A DNA stretch of 64,000 nucleotides from Manis javanica (lineage: Eukaryota; Chordata; Mammalia; Pholidota; Manidae), in NCBI RefSeq assembly GCF_040802235.1, contig NC_133166.1, positions 868,001 through 932,000 on the forward strand. Reading direction: 5' to 3'. The position numbers and the translations under genes are program-made. Under the pieces are notes generated by a model that saw only the letters and a list, made by a program, of their open reading frames with translations, did not search any database and was not told the DNA's origin. Positions within the stretch are counted from its first letter, which is position 1. The number at the start of each line of letters is the position of its first letter. Of this stretch, positions 1 to 64,000 are shown one piece after another.

Positions 1-217
1 TCCTTTTCCCTTTGTCAACTTTTAGTCCATTCTAGGGTTCTGTGAGTCTGCTGGTGTTTTGTTCCTTCAGTTTCTGCTTTGTTCTTATGCTCCACAGATG
101 AGGGAAATCATTTGGTACTTGTCTTTCTCTGCCTGCCGTATTTCACTGAGCATAATACCCTCTAGCTCCATCCATGTTGTTGCAAATGGTAGGAAGAAAA
201 CCATCCATTTTTAATTC
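1..217 (-). mobile_element. L1 ORF2 3'-end fragment
   Basis: Read on the minus strand, this piece encodes the C-terminal end of L1 ORF2p (the residues around [12 protein letters not shown] and YQMISLICG) followed by the start of the 3' UTR. It is the same region that ends the two larger L1 copies in this window. The left end runs off the window, so its full size is unknown. It is a dead fragment. Confidence 0.85.
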
Positions 218-624
218 AGGTAGTTGTATGGGTTGAATTGTAACATTTAGATTGTACATCATTTGGAAATTATTATTTAACCATACATTATGTTTAAATA
301 TTAGGCTTTTTTCCCCCCAGGTGTTGATTTAGATACTGGAGATATAATGTGGCAAGTTCTACAATATGTACTTTCTCTCAGAGATAATGTTCCCATGAGG
401 GAAACTGACCATTATGATTTCAGATAATGGTAAATGCTATAAAGACAGTAAAAAAGGATGAAGTAATTGATACTAGCTCAAGAGATGGCTCTCTGATAAG
501 AGGACATTTGAGCTACTTTCTGAATCACAAGATGAGACTAACCATATCAAGGCCTGGGGCAGAACTGGGCAGGCCAATGGAATACTTAGTATAAAGGCAT
601 CAAGGAAGAATAGCTTACTAAATG
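218..624. other. LPXN intron, nothing recognised
   Basis: Intronic sequence of LPXN upstream of its penultimate coding exon. No exon, clear repeat or RNA gene was recognised here. Confidence 0.5.
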
Positions 625-815
625 TTTACTAATACTAAATGCCCTAACACTTACTAAATGCTTACTTGAGCCAGGTCCAATGCTAAAACACTTTACCTGC
701 ATTATTTAATGTATTTCCTCTAACAACCCTTTAAGATAGGAATCTATTATTAGCCTCATTTTGAATATACGGAAACTGAGTCTGGGAGAGTTTAAATCAC
801 AGTCCTCTTCTCCAA
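625..815 (-). repeat. MIR-type SINE relic
   Basis: The antisense MIR core is readable: a stretch resembling CAGGTCCAATGCTAAAACAC, then CATTATTTAATG and GGAAACTGAGTCTGGGAGAG. It is diverged, as expected of an ancient mammalian SINE, and lies in the LPXN intron just before an exon. Confidence 0.6.
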
Positions 816-867
816 CTTGGCTTAAGGTCTCAAACTCAACCGTGAATCCTTGATTTTGTCTCTCCAG

Positions 868-1016
868 GCTTCCATGAGAAGGACAAGAAGCCATATTGCC
901 AAAAGGATTTCTTAGCCATGTTCTCACCCAAGTGTGGGGGCTGCAACCGCCCAGTGTTGGAAAACTACCTTACAGCCATGGACACTGTCTGGCACCCAGA
1001 ATGCTTTGTTTGTGGG
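868..1016 (+). CDS. LPXN: Leupaxin, penultimate coding exon
   Basis: This exon encodes part of the LIM-domain region of leupaxin, a focal-adhesion adaptor of the paxillin family found in haematopoietic and other cells. The translation begins inside a glycine codon (phase 1) and reads FHEKDKKPYC, then CGGCNRPVLENYL, then HPECFVCG, with the Cys/His spacing of zinc-binding LIM fingers. The acceptor TCTCCAG ends at 867. The donor GT lies at 1017-1018, directly after a complete codon, and has an unusual C at position +3. The next exon continues in phase 0 with the residues expected after CG. Upstream exons lie outside the window. No frameshift or stop is seen. The identification comes from remembered leupaxin sequence and from the neighbouring OR5B genes. 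Confidence 0.93.
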
Positions 1017-1337
1017 GTCTGTATACTCACTTATCTTTCAGATTTAGGGTAAGTCAAGGGTTCTCCTCTCTGAGAGGCAGAACTGTATCTGGTAACAGGG
1101 TTCACAGCTTGGAATGAGGAATTAAGGTGGGCTTCCTAACGGGGACAAAAAACACAGCATCCATTGTGGGCATTTGCTTGTCTGTGTTGCAAGTGGGCAA
1201 GTAGCCTCCATTTATCAAGGAGCTGAGGAATTCCTACACCTGGCAGGTAACCGGCAGGACTTCCAAGGCTGGAAGGTCTCCTTCGATGATGCTTCACTTC
1301 CTCACACCTGTATTCCTTTTCTCTCTCTCACCCCCAG
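1017..1337 (+). other. LPXN: LPXN last intron
   Basis: A short intron of 321 bp. It starts with GT and ends in a pyrimidine-rich tract (CTCTCTCTCACCCCCAG) that gives a strong acceptor. The exons on both sides are in matching phase. Confidence 0.9.
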
Positions 1338-1607
1338 GACTGCTTCAGCAGCTTTCCTACTGGCTCCTTCTTTGAACTGGATGGACGTCCATTCTGTGAG
1401 CTCCATTACCACTGCCGCCGAGGAACCCTCTGCCATGGCTGTGGGCAGCCCATTACTGGCCGCTGCATCAGCGCCGTGGGCCACAAGTTCCATCCTGAGC
1501 ACTTCGTGTGTGCTTTCTGCCTGACGCAGTTGTCAAAGGGCGTCTTCAGGGAGCAGAATGACAAGACCTATTGTCAGTCCTGCTTCAATAAGCTCTTCCC
1601 ACTGTAA
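1338..1607 (+). CDS. LPXN: Leupaxin, last coding exon
   Basis: This exon encodes the final 89 residues of leupaxin and the TAA stop at 1605-1607. It completes one LIM domain ([24 protein letters not shown]) and contains all of LIM4 ([42 protein letters not shown]). The C-terminus ends in LFPL, as in the leupaxin I remember. Zinc-ligand cysteines and histidines are all present. In the family, the LIM domains target the protein to focal adhesions and to partners such as PTP-PEST; this is family knowledge, not visible here. Coding appears intact. Confidence 0.95.
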
Positions 1608-2180
1608 TCTCAGCTGAGCCCACAGTGTGTGCAGAGCCCCTGTACAACTTAAACCAGGAGAAGAAAGGATGTATTTGTTGTTCCTGACCTTCTGCTCAGT
1701 AGGCTTATAGAGAAAGTAAAGGTGATGAACAAATAAGGAAACTTCTAGATGTTACACGACTAAGCTTGTAGACTTAAGCTTTACATTTCTTATTTGAGGT
1801 CTTATTTTCTTTTTAAATCGGGTACTTGGATTTAGACCTGGATTTCGCTCTGTAGTGCCTCTGCAGATGTATGTTCCACAGGCACACGTCTCGTTTCCTC
1901 AGATTTCTCCCTTTTCACCCCTATGAGGACTCGGCTCACATCTTCCCTCCTTTGGCCCTCATACCTGGGCCTTTTCAAGCTTTTCACACTTCCCTGTGAC
2001 TCCCGTTCCCATAATCACTGCTGTAGACTTTCTCTCTGCTGTCGGGAATCATGATGCCACACTTAAGTTATTTGTATCTCCTTTCAGTGCATTTCTCTTT
2101 TTCAAGAGGAAGTAGATTTTAACTGGACAACTTTGAGTACTGACATCATTGATAAATAAAATGGCTTTCAGTTTTAATGG
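1608..2180 (+). other. LPXN: LPXN 3' UTR with poly(A) signal
   Basis: Non-coding sequence directly downstream of the LPXN stop. A canonical AATAAA at 2155-2160 is the first good polyadenylation signal, so I place the transcript end about 20 bases later. A second AATAAA near 2306 is an alternative end. The exact cleavage site cannot be read from sequence alone. Confidence 0.6.
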
Positions 2181-3693
2181 CTTACTGGCATGTTTGGAGA
2201 AAAACTTCCTGTTTCTCATGCTATACACTAGGTACTATGTACAATTCAATTTGTATCATACGTCTTGTTTACTTCTATGGAGTAGGCACCTTTCTTTTTT
2301 AAATCAAAATAAATTAGAAGGAGGGGCTCCTGTTCACTAACTTTTAATTTGGGCCCATAACATTTGTTTCATTTTATTTTTTCTACTTAGATGAGTGGGT
2401 TCTCTTAAAAGATGGAAAAGCTTCTTAAAATTGTTTTCATCACTTGTTTTACCTAAAGAGAAAAACTGGATCGCACTAGGCACTTGCAAATTCATATTTG
2501 CATATGTATGAATATCTCCAAAGTCATAAAATTATATATATTAAACATGTCCAGTTTTCTTATATAGCAATTTTATCTCAATGAAGCTGTTTTAAAAAAT
2601 GAAGCATGCATCTTCCCCAGCTTCACCATTGTCTCAGAAAGACAAACAAGATTGCAGCGGGGATCTCAGGAAAGATGCTACAAAAGAGCATTGGGTCATT
2701 TTGCATTTTGGCTTAGGAAATCCAAGCCCCAAAGAAAATCTCTGTTTAATTATTTGTTCCTCTGCAAAGTAGTATAAGTAAATTTGTAGAAAAGCTTGGA
2801 AGGCTATTTAAGAATCTGACATTCTCATGTCCTATCTCAAGTAAGCTTCAGAGGGAGTCATGCTTCCTTAAGAAAGATATTGATAAGATCCACACTGTAT
2901 CTTTCTTATCATGGTCTTGAAAATAATTGTAAGATTGTTATAAAAAGTAAAATAGAGGTGAAGTTTCTGAGGAAAATTTCCTCACTGGAGGTATTTTTTA
3001 AAAATAGGACCAAGCTTAGTATCTTTAGATTGACGTGGGAACAGAATTTCTTGGGAAACTGCAATCAATCAAATGATTCTTGCTAAGCTCTACCAACACT
3101 GTCTCCTTTGTGGGAATGTGTGATAATGGGGCTTGGAGAGTTCAAAGGAAGTGGTAACAATTAATTCCATAAAATAACTCCAAATGCATCCAAGCTCTGT
3201 GGGAGGCCACACAGGGAGCCACCTGGCCTTCTGTCCTCTTTGGCTGGCTTAGAGTACCAGACTGAGCACAACAGGCCTCCTTCTAAACAGTGTGTCTGCA
3301 CTCGGCGATATCATATGCAGGTGTTACATGACAGGGTTCACGGTCACTGTGGCAATCGGACAAGATCAGCTTGGGGTTTTAGCCCTTAAGAAATAACATT
3401 AAGGTGCTAATACCTTTTTAAAAAAGGATTAGCTATTTTGAGATTTCAGTAGAATCTATGTATTTTAAACTGTCAGAGTTCACTAAGTACAATTAAGAAG
3501 TAAAGACTTCTTCTCACAATGAACATCGGTGGTTATATTTGTTCAGAAGGGGATGCTGCCTCAGGACCAGTGTCTTAGCAACAAGGAAACGGCTCACAAA
3601 TAAAAAAGTTCTCCCTTAAAAAAACAAAACAAAACAAATGCAATTACTCAAACTGATTGGCAGGTAGATACCTACTGACTCTTGGCTCAGAGT
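2181..3693. other. Intergenic, nothing recognised
   Basis: AT-rich sequence downstream of LPXN. It contains only short open frames with no recognisable protein. An A-rich simple stretch lies near 3620-3640. No gene or RNA is supported. Confidence 0.5.
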
Positions 3694-3824
3694 AACTTCT
3701 AGCTTTTTTTTTTTTATACGTAATGGAATACTATTCAGCCATAAGAAACAAACAAATCCTACCATTTGCAACAACATGGATGGAGCTGGAGGACATTATG
3801 CTCAGGGAACTTCTAACTTTTTTA
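3694..3824 (+). mobile_element. Tiny L1 ORF2 fragment between direct repeats
   Basis: About 90 bases (3718-3806) match the L1 ORF2 end on the plus strand (ATGGAATACTATTCAGCC, then ACAACATGGATGGAGCTGGA). The fragment follows a T-run and is bounded by near-identical repeats, AACTTCTAGCTTTTTT at 3694 and AACTTCTAACTTTTTT at 3808. It has neither the L1 3' UTR nor a poly(A) tail. Confidence 0.7.
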
Positions 3825-5479
3825 AAAACAAAAACAAGCTACCTCAGAGAACAGGGCTTGTCACCAGCAAGCATATCCATTTACACGTGACTTTGCTGTA
3901 GACTGGGAACTCTGTCCTCAAAGAGGAATCGCTCAATTAGTTTAGCGAATTATTCTTTGGAATAACTATATATAGAGTCCTTGGAGGTGATCCTTTGATA
4001 GAGACAACACTTTTACCTTTTGATGCGAGTTCTAGCATGTATACTTCTCTTAAAATTCTAGGATGGCTGCCAGCCACATCCTGCCTTTTTCATGACCAGT
4101 GGAGGGTCATGAAAGACCCTTTTTCTCCAGCTTCACAAGCAGAAATCCTGAGATTCATCCTAACAGGACTAGCTTAGTTCACACACCCACCAGTGATTTT
4201 TGCAGGGATACTGGATTGTGCAGCTTGTCTTAAATCAAACGGAACCATTCCTAGAATTAGGGACAGGACTAAGTTCCTGAAAGCATGGGGCTGTGTGGCA
4301 GAAATGTGAATACTTTAAAAATCTGGGAACTGGTAAGAAAGGAGATAATAAATCTCAAATTCATATGATCATTATGTTCAAAAGCAAAAATATGAAAGTG
4401 TTTTTGAGTTTTAAGGTAACAGAGCAAATAAGCCAAGTAGGTATTTCCAATGCCCTGAGGGAACATGTCTGAGAACTTTGTAGAATTCAAAAGCAGAGGA
4501 AAGCCAGGAAATGGGGTCGTGAGGGATGGGTGGCAGAGGTACTGGTCTGCCCTGGGCCCTAGGGGCATAGCATTAAGAAACATCAAAATCAGTCTGGGGA
4601 TATGAAAAGGGAGATCTTCCAGCTGAAATAAAGATGAAGAGTGAAGGCTTTCTTTAGGGGCAGGTCTCTTCAGCATAAGCAGGTCCTTAATAAGGGCAGA
4701 GGTGGCAGCCACTGAAATATGGGACTAAAAAAGTGACTACCTACCTCCAAAATACTGTGGAGGCTGTGTTACTAGATAAATCTCACCATTGGGGGAACAC
4801 GTAAGTGCTGAGAACACAGAACTCAAAGTAGAAATGGAAATCTACTGGGATCCACTGGATGAAAAGAAAGAAATCTCACCTAGCAGCTACTGCCTGAATT
4901 ATGCTTGTTGCAAATTTGTAACTGTGCCAGGAAGCAGCAATGTCTGAAATTTATTCTGTAAGAAAGAAGGCAGTTTATGTAGGAGGCTTCTCCTTCCCAG
5001 ATATGGTAAATGCAAACTGCTTAAATTAGTTTATTGTGGGAAGATGGGTCCTAACTGAGTTTAGGTTCACAGACCATGGATTCTGGACAACTGGTTAGAC
5101 TTCCTGGCATCCTGGTAGGAGCAATCTAATCTTCCTTCCTAGTCTGGATATCACCACATATCAACAAATACTGTATGCTAGGAATAACATTTTCCTGGGA
5201 TAACTACCCCAATTCTACTGAGATGGTATCTCAGATCACAGATGGTGATGGAACTACTCCCATAGCTGAGAATAAGTGGACCAATAAATCAAACAGGACT
5301 TCACTTCCTTGAAACTTAAATTATGTTAACTTGAATTAATTAAAGTTAAACCTTAAATATGTTCTCTGGGCATAATTGGGGATGTGAAACAATAGGAGAC
5401 ATTTCTCAGCAGTATTTATTTATTTATTTCAGTCTAGTTTTGAGACAGGAACCATGGGCTTAGACAGAGTAGGGTGAGG
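3825..5479. other. Intergenic, nothing recognised
   Basis: No supported gene. The longest open frame, on the minus strand at 4269-4712, gives a protein with no recognisable domain and no synteny support, so it is treated as chance. Confidence 0.5.
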
Positions 5480-6125
5480 GCCTCCAGAAAGAGCAAAGCA
5501 AGATAATCCATTGTGGGATTTGCTTTGACCTGCTGGAGGGCCCAGCTTGTTTTTCTGACTTTACCTAGGTGCTGCTTTTCTTCCTCCAGCCCTAAAGAAA
5601 TGATTTGCAACCTGGGCAATGTAGCAAGCAAGCCCAAAACAACATAGTAAAAACAAGAAGGATTCCATCTTGAAAATAAGACTGCATCTTAAAACCCAAT
5701 TAGTTAAAAAGTAAGTTTCTTAACATATTCTTTAACAGACAATAACTCAGCCCACCTTGGAAGCAAAGCAGGCAGCCTTGAGTGATATGCTCCCAGACCA
5801 GGAAGCTGCTATCCTGGGAGGAAATCAGAGCAGTACATTTCTTGTAACTCAGAAGACTAATAAGAAACTTAATGTTTCTTCAAAGATGAACATTTTGGAA
5901 CCACTTAGCAAGTGTACATCCCTAGCCCTTTGTCTCTCAACTGCCTGTAAAACCCCTAGACACCACACGGCCCCAGAGCTGTCTTGTCCCCTCCCAGTGT
6001 GAGCCAGGGGCTCTGTCCTCTCACTTTATCTCTAAGTAAAAGCCTCTCACTTGCTCTCCTACCTTGAGTGTTTGCAAAGTTCATTCTTCACTCCATGAAC
6101 AAGAACTCTGGCATCAGTTTCTTCA
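5480..6125 (+). mobile_element. ERV LTR-type repeat, plus strand
   Basis: The stretch around 5590-5760 (CTTGAAAATAAGACTGCATC, then ACAGACAATAACTCAGCC) is the reverse complement of part of the repeat near 61,660-61,870, so this is a copy of the same family. Its right half looks like an LTR R-U5 end, with pyrimidine-rich blocks (CCTCTCACTTGCTCTCCTAC), a weak poly(A) signal AGTAAA near 6035, and a terminal part ending in AACAAGAACTC. Boundaries are approximate and no target duplication was found. Confidence 0.55.
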
Positions 6126-8214
6126 CAAGGAGCTGCGCTGCTCCCATCTTTGGTCCAGGTGGCTTAGGGGGGCTGACTTTACTGTCAGCCTCTGGGACAG
6201 ATACAAGTCTCGGTCCGAGCAGTAAGCATACTTTGTCCTTCTGGACTAACGTGATTGGATCGGGGGTAGACATGTGACCTTAGCAAAGCCAATCAGATTG
6301 GTCCCCAGGACCTTTGTGGAATTAACTGGGAAAGAGGTATTATCATTTTGTTGGAATTCCAGCCACTGCTGCTGAAAAATATCATTATCATCACTGATAA
6401 GTAGCCTACCTGAGGAGGAAGCCAACACAGAGGAAAGCAGGGCTGGGTCATGAAGGTTTTTGAGCCACTCAGTCTTACCATGTCAGCATCTTAATCCCAG
6501 ACTTGAAAGTTATGTGAAGAAATAAATTCTCTTTTTTGCTTAAGAAGATTTGTGTTGAAAACTGTCACTGATTAACTGGGTAAGCAGAACAGACATATTC
6601 TCTCTTTTATAAACTTGAAGTATTATGAAAGAATGAATAAATGAATGAACAAATAAACTCAATAGTGGCCCGGTATGTACATTGCATGTCACTGTGATAG
6701 GCAAAAAGTATATATAATCATTTGCCAATGCTTTTTAAAAGAGCACAGCAAAACACTGTGTTTTAGTCTGAGGCATACTGTGGAGGGCTCATACACTTAG
6801 AATACAAACTTCTTGTTCCTGCCCAATTTGTTAGTAAAATCGAGCAATGTCTATCAGTATCACCAAGGGGGAGAAAGAGGGAAGGATACTGTCATCCTCT
6901 GAGATGTAAAAATGTGTTCGAAATCATGTTATAGATGCTTTGTCTAGTGCTTATCCATAGACAACTATTAAATCTTTAAAAATGTTGCTGTAATGCTGTC
7001 TATTTGTAGTGAGAAATAGTTCCTAAAAATCTTGACATCCTACTTGCAAACAAAAACGACAGAAAATTTAGAGCATGATGATAGAATTAGACTTACATTT
7101 ACCCTGAAAGTCGGTAACTTGAAGAAAACTGGGTTTACAAGAGGTGGAGGAAGAAAACGAAGACTGGTGCTGTGGTTCTGAGCAGAGAGCGTAGGGACAC
7201 TTTGTGGTGCTTTGAGGTGGAGGGTGATGTGTTCATTACGTCCAACAAAACTTGGAGATTATGACTTCACCTCTCCAGGTGCGCTCGCATTTTCAGACCT
7301 GTGTAAGAACTAGTGGAGGCTCAAAAATAAAGTGAGGAGTTTATAGGGAGAGAGATTTTCCTAAAATAACTTGAAGGTTTTGAAAGAGATGGAAAATAGG
7401 AGGGGAGAAAACTGTAGAATACATAAGAGAACTTGGGAGTTAGGCGATGTAAGATCCCCAGGGCTTTCAGCAAAGGAGGAAATCCGGAAACAAGAGGGTG
7501 ACATGGAATGCGCTCTGTGTCAGGAAAAGAAAGGCAGTGGGTGTGTTGTGGGGGATCTGTTACTCAGTTAATCCCCTCATACAAACTGCCTGGGGAAGTT
7601 ACCATTGTCAGAGTCTCTTAGTTTAGGTTTTTCTAGAAGTGGATCCTGACATTAGGATTTCTCTGCAGCTGCTAATTAGAAATTGATTTCTGGATGTACA
7701 GATATGACAGTGTTGAGATAGCAGAGGAAAGCAGGCAGTTTGGTGTGCATTAACAGGCTACTTCTGTGCAAAGCTGGAGCTCAATATTCTTGAGAACCTC
7801 TGGGGTTTATTTTAGGACTCATGGGATGCCAACCAGTGCCCCTACCTCACCTCTGCCTCCTCTCCTTGCCCTGTATGCAAGCTGGACATGCTTCTGTGGC
7901 CCAAGAAAGCCCGTAGTCTAGATTACAGGTGACAGAAAGCATGACTGTATTTCAGGAAGCCTCAGTGTGCACCTAACAGTGAGGGACAACAGATATGTGT
8001 GGGGTACTGACAGCATCTGTTGGGGAAAGTTATGAAAGGGTAAGCATATAAAAGAAATTCACTGGAAATATCTTTGAATCACAATACTTTTGAGTGCAAG
8101 GTAAGCAATTTGTTCACAAAGCTTTACAATATTCCCAGCTTTCGCAAGCTTACTGCGTTTCCTCTAGGGCAGTAATGATGGTGGAGATTGAGGAAGGAAG
8201 ACAATGGGCAAGAA
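6126..8214. other. Intergenic, nothing recognised
   Basis: Only short chance open frames on both strands. No repeat family, exon or RNA gene was recognised with confidence. Confidence 0.45.
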
Positions 8215-8405
8215 TGTTTTTTAACCTTTCTTTTTATGGAAGTGTAGTTGGCATACAATATTATACTGGCTTCAGGTGTACAGCAAAGTGACTGGACAAT
8301 TATATACCTTGTGAAATGCTCACCCCGGTGAGCGTACTGCCATGTGTCACCACACTACGATGTTTCCATACTCTTGGGTCTTTTCCCTATGCTGTACTTT
8401 AGCCA
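8215..8405 (-). mobile_element. Old L1 3' UTR fragment
   Basis: The sequence (GGAAGTGTAGTTGGCATACA, TTCAGGTGTACAGCAAAGTG, CCCTATGCTGTAC) is the antisense of the common laurasiatherian L1 3' end. The same block appears in plus orientation at 19,846-20,050. It is diverged and truncated. Confidence 0.75.
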
Positions 8406-8664
8406 AGGATTATCATTTCCATTTGACCTATGGAAAAAGTGATCGGTTACGTGAATAGGCCATGATCACCGAAGTTCAGTGATAGCACTAGAACCGGACC
8501 AAAGCTTGCTTAGTCCTTGCCTGGGACACTTTCTCTTAGGCTCTACATCAACAGTGTAAGGCACATCTCAGAAATAAGCCCGGGTAGTGAATTTCCAAGG
8601 GACCAGGGGAGGGTGCTAGGGTAGGAAATTGAGCCACTGCTGTGGCCTATGTGGTTTTTTTCCA

Positions 8665-8885
8665 AGAACTGTACCCTTGGCACCAGGCAAATCAAAATTC
8701 AAATACTGATTCTGCCATTTATGAAGTGTGTAAACCTTGGTTAAGCCACTTAATTTCTGCAAACTACAGTTTCATACTATGCTAAGTGGGGGTAATAATA
8801 CCTCCCACATGGTTTTGCTGTGAGGATTCACCAAGATACTAAGTAGGAAAGGGCTTTGCAAGAGCCATACATAAGAGGCATTAAT
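8665..8885 (+). repeat. MIR SINE relic
   Basis: Sense-strand MIR features are visible in order: TCTGCCATTTATGAAGTGTG, GTTAAGCCACTTAATTTCTG, GGGGGTAATAATACCTCCCA and TGTGAGGATTCACCAAGA. It is an ancient tRNA-derived SINE, non-functional. Confidence 0.75.
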
Positions 8886-9308
8886 AAAATAGTCCAGGAG
8901 GCATGTGAAGAAGTCAGCATAGCTTCTATATGTACATTTCCATGGAGACTGAAACATAGCAGGCTTTTAGTTGTTTTTGTATGATTTTAGACATCTTTTT
9001 TAAGGCACAGGATGAAAGCTGATGGAATTGAAAATGCTGGGGATTAAAAGAAGAGCTTGAGTTTGAGCTCATAATCTTCCTTTGCAGCCACATATTGACA
9101 AAATAATGCTCAAGAGTGAGTGATTTCTATGGTGCAGGAAATCCATCCAGTTAGTTGTTTGCTATAGACAGAAAATAGCTAACCAAAGTTAAGGAAGCAG
9201 AGCCACAGAAGAAAAGTTCCGGAACCTTCCAATGTCATGATTTTCACTGCCTGTCAATGGCCAAAGCATAATTCCAGGGAAATTCCCAGGAAAACCCTTA
9301 GCCTCATT

Positions 9309-9680
9309 CTTACTTGCGTTAGTTTGCTAGGGATGCTGTAACAAAATCCTAGGCTGGGGGCTTAAACAACAGAGACTTATTTTCTCATGGTTCTAGAGAC
9401 TGGAAGTCCAAGGTCAAGGTGCTGGCATGTTTGGTTTCTCTGAAAAGCTCTCTCTCTTTGGCTGCTTCTCAGTATCTTCGTGCAGCCTTTTCTCTGCGTG
9501 CCTCCCTAGTATGTGTTCCTCTTCTTATAAAGACACCAGTCCTATTGGATGAGGGCCCCACCCTATGTCCTAATTTAGCCTTAACTATCTCTTCAAAGGC
9601 CCTGTCTCCAAACAGACACACTGGGCATTAGAACTGCGAAATGCGAATTTTACGGGAACATAATTTCAGTCCAAAACATT
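9309..9680 (+). repeat. Ancient interspersed repeat, family not assigned
   Basis: It opens with GTTAGTTTGCTAGGGATGCT and continues with TTAAACAACAGAGACTTATT, GACTGGAAGTCCAAGGTCAA and CTTATAAAGACACCAG. I recognise this as a widespread mammalian interspersed repeat but cannot name the family with confidence from memory. It is diverged and short open frames in it are chance. Confidence 0.65.
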
Positions 9681-9797
9681 ACTTAAATGAACACAGTAGC
9701 AAAGATAAAATTCTACCTGCTTTTTTTTTTCTTTACCAGCTAGATGGTGCCACTCTGTTAGCTAATCCCAAACTCACCAAAGGGCACATTTTGATGT

Positions 9798-10440
9798 TTT
9801 TTTTTTTTTAGATACTTTATTACCTCCACAGGTGATAAAATCCCAGAGCCACTGTTAGGCACATAAATACAGACCCTGCTCAACATTTAGTATCATTAAG
9901 CTTGTGTGACTCGTGCATGGTTTTGAAACCAGCAACTTCTGTGTCTAGCTTCTCGTCTGTTGGGATGAGGGCTCCATTCTGCAGGTCATGCAGCACCACC
10001 ATTTCTGTCCTCAATTCCAGCAGCTTTCTTTCATTCAATGAATATAACTCTCTTACTCTGTTCTTTTCTAGATAGAAGTCTAATTTGGTATCTGTTTGGA
10101 CTCGATCGCTTCATCCATTACCTGTTATTCTAACTGATGCAGTTCAAGTTTTATTTTCACACTTTCTGCTCTGAGGGATGAACATTTATTATTCTCCAAA
10201 ATAATCATTTTCTTATTCACATTAGCAGTCTGAGAATGATTTGCTGAAAAACGGTCTCCAGCTGCATCTCAATCACCACATATTTGTAGATGGTATTCCT
10301 GGTGGTCTCCATGCTCTTGACCAAGGCAGATTTCATGATTTCAGCTTACCGGGGAGTAAACCCATTTGCTTTGAGTCCATATATTTAGTCATGGTTCCTG
10401 CTTAGTATGGTTCATTTGGAACTGATATACTTGAGCTGTA
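9798..10440 (-). pseudogene. CCDC90B: Processed pseudogene of CCDC90B
   Basis: Read on the minus strand, the 3' part encodes a run like LYSLNERKLLELRTEMV, then LHDLQNGALIPTDEKLDTEV, then AGFKTMHESHKLNDTK. These match the C-terminal coiled-coil region of CCDC90B, a mitochondrial inner-membrane protein related to the calcium-uniporter regulator MCUR1. Upstream, residues like NTIYKYVVIEMQLETVFQQI match the middle of the same protein. The copy has several stops and frameshifts, no introns, an AATAAA (minus strand) and a poly(A) tail seen as a T-run at 9798-9810. A possible target duplication is GCACATTTTGATGTTT next to the tail and GCATCATTTGATGTTT near 10,533. This is a dead retrocopy made by L1 machinery. 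Parent identity rests on recall; MCUR1 is the main alternative. Confidence 0.8.
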
Positions 10441-11947
10441 GATGAAAGGTGGAGAAGACTTCATGATGTGGGTCTGACTTCACGTGTGGGTTTCCATCCC
10501 AGTTCCATTGCTAACTTGTTCTGTTCCACAGGCAGCATCATTTGATGTTTGATCAATTGTTCACTGACTCAGTGAACATGAGCATCTCTTTTGAGATGCT
10601 TCGTGGTACTGAAAGTTGCCTTAGGAGGGTAGCTGTACAAGTGAGAAGTATTTTTTGGATGTTTGTGTGCTGAGAGGATGAAGGTCACAGAGATGCAGTG
10701 ACTGGAGACTTAAGATGAAGGCTAAGATGAATTAGAAGATTTGAGACCATAATTTGATTAAAGTAGCTTCTGAAGGAGAAGGGTGAGATGGAGGTAAGAG
10801 CCCAGATGACAGTGTTATCCTTGGAAATAAGGGAGGTCCATCTTCTTTGTGTTTATGCATGCAAACGTGTTGAGCTACAGCTGATAGATGCTGGCTGCCT
10901 TTTCAAAAGCAGGAGTGAGATGTATTTCAAGGCACCAAATTCAACTGTTCCTTTTCATTTTTCACTAACAAATAAGCCCTCAGGGTTTAGAAACTTACAA
11001 ATAGATAATTTTCCATATTTGTCCCTAATGAGAAGCATATTGTGCTTTTTTAAAACTACCGTGTCTGGAGATCTGAATACTAGTTTGGTGAGTTAAGGAC
11101 AAACAAATTCCTCTTACATAAGCTGCTCAAGTGACATCTCTGTGCAGTTTACTAAATAGAGAACTGGATAGTATTTACATAATTCAGTAGCTATGCCGAC
11201 GACAGGTTCTGTCCTAAGTTTCAGGAGAAAGCCTAAGATGAGTAAGACAGTCTCTGTCCTCAAGAAGCTTAGAGTCTGAGAAGGGTCACATCTTTAGTCC
11301 TAATATGGGCTTGTCCATATAGGATGATTTCTTCCCTGCCAGGGTAGTGAAAGACTCTGGAATATGGGCTGGGAGAAGCAAAGGTATTAGGTTCTGGGAA
11401 AGGAAACAAAAGGAGACAGAAAACATATAGAACTAAATATTACAAGGCTCTTTGGAAAAGCATTATAATAGAAGGACACACATATGATTTTTATAACCTT
11501 GGAGAAACCTGCATGCTGGAGAGGGCTTTAGTTTGAATCTACAGGAGAACTAGATAAAACTGGGGTATTCCAATCTGTGGAGAAAGCATGAAGTAAGGCA
11601 AATGAGAAAAATGTGCATGGTGTGGTAGGTGGAGAAAGGGGCTTCTTTATTGGGGGTCTACTATGTGCCAGACACTATGTGAGGATAGAAGGTAGAATTC
11701 TTGGTGCTTATAAAGAGACATAAAGCTGGGAAGATTGGTTGGGGCTTGTTTACATTAAATGTCAGGCTGGGGAGGCGGCACGTTGTCTGAGAGGCAACAA
11801 GCAAGTCATAGGGTTTTGAAGAGAGTAAACTGAGGAGAGAGTGGGGGGTAGTGGGGGGCGTGAGCATGCATCAGCTGAGCTCCCAGGCTTCCCTGTGCAG
11901 GCTCCGTTGTCCCGTGGGATTGTACTTACAAAACACAGATCCGAGAT
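10441..11947. other. Intergenic, nothing recognised
   Basis: This stretch up to the L1 insertion holds only chance open frames. A possible 5' duplication of the CCDC90B retrocopy lies near 10,533. No gene was recognised. Confidence 0.45.
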
Positions 11948-11962
11948 AAAATTATTAATAAT
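11948..11962 (+). repeat. Target-site duplication, 5' copy (L1 copy 1)
   Basis: AAAATTATTAATAAT lies immediately before the L1 5' end and is repeated perfectly at 20,056-20,070. The junction T/AAAA fits the L1 endonuclease cleavage preference. It is AT-rich, but a 15-base perfect match exactly at both ends is unlikely by chance. Confidence 0.85.
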
Positions 11963-11971
11963 GGGTTGGGA

Positions 11972-11985
11972 GCCAAGATGGCGGC
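11972..11985 (+). promoter_or_regulatory. YY1-like site at L1 5' end
   Basis: GCCAAGATGGCGGC begins ten bases into the L1. Human L1 has a YY1 site at nearly the same place that directs accurate initiation at +1. Presence here supports a complete, promoter-bearing 5' end. Confidence 0.75.
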
Positions 11986-12300
11986 GTGAGTAGAGCAGCA
12001 GAAATCTCCTCCCAAAACCACATTTATCTATGAAAATATAACAAAGACAACTCTTCCTAAAATAGAGACCAGAGGACACAGGACAACATCCAGACCACAT
12101 CCACACCTGCGAGAACCCAGCGCCTCGCAAAGGGGGTAAGATATAAGCCCCAGCCCGGCAGGACCCGAGCGCCCCTCCCCCTGGCTCCCGGTGGGTGGAA
12201 AGGAGTCAGCAAGGAGGGCTAGGGAGCCCAGGACTGCTGAACACCCAGTCCTAGGATTCCAGACCAGAGCGCAGACACAGTGCATGTGTGGGGTCCTGGG

Positions 12301-12612
12301 TACTAGGGAAACAGGGCGGCAGGACCAGTGAGCGGGTGCCTGAGGCCAACACCAGAGAACAAAGTAACGGGAGCGGCCTTTTTTTTTTTTTTTTCTCGGC
12401 TAGTGCTTTTTGGAAGTCTTAAAGGGACAGGGACCCTAATACTAGAGAAACGGGGAAGCAAGACAGGTGAGTGGGTGCCTGAGGACAAAGAAAATCGTGC
12501 ATTTTTCTTTTTTTAAAATTATTTATTTAAATTTTTTTTTCTTTTGTTGTTGCTGTTGTTGTTTTGGTTTGGAGAGTGCTTTTTGGAAGTCTTAAAGGGG
12601 CAGGACAGGACA
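12301..12612 (+). repeat. Tandem duplication in the L1 5' UTR
   Basis: Two diverged tandem units are visible. Unit 1 (about 12,301-12,439) and unit 2 (about 12,440-12,612) each start with a TACTAG-GAAAC-like motif, contain GGGTGCCTGAGG, a T-rich tract, and end in GTGCTTTTTGGAAGTCTTAAA followed by GGG. Unit 2 is longer because its T-rich/TTG tract is expanded. The arrangement resembles a two-monomer promoter. Confidence 0.7.
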
Positions 12613-12957
12613 CTTAGTCCAGAGGCAGGGAATCTGGGGATCTCTGGGCACTCTAACCCCCTGGGCAGCAGGGAGCACAGAGGCCCCTTATGGAGATAAA
12701 TAGCCTCCATGCCGCTCCCCCTCCAACGGGGCTCCACCATTTTGGAGCAGCAGCCCGAGCCAGGTCACGCCCACAGCAACAGCGGATATTAACTCCATAG
12801 CAGCTGGGGAGGAAGCAGAAGCCCAGTCTGTGCACAGCTGCCCAGCACAAGCCACTAGAGGTCGCTATTCTCCCAGGAGAGGAAGGCCACAAACCAACAA
12901 GAAGAGAAGTTCTTCCAGCCGTCACTATTCCCAGCTCTGCAAACTATCTCTATCACC

Positions 12958-13815
12958 ATGAAAAGACAAAATTACAGGCAAACCAAGATCACAGAGACAA
13001 CACCTGAGAAGGAGACAGACCTAACCAGTCTTCCTGAAAAAGAATTCAAAATAAAAATCATGAACATGCTGACAGAGATGCAGAGAAAAATGCAAGAGCA
13101 GTGGGATGAAGTCCGGAGGGAGATCACAGATGTCAGGAAGGAGATCAAAGAAGTGAAACAAACCCTGGAAGGATTTATAAGCAGAATGGATAAGATGCAA
13201 GAGGCCATTGAAGGACTAGAAACCAGAGAACAGAAACGTATAGAAGCTGACATAGAGAGAGATAAAAGGATCTCCAGGAAAGAAACAATACTAAGAGAAC
13301 TATGTGAACAATCCAAAAGGAACAATATCCATATTATAGGGGCACCAGAAGAAGAAGAAAGAGGAAAAGGGATAGAAAGTCTCTTTGAAGAAATAATTGC
13401 TGAAAACTTCCCCAAACTGGGGGAGGAAATAATCGAACAGACCACGGAAATACACAGAACCCCCAACAGAAAGGATACAAGGAGGACAACACCAAGACAC
13501 ATAATAATTAAAATGGCAAGGATCAAGGACAAGGAAAGAGTTTTAAAGGCAGCTAGAGAGAAAAAGGTCACCTATAAAGGAAAACCCATCAGGCTAACAT
13601 CAGACTTCTCAACAGAAACCCTACAGGCCAGAAGAGAATGGCATGATATATTTAATGCAATGAAACAGAAGGGCCTTGAATCAAGGATACTGTATCCAGC
13701 ACGACTATCATTTAAATATGAAGGAGGGATTAAACAATTCCCAGACAAGCAAAAGTTGAGGGAATTTGCCTCCCACAAACCACCTCTACAGGGCATCTTA
13801 CAGGGACTGCTCTAG
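12958..13815 (+). CDS. L1 ORF1 protein, intact (285 aa)
   Basis: ORF1p is the RNA-binding, nucleic-acid chaperone protein of L1. It trimerises and coats the L1 RNA in cytoplasmic particles. The start ATG has a good context (ACCATGA). Residues about 30-115 are a charged coiled coil (many E/K heptads, for example RREITDVRKEIKEVKQTL). The RRM-like domain spans about 118-195 (NNIHIIGAPEEEERGKG, ENFPKL). The C-terminal domain covers about 196-265 (HIIIKMARIKDKERVLKAAR, RILYPARLSFKYEGG). The length is shorter than human ORF1p (338), mainly in the N-terminus and coiled coil. No stop or frameshift is seen. A 168-base spacer separates it from the first ATG of the ORF2 frame. Confidence 0.9.
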   Translation: MKRQNYRQTKITETTPEKETDLTSLPEKEFKIKIMNMLTEMQRKMQEQWDEVRREITDVRKEIKEVKQTLEGFISRMDKMQEAIEGLETREQKRIEADIERDKRISRKETILRELCEQSKRNNIHIIGAPEEEERGKGIESLFEEIIAENFPKLGEEIIEQTTEIHRTPNRKDTRRTTPRHIIIKMARIKDKERVLKAAREKKVTYKGKPIRLTSDFSTETLQARREWHDIFNAMKQKGLESRILYPARLSFKYEGGIKQFPDKQKLREFASHKPPLQGILQGLL

Positions 13816-13983
13816 ATGGGAACACTCCTAAAAAGAGCACAGAACAAAACACACAATATATGAAGAATGGAGGAGGAGGAATAAGAAGGGAGAGAAGAAA
13901 AGAATCTCCACACAGTGTATATAACAGCTCAATAAGCGAGCTGAGTTAGGCAGTAAGATACTAAAGAGGCTAACCTTGAACCT

Positions 13984-16900
13984 TTGGTAACCACGAATCT
14001 AAAGCCTGCAATGGCAATAAGAACATATCTCTCAATAGTTGCCCTAAATGTAAATGGACTGAATGCACCAATCAAAAGACCCAGAGTAGTAGAATGGATA
14101 AAAAAGCAAGACCCATCTATATGCTGCTTACAAGAAACTTACCTCAAACCCAAAGACATGTACAGACTAAAAGTCAAGGGATGGAAAAACATATTTCAGG
14201 CAAAAAAGAGTGAGAAGAAAGCAGGGGTTGCAATACTAATATCAGACAAAATAGCCTTCAAAACAAAGAAAGTAACAAGAGATAAAGAAGGACACTACAT
14301 AATGATAAAGGGCTCAGTCCAACAAGAGGATATAACCATTCTAAATATATATGCACCCAACACAGGAGCACCAGCATATGTGAAACAAATGCTAGCAGAA
14401 CTAAAGAGGGAAATAGACTGCAATGCATTCATTTTAGTAGACTTCAACACACCACTCACCCCAAAGGATAGATCCACTGGGCAGAAAATAAGTAAGGACA
14501 CACAGGCACTGAACAACACACTAGAACAGATGGACCTAATAGACATCTACAGAACTCTACATCCAAAAGCAACAGGATACACATTCTTCTCCAGTGCACA
14601 TGGAACATTCTCCAGAATAGACCACATACTAGGCCACAAAAGAGCCTCAGTAAATTCAAAAAGATGGAAATCCTACCAACCAACTTTTCAGACCACAAAG
14701 GCATAAAACTAGAAATAAATAGTACAAAGAAAGCAAAAAGGCTCACAAACACATGGAGGCTTAACAACACGCTCCTAAATAATCAATGGATCAATGACCA
14801 AATCAAAATGGAGATCCAGCAATATATGGAAACAAATGACAACAACAACACTAAGCCCCAACTACTGTGGGACACAGCAAAAGCAGTCTTAAGAGGAAAG
14901 AATATAGCAATCCAGGCATATTTAAAAAAGGAAGAAAATCCCAAATAAATGGTCTAACATCACAATTATCAAAATTGGAAAAAGAAGAACAAATGAGGCC
15001 TAAGCTCAGCAGAAGGAGGGACATAATAAAGATCAGACAAGAAATAAATAAAATTGAGAAGAATAAAACAATAGCAAAGATCAATGAAACCAAGAGTTGG
15101 TTCTTCGAGAAAATAAACAAAATAGATAAGCCTCTAGCCAGACTTATTAAGAGGAAAAGAGAGTCAACACAAATCAACAGTGTCAGAAACGAGAAAGGAA
15201 AAATCATGACGGACCCCACAGAAATACAAAGAATTATTAGTGAGTACTATGAAAACCTATATGCTAACAGGCTTGGAAACCTAGGAGAAATGGACAACTT
15301 CCTAGAAAAATACAACCTTCCAAGACTGACCCAGAAAGAAACAGAAAATCTAAACAGACCAATTACCAGCAATGAAACTGAAGCAGTAATCAAAAAACTA
15401 CCAAAGAACAAAACCCCCGGGCCAGATGGATTCACCTCAGAATTTTATCAGACATACAGGGAAGACATAATACCCATTCTCCTTAAAGTTTTCCAAAAAA
15501 TAGAAGAGGAGGGGATACTCCCAAACTCATTCTATGAAGCTAACATCACCATAATACCAAAACCAGGCAAAGACCCCACCAAAAAAGAACTACAGACCAA
15601 TATCCCTGATGAACGTAGATGCAAAAATACTCAACAAAATATTAGCAAACCGAATTCAAAAATACATCAAAAGGATCATACACCATGATCAAGTGGGATT
15701 CATCCCAGGGATGCAAGGATGGTACAACATTGGAAAGTCTATCAACATCATCCACCACATCAACAAAAAGAAAGACAAAAATCACATGATCATCTCCATA
15801 GATGCTGAAAAAGCATTTGACAAAGTTCAACATCCATTCATGATAAAAACTCTCAGCAAAATGGGAATAGAGGGCAAGTACCTCAACATAATAAAGGCCA
15901 TCTATGATAAACCCACAGCCAACATTATATTGAACAGCGAGAAGCTGAAAGCTTTTCCTCTGAGATCGGGAACTAGACAGGGATGCCCACTCTCCCCACT
16001 GTTATTTAACATAGTACTGGAGGTCCTAGCCACGGCAATTAGACAAAACAAAGAAATACAAGGAATCCAGATTGGTGAAGAAGAAGTTAAACTGTCACTA
16101 TTTGCAGATGACATGATACTATACATAAAAAACCCTAAAGACTCCACCCCAAAACTACTAGAACTGATATTGGAATACAGCAAAGTTGCAGGATACAAAA
16201 TCAACACACAGAAATCTGTGGCTTTCCTATACACTAACAATGAACCAACAGAAAGAGAAATCAGGAAAACAACTCCATTCACAATTGCATCAAAAAAAAT
16301 AAAATACTTAGGAATAAACCTAACCAAGGAAGTGAAAGACTTATACTCTGAAAACTACAAGTCACTCTTAAGAGAAATTAAAGGGGACACTAACAGATGG
16401 AAACTCATCCCATGCTCGTGGCTAGGAAGAATTAATATCGTCAAAATGGCCATCCTGTCCAAAGCAATATACAGATTTGATGCAATCCCTATGAAACTAC
16501 CAGCAACATTCTTCAATGAACTGGAACAAATAATTCAAAAATTCATATGGAAACACCAAAGACGCCGAATAGCCAAAGCAATCCTGAGAAAGAAGAATAA
16601 AATAGGGGCGATCTCACTCCCCAAGTTCAAGCTCTACTATAAAGCCATAGTAATCAAGACAATTTGGTACTGGCACAAGAACAGAGCTACAGACCAATGG
16701 AACAGACTAGAGAATCCAGACATTAACCCAGACATATATGGTCAATTAATATTTGATAAAAGAGCCATGGACACACAATGGTGAAATGACAGTCTCTTCA
16801 ACAGTTGGTGCTGGCAAAACTGGACAGCTACATGTAGGAGAATGAAACTGGACCATTGCCTAACACCATATACAAACATAAACTCAAAATGGATCAAAGA

Positions 16901-17820
16901 CCTGAATGTAAATCATGAAACCATTAAATTCTTGGAAAAAACATAGGCAAAAACCTCTTAGACATAAACATGAGTGACCTCTTCTTGAACATATCTCCCC
17001 GGGCAAGGAAAACAACAGCAAAAATGAACAAGTGGGACTATATTAAGCTGAAAAGCTTCTGTACAGCAAAAGACACCATCAATAGAACAAAAAGGAACCC
17101 TACAGTATGGGAGAATATATTTGAAAATGACAGATCTGATAAAGGCTTGATGTCCAAAATATATAAAGACATCAACAAACAAAAACAAATAACCCAATTA
17201 AAAAATGGGCAGAGGAACTGAACAGACAGTTCTCTAAAGAAGAAATACAGATGGCCAACAGACACATGAAAAGATGCTCCACATCGCTAATTATCAGAGA
17301 AACACAAATTAAAATTACAATGAGATATCATCTCACACCAGTAAGGATGTCTGCCATCCAAAAGACAAACAACAACAAATGTTGGCGAGGCTGTGGAGAA
17401 ACGGGAACCCTCCTACACTGCTGGTGGGAATGTAAATTAGTTCAACCATTGTGGAAAGCAGTATGGAGGTACATCAAAATGCTCAAAACAGACTTACCAT
17501 TTGACCCAGGAATTCCACTCCTCGGAATTTACCCTAAGAATGTAGCAATCAAGTTTGAGAAAGACAGATGCACCCCTATGTTTATCACAGCACTATTTAC
17601 AATAGCCAAGAATTGGAAGCAACCTAAATGTCCATCGGTAGATGAATGGATAAAGAAGATGTGGTACATATACACAATGGAATACCACTCAGCCATAAGA
17701 AGAGAGCAAATCCTACCATTTGCAGCAACATGGATGGAGCTGGAGGGTATTATGCTCAGTGAAATAAGCCAAGTGGAGAAAGAGAAATACCAAATGATTT
17801 CACTCATCTGTGGAGTATAA
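13984..17820 (+). pseudogene. L1 ORF2 (endonuclease / reverse transcriptase), broken
   Basis: ORF2p normally nicks target DNA and reverse-transcribes L1 RNA. The likely native start is the ATG at 14,011 (MAIRTYLSI). The endonuclease domain follows, with ALNVNGLN, the LQETYL acidic residue and IYAPN; the usual GDFN is VDFN. The RT domain runs to the FADD catalytic motif (about 16,100). The C-terminal zinc-like motif CX3CX7HX4C is present (about 17,380-17,440). Lesions: one-base losses near 14,655, 14,936, 16,938 and 17,182 (three in A-runs), a two-base loss near 15,592, and a TGA at 16,782-16,784 after IQW/TQW. The TGA is shared with copy 2, but the A-run losses near 16,938 and 17,182, which can be compared, are not. 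This copy cannot make full-length ORF2p. Confidence 0.9.
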
Positions 17821-18160
17821 GAACAAAGGAAAAACTGAAGGAACAAAACAGCATCAGAATCACAGAACTCAAGAATGGACTAACAGATACCAAAGGGAAA
17901 GGGCCTGGGGAGGATGGGTGGGGTAGGGAGGGATAAAGGGGGGGAGAAGAAGGGGGTATTAAGGTTAGCATGCATGGGGAGTGGGAGAAAGGGGAAGGCT
18001 GTACAACACAGAGAAGACAAGTAGTGACTCTACAACATTTTGCTATGCTGATTGACAGTGACTGTAAAGGGGTTTAAAGGGGGGACCTGGTATAGGGGAG
18101 AGCCTAGTAAACATAATATTCATCATGTAAGTGTAGATTAATGATAACAACAAAAAAAAA
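17821..18160 (+). other. L1 3' UTR with G-rich tract
   Basis: This is the ordinary L1 3' UTR right after the ORF2 stop. It includes a purine/G-rich tract at about 17,894-17,956 with many runs of three or more G that could form a quadruplex, as known in L1 3' UTRs. It ends in an A-rich block (18,148-18,160), which looks like the original L1 tail before the retroviral segment begins. The related sequence is present in copy 2 (about 25,580-25,880). Confidence 0.8.
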
Positions 18161-19472
18161 TCAGTTCCTGTGTGGTGACCTCCAATGAGTTCTACACAAT
18201 GGTATAAAGGGCATATAAAAGTGTAGGCAAAGGGTTTGTTTGTGCTTATACAGAGGATCAAAGCCTAATTTGGCTACCCCGAAAATGAGCTAAGATACAA
18301 TATGAAAAAGAACTTCCAACATCAGCACTCTTTGGAAGACTCATGCCAGAAGATGATCATCAAAAAACCTCCACAAAGATCCAGGCGATGCTACAGGTGT
18401 AGATGCACTCATCCCACCCGTTCCTGGACTTGCCATGGGAATGAAGAAGGAGATATCTAAGCTGGCCTGTGCATACAGTAAAGCAACAAATTTGACTGGA
18501 TCTACACTGTTGGAACTCAACCAAGAATTAGGAGAAGTGCAAATTGTAGCACTCCAAAATCTTACAACTACATACTATTTACTGTTAAAAGAACATATGG
18601 GATGTGAACAGTCCACAGGAATGGGTTGTTTTAATTTGTCTGATTTCTCTCAGACTGTTCAAGTTCAGTTGGACAATATCCACCATATCATAGATAAGTT
18701 TTCACAAATGCCTAAGGCGCCTAACTGGTTATGTTGGTTTCACTGGAGATGGCTGGTAATTATAAGTATGCTTTGGTTATGTAACTGTATTCCTATTATG
18801 TTAATGTGTGCACGCAATTTAATTAGTAGTTTAAAACCTATACATGCTGAAGTTACTATACAAGAAGATATGTCAAAGAAATAATCAATCTTCCCATGTT
18901 TTCTTCCGCCTGCTACTTCTATAGCTTTTCTTCTTCCTTCCTAATTACAACCCTTAAATAGAATTCGTGCCTCATATCGAATTTACCGTGTATCACAATT
19001 CTTCCAAGTGGTAAAGATACCTCAAGACAAATGCTGGGCATAGAAGCCACAGGTCATAAATATGCATAGAAGTAAAAAACTAACCTTTTCAAACAATAAA
19101 GCTTCTCTCTCACTTACCAACTTTACATTTCCCTGTATGGCTCCGGAAGATGACTGGTTAGCCAGAGACAGGTAAGATTCCTCAAGGGAGGAACAACATA
19201 AGACAGGCACAGTCGCCAGGGGGCCATCAGGTGAGGAATTGGGGATCAATAGAGGTGATGCTTAGAACCTCCCCCAACCTGTTCTGAGAGAAATCTGCTG
19301 CGTCTGTGGATGTTTTATTGCCCTTGTCTAGCTTGGATTAACACATAGTCTACAGGCACATACCCGATCATCTACATTTGCTCACTTACAACACTAAACT
19401 ATGTTTTCTACCTTTATCTTGCATCTACCTACCACTTCAGCATTTTATTAAAAATAATAATAAAGAGAGAAA
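18161..19472 (+). other. Retroviral 3' segment carried by L1 (env to PPT)
   Basis: Beginning just after the L1 A-rich block, this segment has no L1 homology. It carries an env transmembrane reading frame (18,435-18,884), then about 580 bases of untranslated retroviral sequence, then a purine tract (TAAAGAGAGAAA) that meets an LTR start at 19,473. The same order appears in copy 2. The 5' SU part of env and gag-pol are missing. Confidence 0.8.
18435..18884 (+). pseudogene. ERV env transmembrane fragment in L1 (copy 1)
   Basis: An open frame of 149 codons resembles the TM subunit of a retroviral envelope. From the N-terminus it has a helical heptad-type stretch with LQN (about residues 35-45), a short cysteine loop (about 55-65) and the downstream FNLSD. 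A Trp-rich membrane-proximal region follows (about 95-105), then one hydrophobic span (about 107-126) and a short tail ending in MSKK. The loop has the spacing of the CX6CC motif of gamma-type Env proteins, but the first Cys of the pair is Gly. The same change is in copy 2. The frame extends upstream without a stop for some codons but there is no SU subunit, signal peptide or cleavage site. This is a relic part of an envelope, not a complete one, and I see no evidence that it is translated. Confidence 0.75.
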
Positions 19473-19790
19473 TGTGGTATCCACATATAAATCAAGTATA
19501 AAAATCAAACGAATATTCATATTTGAACTGACTGTTTATAGTTCATAATGCATGATCAAAACCGAAAGTTTCTGTGATGAATGCCCTTGTACTGTTCACC
19601 ATGTAACTTATTCACTATGTAAGAATTTGTTCTCCATGTAAGAACTTGTTCGTTATGCTTCAGAAGATTGGAGACTGATGAAAATTAAGCGTGGGGTGGA
19701 TTAATGATTATACATTGAACATTGAGTCCCCTATACAGAATTTTATTGTTGTTAACAAACATTTGATAAAAAAAAAATAGGAGAGATGCC
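19462..19790 (+). mobile_element. Polypurine tract and 3' LTR fragment (copy 1)
   Basis: A purine run precedes TGTGGTATCCAC at 19,473, as a polypurine tract precedes a retroviral 3' LTR. About 300 bases of LTR (U3 and the start of R) follow, ending near GAGAGATGCCCTCAC and then a TAAA-repeat tail. At the place where copy 2 has AATAAA (minus strand 23,782-23,787), copy 1 has an A-run after CATTTGAT. No complete LTR end with CA is visible. Confidence 0.7.
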
Positions 19791-20050
19791 CTCACAAAAA
19801 TAAATAAATAAATAAAATTAAAAAATAAATAAATAAATAAAATAAAGTACACACTTCCAATTGTAAAATAAGTAAGTAACCGGGATGTAATGTATAGCAT
19901 AAGGAATATAGTCAAAATATTGTGACAACTTGGTATGGTGATAGCTGGTACCTAGAATTATCGTGCATATAAATGTTCAATCACTGTGTTGTACACCTGA
20001 AACTAATGTAATACTGTATGTCAACTACCCTTCAATAAAAAACAATTATT
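19791..20050 (+). mobile_element. Transduced older L1 3' end with poly(A)
   Basis: A TAAA-repeat tract (about 19,796-19,845) is followed by a diverged L1 3' end (TACACACTTCCAATTGTAAA to CAACTACCCTTCAATAAAAA) with its own AATAAA. It lies inside the 15-bp target duplication, so it arrived with the main L1. The same block is antisense at 8,215 and sense at about 42,150, so it is a common old tail. Confidence 0.75.
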
Positions 20051-20055
20051 TAAAA

Positions 20056-20070
20056 AAAATTATTAATAAT
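20056..20070 (+). repeat. Target-site duplication, 3' copy (L1 copy 1)
   Basis: AAAATTATTAATAAT directly follows the poly(A) and matches 11,948-11,962 exactly. It marks the right end of the 8.1-kb insertion. Confidence 0.85.
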
Positions 20071-20765
20071 TTGCAGGTGGCCACTGCAGAGCATTAAACC
20101 CCAAGTCTGTGCCCTTCTGAATGTGGGGCACTGTGTGACATGCCCGTCTGCCAAGCTGGCCCTGGAGTGACCTTTAAGAATATTGTTCCATAGAATGGGG
20201 GTGGAAAGAGGGGTGGCCCAAGTGCAGTGGATTGAGGACAGGAAAGGAGGTGATGTAGAGACCATCCTTGATATTTTGATGGTAGAAGGAAGGATGGTGT
20301 CACAGCAAAAGGGAATGTTAGTGTGGGAGGAGAGTTTTTGGGGAAGGGATTGGACAAATGGGGATGAGCAATTAAGGGAGGGTGTAAAGAATGGGGAGTA
20401 AGTGCTATAGTAAGAACCCACAAAGGAAGTACAGATGGAACGGTGGTAAAAGAAGAGGGAGTTTCTGAGATAGGCGGGCAGAAGACAAGACAGATTTAAA
20501 TGGAGAGGCTGGGTGAGGCTAGCATTAGATAAGCCCAGTCGTAGAGGAGATGAAGATGTCATCTGCAGAGAGTGCAGATACCTGAGTGGGGCTAAGGAGT
20601 CACGGAAGCTGGGGAAAATCTGGGGGCATGGATGGATAGAAGTAAGCCAGGAGTCTTATTAGAGCCATGGGTTTCAATTATGCTGCTAATCACCAAGGAT
20701 TTAGACCACTTCACCTCTGCAAATCTGTTTATTCCTTCAGAAAACTGGATATTTACAAAATCACT
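20071..20765. other. Intergenic, nothing recognised
   Basis: The original target sequence continues here. Purine-rich minus-strand open frames at 20,050-20,562 are chance frames with no known domain. Confidence 0.45.
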
Positions 20766-20960
20766 CATATTTATACAGTGCTTAGCATCCTAAGTACATT
20801 ACATCCATTAACTTAATTGATTATTACCCTGTAATGGAAAAGAGAGGAGCAGAGAGGCTCAGGGACTTGTGTGAGCCTTCCAGGCACTAGTGGGGAGGTG
20901 GGGTTTGAACCCATGCCAGTGACGCTGGGCACTTGGCCCCTCAGCTCCGCGTCCTGCGAA
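20766..20960 (-). repeat. MIR SINE relic
   Basis: Antisense MIR features: TACAGTGCTTAGCATCC, then GGAGCAGAGAGGCTCAGGGA, then GGGTTTGAACCCATGCC. Confidence 0.7.
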
Positions 20961-22224
20961 CCTTAACATCTAGGTGATCAATTAGGTCATAAAAGGCGCT
21001 GACATCCGATGTGTCCATGAAATCAGCGTTTTAAACAGACTAGTAGGTTCCTGATCCTTCTGTGAGTCCAAAGCGTTTTTCCTCTATGAACTTACTGCAC
21101 ATGCGCTGCAGAGGAAGACAAGCTCTCCTTTCTCTCCGGCCGGAACCACCTGGAACGGCTCATCACCTGGAAGCTTGAAACGGCCACAAGGTGGCAGCAT
21201 TGACTCAAAGATGGATGGACGGAACCCGATGGCTGGCCTTGAACTAACCCAAGTCGCAAATGGCCCTTTTATCTTTCTGAAGCCCTTTTGATTGGGTGAG
21301 GAGACCAACAGGGAAGGCGCCAGAGAAGTCAAAGAGGACGTCTAACCCCGGGAATTAGGAGATTTGGGGAGGGGAAAGAAAGAAGCTATATGCAGTGCCG
21401 CGAGGAACTCAGGCGCTCCAAGAGATGAACGATTCATCCCAGTTACCCCCCCAGTAGGCCGCAGAGTCTAGGTCTCTCACTTGCCAAAACCCAAGGACCA
21501 CTCCACTTCGCCCTGTTAATAGTCTTCATTTCAAGCTGTTTCATTTTTTTACGCTATTAAACACTGTCAGAGACACTGAATCATTTTATAGAGCCAGACG
21601 TCTGGACCTCTGGATTGTCCCTGTTAGGGTGCTCAAGTTACACGGAAGATTTTTCTCTTCTCACTTCCTCGTCTTCCGTTTCTTCTTCTCTTCTTTTTTC
21701 GTCTCTCTCCCTCTTTCTCTCTCTATTTTTATCTTGTTTGTTGCATTTGATCAAATATAATAATAAGAAGGAACTCTCGTCTTCTGAGGTAGATGTGTAG
21801 GTCAGGAGATGAGCTGCTACAAAATTCTAAGCATGGTGCACAAACATCCTTGGACGCCTAGGATCTGGCTTGCCACCTACTTGGCCACTTCTTATTTCCT
21901 TTTTAATAAAAAAAATATTTAATTTGTTCTAACAGGGAACTTTTCCATGAAAATGTTTTCATAACAGAAAAAAACATGTAAACAAGCCTTGTGTTTGCGG
22001 CTAATTGTATTGGAACACCCATTTGTGAAATTTTATGAGAAACAGGGCCTTTCTTTAGGTTCTCAGAGCGTTCTTGCTCTTCTATGTTGATTCCCACAGC
22101 AGCAGCATAGCTCAGGGTGCACGTGTAGAGACTTTTGTAATGTTGGAGGCACCCGAGGGAGGGGTGAGCATGTTGGACACTGATGACGTGCCCAAGTCCC
22201 TGCTGTTGCCCCCTCCCAACCTGA
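20961..22224. other. Intergenic, nothing recognised
   Basis: Contains a pyrimidine-rich stretch around 21,650-21,730 (TTC/CTCT repeats). The open frame at 21,615 is low-complexity Ser/Leu and not a gene. Confidence 0.45.
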
Positions 22225-22440
22225 AAAATGTGCCTTAGGCTAGCCAATCCTCACGCTGCTGTAAATCTAAGCTCTGCCTCCCCCTACCTTCTTTAAAAAC
22301 TCCCCGCCTGTCGCACGACTTCCCCGGCCTGTAACTAGCCAGACTGGGGAACATTGCCTGGGATTGTGCTCAAATAAACTGCCTGACCCTTTGTTGTCTC
22401 TCGTTGCCTGTTTATTTCGGTTAGAATTTATCTTACAACT
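22225..22440 (+). mobile_element. LTR-like 3' end (R-U5 region)
   Basis: A short region has the layout of an ERV class I LTR end: CTTTAAAAACTCCCCGCCTG, CCTGTAACTAGCCAGACTGG, the poly(A) signal AATAAA near 22,373, and a pyrimidine/TTG-rich tail (TTTGTTGTCTCTCGTTGCCT). The 5' boundary is not seen. Confidence 0.55.
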
Positions 22441-23693
22441 TTGATTCAGACAGATTTGAGCATTTGCTCACATTCTGGAACTACGAGAAGTCCCAGGTTT
22501 GTTTGGTGTATTTCTTGCTCTAGTCCTAGAATCAGTCATTTCTCCAAGGAGTCCTGGTTCCTTTTCATGGAAAACGACTAGAAACCAAGATCTGGGCACT
22601 AGGTAATACTGAAGTTTTCACATGTGTGAAATTGGAAAGAGAACACCTTTTCTGTAGATTTGTGTGAACATTAAATGAAATAGCACACATATAGTACGTA
22701 ACAAAGTTTTGAAACATAGGAAGCATTCAATATGTGATAATTCAGTAGGAGTTGAAATAGAATCCTTTGCTTTCTGGAAGTTCCAGGTTAAAGCTCATTC
22801 GAAACCAAGTTGTTTGGAAAAAAATTTCCTAGAAGTGTTTTGTCCCACAAAGCTCCTTGGAACTTGGGGTTCTGTACTCAGAACTGGGTTTAGGTGAAAT
22901 GGAGATTTTCATGTTTAGCATGTGTATTTGGCATTTTAAACTTTCTACCTGTTTAGTCTTAGAGAAAGAGCCAAATCCCAAAACTCACAGGAGGTCTTCT
23001 GTGAGCTGAGTGGGGATGGCTGGACTCTCCCGCTCCTGGGAAGGCTTTTCCATAGACCTTGATCATGGATAATTTTAGCCTGTGCTTGAAGAACATCACA
23101 CTCACACACCCCCCACACACCTTCCCGGGCCTGCAAGTCTTTCCCATGTCATGAAAATGTTGTATTCCCGCAGAAAGTAGTGTTCTGATAGCTTGTTTGC
23201 GTGTCACTGAGCCCTGGATTAGGTTTGAGACCTTAGGGACCTTCCCTCCAAAGGATCCCAGATCTACATGGATGCCAGTTTCTGGTGGATCCCAGCCCTG
23301 ACACCCTGTGGTATGACTCCCTCAAGGCTCTGAAGCAAACTGCAACAGCAGATGAACTGTCTTTACACTTTTACTATGTAGCCTCCAGGAATCTTTTACT
23401 ATTTGAAATCTGAGGTCCTCAGAGACAAAACAGCTTTTCTTCTCATTTTCAGACTTCAAAAAGTCTGCTAGGTAGTTGAAGGCAATTCTGAATGGAGATC
23501 CCATAACTCCCAAGGAGCCAGGTATGTTTTTTTCCCTGACCTTTTGAAAAGCAGCTTTCTTCACACTGTGGGTAGGAATAATGGGTTTATCTAACGGAAA
23601 GGGGCTCAGAAGTAGGTATAAAAAAATGACTCTTAATTCCATGTTTTTCACACTCCTCTGTCACATCTCATAAAAAATTAAGACCAAGCCAGC
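22441..23693. other. Intergenic, nothing recognised
   Basis: No supported gene or repeat. A CA-rich microstretch lies at about 23,100-23,120. Confidence 0.45.
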
Positions 23694-23710
23694 CTCCCAT
23701 GGGTAATTTT
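23694..23710 (+). repeat. Target-site duplication, left copy (L1 copy 2)
   Basis: CTCCCATGGGTAATTTT next to the T-run matches CTCCCATGGCTAATTTT at 27,260-27,276 with one mismatch. It bounds the second chimeric L1. Confidence 0.85.
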
Positions 23711-23769
23711 TTTTTTTTTTGGAGAACAGTGTGAGATTTATTTATGTATTTATTTATTTTTTTGAGAGG

Positions 23770-24059
23770 GCATCTCTCATATTTATTGATCAAATGGTTG
23801 TTAACAACAATAAAATTCTGTATAGGGGGGTCAATGCTCGATGCACAATCATTAATCCATCTCAAGCCTAATTCTCGTCAGTCTCCAATCTTCTGAAGCA
23901 TAACGAACAAGTTCTTACATGGTGAACAGTACAAGGGCATTCATCACAGAAACTTTCGATTTTGATCACACATTATGAACTATAAACAATCAGGTCAAAT
24001 ATGAATATTCGTTTGATTTTTATACTTGATTTATATGTGGATCCCACATTTCTCCCTTT
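23770..24059 (-). mobile_element. Polypurine tract and 3' LTR fragment (copy 2)
   Basis: On the minus strand a purine run (TAAAGGGAGAAA, ending at 24,049) meets the LTR start TGTGGGATCCACATATAAAT at 24,048. The LTR continues to an AATAAA at 23,782-23,787 and then GAGAGATGCCCTCTCA before the tail. The signal lies some 20-30 bases before the A-rich tail, the position expected if the LTR signal set the 3' end of the RNA. Confidence 0.7.
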
Positions 24060-24681
24060 ATTATTATTATTATTTTTATTTTTAATAAAATGCTGAAGTG
24101 GTAGGTAGATGCAAGATAAAGGTAGAAAACATAGTTTAGTGTTGTAAGAGAGCAATTGTAGATGATCAGGTGTGTGCCTGTAGACTACGTGTTAATCCAA
24201 GCTAGACAAGGGCATTAAAACATCCACGGATGCAGAAGATTTCTCTCAAAACAGGGGGGGTGAGGTTCTAAGCTTCACCACTTTTGTTCCCCAATTTCTC
24301 ACCTGATAACCCCCCTGCAACTGTGCCTGTCTTAGGTTGTTCCTCCCTTGAGGAATCTTACACGTCTCTGGCTAACCAGTCATCTTCCAGGGCCATACAG
24401 GGAGATGTAAAGTTGGTAAGTGAAAGAGAAGCCATATTGTTTGAAAAGGTTAGCTTTTTACTTCTTTGCAGATTTATGCCCTGTGGCTTCTATGCCCAGC
24501 ATTTGTCTTGAGGTATCTTTACCACTTGGAGGAATTATGATACTCGGTAAATTCGATATGAGGCATGAATTCTATTTAAGGGTTGTAATTAGGAAGGAAG
24601 AAGAAAAGCTATAGAGGTAGCAGATGGAAGAAAACATGGGAGGATTGATTATTTCTTTGACATATCTTCTTGTAGAGTAAC

Positions 24682-25092
24682 TTAAGCATGTATAGGTTTT
24701 AAACTACTAATTAAATTGCACACACACATTAATATAATAGGAATACAGTTACATAACCAAAGCAGATCTATAATTACCAGCCTTCTCCAGTGAAGCCAAG
24801 AAAACCAGTTAGGCACCCTAGGCATTTGTGAAAATTTGTCTATGATATGATGGATATTGTCCAACTGTACTTGAACAGTCTGAGAGAAATCAGACAAATT
24901 AAAACAACCCATTCCTGGGAACTGTTCACATCCCATATGTTCTTTTAACTGTAGATAGTCTGTAGTCATAAGATTTTGGAGCGTTACAACTTGCACTTCT
25001 CCTAATTCTTGGTTGAGTTCCAACAGTATAGATCCAGTCAAATTTGTTGTTTTACTGTATGCACAGGCCAGCTTAGATATTTCCTTCTTCAT
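24682..25092 (-). pseudogene. ERV env transmembrane fragment in L1 (copy 2)
   Basis: The counterpart of the env fragment of copy 1, with an open frame of 136 codons. Compared by eye with copy 1 it has no indel and about 20 amino-acid changes. It keeps the LQN-type helix, the cysteine loop with Gly in place of the first paired Cys, the Trp-containing membrane-proximal region and one hydrophobic span. A G-to-T change turns the Glu codon after PIHA into TAA, removing the last 13 residues. It is a relic with no SU subunit. Confidence 0.75.
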
Positions 25093-25382
25093 TCCAATGG
25101 CAAGTCCAGGAACCGGTGGGATGAATGCATCTACACCTGTAGCAGCGCATGGATCTTTGTTGGGGTTTTTTGATGATCATCTTCTGGCATGAGTCTTCCA
25201 GAGAGTGCTGATGTTGGAAGTTCTTCTTCATATCGTATCTTAGTTCATTTTCTGGGTAGCCAAATTAGGCTTTGATCTTCTGTATAAACACAAACAGACC
25301 CTTTGCCCACACTTTGATATGCCCTTTATACCATTGTGTAGAACTCATTGGAGGTCACCACACAGGAACTGCTTCTTTTTTT

Positions 25383-25529
25383 TTAAGAGAAAGGAATATT
25401 ATCAGAAAAGTGTACCTCCATAGCCGATCACCTGACACCCTTTAAGTGATCAAAATTAAGGATATTTAAAGCATGCATTAATCATTGATTTACCATTAGT
25501 TTTATCCTATCAAGAAGTAATCTCCCTTT

Positions 25530-25569
<40 letters not shown>

Positions 25570-25580
25570 TTTTTTTTTAA
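25383..25580 (-). repeat. Extra junction segment and (GAAA)n in copy 2
   Basis: Between the L1 3' UTR and the retroviral segment, copy 2 has about 190 bases absent from copy 1. They include a (TTTC)n/(GAAA)n microsatellite at 25,528-25,578 and about 140 bases of unique sequence flanked by A-runs on the minus strand. In copy 1 a single A-run joins the two parts directly. Confidence 0.8.
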
Positions 25581-25888
25581 TCTTTAATCTACACTTACAT
25601 GAAGAATATTATGTTTACTAGGCTCTCCCCTATACCAGGTCCCCCCTATAAACCCCTTTACAGTCACTGTCCATCAGCATAGTAAAATGTTGTAGAATCA
25701 CTACTTGTCTTCTCTGTGTTGTACAGCCCTCCCCTTTCTCCCTCCCCCTATGCATGCTAATGTTAATACCCCCTTATCCCTCCCTACCCACCCATCCTCC
25801 CCAGTCCCTTTCCCTTTGGTACCTGTTAGTACATTTTTGGGTCCTGTAATTCCACTGCTGTTTTGTTCCTTCAGTTTTTTCTTTGTTC

Positions 25889-27259
25889 TTATACTCCACA
25901 GATGAGTGAAATCATTTGGTATTTCTCTTTCTCTGCTTGGCTTATTTTGCTGAGCATAATACCCTCCAGCTCCATCCATGTTGCTGCAAATGGTAGGATT
26001 TGCCCTCTTCTTATGGCTGAGTAGTATCCAATTGTGTATATGTACCACATCTTCTTTATCCATTCATCTACCGATGGACATTTAGGTTGCTTCCAATTCT
26101 TGGCTATTGTAAATAGTGCTGCAATAAACATAGGGGTGCATCTGTCTTTCTCAAACTTGATTGCTGCGTTCTTAGGGTAAATTCCTAGGAGTGGAATTCC
26201 TGGGTCAAATGGTAAGTCTGTTTCGAGTATTTTGATGAACCTCCATACTGCTTTCCACAATGGTTGAACTAATTTACATTTCCACCAGCAGTGTAGGAGG
26301 GTTCCCGTTTCTCCACAGCCTCGCCAACATTTGTTGTTGTTTGTCTTTTGGATGGCAGCCATCCCTACTGGTGTGAGGTGATATCTCATTGTAGTTTTAA
26401 TTTGCATTTCTCTGATAATTAGCAATGTGGAGCATCTTTTCATGTGTCTTTTGGCCATCCGTATTTCTTTTTTGGAGAACTGTCTGTTCAGTTCCTCTGC
26501 CCATTTTTTAATTGGGTTATTTGTTTTTTGTTTGTTGAGGCATGTGAGCTCTTTATATATTCTGGACGTCAAGCCTTTATCGGATCTGTCATTTACAAAT
26601 ATATTCTCCCATACTATAGGGTTCCTTTTTGTTCTATTGATGGTGTCTTTTGCTGTACAAAAGCTTTTCAGCTTAATATAGTCCCACTTGTTCATTTTTG
26701 CTGTTGTTTTCCTTGCCCGGGGAGATATGTTCAAGAAGAGGTCACTCATGTTTATGTCTAAAAGGTTTTTGCCTATGTTTTTTTCTAAGAGTTTTATGGT
26801 TTTATGACTTACATTCAGGTCTTTGATCCATTTTGAATTTACTTTTGTGTATGGGGTTAGACAATGGTCCAGTTTCATTCTCCTACATGTAGCTGTCCAG
26901 TTTTGCCAGCACCATTTGTTGAAGAGACTGTCATTTCACCATTGTATGTCCATGGCTCCTTTATCAAATATTAATTGACCATATATGTTTGGATTAATTT
27001 CTGGAGTCTCTAATCTGTTCCACTGGTCTGTGGCTCTGTTCTTGTGCCAGTACCAAATTGTCTTGATTACTATGGCTTTGTAGTAGAGCTTGAGGTTGGG
27101 GAGTGAGATCCCCCCTACTTTATTCTTCTCTTTCAGGATTGCTTTGGCTATTCGGGGTCTTTGGTGTTTCCATATGAATTTTTGAATTATTTGCTCCAGT
27201 TCATTGAAGAATGTTGCTGGTAATTTGAGAGGGATTGCATCAAATCTGTATATTGCTTT
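25889..27259 (-). pseudogene. L1 ORF2 C-terminal part (copy 2)
   Basis: Minus-strand coding for the end of the RT/thumb region and the whole C-terminal segment. The last 329 codons (25,889-26,878) are open and keep the CX3CX7HX4C motif ([18 protein letters not shown]). An in-frame TGA at 26,936-26,938 follows MDIQW at the same codon as in copy 1. The A-run deletions that break copy 1 after that point are absent here. The 5' end is truncated at 27,259, so it has no endonuclease or RT active site. Confidence 0.88.
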
Positions 27260-27276
27260 CTCCCATGGCTAATTTT
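27260..27276 (+). repeat. Target-site duplication, right copy (L1 copy 2)
   Basis: CTCCCATGGCTAATTTT directly follows the truncated L1 5' end and pairs with 23,694-23,710. Confidence 0.85.
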
Positions 27277-27429
27277 GAGTCATCTCTTCTTACACAGAAA
27301 CTGACATATTCCAGGATAGACTTTTGCTACCAATTGGCATTTATAAAATCCAGGAACCAACTTCATGTGACTAACAAACAATTTAATAAAAAGTTGAATA
27401 AATTTTTAATGAATTTATAAACAGATAAA

Positions 27430-27610
27430 CAAATAGGTTGTATTGAGCACCCACCATAGACCACACAGTGGCTGGATTTTCCCATGTTTTATCTCACTTA
27501 ATCCTCCACTGATAGAGGGAAATTGACTTGCCTACAGTCCCACAGTCAGTAAGCATTAAAACTATTATTCTAACTCAATTGTTGAGCTTCCCCTTCATTC
27601 ATTCACTTAA
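27430..27610 (-). repeat. MIR SINE relic
   Basis: Antisense MIR-like order: TTGAGCACCCACCATAGACC, TTTTATCTCACTTAATCCTC, GACTTGCCTACAGTCCCACA. Confidence 0.6.
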
Positions 27611-28789
27611 CAAATATTTAGGAGTCTGCTATGTATCTGGCACTAGTCTAGGCTGTGAAAAATGATGCACAAAATAGTGTCAAACCTTGTTTCTGTCTTC
27701 ATGGAATTTAATCTATAGTTTTCCATTGAGAGTCTCCTTTGGAACTCCCCCAGATGGGATATCATGGCTGGGGGTGATTCTTCAAACCCCTTTATAAACA
27801 ATTTACTTCCAGACTATCTATCTTGGTGGTTTAGACCAAGTCCAGTAAATTTTAGGGATTATAATTCTATAGTCCCCCAAGTTTTAATGTTTTTTGGCTT
27901 TCAACACATTTAATCATTTATTATTTATTGAATAAAGCAGTGTGTCACATACTATTATCAACTCTTTAAAAAAAAAGTCTTTACTCTTTTGAGCTCCTTT
28001 CTGATGTTTATTTTAGTCCTATGCAGAAAAGCTTGGTCTGTGCAGAGTTTGGGTGGAAGGAAACATAACAGCAACAGTGGAATTTGGACTCAGGCTTCGT
28101 GACCCTTCAGGGATGGCGCTGCGCAAAAGAAGCCTTTTCTCTCTCCACACTGATTCCATCTTTCTCTTTTCTGTTCTGGATCCAGACTCTTTATTAACAG
28201 TGACTGCAATGAAAGGGTTGTCTATCAAGAGAACATAGAAAATGCCTTGACTATTAATTGCTAATGTACGAAGATGGTAGTCTGGGGCAGTTGAATATAG
28301 GGAGTGTATGATAATTGTTAGAAATCAGACCTATACATTAAGTGACTATAATAGGGTGATCAGTTTTTACAAAGGAAATTGATCAACCAAAAGTGTGAGA
28401 AGGTATTTTGAAATAGAATTCAGGATCCACACTAGGTCAGCCACCTTTCATTCTTGGATTTTTTCCAGGTTGTTTAGCCTACCTGGTGTTGGGGAAGAGG
28501 CTGGTTGAGATAGAGGGGTGAGTATCTCATTCGTGGAAGGACCACAGTACTTGGCGAGCAGTTTTCCCATTCTAAATGGCCCTCACCAGTAAGTGGCGAT
28601 GTTTGGTTGGAGCTCTAGACTTGACCTAGCCACTTTATCTCACCAAGTCTCTGTTTCTTCAAGCGTATATCTACATGTGAACATAGCGATATAATATATT
28701 TGCGTGCTATACAATATAAAATATATGTAACTGACAGAACTGTTGTGGTTCAATGAAAAGTATACACAAATAGAGTTTTATAAACTCCA
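27611..28789. other. Intergenic, nothing recognised
   Basis: No gene or clear repeat. The overlapping open frames at 28,019-28,238 on both strands are chance. Confidence 0.45.
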
Positions 28790-29045
28790 GAACAGTGGTT
28801 CTTGACTGGGAACAATGTTGCCCCCACGCAGGAGACATTTGGCAGTGATTGCTGGTTGTCACAGCTGGGGAAGAGGGTGTGTTATTGGCACCTAGGGAAG
28901 AGGAAAGGGATAATGGTAAACAGCCTATAGGGCACAGAACTGTCCCCCTTTGTCCTGCACCCCCACCTCCAACCAGAGAACTGTCCAGGCTTCCAGCCAG
29001 TTATGTCAGTAGTGCTGAGGTTGAGAAATCTTGTTCTGGAACACT
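28790..29045 (+). mobile_element. MER5A-type hAT DNA transposon relic
   Basis: The order CAGTGGTTCTTGACTGGGAA, GGAGACATTTGGCAGTGATT, GGTTGTCACAGCTGGGG, GGCACCTAG and GAGGTTGAGAAATCTTG matches the MER5A consensus as I know it. It is a non-autonomous hAT-Charlie element, long dead. Orientation follows that remembered consensus. Confidence 0.8.
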
Positions 29046-29469
29046 AGATAGATATTGCAATTCAGTAGCTGTGTGACCTCGAAGGGCACCACATACCTCT
29101 GTTTCCTAATATAGAAGATTAAGAAACTGCCTGTCACAGATTATAGGATGTGTGTCTGCTAAATTAGAGGGCCATAAGTCCAAAGGAAATAAAAAGGACT
29201 GGATAAATATGGCAAGGGCTGCAGGTTGGAAAGCTAATTGGTACATTACTGGGTGGAAATCTATCAATAAGCAAAAAACAGGTGGAAATACAAAATTCTA
29301 GGAATTTTTCCTAAGGAAAAAGTAAGAGGCACAAGAAGACATCTGCAAGGTTATTCCCTGGAACTTTGTTTATGAAGGTGAAATACTGGAAACCAGGGAA
29401 CATCACGGGGTTTTTGCCTAAACCACAGCCCTTGTGTGTGTCATTGTTTAACTCCAGGGGGAAAATATG
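29046..29469. other. Intergenic, nothing recognised
   Basis: No gene or repeat recognised. Confidence 0.4.
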
Positions 29470-29745
29470 TTCCCAGCCCAGGGCAAATAGCCTTTGAAAC
29501 CAAAATCAGTCAAAGGGAGAAATAAAAGTGGAAGAAACCTATCTATTGCTTACAAGCAGTCGTCTATTTCTGCTTGCCCTTGTTTCTTGTGACCCGGTTA
29601 CAAAAGAACCCCACCAAACCTCTCCACTCCAGGTGCATGCTCAGCTCTCCATCACCTTTGTAATCACCTATTGATATGGAGATGCACTAAGGCCAGGTGA
29701 GACATTCTGGAAATATTGCTATTTTACCCACAATCCTGCTAGAAC
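29470..29745 (-). mobile_element. ERV LTR-type fragment
   Basis: It shares CCCAGCCCAGGGCAAAT, AACCAAAATCAGTCAAAGGG, TTATTGCTTACAAG and GAGATGCACTAAGGCCAGGT with 60,980-61,270, so the two are copies of one family. The antisense poly(A)-signal-like region near the left suggests minus orientation. Ends are ragged and no target duplication is seen. Confidence 0.6.
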
Positions 29746-30729
29746 AGTAAGCTGTTTGCTGTGGAGTTAGGTAGCATGAAAAAGGGTTTGAACACTTTGT
29801 TGTTGATGTTCTATTCAATTCACCAAATATTTATTTACATGTGCAAGTGTCAAGGTAGGTTGGGTGGGCCAGAGGGGATGAAGACAGTGTCCCCAGGAGC
29901 TTAGAGCTATTTAGGAAGGTGGGTAGCTGCCCAGCTAATTGTGTGATGACCAATCACAAAAGAAAGCAGAGAGGGAGGACTTGATTGTAACCGGAATCAA
30001 TAATAAAGACTTCTGGTAGGAGGTGGAGATATAAATATCTTTATATAAATATATATTTCAATAGAATTACTGCTGAAGAATAAACTCATAAATACATGAA
30101 GAGTTGTGATAAAGAGCTCTGATTTAACATCAGATAGACCAAGGTTTTCAGTCCACTTCCAACATTTAACTAGTTATGTGACTTGGGGCAATAATAATAA
30201 TTATTATTATATAAGTACATATAATAAATAAAATAGCTCTGCCTTCCCCATATAAAAGTTGTTAGATTTTGGGAGCAGATGGTAGCCAGAAAAAGGAGAC
30301 CAAGTACACTGCCAACTGGAAATACTCTAAATAAAAAAGCAAAATGTTCTATGTGCATGTTTTAAATCAGTCATTTTTGCAAAGGTGAAACTGGAAATGG
30401 GGGAACAGAGTATCATTATATATACAGTTTCTCCTTGTGTAAAATAAGGAAAGTCATGAGATCAGCCTACCGTATAATAACTATTATTAAGACTTCTGTG
30501 ATTTCTGCTATTTAATTATATGGGCAAAGACAATGATCAGAAATCTCCATATTTCTCCAAATATTCTTGAGAATGAAATAAGAAGACAAAGAATGAGGGA
30601 TTTATACTTTATTTCTTCATTCTGTTCTTTTTTTGCTTTTTAAAAACTGTGTAAGTAAAATCTTAAAAGTGGCCACCAGATGCATCATAATTTGTTTTAC
30701 ATGATGTAATCAGGTAAAATAATTCAGGC
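29746..30729. other. Intergenic, nothing recognised
   Basis: AT-rich, with a short (ATA)n stretch around 30,190-30,230. No gene recognised. Confidence 0.45.
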
Positions 30730-30945
30730 TCTGAGTATATGGACTTTGGATTTAGAAATATAAAGGTGTGAACATTGATTCTGACTCTTACTAATTAAGT
30801 TGTTTTGGTCAATTAAGCTCCCTGAGCCTTAACTTGCTCATTTGTAAAATGGGTATAACAACACCTGTCTCACAGGGTTAGATGTTTAATTTAATGGAAG
30901 GAGCTAGCATGTGCCTTACACATAATACATTCTCAATATGTATTT
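30730..30945 (+). repeat. MIR SINE relic
   Basis: Sense MIR order: CTGACTCTTACTAATTAAG, TTAAGCTCCCTGAGCC, TTTGTAAAATGGGTATAACA, CTCACAGGGTTAG. Confidence 0.7.
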
Positions 30946-31043
30946 GTTCTCTCTTTTTATATTATCCCATCATCTCTCTCATACTTTGATTTGAATTTCA
31001 TAGACTCTTCTTTAATCACCAGGCCAAATTCAAGTTGACTTCC

Positions 31044-31971
31044 ATGGAGAATAGCACAGAAGTGCCGGAGTTCCTCCTTTAGGATTAACAGAGGACCCTG
31101 ATCTTTGAGTTCCCTTCCTCCTGGTGTTCTGTTCATCGACCTCATCACACTGGATGGGAATGGGGAGCTGATGGTGGTCATCCTGTCAGATGCCCACCTC
31201 CACACTCCCAGATGTTTCTTCAATAACCTCTCCCTTGTAGACGTGGGCTATTCATCGGCCGTAGCTCCTAAAATGGTGGATGCAGTCAGGGAACAAAGTC
31301 ACCTCCTTCGGTGGAGGCTCTGCACAGTTGTTCTTCTCTGCGGGTGTGGCACTGTCTAGTGTTACCTCCTGGCCTCCAAGGCTTGTGACTGCCATGCCGC
31401 CATGTGCTGGTGGCTTTAGTACTCCAGTACCATGACCTTGGGTGTGTGTGCTCTCCTGGCCATTGGCTCTATGTCTGGCTTCTTCAATGCTTCCATCCAC
31501 ACAGCAGACACCTTCACGCCCTCCTTCTGTGGGTCTCATGAGATTAATCATTTTTTCTGAGATGTCCCCCACCCTGGCTGGCTCCTCCTCTGGCACACAG
31601 CGGGGATTTGACTGTAATGCCTTGTTGTGGGCTTCATCTTTCCCACCTTCCTGGTCATCCGCATCTTTTACCTCTTCTTATCTATAGCCATCAAAGGCTG
31701 CATTCTGTTGAAGGATGGAGGAAGGCCTTCTCCACCTGCATCTCCCGTCTCACTGCCGTCTCCATCTTCTACGGCACCATCCTCTTCATACCTGTAGCCC
31801 AGATCCAGCCAGTCTGTGGACACTGACAAAATCACATCTGTGTTTTACACTGTGGTGATTCCCATGTTGAATCCCTTACTCTACAGCCTCAGGAACAAAG
31901 ATGTGAAAAATGCTGTCTGGAAAATTCTCAACAAACTTTACCCACAATCTTCAAATGTGAGTAAGAAGTAG
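31044..31971 (+). pseudogene. OR5B21: Olfactory receptor pseudogene, OR5B21-like
   Basis: A decayed single-exon odorant receptor. It opens with ATG and MENSTEV. It ends with a well-kept TM7 and tail ([20 protein letters not shown], then [13 protein letters not shown]), which resembles the OR5B21 C-terminus I remember rather than OR5B12. Middle landmarks are still readable: [24 protein letters not shown] and QSVDTDKI. Damage includes a frameshift with TAG at codon 13 (31,080-31,082), several more frameshifts through TM1-TM3, DRY degraded to DCH in CDCHAAMC, stops in the second loop, and a disrupted TM6 region. It sits between LPXN and the OR5B12-like gene on the same strand, the place of OR5B21 in human. 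It cannot encode a receptor. Confidence 0.9.
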
Positions 31972-34039
31972 GCAGGTAACTGAGGCAGAAACTTTCCTTC
32001 AGACAGAGACGCCGTCATGGCTTCTGAGGTTTGGCAGATTTCTGTTCCTTCTTCTCCAAGAGCAGTGCTTACTTCTGCGGCTGGAGGTCATAAAAAGCAG
32101 CATTTTGAAATGTCACACTCAGGAAGATAATCTTATATTTAGTGCACGACAACGTGGGATGTTTAAATCCTTCTTGAGTTAGTTTCTTGACATGGCTTAA
32201 AGCAGATCAAAGCATAAACTGAATGCCCTGAATTTCCCCCTTCTTATTTTTAATTAGAAGAGATTTCCATTCACTATTAAACTTTGGTGCAAGGATCCCA
32301 TCTTCACTCTATAATATTTATCAACGGGAATGCACAGCATTATGCTTTCTGTTCCTTTGGTCCGTAGGTTTGAAAGTTAGTTTCCCATGCTGACAAAAGA
32401 CATTTTAATATTTTTAATAATGTCTCAGAGAGGGTTGTAATTTAAAGGATGGGGCACTGGACCAAGAGTCAAGTAACAAGTAACCCAGTATCAAAGCTCT
32501 CCAAGTGCCCACTCTGTGCGCCCATCTTTATTCCTGCTCTTGTTCTTCAGCTGTGACGTTGTACAGCTTTGTTTTCTCCATCTCCTTCTGTTTCAGTGTC
32601 GTGACAACTTTGGGAGAGAACAATGTCTGTAATACATTGTTGAAACTTTAACCCAAATAAATACATTTTTCTTTAGAGAGCCTGCGCTCTGTTCTATGCT
32701 TTTGGCCTCTGTCTGATATAATTACCAAAACTTGCAAATGTTTGGAGAAAAAAAAAGTTTTTTTTTTCCAGGGGCTATGAAAAAGAGTATTTGTCTTCTG
32801 AATTAAATGCTTGCATTTCTCAGCACCCTCAAGCTTGTCGGATCTATTATGAACACACATAATAGTTTTCTGTGCCCTCTGGGCTTCTGTTTTTCCAATA
32901 ATTCACTTCACCTCTGGATCCCTGTTGCATTCTGATGCTCTGTAATTAGATGCAGCACAAACGAAAAACCCTGTGGAAATTTACTTCTCAAGATAGGAAT
33001 AGCGCAATGACGCCCAGCACAAGCCCACCCTCAGGCCTGGTTTCATGTGTTCGATGTGGATGGTGTGAGCAGATGTGTGTGCGTGGGAGTGGAGTGGTGA
33101 TTAATTTTACTTCTCACATATCAACTCCTTGATGGTGTTTACACCATCAAGCTGCAATTAGTTTTAAGTCGCCACATATTTCATTATTTTAAACTCTCAA
33201 AAAAAAAAAGAATTTTTATTTTAAACGTGAAAGCCAGAAATTTTGGTGGGCTAAATCAGGAAACTTAGAAGGTTTTGAGGTAATTGCACTCCATCGTGCA
33301 GAGAGCAGCCTCTGTCTGAGGAAGGCGGATCCATGGGTCTTGTGGAGAGAGGAGCAAAGAGGGAGTGTTGGAACATGAGGCTGCCCTGCAGGAGAAGCTT
33401 TCTCCAGGATCTGGTCCATCACCGGAAGAGAGCGGGAGCTTCTTCTGGGTCCAAGGCCTTGGCAACCTAGACCTGCCTCACCTATCCTCTTGCCTCCCCT
33501 CTTTAGCAGAGGCCTGTGCAGCAACACGTATAGAAAACAGCCTTTAAAGGCCAGGATCCACTCCACATGGAAACCTTCTCAGTGACTTAGGGATCCAGAG
33601 CTCAAAGGTGTCCAGATTTGGAAATTAATCTGGTAAGAAGCTATCCAAGCACTAAGTGCAGTCCAGTCTCAGATCAACTTCTTCTCCTTGATGGATATAA
33701 CTAACTTCTTTTCCTGTTCTTCCTGCTTCTCCTTTTCTACCTCCTCCTTTCCCTTCTCTTTTTCTTCCTTGTCTTCCCAGCCTCTTCCTATCGGCAGCCC
33801 ATGCAAGAACTTTCCTCACCATTAAGTCATTAGGTCTTTGGGAAAAATTAAAGGCTGTAGTTTGTATATCATAATTGCCACAATACATAGAAAGGTATGT
33901 TTCTGGGTGTGTTTCTTTGTTCCTCTACATCCTGATTAAGGCAGAAGTTTGAGTGGATCATCTGAGTTTAGACCTAATGTCTATATATTTTCTCTTTCCT
34001 GTTGACATCATCTCAAACTATTGTTCTGGTCGACTGCAA
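31972..34039. other. Intergenic, nothing recognised
   Basis: Downstream of the pseudogene. A 10-11 A run lies near 33,200. No supported gene; the overlapping open frames around 33,216-33,566 are chance. Confidence 0.45.
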
Positions 34040-34150
34040 ATGGGATAAGCGAATACTGGCTCCAGTGTCAGAGCTGAATGAAAATCCTTACTCTTCTTAT
34101 CAGTTGTATGACCTCAAGGAAGTCATTTAATCCCTTTGAAACCAACATAC
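34040..34150 (+). repeat. MIR SINE relic, partial
   Basis: CTGGCTCCAGTGTCAGAGCT, then GTATGACCTCAAGGAAGTC and ATTTAATCCCTTTGAAACC match the MIR core in order, with no clear 3' part. Confidence 0.5.
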
Positions 34151-35809
34151 AGGATAAACGATAACATGCAATCACATATGTGTATGTGCTTCATTCCAGT
34201 AACAGCACTCAGCCGTCCATGTACTTCCCACCTCTGGCTCCTGAACTCCCTCCTTCTCTCCACCCCACCCAAGTCCAGCCTTTATTTCCATTCATTGTTC
34301 AATTTCCTTTCCCTCAAGCTCCTGGTTTTATAGCAGACACATTTCAAGCTGTCAGTACATGAGTATTCATTTATAGAAGCCACTTACGAGGAGACATCTT
34401 GTCGCCAGCAAGACATCAGTTTACAGAACACACATTACTGTGGGGAGCTTGTCACTTCCACCTGGGAAATCTGTCAAACGGAGACTAAATGCCCATTTGC
34501 TTATTAACAACACCCACCCCTCTCCCTGCAGGGCTGGTCTGGTAAATGAGAAGCGTTGTAAGGCCTGTAGGTTAAGAGTGTAAGAGCCCAAGAAGACTTC
34601 CTTCCTGAAATGTTCCAGAACAGAATGTGAAAACCCGTAAATCAGGACAATTATTTATATCAAGATAGATTATCTTTTGAAGAAGGCTTTATGATTGAAT
34701 TATTCTAACTAGGAGGCTTGCCCTGTGCATTAGATGGTTTCTTAGTTTTATGCACAGGGAAAGGAAAATTAAGATATTAGGAGTCCTTAACAACTGAAAC
34801 TAACATTACAGAGTCAACTCCTCAGCCCTCAAAGAGCCTTGAAAACTAATCTAAACCAAGCCTCTCATTTTACAGTGGAAAACCGTGATTCCCACAGTTT
34901 AACTTGCTTAAATCCACAGAGAACCAAATTTTACTAGACTTATCCTTTACATTCTGCAAAGTTCTAGATGCGTCTGTCAAAAGATTTTTTTTTTCGTTTT
35001 TACTTTCATTTGTTCTCCACCACATAGAGTTTTTTGTACGTCAGTACCACAGCTGAGGAAACCAGTGCTTTTGGAAGTTAACTTACCTGCCTGCTGCTAA
35101 CAAGAGGAGCCAAGATTTGAACAAAGATCTTGACCTCCCTGCCCAGTTCTCTGAGGAAAGAACAGTAGCCTTATATTTTAGTAAATTTCAACAGATGACT
35201 CATTTGATATATAAATCATTTACAGACAGTCTTTCATGATAAGTCCCTGCTGTGTGGAAAGGAGGTCTGGAGAATACAAATACAAAACTGTAAGAAATAA
35301 TTCCTACTTCAACTATGCAAATCCTCCTGCATGTGAGGTGACTGATGTTATGCGCTTTGAGATTCGATAACTTTGCCAGCAGGCCATTTTCCTATACGCT
35401 ACAGAACACAAACAGACCAGGGCATATTTGTTTTCATTCTTGACAGTTGGAATTGGCTCTTCGAATGCTACAACCTAGAGATAGCCAAGCCCCAGCCAAT
35501 GTTTACAGGGCATAAGCTGCAGGGAAGGCATGGTGTGCAGTCTGTGAGGAAACCAGGTGATACACAACACTGTTCTTGCTTCCAGAGCAGCCTGACACCT
35601 ACTTCTAGAGAGAGGACAGTTCAAGGCATCTGTGGTCATTGTAATGTGAACAATACAGAAAATAAGTTAGAACTTTTCAGAGATGAGATGACTCCTGAGG
35701 GTAGGGAAAGGTCCCTGGGGGAGACAGAACTGGAGCCAGGCTCTGAAGGGATAATGGAGAAAGAGGCCAGAATTCCAAAATAGGAGACTGCTTCTAGTCA
35801 AAACCCTAA
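34151..35809. other. Intergenic, nothing recognised
   Basis: No gene or clear repeat. The 136-codon frame at 35,373-35,783 has no recognisable domain. Confidence 0.45.
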
Positions 35810-35965
35810 CACTTAACCAGCTGCGAGACTGGCCTGAGCCACTTATCTCTGAGAAATTTCCTTAGTCATGAAAGTGGAGACAATAGCACTGGCCACACCT
35901 TCCTCAAGTGTATTGTGAGGGTAAGTTGAGATAATGGGCGGGAAAGCATTTTAAACATTGCTACC
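35810..35965 (+). repeat. MIR SINE relic
   Basis: CACTTATCTCTGAGAAATTT, AGTGGAGACAATAGCACTGG, TATTGTGAGGGTAAGTTGAG and AAGCATTTTAAACATTGCTA follow the MIR order. Confidence 0.55.
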
Positions 35966-36174
35966 CTCTTTCTAAGGACAGTATTGCTGCTGGCAATTAT
36001 ATTGTTAGCAGAGCTGAGTGGAGAGTTCCTGAACGTTGGGGACCCACCTGAACCTGGGATGGAAGTGGTTGCACATGACAGGATCTTCTGTTGGCAAGAA
36101 ATTGTAAGAAAAGTTACCACTTAGAAGTAGGTAAACCAGTTCCTGAGTTCTTTACTTCTGTCACAGCTTGTGTT

Positions 36175-37260
36175 CGTTCTCCTCAGCTCTTGTCTCCACC
36201 GCAACAAATAATCAAAAGACAGAGACACAGTAGAGAAGCAGAATGAAAGTTTTATTTGAATCCAGTCCAAGGGAGGAGCAGGCCTGAGTCAAGGGAGACA
36301 AAGGCAAGAGAGGGAAGCTCACTGAACTCCTGCTCAGCATGAGGCAAATTCCTTGCCAACTCCTAAAGCCAGAGTCACACGGAGTCCGGTGACCTCTTGA
36401 ATCTTCATGGTGTAGGAACTCATACCCTATCATCCCAGGATTTGGGGGAGCTGCAGAATACTGGATGGAGTGAGATTGTGTTCTGGGAACTTCCAAAAGG
36501 CAAAGAAAGGAGATTTTCAGGTAAGCTACTAAAGAGCATGATAGCACAGCTGTAGTCCTGTCCAGGTCACCCAGGCGACCGGAACCTGCCAGCCCAAATC
36601 AGAGTTCTCGGTAGCCCCTCCCTACTTATCTGGAGCAGAAAAAAGAGAGTGATAGACCTGAAGAAAGGAAAGTGCAGACAACCTCAGAGAGAAGACACAC
36701 TTAAGGGTTTGGGGCCTGGGGTTCTATAGGGCTTTTGGGGTAAGGATCAGCATAAGGCATAATGTATGTAGATGATTCATAATTCCTTTGAAGTTTGAAG
36801 AATAGGGTTATTTAGATGACTGTGCTGGTCCAGATCTTGGCATTCTTTGTCCACATAGGTTTATTTACACTTTGAGGTCTATCTCCTGTCCTGGTTATAA
36901 AGTTACATGATTAAGGGGCTGGAAGAAGAGGAAGAATGGCATATAGGTTAAGTTAAAGGATGAACTGGGCCTCATTTGCAAGCTAAGTAGATTGTACAAT
37001 GGCATCATCTTCTTAGTACAAGGGAGACAGGTTGCACTTCGATACTTTTCCTTATCTGGGGAGTATCTGGACATTCCAAGTTGCTCTTGGTCTTTGAAAC
37101 TTCAACTAATTAACTCATTAGCTCTGTGAGTCCTTTCCGGCTCTCTGGCTTTACCTGGTTAACTCTCTGAGTCCCTTTCAGTGGGCTCCACGGGCTTTAT
37201 TCTCCCTCTGCCTGCTCATATCTTGTCTTTCTGCCTAACACTTCTACAGGCAATTAGGAC
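36175..37260 (-). mobile_element. ERV LTR-type repeat
   Basis: About 1.1 kb that parallels 60,580-62,190. Shared blocks include AGACAGAGACACAGTAGAGA-like sequence at the left, AGAAAGTTTTATTTGAA-like poly(A)-signal antisense, GATTAAGGGGCTGGAAGAAG, GGCATATAGGTTAAGTTAAA and TGCTCATATCTTGTCTTTCT at the right. Orientation is inferred as minus from the antisense TTTATT signals. Open frames in it are chance. Confidence 0.65.
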
Positions 37261-37719
37261 TTGTTCCCATCAAACTTGGGGAAGCGCCTAGACCTATGAG
37301 AGTAGCTGGAGCAACTGTGTCCCTATAGGGAAATCACACTTTCATAGAGAGATTTCTGTAGGAGCCACAAGTTAGCTGCATAGATCCAAGGCCAAGAATC
37401 CTACACCCCCTGCTCATAATATGGGATTCCTCAGTTGTCGGTCTGTGATTATTTCATAAGGTGTGTGTGTGTTGGGAGTGGAGGGAGGGTAAGATTTTTG
37501 TAGTATATTTAACTGATGAAAAGTTAGTATATATATATATATATATATGCATGTGTGTATAAGATGTTTTTAAAAACTTTCTACAAATCATTGAGAAAAA
37601 GATAACCTGATAGAAAAATTTAATTATTCAGTCTATTTTATTGCTCCTGTTAATTTGGCTTATCTCTACATTGGGATAATGATGACCAAGGCAGATGTCA
37701 ACATTTTTGTTATATTTAG
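37261..37719. repeat. Intergenic with (TA)n microsatellite
   Basis: A short (TA)n at 37,528-37,549 follows a GT-rich stretch at 37,460-37,475. Nothing else recognised. Confidence 0.6.
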
Positions 37720-38010
37720 TGAACATATGCATTTAGTTCTTTAGGGTATATATGCATCTGAAAGTAGAGTTGCTGAAGCATAGGTTATATACAGTATCAA
37801 CTTTACTAAATAGCATGTCACTGTTTTCCAAAGTGGTTGAACCAGTTTATATTCCCCTCAACAGTGTGCAAGAGGTCCTACTGCCAGCACCTATTATTAC
37901 TGGGCTTTTAAATGAAGTCAGTGTGGAGAGAGGTTAGTGTTTTTATTGTCTTAAATTGCATTTCCTTGATTACTTGTGAAATTAAACACACTTTTGTGTT
38001 TTTTTCAAGT
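37720..38010 (-). mobile_element. Old L1 ORF2 fragment
   Basis: TTTCCAAAGTGGTTGAACCA, CAACAGTGTGCAAGAGG and TTAAATTGCATTTCCTTGA are antisense to the L1 ORF2 C-terminal region. It is highly diverged. Confidence 0.65.
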
Positions 38011-38164
38011 CTTTCAGACATTTGTGTGTAAAAATAAAGCAAACCACAAATGGATACAAACAGAATGTATGGGAATGGATATATAGAGGTTTCTGCTCTA
38101 TTCTGACTTTGATGGTGGATATGTTGGTGTTTTCTTTATAGCTATTATTAAAGTTGACCTTTGG

Positions 38165-38166
<2 letters not shown>

Positions 38167-38227
<61 letters not shown>
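38167..38227. repeat. (AT)n microsatellite, about 60 bp
   Basis: About 30 uninterrupted AT units. It is the longest simple repeat in the window and probably variable in length. Confidence 0.95.
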
Positions 38228-38229
<2 letters not shown>

Positions 38230-40849
38230 CAGTAAAAATGTTAAAAAAGTAAATCAAACCTATATTCAAATAATTTATATAATTTCTGTTATGCACTTTT
38301 CTGTATAAGATGTATTTCACAACAGAAATGTTTCAAAAAAGATATATCCAATAGAATTCCTATCATATAAGTAACTTTAATTTTATGTAGCACAAGATAA
38401 AAACCAACAGAAGATACATATAAAATGCTATGGTAGAAGAAAGAAAGGACAAATCCCCGGGTGGGGAATTAAAGAAGGTAGCATTTGTTATGGACCAGAA
38501 AAATCATACAGTGCAATAGGGAGGAAGCTATGCAGATGTATTCATAAACAGTGGTCTGTTTGTATGGAGTGTAATATTCATGAAGAGAAATCATGGAAAA
38601 TAAGTTGGTAGTGCCCAACCGTGGAGGATATTCTTTCAGTTTAAGATTTTCAGATATAAACTACCAAATCAAATTCCCTGGAGGAAAGTCTAGATATTGT
38701 ACAGATGTCAGAGCCAAAAGTAGAATCCCAACTATAGTAGGAGAACATTTAGAACATTTTTGCCTATGCAGCTATGTTAAGGTAAAGCATTTGCTGCTTC
38801 AACCGAAGTTTTCAACATTTTATCTGTGAGCACATATCCACCTAAAAAGTTATTTCAGCACCTGTGGTACCAGATACTGGTCATTTTTGGATGGGTCCAG
38901 AGTCCATTTTCCGCTGAAAACATTCGGAGCTCCTTGGAGAGTAATCTCATAATCCCTGGGTTGATGGCAGAATTCCCTGTGCTCACCCAAGTCTATGGGA
39001 GCCAAGGCAGGGGGCTCCTCTCCTTCTCTGTCCCCTATAGAGAGACCCCTGTAGAGAAATGTATAGTGTGGTACGTACAGGGGAAGGCCTGAGTCCTAAA
39101 CCTATCAATGAAGTGCTCTCACTGTCCCGTATGTGACATGAAACAGCAATGCAGGCACAGCATGAAGGCTTGGGATTCATCTGCCCCAGTGGCGGGATTC
39201 TGGCCAGGCCCTTCCAGGCAGGAGATGGTTTCTTTCTTGCTGACTTCGATTCCTTCACCTTCTGAAATATCCCTGGTTCCTGCCTTTTGCCCAGTTTCCC
39301 TTTGATTCTGTGAACCGCTCAATAGCCTTTCAGTTGCCTCCCTTTTTTCCCTCTACATTATCCTGAGCTGGTCTTTGTAATAAAGCATAACCAGTATGTC
39401 TAGCACATGAGAGATGCTCTGCTAAGGACTGTATTGTGAACAAGAGACAAGTTCCTGGTTTCAAGAAATGGAAGGATAGAATGGAAATGTAAAATGTTAA
39501 AAGAAAAAGAAAAAAACCCCTCAATAATGCAAGAGAAGGCTGTAAGTTTTTCAACTAGCAACTCAGCAGGAAAAATAAATAATGCAGAGGAAACATTGCC
39601 ACAAAACATCTCTTACCAGCAGAAAGCAAAGTCATGATCAAGTGCTCCATTTTTTCATCATTTTTCCTTGCTAACCATGCTGATGAAGATCCGGAATTAT
39701 TGGTAGTAGAGATGAAAGAGAACTTAGGGCTATTTTTGGTCCATTGTCACGTGTTTCAGACAAGGAAGTGGAGATCTGGGGAGGGGAAGTAGGTTCATGT
39801 CCAAAAAGTGGCTGAGCCAGATCTTCAGCCATACCCCGTCCTACACACACCCAGGCCAGCGCCCTGCCTGGTGGCCAAAGCCCATTTCATGCCTGTGAAC
39901 ATCCACTTTTGCTTCTCCCTGGATGTTTTTGAGAGAATCCCCCTGTGTCCTCATAAACACATTACTGGTTCTCTGCTCAGATAATGATCACTTGATACCC
40001 AAGTGACACGTGCGCCTGGCTGTAGCAGGGAGGACGTTGTACCTGAGAGCCAGCAGGTTGCCTGTCAAGTTAATTGCAGTAACTTCTCTTTAGGTCCCTT
40101 GGTAGCTACTTCCCACATTCCCCTCTTCAATTCCGAGCATCTCTCATGTCAATAACAGAGTCTCCCTCAGCAGATGCCAAGCAAGGCTGCCTGGACTTCA
40201 TAGCTGAACTCCCTCCAGGAATTGCCTTCAGCTGAAGGGAGCTACCTCATGAATTACCCCACATCTAAGACTGTCAGTGAGGAAGACCAGTTCCTCTTGG
40301 CTTGTCTTCCTGACATCTCCTGGGCCGTCTGGCTCTGCAGTTGTCCAAAGGATTGGCTGAAGCCTTCTTTGCAACTGGATCACAGCCCAGCTTCTCGCTC
40401 TGTCTGATACTTCTGCTACCCCTCCCCACCGGGCATGGCTCCAGAGAGCATTCCCCAGGGAGCCACCTGCATGCAGATCTCAGTCTCAGAGCCTATTTCC
40501 CAGCAAATATGATCTAAGAAGCCTCATCACCCAGTCTCAGTTCTCTGAGAAACTCTGATGACTAAACAATATTGTTTTACTTCTTTGGGATTGTGATTTG
40601 TGTTGTTAACAATGTTGGAGATAAAAATCTTAAATCTCCAAACATCTCAGAAGAAAGCCAAGAATGACAGCTCTGAGATAAGTGCAGACAACAGCCACAG
40701 TTCCTAGGCATGTAATGAACCTTAGAGACCACCCCGTCCCTTCCCAGATATTTCCCGAGGGTTTCCTAGGGGCTCAGGGCTCTGCTGGGCTCTGTCGTCT
40801 TTGTTGTTTCTCACAATGACTCTGTTAACATTTAATTTATTATCCTAGC
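38228..40849. other. Intergenic, nothing recognised
   Basis: No gene, exon or RNA supported in this 2.6 kb. Several short overlapping open frames at 38,983-39,322 are on both strands and have no known domain. Confidence 0.45.
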
Positions 40850-41065
40850 TTTATAGTTGATAAAACCAAGGCTCAGAGATGCGAAGTGACTTACTGAAGG
40901 TCTGATAGCTGCAGGAGTGTCACCATGTTCTACTAAATGATAAGTGGTTTGAGGACGGGCACTCTGCCACCTTCACCTTTGTATTCCTAGCACCTAGCTT
41001 AGTGCCTGACACAGAGCAGGTGTTCAATGATTTTTTCTGAGTGGATGCATGATTGAACATTCAAA
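40850..41065 (+). repeat. L2/MIR-type relic
   Basis: A gap-filled MIR-like part (GGCTCAGAGATGCGAAGTGA) is followed by an L2-type 3' end: GGACGGGCACTCTGCCACC, TGTATTCCTAGCACCTAGC, TAGTGCCTGACACAGAGCAG and GTTCAATGATTTTTTCTGAG. Confidence 0.6.
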
Positions 41066-41849
41066 GAACGGACCATAATTTTATTGAGCACCTTTATCAT
41101 TCCATATACATTTCCTATATTTTAATGTATATTATCTCTTTTCAATTCATAATAAATGAGGGGGGAATTAAATTTCCCATTTTACATTGGTGAAACTGAG
41201 GCTCAGGTACACAGGCACTAAGTAGTAGAACAAGGATTTTAACCCAACTCTGCTTTGCGGCTGTATTTGCCTTTTACTATATCTTGTCCTTTCCACCATC
41301 CCCTATTTCTCACCATCTACCCATTTTGTCAGGTACAAAAGCCTTACGTGGCTCTCCCCAAGACACACCGCTACAACAGCAGCACCGAGGCTAGACCCTA
41401 GGTCCTGTATCTCCCCCTCCGAGCGCTAGCTGGCTGTCCTGCTCAGCAGGCGCAGAATCTGTACAGGACTCTGGTTGCCTTTTCCAAACATGGTTGATGG
41501 AATATCTTTCTCACTTAGATCGCAAAATGTCTCGCCAAATATAAAACTGAAAATATAGGCCACCTGCCCACGTGATTATGTTTCATAACTCAGCTAACAA
41601 TAGCTCTCAGCTTGCCTGGCCTGTTTATAACATATTAAAAGCTCATGTTCAAAGTCGCTCATCTCTTGGATTAGTGTCAAGATTTTGGCTTTCCAGGATC
41701 CTTTCTCTCTCGGTCTCTATCTCACCCAGCAGGATGTGGATTATGCTTGTCCACGTTATTTTCCACATGGATTATTGAGTACTTGTTTTCAAAGGTGAAT
41801 TACATGGCCTTATTCTCTTGGCTGTGCCTGCAGAATTCGTTTTGGACAG

Positions 41850-42055
41850 CAGGAGACAGAAATGATTAAGGGTGCAGGCTCTGGAGCCAGGTGAGGGTTA
41901 AAGCTGTGTATTCTTGGGCCAGGCATGAAACCTTTGTCTTAGTTTCCTCATCAGTGAAATGGAGATCAAATAATACTTATTTCCTGGGATTGTTGTGAGG
42001 ATTAAACACAATCATTCATGGCCAGTGTTCAGCTCAATTCCCAACACACAGAGGG
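41850..42055 (+). repeat. MIR SINE relic
   Basis: One of the clearest MIRs here: GGGTGCAGGCTCTGGAGCCA, TTAGTTTCCTCATCAGTGAA, ATGGAGATCAAATAATACTT and GGGATTGTTGTGAGGATTAA. Confidence 0.8.
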
Positions 42056-42144
42056 AATGCACAAACAAGATAACTGAAAACAAAAATCAACAAAACAAGG
42101 GGAAGGGGATGAGAGATGAGTGAAATAGGTGAAGGGGATAAAGA

Positions 42145-42344
42145 GGCACAAGCTTCCAATTATAAAATAATCAGTCACAGGAATGGAAGTACAGCCTAGG
42201 GAACAGGGCCAACGATATTGTGGTATCTTGGTTTAGTGACAGATGGTAACTACTCCTACCTTGCTGAGCATTTCACAGTGTATGTAATTGCTGAACTGCT
42301 ACGTCATAATCTGAAGCCAATATAATATTGTATACCAACTATAT
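42145..42344 (+). mobile_element. Old L1 3' end, left part (interrupted)
   Basis: CAAGCTTCCAATTATAAAAT, GGAAGTACAGCCTAGGGAAC and TATTGTATACCAACTATA are a diverged L1 3' end. A younger L1 piece interrupts it at 42,344; it resumes at 42,757. Confidence 0.75.
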
Positions 42345-42756
42345 TATGCTCAGTGAAATAAGTCAGGCAGAGAAAGACAAATGCCAAATGATTTCCCTCA
42401 TTTGTGGAGTATAACCATGAAGCAAAACTGAAGGAACTAAGCAGCAGCAGACTCACAGACTCCAAGAAGGGACCAGCAGTTACTAAAGGAGTGGGGGAGG
42501 GCAGGTGGGGAGGGAGGGAGAAGGGGACAGAGGGGTATTATGATTAGTGCACATGGTGTGTGTGGGGTCAGGTGGAAGACAGTGTAGCACAGAGGAGAAA
42601 AGTAGTGACTCTGTGGCATCTTACTATGCTGATGGACGTGTCTGCAATGGGGTATGAGAGAGGACTCAAATAATACGGATGAATGTAGCAACCACATTGC
42701 TTTTCTTGTGAAACCTTCATAAGAGTGTTTATCAATAATACCTTAATAAAAAAATG
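42345..42756 (+). mobile_element. Short L1 insertion nested in the old L1
   Basis: About 412 bases, from the ORF2 C-terminus (TATGCTCAGTGAAATAAGTC) through the L1 3' UTR with its G-rich tract to a tail ending CTTAATAAAAAAATG. It is bounded by a perfect 17-base duplication, TTGTATACCAACTATAT, at 42,328-42,344 and 42,757-42,773. It is a 5'-truncated L1 lacking the retroviral extension. Confidence 0.85.
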
Positions 42757-42773
42757 TTGTATACCAACTATAT

Positions 42774-43989
42774 CCCAATTTTAAAAAGTTAAAAAAAAAA
42801 TCAGTGCTGGCATTAAAAAAAAAAAAGCCACCACCACCTAGCTTGACCAGATTGTCCCAGTTTTACTGTGACTTTTTAGATTAAACACAGAAAATCCCAG
42901 GTCCCAGGAAACCTGTGGGACTTGGAATGGTGGTTACTGTATTTCCTATTAGTGAAGAAAACAAAAGGTTCTGAGTTATTCATTTATTCATGAAGTATTA
43001 TTGGTGCCTAATCCATTCCAGACACTTTGAGGGTATTCGAACTGTAAACATGACAAAGCAAGTCCTCCGGAATGCTCCAGCTAACGAGAGAGTCATGAAA
43101 ATGGGCAAACTGTGTTAAGACCCTTCTGGAAGTTGGCATGAAATGTTCAAAGAGTGTAACTCTGAAATGCTCTGCTCCCAGGGGGACACTTTGTAGGAAT
43201 TCCATGGGTTACACACTTCTGTCTAATAGAGAAGCAATGCTGTGGGGAGCTTTTGGGGTTCCCCAAACCCCTAAAACCTATGGGGCTTTACACAAGAACA
43301 GCATTTCCATGAGGAGGTAGGTTACACAGCTCTCTTTATTGCAGTACTCCGTAGTGTCTTTAACAGATTTATGAGCACTGGACTCTCGAGGATGGGGGTG
43401 TTTTAAGTATTGTTTCCAAGCTTTAAACGTTTTTTGACAACCCAGAATTATTTTTAGCACTTGTGGAATGACTGCAGTGTTCCACAAAGCTTTGACAGAA
43501 AGCTGATCTGAGTGGTATCTGGCACTGAACATAAAAAGCCCAGACTAGGGAGAAAGTCCCCAAACCCCAGCTCCTTACAATTTTAGAGCAGATACGCTTC
43601 AGTCACAATAGCCGGAGCTGTGGTTCTTAACCTTTATGTTTGTTCATGAATTTCTTTTCAGAATTTGATGAACACCTAATGCTCAGAGGATAAAAGGTCT
43701 CAGTCTAGAGGTTTAAACTTTGCAGAGCATACAGGAGAGATGTTTTATCTCTTTAGGAATTGAAAAATCTTGTTCTCTTAAGATAATTTTGAGCCTTCAT
43801 ATCAGCAGAAATGGCGGGGGTGGGGAAGCCCTATAAAGACTGAACTAAATCCTGACACAAGCTAGAACCACTCAAGTGCAGATTAGTATGAAGGATAAGT
43901 ATGGAAAGCACACAAGTAATAGCAATCGCTTTGCTATACCAAGTGCTCGCTATTAAGTGTATTGCTTTATTTAATCAGGAGGGAGGTAG
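42774..43989. other. Intergenic, nothing recognised
   Basis: A short A-rich stretch near 42,780-42,830, then no gene or clear repeat. Confidence 0.4.
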
Positions 43990-44265
43990 TGGTTTAGGCT
44001 GCAGTGTCTGAAATCAGAATTCCCAGTTTAGAATATTGTTTTTGCCATTTACTTGTGACACAATGCTGGAAATGGAAATTAGTAAAATTCTTGAGTACTT
44101 AACATGAAACCTTAGTCTTCGAATTCTCATCTACAAAGTAGCAATCATAAAAATATCTTTCTTGTAAGTTTTGTAGAGATTACGTGACATGATTCTTGCA
44201 GCCTAGTGCCCAGCTTATAGTGAAGCCCAGTGGACATTGCCTATTATTATCGATACTGTTACTAG
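43990..44265 (+). repeat. MIR SINE relic
   Basis: Diverged MIR order: GTTTAGGCTGCAGTGTCTGA, TTTGCCATTTACTTGTGACA, TCTCATCTACAAAGTAGCAA and TGCAGCCTAGTGCCCAGCT. Confidence 0.6.
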
Positions 44266-44899
44266 GTGGACATTATCATTATCAACGTCCCTTCACAGAA
44301 GTAATGAGGACAGGAATGATCTGTAGCAGATCAACCCTATCAACCACAGTCACCTCAGAGATAATCATAACTCATTAATGAGGAGGAGCGGGAAAGTAGT
44401 GTCATATTTCAGCTTTATTTTCTTTTTCCTCATAAGAAATATTTGAATAAAACTAAGTAATGTATTTGGTCTCTTTCTAAATTATTTTTATCTGAATCAC
44501 CAGTTAGCAATATGAATCATATTTATATCTTTGTGAATCACATATTTCATATTTATCTGTATGACTCCTATCCAGACTTGTGTGGGTTCTCTTTGGGTCA
44601 GATGTGCCTTAAGGCTGTGTCTACATTTTGGGGACACCCAGGATTTTCTTAATAAGAGTTGTATAACCTTAGGATTCTCTCTTCTGATATAAGAGGCATT
44701 CTTTTATCTCTAGGACCTGATGCCCAGTCATTCCCCACAGGCTTAAGCTTCCTCTGAGGTCGCCTGTGTCCAGCCTAGAGGGTAGAAGCACGAGGGAGAG
44801 GAAGGGGAAAGGAGGGGACAGCCACTGAAGCATGCACGTTCTGTGACTATTTTTTAACTCAGAAGTATCTTTATTTAGTTTAGTTTAGTTTTGTTTTTT
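44266..44899. other. Intergenic, nothing recognised
   Basis: No gene or clear repeat. Confidence 0.4.
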
Positions 44900-46040
44900 C
44901 TTTTGTTGTGGTAAGAGCACTTAACATGAAACCTACCCTCTTAACAACTTTTCAAGTATGCAATACTGTACAGTTAATTATAGGCACTGTGTTCAACATC
45001 AGAGCTCTAGAATTTAGTCATCTCATATAATTGAAACTTTGACCCATTAAATAGCAACAGCTTATTTCCCCCTCTTTCCAGCCCCAGTAATCATCATTCT
45101 ACTCATGGTTTCTCTGAGTTTGAGTATTTTAATACATTATGTAACTGGAATCATACAGTATTTGTCCTGTGGCTGATTTATTTCACTTAGCATAATGTCC
45201 TCCAAGTTCAACCATGTTGTCCCATATGGCAGGATTTTTTACTTTTTTAAGGCTGAATAATATCCCATTGCATGTCTGTACCACAATTCCTTTATCATTC
45301 ATTTGTTGATGGACATTTGATTGTTTCCATATCTCTATTATTGTAAATAATATAGCAGTGAATGTGGGAGAGCAGATATCGCCTTGAGATCCTAGTTTCA
45401 ATTCCTCTGATATACACCGGAAGTAGGATTGCTGGGTCACATGGTAATTCCAATTTGAATTTTTTGGAAGAAACTCCATACTGTTTTCCATGTGGCTTCA
45501 GCATTCTATATTCTCATCAACAGTATACAAGAGCTCCAATCCTCCAGATCCTTACCAAGACTTTTGTTTTCTTTGATAAGTTATTCTAATACATGTGAAC
45601 TGAAATCTCATTGTGGCTTTGATCTGCATTTCCCTGATGATTAGTGATATTGCATACACCTGGCGGCCATTTGTATGTTTTCTTTGGGGAAATGTCTATG
45701 CAAGTATTTTGGCCATTTAAAATATGTAGTTTTTTGTTTTGGGGGGCGGTTTATGCATTTGAGTTGTAGGAGATTGTAATATATTTTCATTATTAACCCC
45801 TATTCAGAAAGAGGTTTTGCAAATATTTTCTCCCATTCCATAGAATGCTTTTTTCATTTTGTTGATTGTTTGGTGTGCAGAAGCTTTTTAATTTGATATA
45901 GTCTCACTTGCCTGTTTTTTATTCTATTGCCTGTACTTTTGGGGTCAAATCCAAGAACTTATTGCCAGGACCTCTATCAAGAAGTTTTCCCTCTATGCTT
46001 TCTTCTAGAAGTTTAAAAGCAGGTCCTAGAGATCTGTACA
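44900..46040 (-). mobile_element. Old L1 fragment: ORF2 end and 3' UTR
   Basis: Minus-strand L1 with the 3' UTR at the left and the ORF2 C-terminus from about 45,170 rightwards. Readable ORF2 blocks include TTTATCATTCATTTGTTGAT, GGATTGCTGGGTCACATGG and CTGCATTTCCCTGATGATTA. Many lesions; not coding. Confidence 0.8.
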
Positions 46041-46059
46041 CCATAGTACCTACATTTAG

Positions 46060-46310
46060 CAAGACAGCATTGTGCACTTTAACTTTGTTGAGAGGATTGA
46101 TCTATATACTTATCATCAACAAAATGAAACAAAACAAAAGACAAAAAAATACAAGGAAGTCTTTGGAAATGATTGATATGTTCGGTACCTTGGCTGTGGT
46201 GATACTATCATGAATATATGTGATGTCCAAACTCATCAAGATGTATACATTAAATGTGTGCAATATTTGTGTATTAGTCATACTTCAGCAAAGCTAAATA
46301 TTATCAGAAA
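46060..46310 (+). mobile_element. Old L1 3' end, opposite strand
   Basis: GGTACCTTGGCTGTGGTGAT, TGTCCAAACTCATCAAGATG and TATACATTAAATGTGTGCAA match an old L1 3' end in plus orientation, tail-to-tail with nothing coding. Confidence 0.65.
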
Positions 46311-46379
46311 GTGCAGGAAAAGAAAGGAATTCCATGTTTGCCAAGCATTGCCTCTGATCAGGCATCACTCTTGGTGTTT

Positions 46380-46530
46380 ACATTTTTGTTTTATTTAATT
46401 TTCATATAATCTTTATAAAGTTTATGTTATAATTCCTATTTTTAAATGTGCAAAATATAATTAAAGGAGACTGAATAACATTGTAAATAGCTTTAAGAGG
46501 CAGATCTAGCACTCAAACTTGCTGTCTGAC
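46380..46530 (-). repeat. MIR SINE relic
   Basis: TTTTATTTAATTTTCATATA, TATAATTCCTATTTTTAAAT and GAGACTGAATAACATTG are an AT-drifted antisense MIR. Confidence 0.45.
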
Positions 46531-46938
46531 GTCAAAGCTTGTGTTCTATGAAAACTATTCTTCTGAATGGTCACTGGCAGGTGGAGGAGTAAGTTGCTTG
46601 ATGTTAAGGGACAGTTCGATTCACCTTCCCACCTCTAGCTTCTAGCCTGTATGAAGAATATGGTAGGTAAGTGCAGGAATGCATGCATGCGGTCACATGC
46701 CAGGATGGGCAATACCTGTTCTTAGTTAAAATGCTATGGAGCATTCACCTGGCCTCTTGCCCTGACCTACTGTCTTCCAAGATAAGTATTTGTGGCTGCT
46801 TCTGCTAATGTATTTGTGTAGTAGAAACAAACCCTAAATTTATAAAATGCCTGAGGATGAAGGAAACTCCATCAGAATTTGCTGTTGGCTTTTCCTTCTC
46901 TGGATAAACATCACTGGACTATCATGGCTAACTGTCTG

Positions 46939-47071
46939 ATTGGATCCTGCAATAAGGTACTTCTTTCATGTCTACTCTCTGATTTATGGTGGGCTACTTA
47001 GTTCCACTGTAGGAAAAAAAAAGATCGTTTTTTCTCTCTTTTCTGTCATCTGAGTATACTCAGTAACTCAT
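46939..47071 (+). repeat. Source-like copy of a 132-bp local duplication
   Basis: It runs from ATTGGATCCTGCAATAAGGT to CAGTAACTCA and recurs diverged at 48,574-48,705. Here it lies in non-repeat sequence, so it looks like the source copy. Confidence 0.8.
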
Positions 47072-47539
47072 TCCATTTTCTTTTCTTTTTTGAGAGAAAT
47101 GCCCATGAATTGTCTGTCAAACCTGGTTGTACAAAAGTATGCATTGGACAGTGGAATATCACCATTGATTGCTTGTCTTTTACATGCTGGCCAGGGTAAT
47201 GACGATTCAGAGATGAAGTTAACCTAGAGCATAAGTCTTGGATTGAAGCTGTCTTCAACAGAGGACTCCAGTTTTGTGGGGATGGGGAGCATAGGTTCAT
47301 AAAGTTGAGCAATCATAATTCTCAGATCATGGCACTCTTTCTTAATTGGTCTTTTCAAGTACCTCTATCCTATTATTTAACTACTCTCCCCCTTAATTTC
47401 AACCAACTCCACTCCTTATTTCCTTTGCTGCAAAGACACTAGCTCCAATAGAGTTACATATATGGCTTTCCTTGAAAAAGATGTTTTATTACATGTGTGC
47501 TTTAAAATTACATAAATGGTATGTGTAGATCTCATTCCT
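47072..47539. other. Intergenic, nothing recognised
   Basis: No gene or clear repeat; the minus-strand open frame at 47,046-47,312 has no known domain. Confidence 0.4.
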
Positions 47540-48240
47540 TTTCAAAGATTTTTAAATTGAGATAATTGGCATGTGTGCATTTAAGGTACACAATGTGTTG
47601 ATTTAAGACATTCTGTATTCCAATGTGATTACAAACACAGCATTAGCTAACACCTCTATCACATCACATATACATCATTTCTTTTTTGTGGTGAGAGAAA
47701 TTTAAAATCTAATCTCTTAGCAACTTTGAAGTTAATAATACAGTATTGTTAACCATTGCCACTTTCATGCGGATTACATACCCAGGACTTATTTATATTC
47801 TAGTGGCAAGTTTGTAGCACTTAAACAACTTCTCAATTCCTCTTCCCCCAGCCCATGGTAACCACCATTCCACTCTGTTTTTGAGTTCAGGATTTTTAGA
47901 TTCCATATGTAAGTGATATCATACAGGATTTGTCTTCCTCTGTGTGACTTATCTTGCTTGGCCTAATGCCCTCAAGGTCCATGCCGTCACAAATGGCAGG
48001 ATTTGTTTCTTTATCATGGCTGAGTAAGAGCCCATTGTTTCTATATCACACATCTTCTTTATCCATTAGTCAGTTGACAGACAATTAGGTTGTTTCCATA
48101 TCTTGGCAATTGTGGATAACGCTGCAGGAAATATGGGAGTGCAGATATCAGTGTGATATCCTGTTTTCATTTCCTTTGAATATATACCCAGAAGTGGGAT
48201 TACTGGGTCAGAGGGTAGTTCTATTTTTAATTTTTTGATG
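47540..48240 (-). mobile_element. Old L1 fragment (3' UTR and ORF2 end), minus
   Basis: Minus-strand L1 with 3' UTR then ORF2 C-terminus (TTTATCATGGCTGAGTAAGA, GGTTGTTTCCATATCTTGGC, AAGTGGGATTACTGGGTCA). It abuts an opposite-strand L1 at 48,241. Confidence 0.8.
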
Positions 48241-48710
48241 CAAATGAGCTTTCACCTTACACCTGCAAGTGTGAATAGCAATCATCAAGAAACAAAAAGA
48301 AAATAAGTGTTGGTGAGGATGTGGAAAAAAGGGAACCCTTGTACATTGTTGGAAATATAAATTGGTTCAGCCACTATGGAAAACAGTATGGATGTTCCTC
48401 AAAAAATTAATATGGAACTACCATATGATCAGCAGGTCCACTTCTTGGTATATATCTGAAGAAAATAAAATCACTATCTCAAAGAGATATCTTTACCCCC
48501 ATGTCTTCTAACATGGAAACATTATTTCTAACAGCCAAGACATGGAAACACCTGAGCACCCATCAGTGGATGAATTGGATCCTGCATTAAGGTATTTCTT
48601 TCATGTCTACTCTCTGATTTATCATGGGATACTTAGTTCTACTGTAGGAAAAAAAAGTTGTTTCTTCTCCCTTTTCTGCCATCTGAATACATTCAGTAAC
48701 TCATACATAC

Positions 48711-48752
<42 letters not shown>

Positions 48753-49260
48753 GAACGGAATATTATTCAGTCACCAAAAAGGAGGAAATACTGCCACTGC
48801 CACAATATGAATGGAACTTGAGAGCTTTATGCTAAGTGAAATATGTCAGAAAGAGAAAGACAAATACTGTATGATCTCATTTACATGTAGAATTTTAAAA
48901 ACCCGAATTCAGTGGGTTGATGGTTGCCAGAGGAAAGGGTGTGGGGAGCAGGGGAAATGGTTGAAAGTGGTTAAATGATATCAACTACTAGTTATAAATG
49001 TTTTACAAATGTAATGTATAGCATGGTGACTATATTTAATAATACCCTATTGTATGTTTGAAAGTTGCTAAGACAGTAGATCTTAAATGTTCTCATTACC
49101 AGAAAATAGATTGTAACTATGTGAGCTGATGGATGTGTTAACTAAAGTCATTGTGGTAATCTTTAACAGGGTATACATATATCAAATCATTATGGCATAT
49201 ACCTTAAATGTATGGAATGTCATATGTGAATTACTCAATAAAACAGGAAAAACAATTTAT
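48241..49260 (+). mobile_element. Old L1 fragment (ORF2 end and 3' UTR), plus
   Basis: Plus-strand L1 from the ORF2 C-terminus (GGTGAGGATGTGGAAAAAAG, TTGGTTCAGCCACTATGG) through CACCCATCAGTGGATGAATT and CGGAATATTATTCAGTCACC to the 3' UTR and AATAAAACAGG near 49,240. A foreign 132-bp block and a (CA)n array replace a short part of ORF2. Together with 47,540-48,240 it forms a head-to-head pair covering overlapping L1 regions. Confidence 0.8.
48574..48748 (+). repeat. Inserted duplicate block and (CA)n inside L1
   Basis: 48,574-48,705 is a diverged copy of 46,939-47,071. It is followed by (CA)n at 48,706-48,748. Both sit inside an L1 ORF2 relic in place of the usual codons between GATGAATTGGAT and GGAATATTATTC. 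Confidence 0.85.
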
Positions 49261-49491
49261 TTAAAAGAACCTTTAAATCTCATCCAACATCAGAATAGAA
49301 AATAATTTTCCTACAATAGGCTTTGCAGTTGGATGGGGTTAGTTTGGACTACTTCTCACCACCTGTTCTGTCACCTGTATGACATTTCAGCCTCCCTTAC
49401 CATCAGACTGATAATGTTCTAATTAATGCTTATTTTTGGTTTGTGGCAGAGACCAAGTACATGCTTGCTATATAATTTTTCTTCCTAGCAC

Positions 49492-49927
49492 TGACGCGGT
49501 CTGGCCATGCCAAGTCGAGCAGGTCCTGAAGTGCGGAAGGGGAGCAAAGAAAAGAAAGAAAGACAGAAAGAGCTGGGAGGGCTGACACTCCTGTGCGTCG
49601 CCAGCAAAACTTTATTGAAGGTCCAGCGTTTATATAATGCAGTGGTGTTACATGATTCCAGGACACAGCATTATCCAATAGACAATCAAGCACAGTATTG
49701 ACGTCAGCGGTAGCCGCGCAAAGGTAGGCTCGGCAGGGTTCCAGTTAGTTGTTCATGGCATGCGTAAACAGAATGTTCTTTGTTCTCCATTCCCGCCACA
49801 TCGGCAAGTGGGGGAAGGGCATAGCCAGCTCCCAACATAGGACAAAGAAATTCCATTGCAAATATACAAGGACTCTATGGCTTAATTCCAGCTGATAGAA
49901 TTTTTTATCTATACAAAATTCCCCACA
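49492..49927 (-). mobile_element. Solo LTR, about 436 bp
   Basis: On the minus strand it starts TGTGGGGAATTTTGTATAG and ends CCGCGTCA, with TG and CA ends. Inside are a TATA-like ATTATATAAACG, an AATAAA in TTCAATAAAGTTTTGCTGG and a pyrimidine-rich U5 (TCTTTCTGTCTTTCTTTCTT). No flanking target duplication of 4-6 bases was found, so one end may be eroded or misplaced. Overlapping open frames are chance. It does not resemble the LTR in the L1 chimera beyond the shared TGTGG start. Confidence 0.75.
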
Positions 49928-50829
49928 CATTTTTATCCATACTCTCTCTTCCCACCTACAGAAACCTTTTTAGTCCCTTGTGGATGATATCAGCATTACG
50001 AAGTGTAAGAAAGCTGGGTCTCCCTTTACTACTTAAAATGAACCACTTGGAAAACCACACAACTCACATCCAACTGTAAGAAGGCCAAGAAACAAAATTT
50101 CATTTGAAGTTGTGCAATATACATAAAAGGAAATAAAGATTAGTGCTGGAAGAGAATAACATTGGGGGAGCAGCCATTTGCTAGATTTTAGTCCCACACA
50201 GATGATGGCTTCCGAGGTCAAGGGCACAATGGACACAGAAGCGTAATTACTTTCAAAGGGAAAGAAAAAAGTCCCACATGACTTATGGAAGCCATGTTGT
50301 CAGAGGTCTTTGTGTCTGTCTGAATGCCCCCAGCTTGTGTTTCTTTTCCTGTTCTAATTTCTTATCAGTTGCAGCCAGTCATGTTAGTAGCCTCTTTTTC
50401 TTTATTTTTGAGAACAGCAGGTATACTGGAGAAGAAATAACAGCTCACACACCCATGACTTTGCTTAGCAAGTTCCCTCGGAATATGGTCCCTCCAGGCA
50501 AGATTTAATGAAAACACTCAGTACGTGAGGCATGGAGCAGTGGATGTTCCCACAGGGGACCTTGCCCCCTAAGAGCTCCATGTCAGTATCATCATCCCCT
50601 TCCAGACATCAGTCACTAGACCCTTGAATCCCAACCTGGCTTTATGCAAGCTCACTAGAGAGGAAACAACCTGGTGCCCTGAGCATTCTTGTTTACTCGA
50701 TTTTATTGTATGCTGAGGAGGTCTTCTGGGTCTCACTGTTGGAGGCCTTGTCCCTCACAGTCCACTGCTGTGGTTCGTAAATCAGAATGACTTGGGATAG
50801 CACTTCCTGATAACAAGAACAACCTTGTA
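49928..50829. other. Intergenic, nothing recognised
   Basis: No gene or clear repeat. Confidence 0.4.
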
Positions 50830-50975
50830 CATAGGTTGAGTGATTCACTAAGCATTTACACCCTTTGTCTTATTTCATTCCCTTATGTCTATGATCCTAA
50901 AGCATCAAGGGTGGGTATTACTAATTCCATTAAAAAGATAAAGGAAATGAGGCTAAGTGGAGTGAAGTAATTCAT
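50830..50975 (-). repeat. MIR SINE relic
   Basis: ATTCACTAAGCATTTACACC, GTGGGTATTACTAATTCCAT and GAAATGAGGCTAAGTGGAGT follow the antisense MIR order. Confidence 0.6.
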
Positions 50976-51232
50976 TTCTTTTCCTATCTGGGACATGACA
51001 TCTAGCATTTAGGACTCCTGTGGTTTGGATATAAAATTACAAGACCTGTTACGGCATGGTAGAGGTAGAGATAGTTTGGTGTATGGGACATTTCCTTCAG
51101 AACCGAGTGCAAGTTTACAGTAACAAATTGTCTCTCTTCATAGGGTGGGGTTTTCTTTTATGGAAAAGGAACTAGGATTTCCATTTTCTCCAATTTGTCC
51201 TTGTAAAATGATAAAACCTACCTGGAGTTTTT

Positions 51233-51475
51233 TTTTTTTTTTTTTTTTTTTTTGCTCCAGCTTACTTTATTGTAAAAATACAATGTATAATACATATAAC
51301 ATACCAAACAATTGTTAATCAACTGCACTTAGTTAAGGCTTCCAGCCAACAGTAAGCTATTAGTAGTTGAGTTTTAGGGAGTCAAAAGTTATATGGGGAC
51401 TTCTGACTCTGCAGGGCTGGGATAAGGAGGATCGGTACCCCTTACCCTGTCATTGTTCAAGGGTCAAATGTAGTA
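51233..51475 (-). mobile_element. Tigger1-type (TcMar) DNA transposon relic
   Basis: The minus strand opens near TTGACCCTTGAACAATGACA and carries ATATAACTTTTGACTCCCTA, ATAGCTTACTGTTGGCTGGA and GTATGTTATATGTATTATAC, matching the end of Tigger1 as I know it. It ends in a T/A-run of about 26 bases (51,229-51,254), which suggests later expansion or a retroposed end. Confidence 0.75.
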
Positions 51476-51799
51476 TTAAGACTACCTGGAATATTTTAAA
51501 AGTAAAGAATCAGGGCTGGCTACGTAATTTGCAGAGCCCAGTATAAAATAAAAATGTAGAGCACCTTGTTAAAAATTTTTAATAATTTCAAGGGGCAAAA
51601 ACAGAAATTAAATTCTGTGTAGGACCTTCATAAGCACAGAGTCCTGTGTGACTATACAGGCTGTATGTCCCTGAAACCAGCCCTGAAGAGCCCTCCTCTT
51701 CTTAGATATAGTCCTTTAAAAATTACAACAAAACTTATATTTGAAATTAAGTTATTTTCCACGTTTATGTCATCAGGGAATTGCAATTTAAAACAACAC
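51476..51799. other. Intergenic, nothing recognised
   Basis: No gene or clear repeat. Confidence 0.4.
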
Positions 51800-52690
51800 T
51801 ATAACACTACCACCTGCTGGAATGGCCATCATTCAGAACACAGACACCACCAAATGCTGGCAAAGATGTGGAGTAAAAGAAATTCTCATTGATGGTTGAT
51901 GCAAATGCAAAGTAGTGCAGCCGCTATGGAAGGCAGTTTGGCAGGTTCCTATGAAACTAAACATATTCTTACAAATACAATCTGGCAATTACACTAGTTA
52001 GTAGTTGAAATCTTATGTCCACACAAAGTCCAGCACAGGGACTTTTACAGCAGCTTTATTCATAATTGCTAAAACTAGGAAGAAACCATTATGTCCTTCA
52101 GTAGGTGAATGGATTAATAAACTGTGGTACATCTAGACAATGCAATATTATTCAGTGCCTCAAAGAAATGAGCCATCAAGCCATGAAAACACATGGAGGA
52201 AACCTAAGTGCCTACTACTAAGTGAAAGATGCTGATCTGAGAAGGCTGCACGCTGTATGATTCCAGCTATATGAGCTTCTGGAAAAGGCAAAACTATGAA
52301 GACAGTAAAGAGATCAGTGTTTCCCAGGAGTTGGGAAGAGGGAGGGATGAATAGATGGAACAGAGGATTTTTAGGGCAGTGAAATATTCTGTATGATATT
52401 ATAGTGATGGATACCTAACATCACATATTTATCCAAACTCACAGAGAGTAAAACACCAAGAAGGAACCTTAGTGTAAACTATGGACTTTGGGGGACTAGG
52501 GTGTGTCAATGTAGGTTCTTCAATTGTAACAAATGTACCCTTCTGTTGGGGGATGGTGCTGATGAAGGAGGGCATGCTTGTGTGGGGGCAGGGTTTTTTT
52601 TGGGGAAATCTCTATACCTTCTTCTCATTATTGCTGTGAACCTAAAACTTCTCTTAAAAATACATCTAGTAAAAATTTAAGTTAGAGATG
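51800..52690 (+). mobile_element. Old L1 fragment, ORF2 end and 3' UTR
   Basis: Plus-strand L1 with readable blocks CACCAAATGCTGGCAAAGAT, CAGCTTTATTCATAATTGCT, CAATATTATTCAGTGCCTCA, then the 3' UTR (GGGTGTGTCAATGTAGGTTC, TTCAATTGTAACAAATGTAC). It is an ancient subfamily, unlike the young chimera. Confidence 0.8.
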
Positions 52691-53749
52691 CATAAAATGC
52701 CTATATAACATAAATTCATGAACTTTATACAAATAGACAGTGGTTACATATATTATACATATTACTTTATAAGTATATGATATTATCTCTCTATGTACAT
52801 ATGTATACATTTGTATATATACAAAGAAGCCTTATACATAAACTTGTATGTATATTGTCTATCTATATGTATATGTATATAAACATATATATAGTGAAAT
52901 TCCAGAAACAAAACAGAAATAACACATTAATGTCAAAGCTCTGCCTGATTCCTAGACACTTATTCCCTTGAAGCAAATACTATGTAAAATTACATGCTTA
53001 TTCTGTACAAAATTGTACACATACAGCATTTTGTTCTACATGTATACTTCTTGAGTGTCTATTTGTTTAGTGTATATCTTCTCCACTAGATTTAAGCACC
53101 ATGACTGCAAGAATGATGTTTATTTTGCCTTAGCCTGTGTTCCCACCACTCATCATTATGGTCAAAATACATTTGGGATCAATAAACAGTTGAATAAGTT
53201 GATATTTCTTCTCAAGGGTACACATTTTGAAGGTATATTAAGAGAAGCACTAATTCCTGGGTCCACTCATCTTGCTTACTGACAGAGCCTGTGTCTCTGT
53301 CCCTCAATTTTTATGTCAAATTGCAGCCCTGGAGGTCATGCTGTGGCTCCATTTGTGCCTTATCAAAGAGAATTACTACAAATAGTGTAAATATACCATG
53401 ATCTCCCTCAACAAGCAAAGCTGGGTCTCCATAGACATTTTAATCATTTGTTGCCTAGTTAGGTGAGATAAAAAGTTTTGTATTTGTCCCTTGGGAGTTT
53501 CATGGCATGTAACTCCCTCCGGGTCCCCACTGTTTAACCTTCCAAGTCCCCACATGACTTATTTGGCATTATATTAGAGGCAGCAGTCCAAAAATCTGTT
53601 AATTTGGTCATTCACTTATTCATCTTATTTGTAAATAGTTGTCTAGTAGCAAAAATGATCTTCCCCCAAACTGTGCTGTTGCTAAGGACATGCAACAGTG
53701 TCCAGGGAAAACAGCCCCAAATAATAGCAATGGTGGTGGTGATACTGAC
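52691..53749. other. Intergenic; TA-rich, L2-like piece
   Basis: 52,750-52,890 is TA-rich with ATGTATAT-type repeats. At about 53,085-53,190 there is a weak L2-like 3' end (TTAAGCACCATGACTGCAAG, GGGATCAATAAACAGTTGAA). No gene. Confidence 0.45.
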
Positions 53750-53955
53750 GATCACCCCTTACCATGTCTAAGGCATTTTAGGTATTTTCTTATTTTCTTA
53801 TCATAGCAGCAGACTTCAGGGAGGATTTTGTGGGGGCTGCCTTTTCATTATTTCCATTTTATAGATGAAGCTATCAAGACTCAAAGAGGGTAAGTGATTT
53901 ATCTGAGAGTGAGCAGCCGATCCAGGGTTAGCTGATTCCAAAACCATAGCACTTT
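53750..53955 (-). repeat. MIR SINE relic
   Basis: TTATTTCCATTTTATAGATG, AAGACTCAAAGAGGGTAAGT and CCGATCCAGGGTTAGCTGAT follow the antisense MIR order. Confidence 0.7.
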
Positions 53956-56859
53956 TTTCCTTCCGGGCCTCGAGAGAGAACTTTAAACATTTTGACCAAA
54001 CATTAAAGAACAACACCCCAGTAAGTTGTTTACTTCCTTTCACAGCTGAATTTCTGATTTGTGACCCTCTCACATATAAAGGTGCTGGATTTGCCTGTCG
54101 TCTTGTTCGAGAATAAGGTAAATCTATAAACCCACTACATCAAGCCCGTCATCTGCATAAATTTGCATGGATAGAGGTAATCAAGAACATGTTCCAAAGC
54201 AGTGATTTCTGTTTTGATTTATTCAGAGCCTGGGTTTAAACACTTTGAATACTTCCTGTGTTGGTTTCATGCAACCAAGGGTTATATGTCTAAACACTGT
54301 AGAAATCCTATTAAGAATATGCATATTTATCATGTGACATAGAGGAAAAGCACAAGAAGACTTTTAGTTTCTGCTAATATAAACTTGCTTGACTTTAAAC
54401 AAATTATTTCAATCTCAGTTTTCTTTTTTTTTCAGAGAATGTGATAATAGTTATTTTGACTAATGCCAGAGTCTTTGAAAGGATCATATGAGACATCAAT
54501 ATAAAATTTTATTGTAATATGGAAACTAATACAATATTGAGAAGAGAGAGAGGAATGAAGAATAATAACAAGGGAAAAATCAGGCTCAGAAATCAATTGT
54601 AAAATGCACTGAAATGGAGATGTGAAAAATTACACAAGACATAACTAATTATGGAAATGAATAAATATAATCTCAAGTTCTGACTCTGCCACTGAAGAAT
54701 GATAAGAAATCAACAAATACCTCAAAGAATCATTATGGTTCTTAATTTCTTTTCAATAGACTAAAACAAGTTTTAATTTTCTTTGTCTTCCGGGAAGATG
54801 TTGGATTAAAACCTAAGATTTCATATGTGGAGAAGAGAGTTGGTAAAAAGTTTTGAAATGATTCTTAGCACATTGTTTTTTCTTCCCCCCAGATTTTGAG
54901 AAATCTGTATCTACTATAGATTCAAGTGAGCAGTTTGGGGAACCAAGAGGGTATCTTAGTCATTCTGCTCTGGGTAAGTGACCGATATGCCACCCACAGC
55001 AGGGGTGAACTCTTCCCAGAGGTCTCCACGCTCTCACGGCTCTCGCTTGTCTAATCAGCTTTCCAACCCCTCCCTTCATCTTGAGACCCATACGACTAAT
55101 CTCACTATTTCAGTTATTGCTCTGCCACTCACTATGAAGCTGAGGGTTGTCATGAAGGAATTGTCATATCAGCTTTCAAATCCTGCAAAATAATGTCCAT
55201 TCTGATATGCCATTCTGTATATCTCCTTTACTGACCATGGCTTCCACTCCTGCCCACCTCCTGAAATCATTCCACTCTGGAATTTATAGCCAGTCATCGG
55301 CATAACCCAACGTATACAACATTTCATCTGAAAGTCCCCTTAAGCCACTTGGTCTACCTGAAATCCATGTCCCAGGACAGCGCTTCCCTTGAAACCATCT
55401 AAAGTGGTGGCAATTGTCTCTCCCACATCCTCCACCAAATCCCTCATCTTTTTGATTGTGTGACATTAGAATACTCTGATTTTTGTCTGCCTAAACTTCT
55501 TTTGGTGATGTTATTTAGTCTTGGGGATTCCATATGAGATATATATATATATATATACTTTGAGCTATTAGAAACTACCAACAGAGGTCAAATTAATATA
55601 ATCTGTTGCAACGAGTCTTCTCTGAAATCTAGAACATATATCCAATTATTTATGCAACATTTCTACTTGGGTGTCCTAAAGCATCACAAACTCAATGAAA
55701 TGACTTCTTTCCCCACTTTCCCAAACATCTGCTTCTTTTACACTATTCCATCTATCACTGCACAAAGTTTGGAGTCAGCATTGACCCCTCTCTTTCTTTC
55801 ATGCCCTTTTTTCAATGTATCAGGAAATTGTCAGCTCTACTTTTGAAGAAATCCCAAAGTGGGTAATTTCTCATTATCTTTTTCACGACCATCTTGGTCC
55901 AAGCCGTCATTATCTTTTACCTGGACTATTACAATGACCTCCTAATTTTTCGAGCACTTTTCATTCTTATCCTGCTAAATTCAATTATCAACAGATCTAC
56001 TAGCGTGATCCTTTATAAAAGAAGTCAGACTATGTCACCTATTTGTCTAAATTCTGTTTCCAACCTCACTCAGAATAAAAGCTTAATAACTTTATATAGT
56101 GTATGAGGTCATTACAGCTCACCCTGCTATACTTCTCTAACCTAAACTTTTCTTTTCACTGTAGCATTATCGTTTTTTTTTTTTTTGCTGTGCCTAGAAC
56201 AATCTTGGCATATTCAAACTCCAGTTCCATATATTTGCATTTCCCCTTGCCTGGAATACTCTTCGCCCAAATGTACTCAAGACTTGCTCCCCTGTTTCCT
56301 CCAGGTATTTGCTCAAAAATATTATTTTATGGATGAGGATCTCCTAGACCACCATATTTAAAATTATATCCACCTATTTCTAACCTTACTATCCCCCACT
56401 TGGCTTTTTAATAAATTTCCATACTATATATTGCCCTATTCATTTTATTTTATATTTACCTCCCTTTCTAAAATAGAAATTGCTGTTTTGCCTTTTATTT
56501 CTGGTATCTATGGCAATGTCTCACTTACAGTAGCCACTCATCACTGGATCAAATATATAGTTGCTGTAGTAGGAATTAATCTCTTAAGGATATTTAATCT
56601 CTAAACTACTTAGATAAAATTTTAGAGTAGATAAAATTTTCAGGCTCTGTTTTGGAAAGATTTTTGATTTAAGAAAGTAAGTGGAGATTCCATAACAATT
56701 TATGTAGTCTTCAAAAAATTTCCCTATGTGGTTCATAACATCAGTGATAATGTATCAACATTTGTACTGTTCCTATCTATGTAGCTTTTTCAGGTTTCTG
56801 AGAAAGGAAGAATAATGGAACAAAAGGGAAACTCACCTACATGTTGAATTTCCCAAGAA
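53956..56859. other. Intergenic, nothing coding recognised
   Basis: A degraded MIR-like piece may lie at 54,360-54,500, and a short (TA)n is at 55,538-55,556. No supported gene. Confidence 0.4.
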
Positions 56860-56985
56860 TGTATGCTTATTAAGTGATTGGAGGATATTATTAGCCCCAT
56901 TTTACAGATGGGGAAACCAAGACCTGGGCACATTAGTTACTACTGAAGGTAACTTAGAAAATAAATGGGTTCTTACTGGCACAGC
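56860..56985 (-). repeat. MIR SINE relic
   Basis: ATTATTAGCCCCATTTTACA and GATGGGGAAACCAAGACCTG are the antisense MIR core. Confidence 0.6.
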
Positions 56986-57969
56986 TGAAAAGGCCACTCA
57001 TATATATAGAGAGAAATCTGTGTTAAAAATTGGAGAAGGGTATGTGAAAGACAGGAATAGAAGGAGTTTAGGAGGAAAGTAAATGACATGAGAGATGTTA
57101 TCAAACCGTTGATTTCACCCTTATCTGGATCTCTGTATTATTTTACCTACCTCCCCGATAGCAGCTAGATGAAGCGCTCCATCCGAATCATTCTACCTGA
57201 TAACTTACATTGTTCAAGTTTGCATTAGAAGCCCAGTCTGATAACTGATGGCTGAGCAATGTTACATACTACCCAAGTTCATCGATTCTATACCTGGTAG
57301 AGGTGTGTTTTGTCTCCTTTAAACATGGCTTTAACATGTGAGTACAAAAGTTACAAAATGTATTAATTTAATAAAAAATTAAAAAATGTTATTTTCTAGA
57401 TGTTTTTATTCTTTCTACATGAGTTACGACTGGTTTCCCACTATGTGGTAAATCACAAATTGTGTATACTGTTCAGAGACTATTTTGGGCTAAGTACATG
57501 TCTTACATAACTAACCTTTACCATCATATAATGCTGTTTTTGAAACAATGGAAAGGACAAAGATGTCAGCTCAAGTAAAGTTCACTCGATTTCACACTAA
57601 TTTTGCTGGGATATTCTAGTTTAGTATAAAGGATAATTTGTGTTTGTTTCATGAACTTTGAACGGGGAGCCTGAACTGTTCCAGTTATCAACATTGATGA
57701 TCTCGCATGAGATTTTCCTTCATTTACTTTGATTCAGTCTTCTATGAAGTTAGGAGACTGGGATGCATTGTCTCCAAATCCTTCCATCTAGGATCCTCTA
57801 TGATCTGTCAATATTTAAAACTGCATTTAGTTGCCACAGCCGTGCTTTAGATCTGAAGACTGCAGGAACCATGTTTTTGTGACCCTGAAATGAGGCAGAG
57901 TGACGTGCTGATCGATCTCAGCAGTCTTCCCTCCATTTATCATCTTGCTTCCATATTGTTATTGCTGCA
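56986..57969 (+). other. Upstream region of the OR5B12-like gene
   Basis: About 1 kb of AT-rich sequence before the receptor. Odorant-receptor promoters and 5' non-coding exons usually lie within a few kb upstream, but no exon or TATA box can be fixed by eye. Confidence 0.35.
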
Positions 57970-57990
57970 GGGCAGCCGCGTGATTCCCAA
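57970..57990 (+). promoter_or_regulatory. Probable splice acceptor before the OR coding exon
   Basis: TTGTTATTGCTGCAG ends at 57,970, 20 bases before the ATG. OR genes commonly splice a 5' UTR exon onto the coding exon just upstream of the start, so this is a credible acceptor. Confidence 0.5.
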
Positions 57991-58944
57991 ATGGTCCCCC
58001 AGGAGAACAGTACAGAGGTGACCGAGTTCATTCTGGTGGGGCTGACTGACGACCCGGAACTACAGATCCCGCTATTCATTCTCTTCTCGCTCATCTACCT
58101 CATCACTGTGGTTGGGAACCTGGGGATGATCATGCTGATCCTGCTGGACTCTCGGCTCCACACCCCCATGTACTTGTTCCTCAGTAACCTGTCTCTGGGG
58201 GACTTCGGTTACTCCTCAGCTGTCACTCCCAAGGTGATGGCAGGATTCCTCACAGGAGACAAGGTCATCTCCTACAGTGCGTGTGCCACCCAGCTCTTCT
58301 TCTTTGCAGCTTTTATCACTGTAGAAGGTTTCCTCTTGGCTGTAATGGCCTATGACCGCTACGCAGCCGTGTGTAAACCCCTGCATTACACCACCACCAT
58401 GGCGACAAGTGTGTGCGCCTCCCTGGCTGCAGGCGCCTACGTGTGCGGTTTCCTGAACGCCTCCATCCACACTGCGAACGTTTTCAGGCTCTCCTTCTGT
58501 AGATCCAATGTGGTTGATCACTTTTTCTGTGACGTTTCTCCTCTCCTGGCTCTCTCATGCTCAGACCACTACATCAGTGAGATGGTTGTTTTTTTTGTGG
58601 TGGGTTTCAATGCCCTGTTTACCGTCCTGGTCATCTTGTCCTCCTACCTGTTCATATTTATCACCATCCTGAGGATGCGCTCATCTGAAGGACGGCAGAA
58701 GGCCTTTTCCACCTGTGCGTCCCACCTCACCGCCATCTCCATCTTCTACGGGACAGGCATATTCATGTACTTACAGCCCAGCTCCGGCCGTTCTGTGGGA
58801 ATAGACAAGGTGGCGTCTGTGTTCTATACTGTGGTCATCCCCATGCTGAATCCGCTGGTCTACAGCCTCCGGAACAAGGAGGTCAAGAGTGGCTTTAAGA
58901 AGGCGGTGGGGAAGGCAAAGTGTTCAATAGCGTTCATGCTTTAA
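57991..58944 (+). CDS. OR5B12: Odorant receptor, OR5B12-like, intact
   Basis: A class II odorant receptor, a seven-helix G-protein-coupled receptor of olfactory neurons; ligand unknown. The 317-codon single exon is complete. An N-glycosylation site NST is at residues 6-8. TM1 has GNLGMI (42-47), then [17 protein letters not shown] (56-72) where most ORs have PMYFFL. C98 is the conserved TM3 cysteine. [15 protein letters not shown] (119-133) is the G-protein contact motif. [10 protein letters not shown] starts TM6 and [12 protein letters not shown] ends TM7. The sequence is very close to human OR5B12 as remembered, including [13 protein letters not shown] near the C-terminus. A short VPQ insertion follows the start Met. 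The next ATG downstream is far inside, so this start is the only sensible one. No stop or frameshift. Close paralogues such as OR5B2 or OR5B3 are the main alternative. Confidence 0.93.
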
Positions 58945-60579
58945 TTACATAGAATCTGCAATAAGCATTTTCATCCTCAGATCTATCTAAGGAAATATTC
59001 ACCTGGCTAGCCCACGCATTTCTAATTTCTTCTAATACTTTCCCAAGCTACTTATGAAGTCTACAAAGTGAAAGTCTTAAAAAATATGTGGCCTAGGAAT
59101 ATGGGTTAAGAAGAACCCCCCACAAACATGGAATTCTTATTTTAAAATTTCTTCTTAATGACCATATTCACTCAGATTCCCCCATAAACATGAACACATA
59201 CATGTATGTAAAAGCATATGCATACACATACATCATTCATGAGAAATTCATGAAATCCGCACACCTCCAAAAGGATAAATTAGTTAATACATACATGAGC
59301 TTGGTCTATTGTTTTAGTAGAATTTAAAACCATTATTTTGGTGTCTGAGAACACATTCTAAAATATTTGACTTACTGGAAATATACACACACATACATAT
59401 GTATATATGTTTGGTTTTTAAAGATTATAAATCATTTTACCTTTTTACATATCATAAAGAAATAGGTTTTGCATTTTTAAGACAACCTTTATGAAAATAC
59501 TCCCAAAGTTCCTTGAGTATAGATTTATTATTGATTCTTTGTTCTTGTTTTTAATCCAAATATATGCTGTTCTTATAGGGCATGTGTTTTCCTAGCAAAT
59601 TTCTATACTAATAAGTCACATCTAAAAATATAACATTTATATTACAATCTTAAAAGAGATAACATATAACAATATAGGAAAATGAAAGGGATGATAAGGA
59701 GCATACATTAATTCACTTAAGTAAAAATCTGACATTCAATTTTCTTTTAAGCACCAAAAATTACAGTAGCATTAATAACTTACTTGTATAGAAATACTAT
59801 TAATTTGTATATAAATACTATGAATACCATGAATAAATACTATGAATTTGTTAATGAAGAAATCTGCTAATATTTTCAGTCTCACTATGTTAAACATTTT
59901 GGATCTATAAATATGCATCCTTTCCCTTCCTCAGATTTTGAAAGTGGGCATTATTTCTGCAAATATTCTTTCTGTCCCTTTCTTTCCTTTTGGGACTCCC
60001 ATTAGGTATCTGTTGGTACCGTTGTAGTATCTCATTGTTCTTTTTTATTTCTGTTCCTCAGGCTGGCTATTCTCAACTGCCTAGTCTTAAAGTTCACTGA
60101 ATATTTTTCTTCTGCCACCTTAAATCTATGACTGAATCACTTTAATGAAGTCTGTATTTTATTTTCAACTCAGGAATTTCTATTTGTATTATTAAAATAT
60201 TAATAAAATCATTAAATTAATGATTTTATTATTAATTTGTCTATTAATATTCTCTATTTGTTGAGACATTGTTCTTATACTTTTCTTAATTCTTTGGACA
60301 AGGCTTCCTTTAGTCTTTTGATCATATCTCTAATATCTGATTTAAATATTTTTCTATTAAATCCAACATCTGGGTTTCTTCAGGTAGTTTATATAGATTA
60401 TTTTTGAAAGACCTAGGTATTGGTCATACTTTCCTCTTTCTTTGTGTGATGCATTTTTTTGTTATTGAAATATGGGCATTTTATGGAATAAAATGTAGCA
60501 TATTCTGGAAATCAGTTCTCCCCTCCCACCTAGGATTTGTCAGTGATGTTAGTCACGGCATTGAGTTTGTTCTCAGTTC
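58945..60579. other. Intergenic, AT-rich
   Basis: Downstream of the receptor. Very AT-rich with no gene. No clear single poly(A) site for the OR transcript was chosen. Confidence 0.45.
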
Positions 60580-62190
60580 TTGTCCCTGCCACAACGAAGA
60601 ACTGAAGGGGGGGGAGACGCAGGAGTAAAGCAGAGCAAACATTCAATTTCAATACACTCTAAGGGAGAGGAATGGGCCAGAGGCAAGGTAGGCAAACACA
60701 GGTTTACTTGAATAAAGCAGAAGGGAAGGAGAAGCTCATTGTCGGGAACTTGCAAGCACAAATCAGAGCTTTCAGGAGTCTTATCTGGAGTAGGACAGAG
60801 AGAGTGAAGACTTGTGCTTAAAGTGAGGAAAACAGAATGAAATAGCAAAGTGATAAAGATACCACTGGAAGAGCACAGAGACAAAATGTAGTAAGTTAAG
60901 CAGTAAGAAGTCTTTCAAAAATACTTAGATAAAATTTTAGGAAGGGGGAGTGCAGGTGTAACTGCAAAGGAAAAATACTTTCCCAGCCCAGGGCAAATTA
61001 CCTTTGAAACCAAAATCAGTCAAAGGGAGAAACAGAGTGGGAGAAACCCATTTATTGCTTACAAGTAGTAATCCACTTCTGCTTGCCCGCATCTCTCATG
61101 ACACAGCTGCAAAAAGGGTCCCCACCCAACTTGATGTGGAGACGGACTACTTCTCTCCACTGTTTGGGAACACTTACTGGTACAGAGATGCACTAAGGCC
61201 AGGTGAGAGATTCCGGAAATACTGCAATTTTACCCGCAGGCAGAGACTCAGTAGTGAAGCAGACCAAGTTTTACTTGAAGTTACACACTCACAGAGAGAG
61301 AAAGTGCAGGCGTCCTCAGAGAGGAGGTGTTCCGTGAAAGGATGAGAAAAAGTTTTATTTAAGGCTATGCACTTAGAAAATGTGGGCATTCTCAGAGAGG
61401 TGCACTGAAAGATTGGGGGTTCCCCTTTTAAGGATTTTTCAAGAATGTGACAAAGGGCTAGGGTTGTGGACTTGTCAAGGGGTCTCAAGATGTTTATCTT
61501 TGATGAGAGACATTATGTATCTTCTCGTATATTATCAGTCCTCCAGGTAATTGCAAAATTAACTACACCGGAAATTTACTGATTCGGCTCCTCCCTAGAA
61601 TAGCCGCTTCTCTCTGAGAGCATATCGATCAAGACCTCTTGCCCTGCCCCCAAGGTAGGCTGAGTTATTGTCTGTTTGCTAAAAAATATGTCAAAAATCT
61701 TACTTCTTACCTTCCTGGGTTTTAAAATGCAATCTTAGCTTTAAGATGGAATCTTTCCTGTTTTTACTGTGCTGTTTATCTCTGGACTTGTTTGGAAAAT
61801 TAATCATGATGCTTATCTCCTGGCCAGGTTGCAAATTACTTGATTAGGGGCTGGAGGAAGAAGAAAAGAACAGCATATAGGTTAAATTAAAGAATAAGCT
61901 GGGCCTTTTAGCAGGCTAAAGTAAATCTTACAATGGGAAGATCTAATTGACACAATGAAGACATGGGCTGTGCTGGGATACTTTTCTGTACCTGCAGGAT
62001 ATCTGGATATTCCAAGTTACTCCTGGCCCTTGATTAACTGATTAACTCTGGGAGTCTTTTCTGACTCTCCAGTTTTAACTGGTTCACTTTTTGAGTTCCT
62101 TTTAGTGGGCCTTACTGGTCTTATTCTCTCTCTCTCCACCCTGCTCATATCTATCTGTTTGCCTAACAATATTGACATCCCAGGCAATTA
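60580..62190 (-). mobile_element. Large ERV LTR-type repeat
   Basis: It carries all the landmark blocks of the family seen at 5,480, 29,470 and 36,175, including ACAATAAC/GTTATTGTCTGT, GCACTAAGGCCAGGTGAGAG, GATTAGGGGCTGGAGGAAGA and TGCTCATATCTATCTGTTTG. At 1.6 kb it is longer than one LTR, so it may hold two overlapping units. Repeated TTTATT/TTACTTGAA blocks on the plus strand (60,700-61,370) suggest tandem antisense signals. No coding content recognised. Confidence 0.6.
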
Positions 62191-62819
62191 TAATGATAAA
62201 TAATTGCCACTCAACATTTCCACAAACACCCTAGGAATAGGACTTTTCTCACAGAGTGAACTGAGTGAAGTGAAATAAATATTAAAAATGTGAATGAGGT
62301 TTGTCTATAGGGCTGCCATTTCTAGTGACATTTCTCTGGATTTGGAGAAATAGTGTCATTTCTCTCAGTTTGTGGCCATTTAGGGAGCTCTCAACGCACC
62401 CTGCTCACTTTAATAGCTTTTAGGCTGATGCTTTCCTCAGCTCCCGTGGTTCTGAATCTGCTAGTTTTCAAGGCTACCACAGAATTGGGAAATAGAGCAA
62501 ATTAGGATGCCACCGAACTCCCTATTATTATGTGGATTCAGCCATTTTTTCTTGAATAAACACTCCCCAGATTGTTTCTAGCCTCTCATTAATTTCTAGA
62601 GCTTTGAAACTTTTTGTTTTGAAAACTTGCCTGTTATTACTTTGATGGAGAGGTAGACTTTCAGAGGCCCTTATTCTACCATTCTGAAAGTGTCTTCTCC
62701 CCCCGCCCCCCATTTAGTGTAAGCTTCCTTTCTTATACTCTGAGTATGTTGTTCAACTTTTTCATAATACTTACTAAAATTTGTAATTGTATATTTATCT
62801 GTGACTTTACATTTTTAAT
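62191..62819. other. Intergenic, nothing recognised
   Basis: No gene or repeat recognised. Confidence 0.4.
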
Positions 62820-62965
62820 GTCTCTTTTCCCATTAGATCAGGGACTATTCATACAGGAGTCATACCTCTTTTGTTCTGCCCTATGTATTCAGGATCTAAC
62901 ACAACAGCAAGCACCTTATTGGGACTCAGTAATTTAGTACCTTTATGCACAGCTGAATAAATAAT
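62820..62965 (+). repeat. L2-like 3' end
   Basis: TTAGATCAGGGACTATTCAT, TTGTTCTGCCCTATGTATTC and TTATTGGGACTCAGTAATTT are a weak match to an L2 3' end. Confidence 0.4.
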
Positions 62966-64000
62966 GCCTTTTTTAATGTCACGATAATTAAGATTAATTG
63001 TTGAAGCAATGTTGCTTGGGACTTCTGGAAAGATTTCTTGTTCATCCTGTTCCGGTGACTATGCAGAGTGACTGAGGAAGATAGTGCCAAGTTGTAATTT
63101 TTCATATAAGTGTCCTACATGATCAAGAAGAAATAAGTTTTGAGCATCCACCTAGGGTACAGAAAGCTGGAGTCAGCATTACTACTGCCTTTACAAAACC
63201 TTGCTAAATTTTGTTCAATTTTGCAATTTTTACTGAACTCATTAAAGAGCTGAGATCACAGGGCAACTGACTAACGTCAAATTTAATCAAAGACAAGCAT
63301 CTCCCCACAGAGATGGGACAAGAGCTCTCACCTACCTGTGTTAGATGCTCCTGGGTTCCATACTCACTGAGAAGAATTCACCTAAATTTTAAAATTTGTT
63401 ACTAAAAGTTGAGTGGGGGCTAAAATGAGAATATAAATCCTTACAAATGTAGGCATTATAGGAGTCTGTGCCATCTATATGCTCTGCTCCACAAACCTCT
63501 CCTGGTGCTTACAAGAAAAATTGGGGGCAGGGTAAGATTACTGAAATGATGTTTTCATGGTGCCAGCCTAGAAGAGCAGAATCACAGCCCCTGCAGAAAG
63601 AACACGAACCCCCCCTGCTGGTTTCCTCTCCCTTACGTTTCTGTGGAAATAAAGTCTTAAGTCACTATTGCCATTAGGTGCTGATAAACATTCATTGGAT
63701 ATAAAATATAATTGATATAAAAAAGGAGAATAAACCCTCTATCCATGGGAATAAATCAGGACAATGTCCTGAGACAAGACCACAAGAGGTCTACAATATC
63801 CAGAGTAGGTCAAGGTCATTGAAAAAAGCCCTATCTCTGTGAACGAGGGGCAAGGTTCCTATATAAGATTAAGGCAAGGTCAGCATAGTAGAGAAGGGAC
63901 CTTACCATGGCCATGCTAACACTGAACAACAAGGAAAAAAGCCTACTGCTGGAAGAGCACCAAGGGCGTGGAGATAGTTTCTGAGGTTCAGGTGTCAAGG
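62966..64000. other. Intergenic, nothing recognised
   Basis: No supported gene or repeat in the last kilobase. Confidence 0.4.

Follow-up and report, generated by a model that had tools for sequence, protein, structure and literature searches.

The window, a 64,000-nucleotide stretch of Manis javanica DNA, contains two related LINE-1 (L1) elements, referred to here as copies A and B, whose parts are listed in Table 1. Copy A lies on the plus strand and is a full-length L1 that spans 11,963-20,055 and is flanked by an exact 15-bp target duplication. Its ORF1 carries the L1 RNA-binding domains (Transposase_22, 4.5e-25; Tnp_22_dsRBD, 8.2e-21), while the pieces of its broken ORF2 encode an endonuclease (Exo_endo_phos, 8.6e-17) and a reverse transcriptase (RVT_1, 6.4e-48), all above the Pfam cut-off. 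The insertion has the target duplication and A-tail of a LINE-1, and the implied nick is TTTT/A, the usual site of the L1 endonuclease. An initial annotation had placed an element at 17,821..20,055 within one 15-bp duplication; the duplication is indeed exact, but the L1 starts at 11,963 and 17,821 is only the start of its 3' UTR. The 5' UTR of copy A also contains a 30-bp direct repeat (12402-12431 and 12575-12604, 96.7% identity).

In both copies, the L1 3' UTR passes through its A-rich end into pieces of a retrovirus, arranged as integrase remnant, env TM, polypurine tract and LTR U3-R. The TM frame of copy A matches solved retroviral env TM ectodomains in PDB (5h9c, 7e-7; 4jpr, the ASLV fusion TM, 7.3e-7; 4n21, 1.2e-4) and has no Pfam match. 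The integrase remnant was recognized through a 26-residue piece of copy B (25,248-25,325) that matches PF00552 (IN_DBD_C) at E 0.0032, below the Pfam curated cut-off, and integrase matches in PDB appear only at E 0.66 and above. Judging from the order of the pieces, SU appears to be missing between the integrase remnant and TM. Where the LTR AATAAA is kept, the LTR ends after U3-R, 18 bases past this signal, at the point where a retroviral RNA would be polyadenylated. Neither copy has the two LTRs with U5 and the short target duplication of a provirus: the LTR stops at R and is followed by an A-rich block. Since no two-LTR provirus was found, the LTR reading rests on the TG start, the polypurine tract and the position of AATAAA. 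A pattern scan of viral contigs, in a set that may omit records of the window's own genome, gave 0 matches.

The earlier description of an L1 running directly into env TM, a polypurine tract and an LTR thus had the order right, but it missed that the retroviral part begins in integrase and apparently lacks SU. Similarly, the LTR that it took as the end of copy A is present, but the last ~205 bp of the element (henceforth the second tail) are the 3' end of another L1 and not LTR. We rejected the idea that these 205 bp are a local old L1 outside the element, as they lie inside the target duplication of copy A and recur in its relatives.

Copy B is a 5'-truncated L1 on the minus strand, running from 27,259 down to 23,711 within its own 17-bp target duplication (one mismatch), which bears out the claim that the same order occurs on the other strand with a different target duplication. 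The flanks of the two copies do not align. Identity between A and B is ~92-93% over late ORF2, the L1 3' UTR, TM, the polypurine tract and most of the LTR, falling to 87% at the far LTR end. Between L1 and TM, copy B is longer than copy A by ~190 bp, made up of the GAAA block and integrase sequence, and it lacks the second tail. At 23720-23763, between the A-rich block of the LTR and the final A-tail, copy B has a short extra stretch, which may derive from its source locus by a very short transduction.

Table 1. Features of copies A and B and of older L1 relatives in the window.
Feature	Position	Strand	Basis or remark
Copy A, 5' target duplication	11948..11962	+	15/15 match to 20,056-20,070
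Copy A, L1 body (5' UTR, ORF1, broken ORF2, 3' UTR)	11963..18147	+	
Copy A, ORF1, open	12,958-13,815	+	within L1 body
Copy A, ORF2 pieces (broken)	13,957-14,706; 15,555-16,784; 17,167-17,820	+	
Copy A, L1 3' UTR	starts 17,821	+	
Copy A, A-rich join of L1 and retroviral part (A-type junction)	18148..18161	+	sequence
Copy A, integrase C-terminal remnant and stretch after it; SU apparently missing	18162..18356	+	homologous frame of B matches IN_DBD_C
Copy A, env TM frame, 175 open codons	18357..18884	+	PDB TM ectodomain matches
Copy A, polypurine tract	19460..19472	+	sequence
Copy A, LTR, U3-R only, AATAAA lost	19473..19795	+	TG start after polypurine tract
Copy A, second tail (3' end of another L1)	19847..20051	+	AATAAA at 20,034-20,039; inside target duplication of A
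Copy A, 3' target duplication	20056..20070	+	pairs with 11,948-11,962
Copy B, 5'-side target duplication	27260..27276	-	17 bp
Copy B, L1 (late ORF2 and 3' UTR)	25581..27259	-	alignment to A
Copy B, A/GAAA block at L1 end (B-type junction)	25522..25580	-	sequence
Copy B, integrase remnant, including ~130-bp stretch absent from A	25248..25520	-	PF00552
Copy B, env TM frame (open piece)	24685..25176	-	
Copy B, LTR U3-R with AATAAA	23764..24048	-	sequence
Copy B, A-tail, short extra stretch and A-rich block after LTR	23711..23763	-	sequence
Copy B, 3'-side target duplication	23694..23710	-	1 mismatch to 27,260-27,276
Older L1 relative without fusion	42342..42760	+	AATAAA at end
Older L1 relative without fusion, 3' end left of window	1..194	-	79% to A

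The proposal that a fused element had spread as a subfamily predicts many dispersed copies that share the junction. An exact pattern for the A-type junction matched 644 times genome-wide (326 forward, 318 reverse), compared with 0 matches for the reversed control. With a 500-bp query spanning the join, a first look turned up 7,481 candidates; 40 were scored, and every one of them covers the join. The 39 besides copy A do so at 94-96%, and all 40 lie on 17 contigs. For the B-type junction, a 131-bp query returned 745 first-look candidates, the best 40 of which scored at 98-100%. We fetched a first sample of 20 loci, up to 10 kb each, made up of 19 of the next-best matches to copy A and one more in order; being among the best matches to A, this sample is biased to A's branch.

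We then weighed whether A and B are instead parts of a segmental duplication, or whether their target duplications arose by chance. Such duplications do occur in this family: two of the fetched loci, L024 and L025, lie ~1.2 Mb apart on contig C19 in opposite orientation with an identical truncation point and target duplication, and are a segmental duplicate pair. L025 was therefore dropped as the duplicate of L024, leaving 21 copies, including A and B, for the independence test. A target duplication score of at least 10 was reached by 18 of 21 real flank pairs (all but L021, L022 and L027) but by only 5 of 420 mispaired ones, and the target duplications differ among the sampled copies. With different duplications and different flanks, A and B cannot be products of a segmental duplication, and we give this reading practically no credence. 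Because the target duplications differ and the copies form a near-star tree, the family is a retrotransposed L1 lineage and not a segmental duplication. Both findings that would have undone the initial annotation, a junction confined to a segmental duplication and spurious target duplications, thus failed to appear, with the L024/L025 pair counted once, and the chimera did spread as a lineage.

A second view of A-type copies came from 15 loci hand-picked at steps along the chromosome-C1 part of the A-type junction listing, which covers the first matches, on C1 and C2. All 15 carry the L1 3' UTR, integrase remnant, TM and LTR. The second tail is present in 12 of these loci and in 18 of the 20 fetched first; in the other three C1 loci (L033, L036 and L043), an A-tail or A-rich block stands at the LTR poly(A) site and is followed by flank. 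From the best 40 matches of the 131-bp query we chose eight B-type loci, all of which contain the L1 3' UTR (partial in L050), the extra integrase stretch, TM and the LTR. An A/GAAA block like that of copy B stands at the L1 end in six of the eight. An A-rich tail and then flank follow the LTR in six of eight as well, which are all those with the LTR end displayed: the sequence of L045 stops short, and L049 is without the motif used.

The retroviral part upstream of the LTR was used to build a midpoint-rooted tree of 44 copies, in which a single branch (support 100/99) separates 32 tail-branch copies from 12 without the second tail. Within the branch of 32, L009 and L027 ended early and have no tail. 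We read this single split as one gain of the second tail. The A-type copies lack ~190 bp that B-type copies have between two A-runs, an absence that probably reflects a loss. L033, L036 and L043 have the short A-type join but no second tail, and they fail to cluster in the tree; the short join therefore does not indicate a single origin, and the ~190-bp loss between A-runs probably recurred.

How the fusion came about can be approached through the ends of unfused relatives. Both older L1 relatives in the window stop where the fusion starts; the one at the left edge has the same end point as the join, with an A-rich tail and no retroviral part. Near the join itself, neither AATAAA nor ATTAAA was found within 75 bases before the anchor in 33 of 34 A-type copies, L018 being the exception with one signal inside its A-run (L014 is without the anchor, and copy B was omitted as its 75 bases fall in integrase). 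In copy B the end of the L1 still has an ATTAAA, so that this copy has not entirely lost the signal of the L1 itself. Of 19 A-type copies inspected at the LTR, 10 still have its AATAAA and 9 do not; 14 of the 15 C1 loci have it. The AATAAA of the second tail is present in all 18 tails, including that of copy A. Copies without the tail end at the LTR poly(A) site, and part of the tail-bearing branch is without the LTR AATAAA. From their sequence context, the LTR and tail signals would both be in use, and the counts of signals kept and lost at the L1 end, the LTR and the tail point to a relay of poly(A) signals.

We propose, with a probability of about 0.7, serial 3' transduction accompanied by a relay of poly(A) signals, in which a lineage of L1 elements took over a retroviral 3' end for its own termination and one of its branches later took over another 3' end. 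As the first step, an L1 would have inserted in sense orientation within the integrase part of a defective, SU-less ERV. L1 RNA would then have passed its own weak end and been cleaved at the LTR poly(A) signal, yielding an RNA with the integrase remnant, TM, polypurine tract and U3-R. The chimera dispersed to many loci by L1-style insertion, and A-type elements, which lack the ~190 bp between two A-runs, would have lost them. In one branch, a second transduction would have placed the 3' end of another L1 (~205 bp) after the A-rich block of the LTR; part of this branch lost the LTR AATAAA, and its RNA would then end at the new signal. The elements have the hallmarks of 3' transduction: within the target duplication, the L1 A-tail is followed by additional sequence that ends in an A-tail of its own. 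The transduction already suggested by the initial annotation is supported by the site of the join, which follows an A-rich block at the point where the ancestral L1 ended, although a template jump gives the same product. Against the proposal also count the ATTAAA that copy B keeps, the broken ORF2 of every full-length copy examined (10 of 10) and the ungrouped tail-less copies with the A-type join.

Template-jump chimeras are known for other RNAs. Such chimeras are named as possible in the accessible part of PMC6500023. Here, the L1 reverse transcriptase would have been primed on the retroviral poly(A), copied the retroviral RNA into integrase and jumped to the A-tail of L1 RNA, after which the product would have spread in the same manner. 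A jump of this kind predicts the join that is seen, in which retroviral sequence with an arbitrary 5' start comes after the A-rich block of the L1. The place of the join, where the ancestral L1 ended and after an A or GAAA block, is also what read-through predicts, and a jump would look no different. The second addition likewise comes after an A-rich block, and a single mechanism, read-through acting twice, accounts for both additions more simply. We therefore regard a template jump as unlikely.

The serial transduction that we prefer would have acted on a lineage whose 5' side was not constant. Among the full-length copies, five are A-like (A, L018, L020, L021 and L026) and five are of another kind (L013-L016 and L022). 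Divergence between the two groups is 15-24% across the 5' UTR and the start of ORF1, yet from ~14,660 on, through the retroviral part, it is only 3-6%, the same as within a group. Comparison of window positions 11963-14660 with L013, L014, L015, L016 and L022 reveals two 5' halves (5' UTR, ORF1 and endonuclease) with a switch near 14,660. The same 3' half thus stands behind two different 5' halves, and 5' ends were exchanged within the lineage. This exchange, the second tail and the start of the retroviral part in integrase had all gone unnoticed in the initial annotation. A broader and more tentative proposition, to which we give somewhat less than even odds, is that L1 lineages can evolve by a relay of captured terminators: an element's own signal would decay and that of the LTR take over, until the signal of a second L1 replaced it and the LTR's decayed as well, with free exchange of 5' halves throughout. 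In that case the working terminator of a successful lineage would be the retroviral end, which would be no passenger.

The end branches of the retroviral part have a median length of 0.022 changes per site in the 44-copy tree and 0.015-0.017 in the first sample. At the average mammal rate of 2.2e-9 per year (PMC4643047, accessible part), which may not be the host's own, this corresponds to an age of about 7-10 million years. None of the 10 full-length copies examined has an open frame longer than 525 codons, so each of them has a broken ORF2. ORF1 and ORF2 are under constraint, with pN/pS of 0.45 for ORF1 (10 copies), 0.41 for the reverse transcriptase piece (11 copies) and 0.47 (0.36-0.64) for the ORF2 C-terminus (16 copies).

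The TM frame might have been retained as a third protein of the lineage, given that it is open in copy A, has no in-frame stop in 13 of 21 copies and gives a pN/pS of 0.79 in pairs with copy B. In the same pairs, however, shifted frames of the TM stretch gave 0.54 and 0.71, such that the true frame is not the lowest and composition evidently moves the measure. Pooled over 21 copies, the TM frame has a pN/pS of 1.03 (95% interval 0.73-1.53), compared with 0.47 at the ORF2 C-terminus. No sign of constraint is seen in the TM frame, which by itself does not prove neutrality, and on these pN/pS values we rejected its retention as a protein, a very improbable reading.

L1 3' transductions have mostly been viewed as passengers of single source elements, but here a retroviral addition appears to have been fixed as the 3' end of a lineage, in which another addition later superseded it. 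As in the transduction groups of human L1 and SVA, a single target duplication encloses the element together with DNA from downstream, which lies behind the A-tail and runs as far as a downstream poly(A) signal (PMC12593883, accessible part). They differ from L1 3' transductions in that a retroviral 3' end was fixed in the lineage, with hundreds of exact junctions, followed by a second addition in one branch. The closest architecture is SINE-R of SVA, which consists of the 3' end of env and the 3' LTR of HERV-K10 and serves as the element's 3' end (accessible part of PMC12593883), as env and LTR sequences do here. The parallel is L1-borne, however: SVA is non-autonomous and its SINE-R derives from HERV-K10, whereas here an L1 is the carrier and TM matches ASLV-type ectodomains. 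The 5' parts of SVA (hexamer, Alu-like and VNTR) were not found, the 5' side being an L1 with ORF1 and ORF2 pieces. The chimeric L1 (cL1) of mouse Axin1 likewise joins an L1 piece to an LTR, but was engineered for an experiment, while the pangolin elements form a natural, spreading lineage (PMC6500023, accessible part). The pangolin MPERV1 and MPERV2, compared by description only, are mammalian ERVs, and the accessible part of PMC4643047 does not mention an L1 chimera for them. In the literature searched, no L1 lineage was seen in which a retroviral 3' end had become fixed, although the element may already sit in repeat databases under an L1 name. As a natural record of L1 3' end replacement, the lineage makes it testable whether L1 3' ends are passive or selected.

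Elsewhere in the window, positions 38167-38227 form a palindromic simple repeat that is its own reverse complement in 6-base steps. Two further stretches, 31709-31898 and 58686-58877, are related to each other (76%) and by eye look like possible pieces of olfactory receptor genes.
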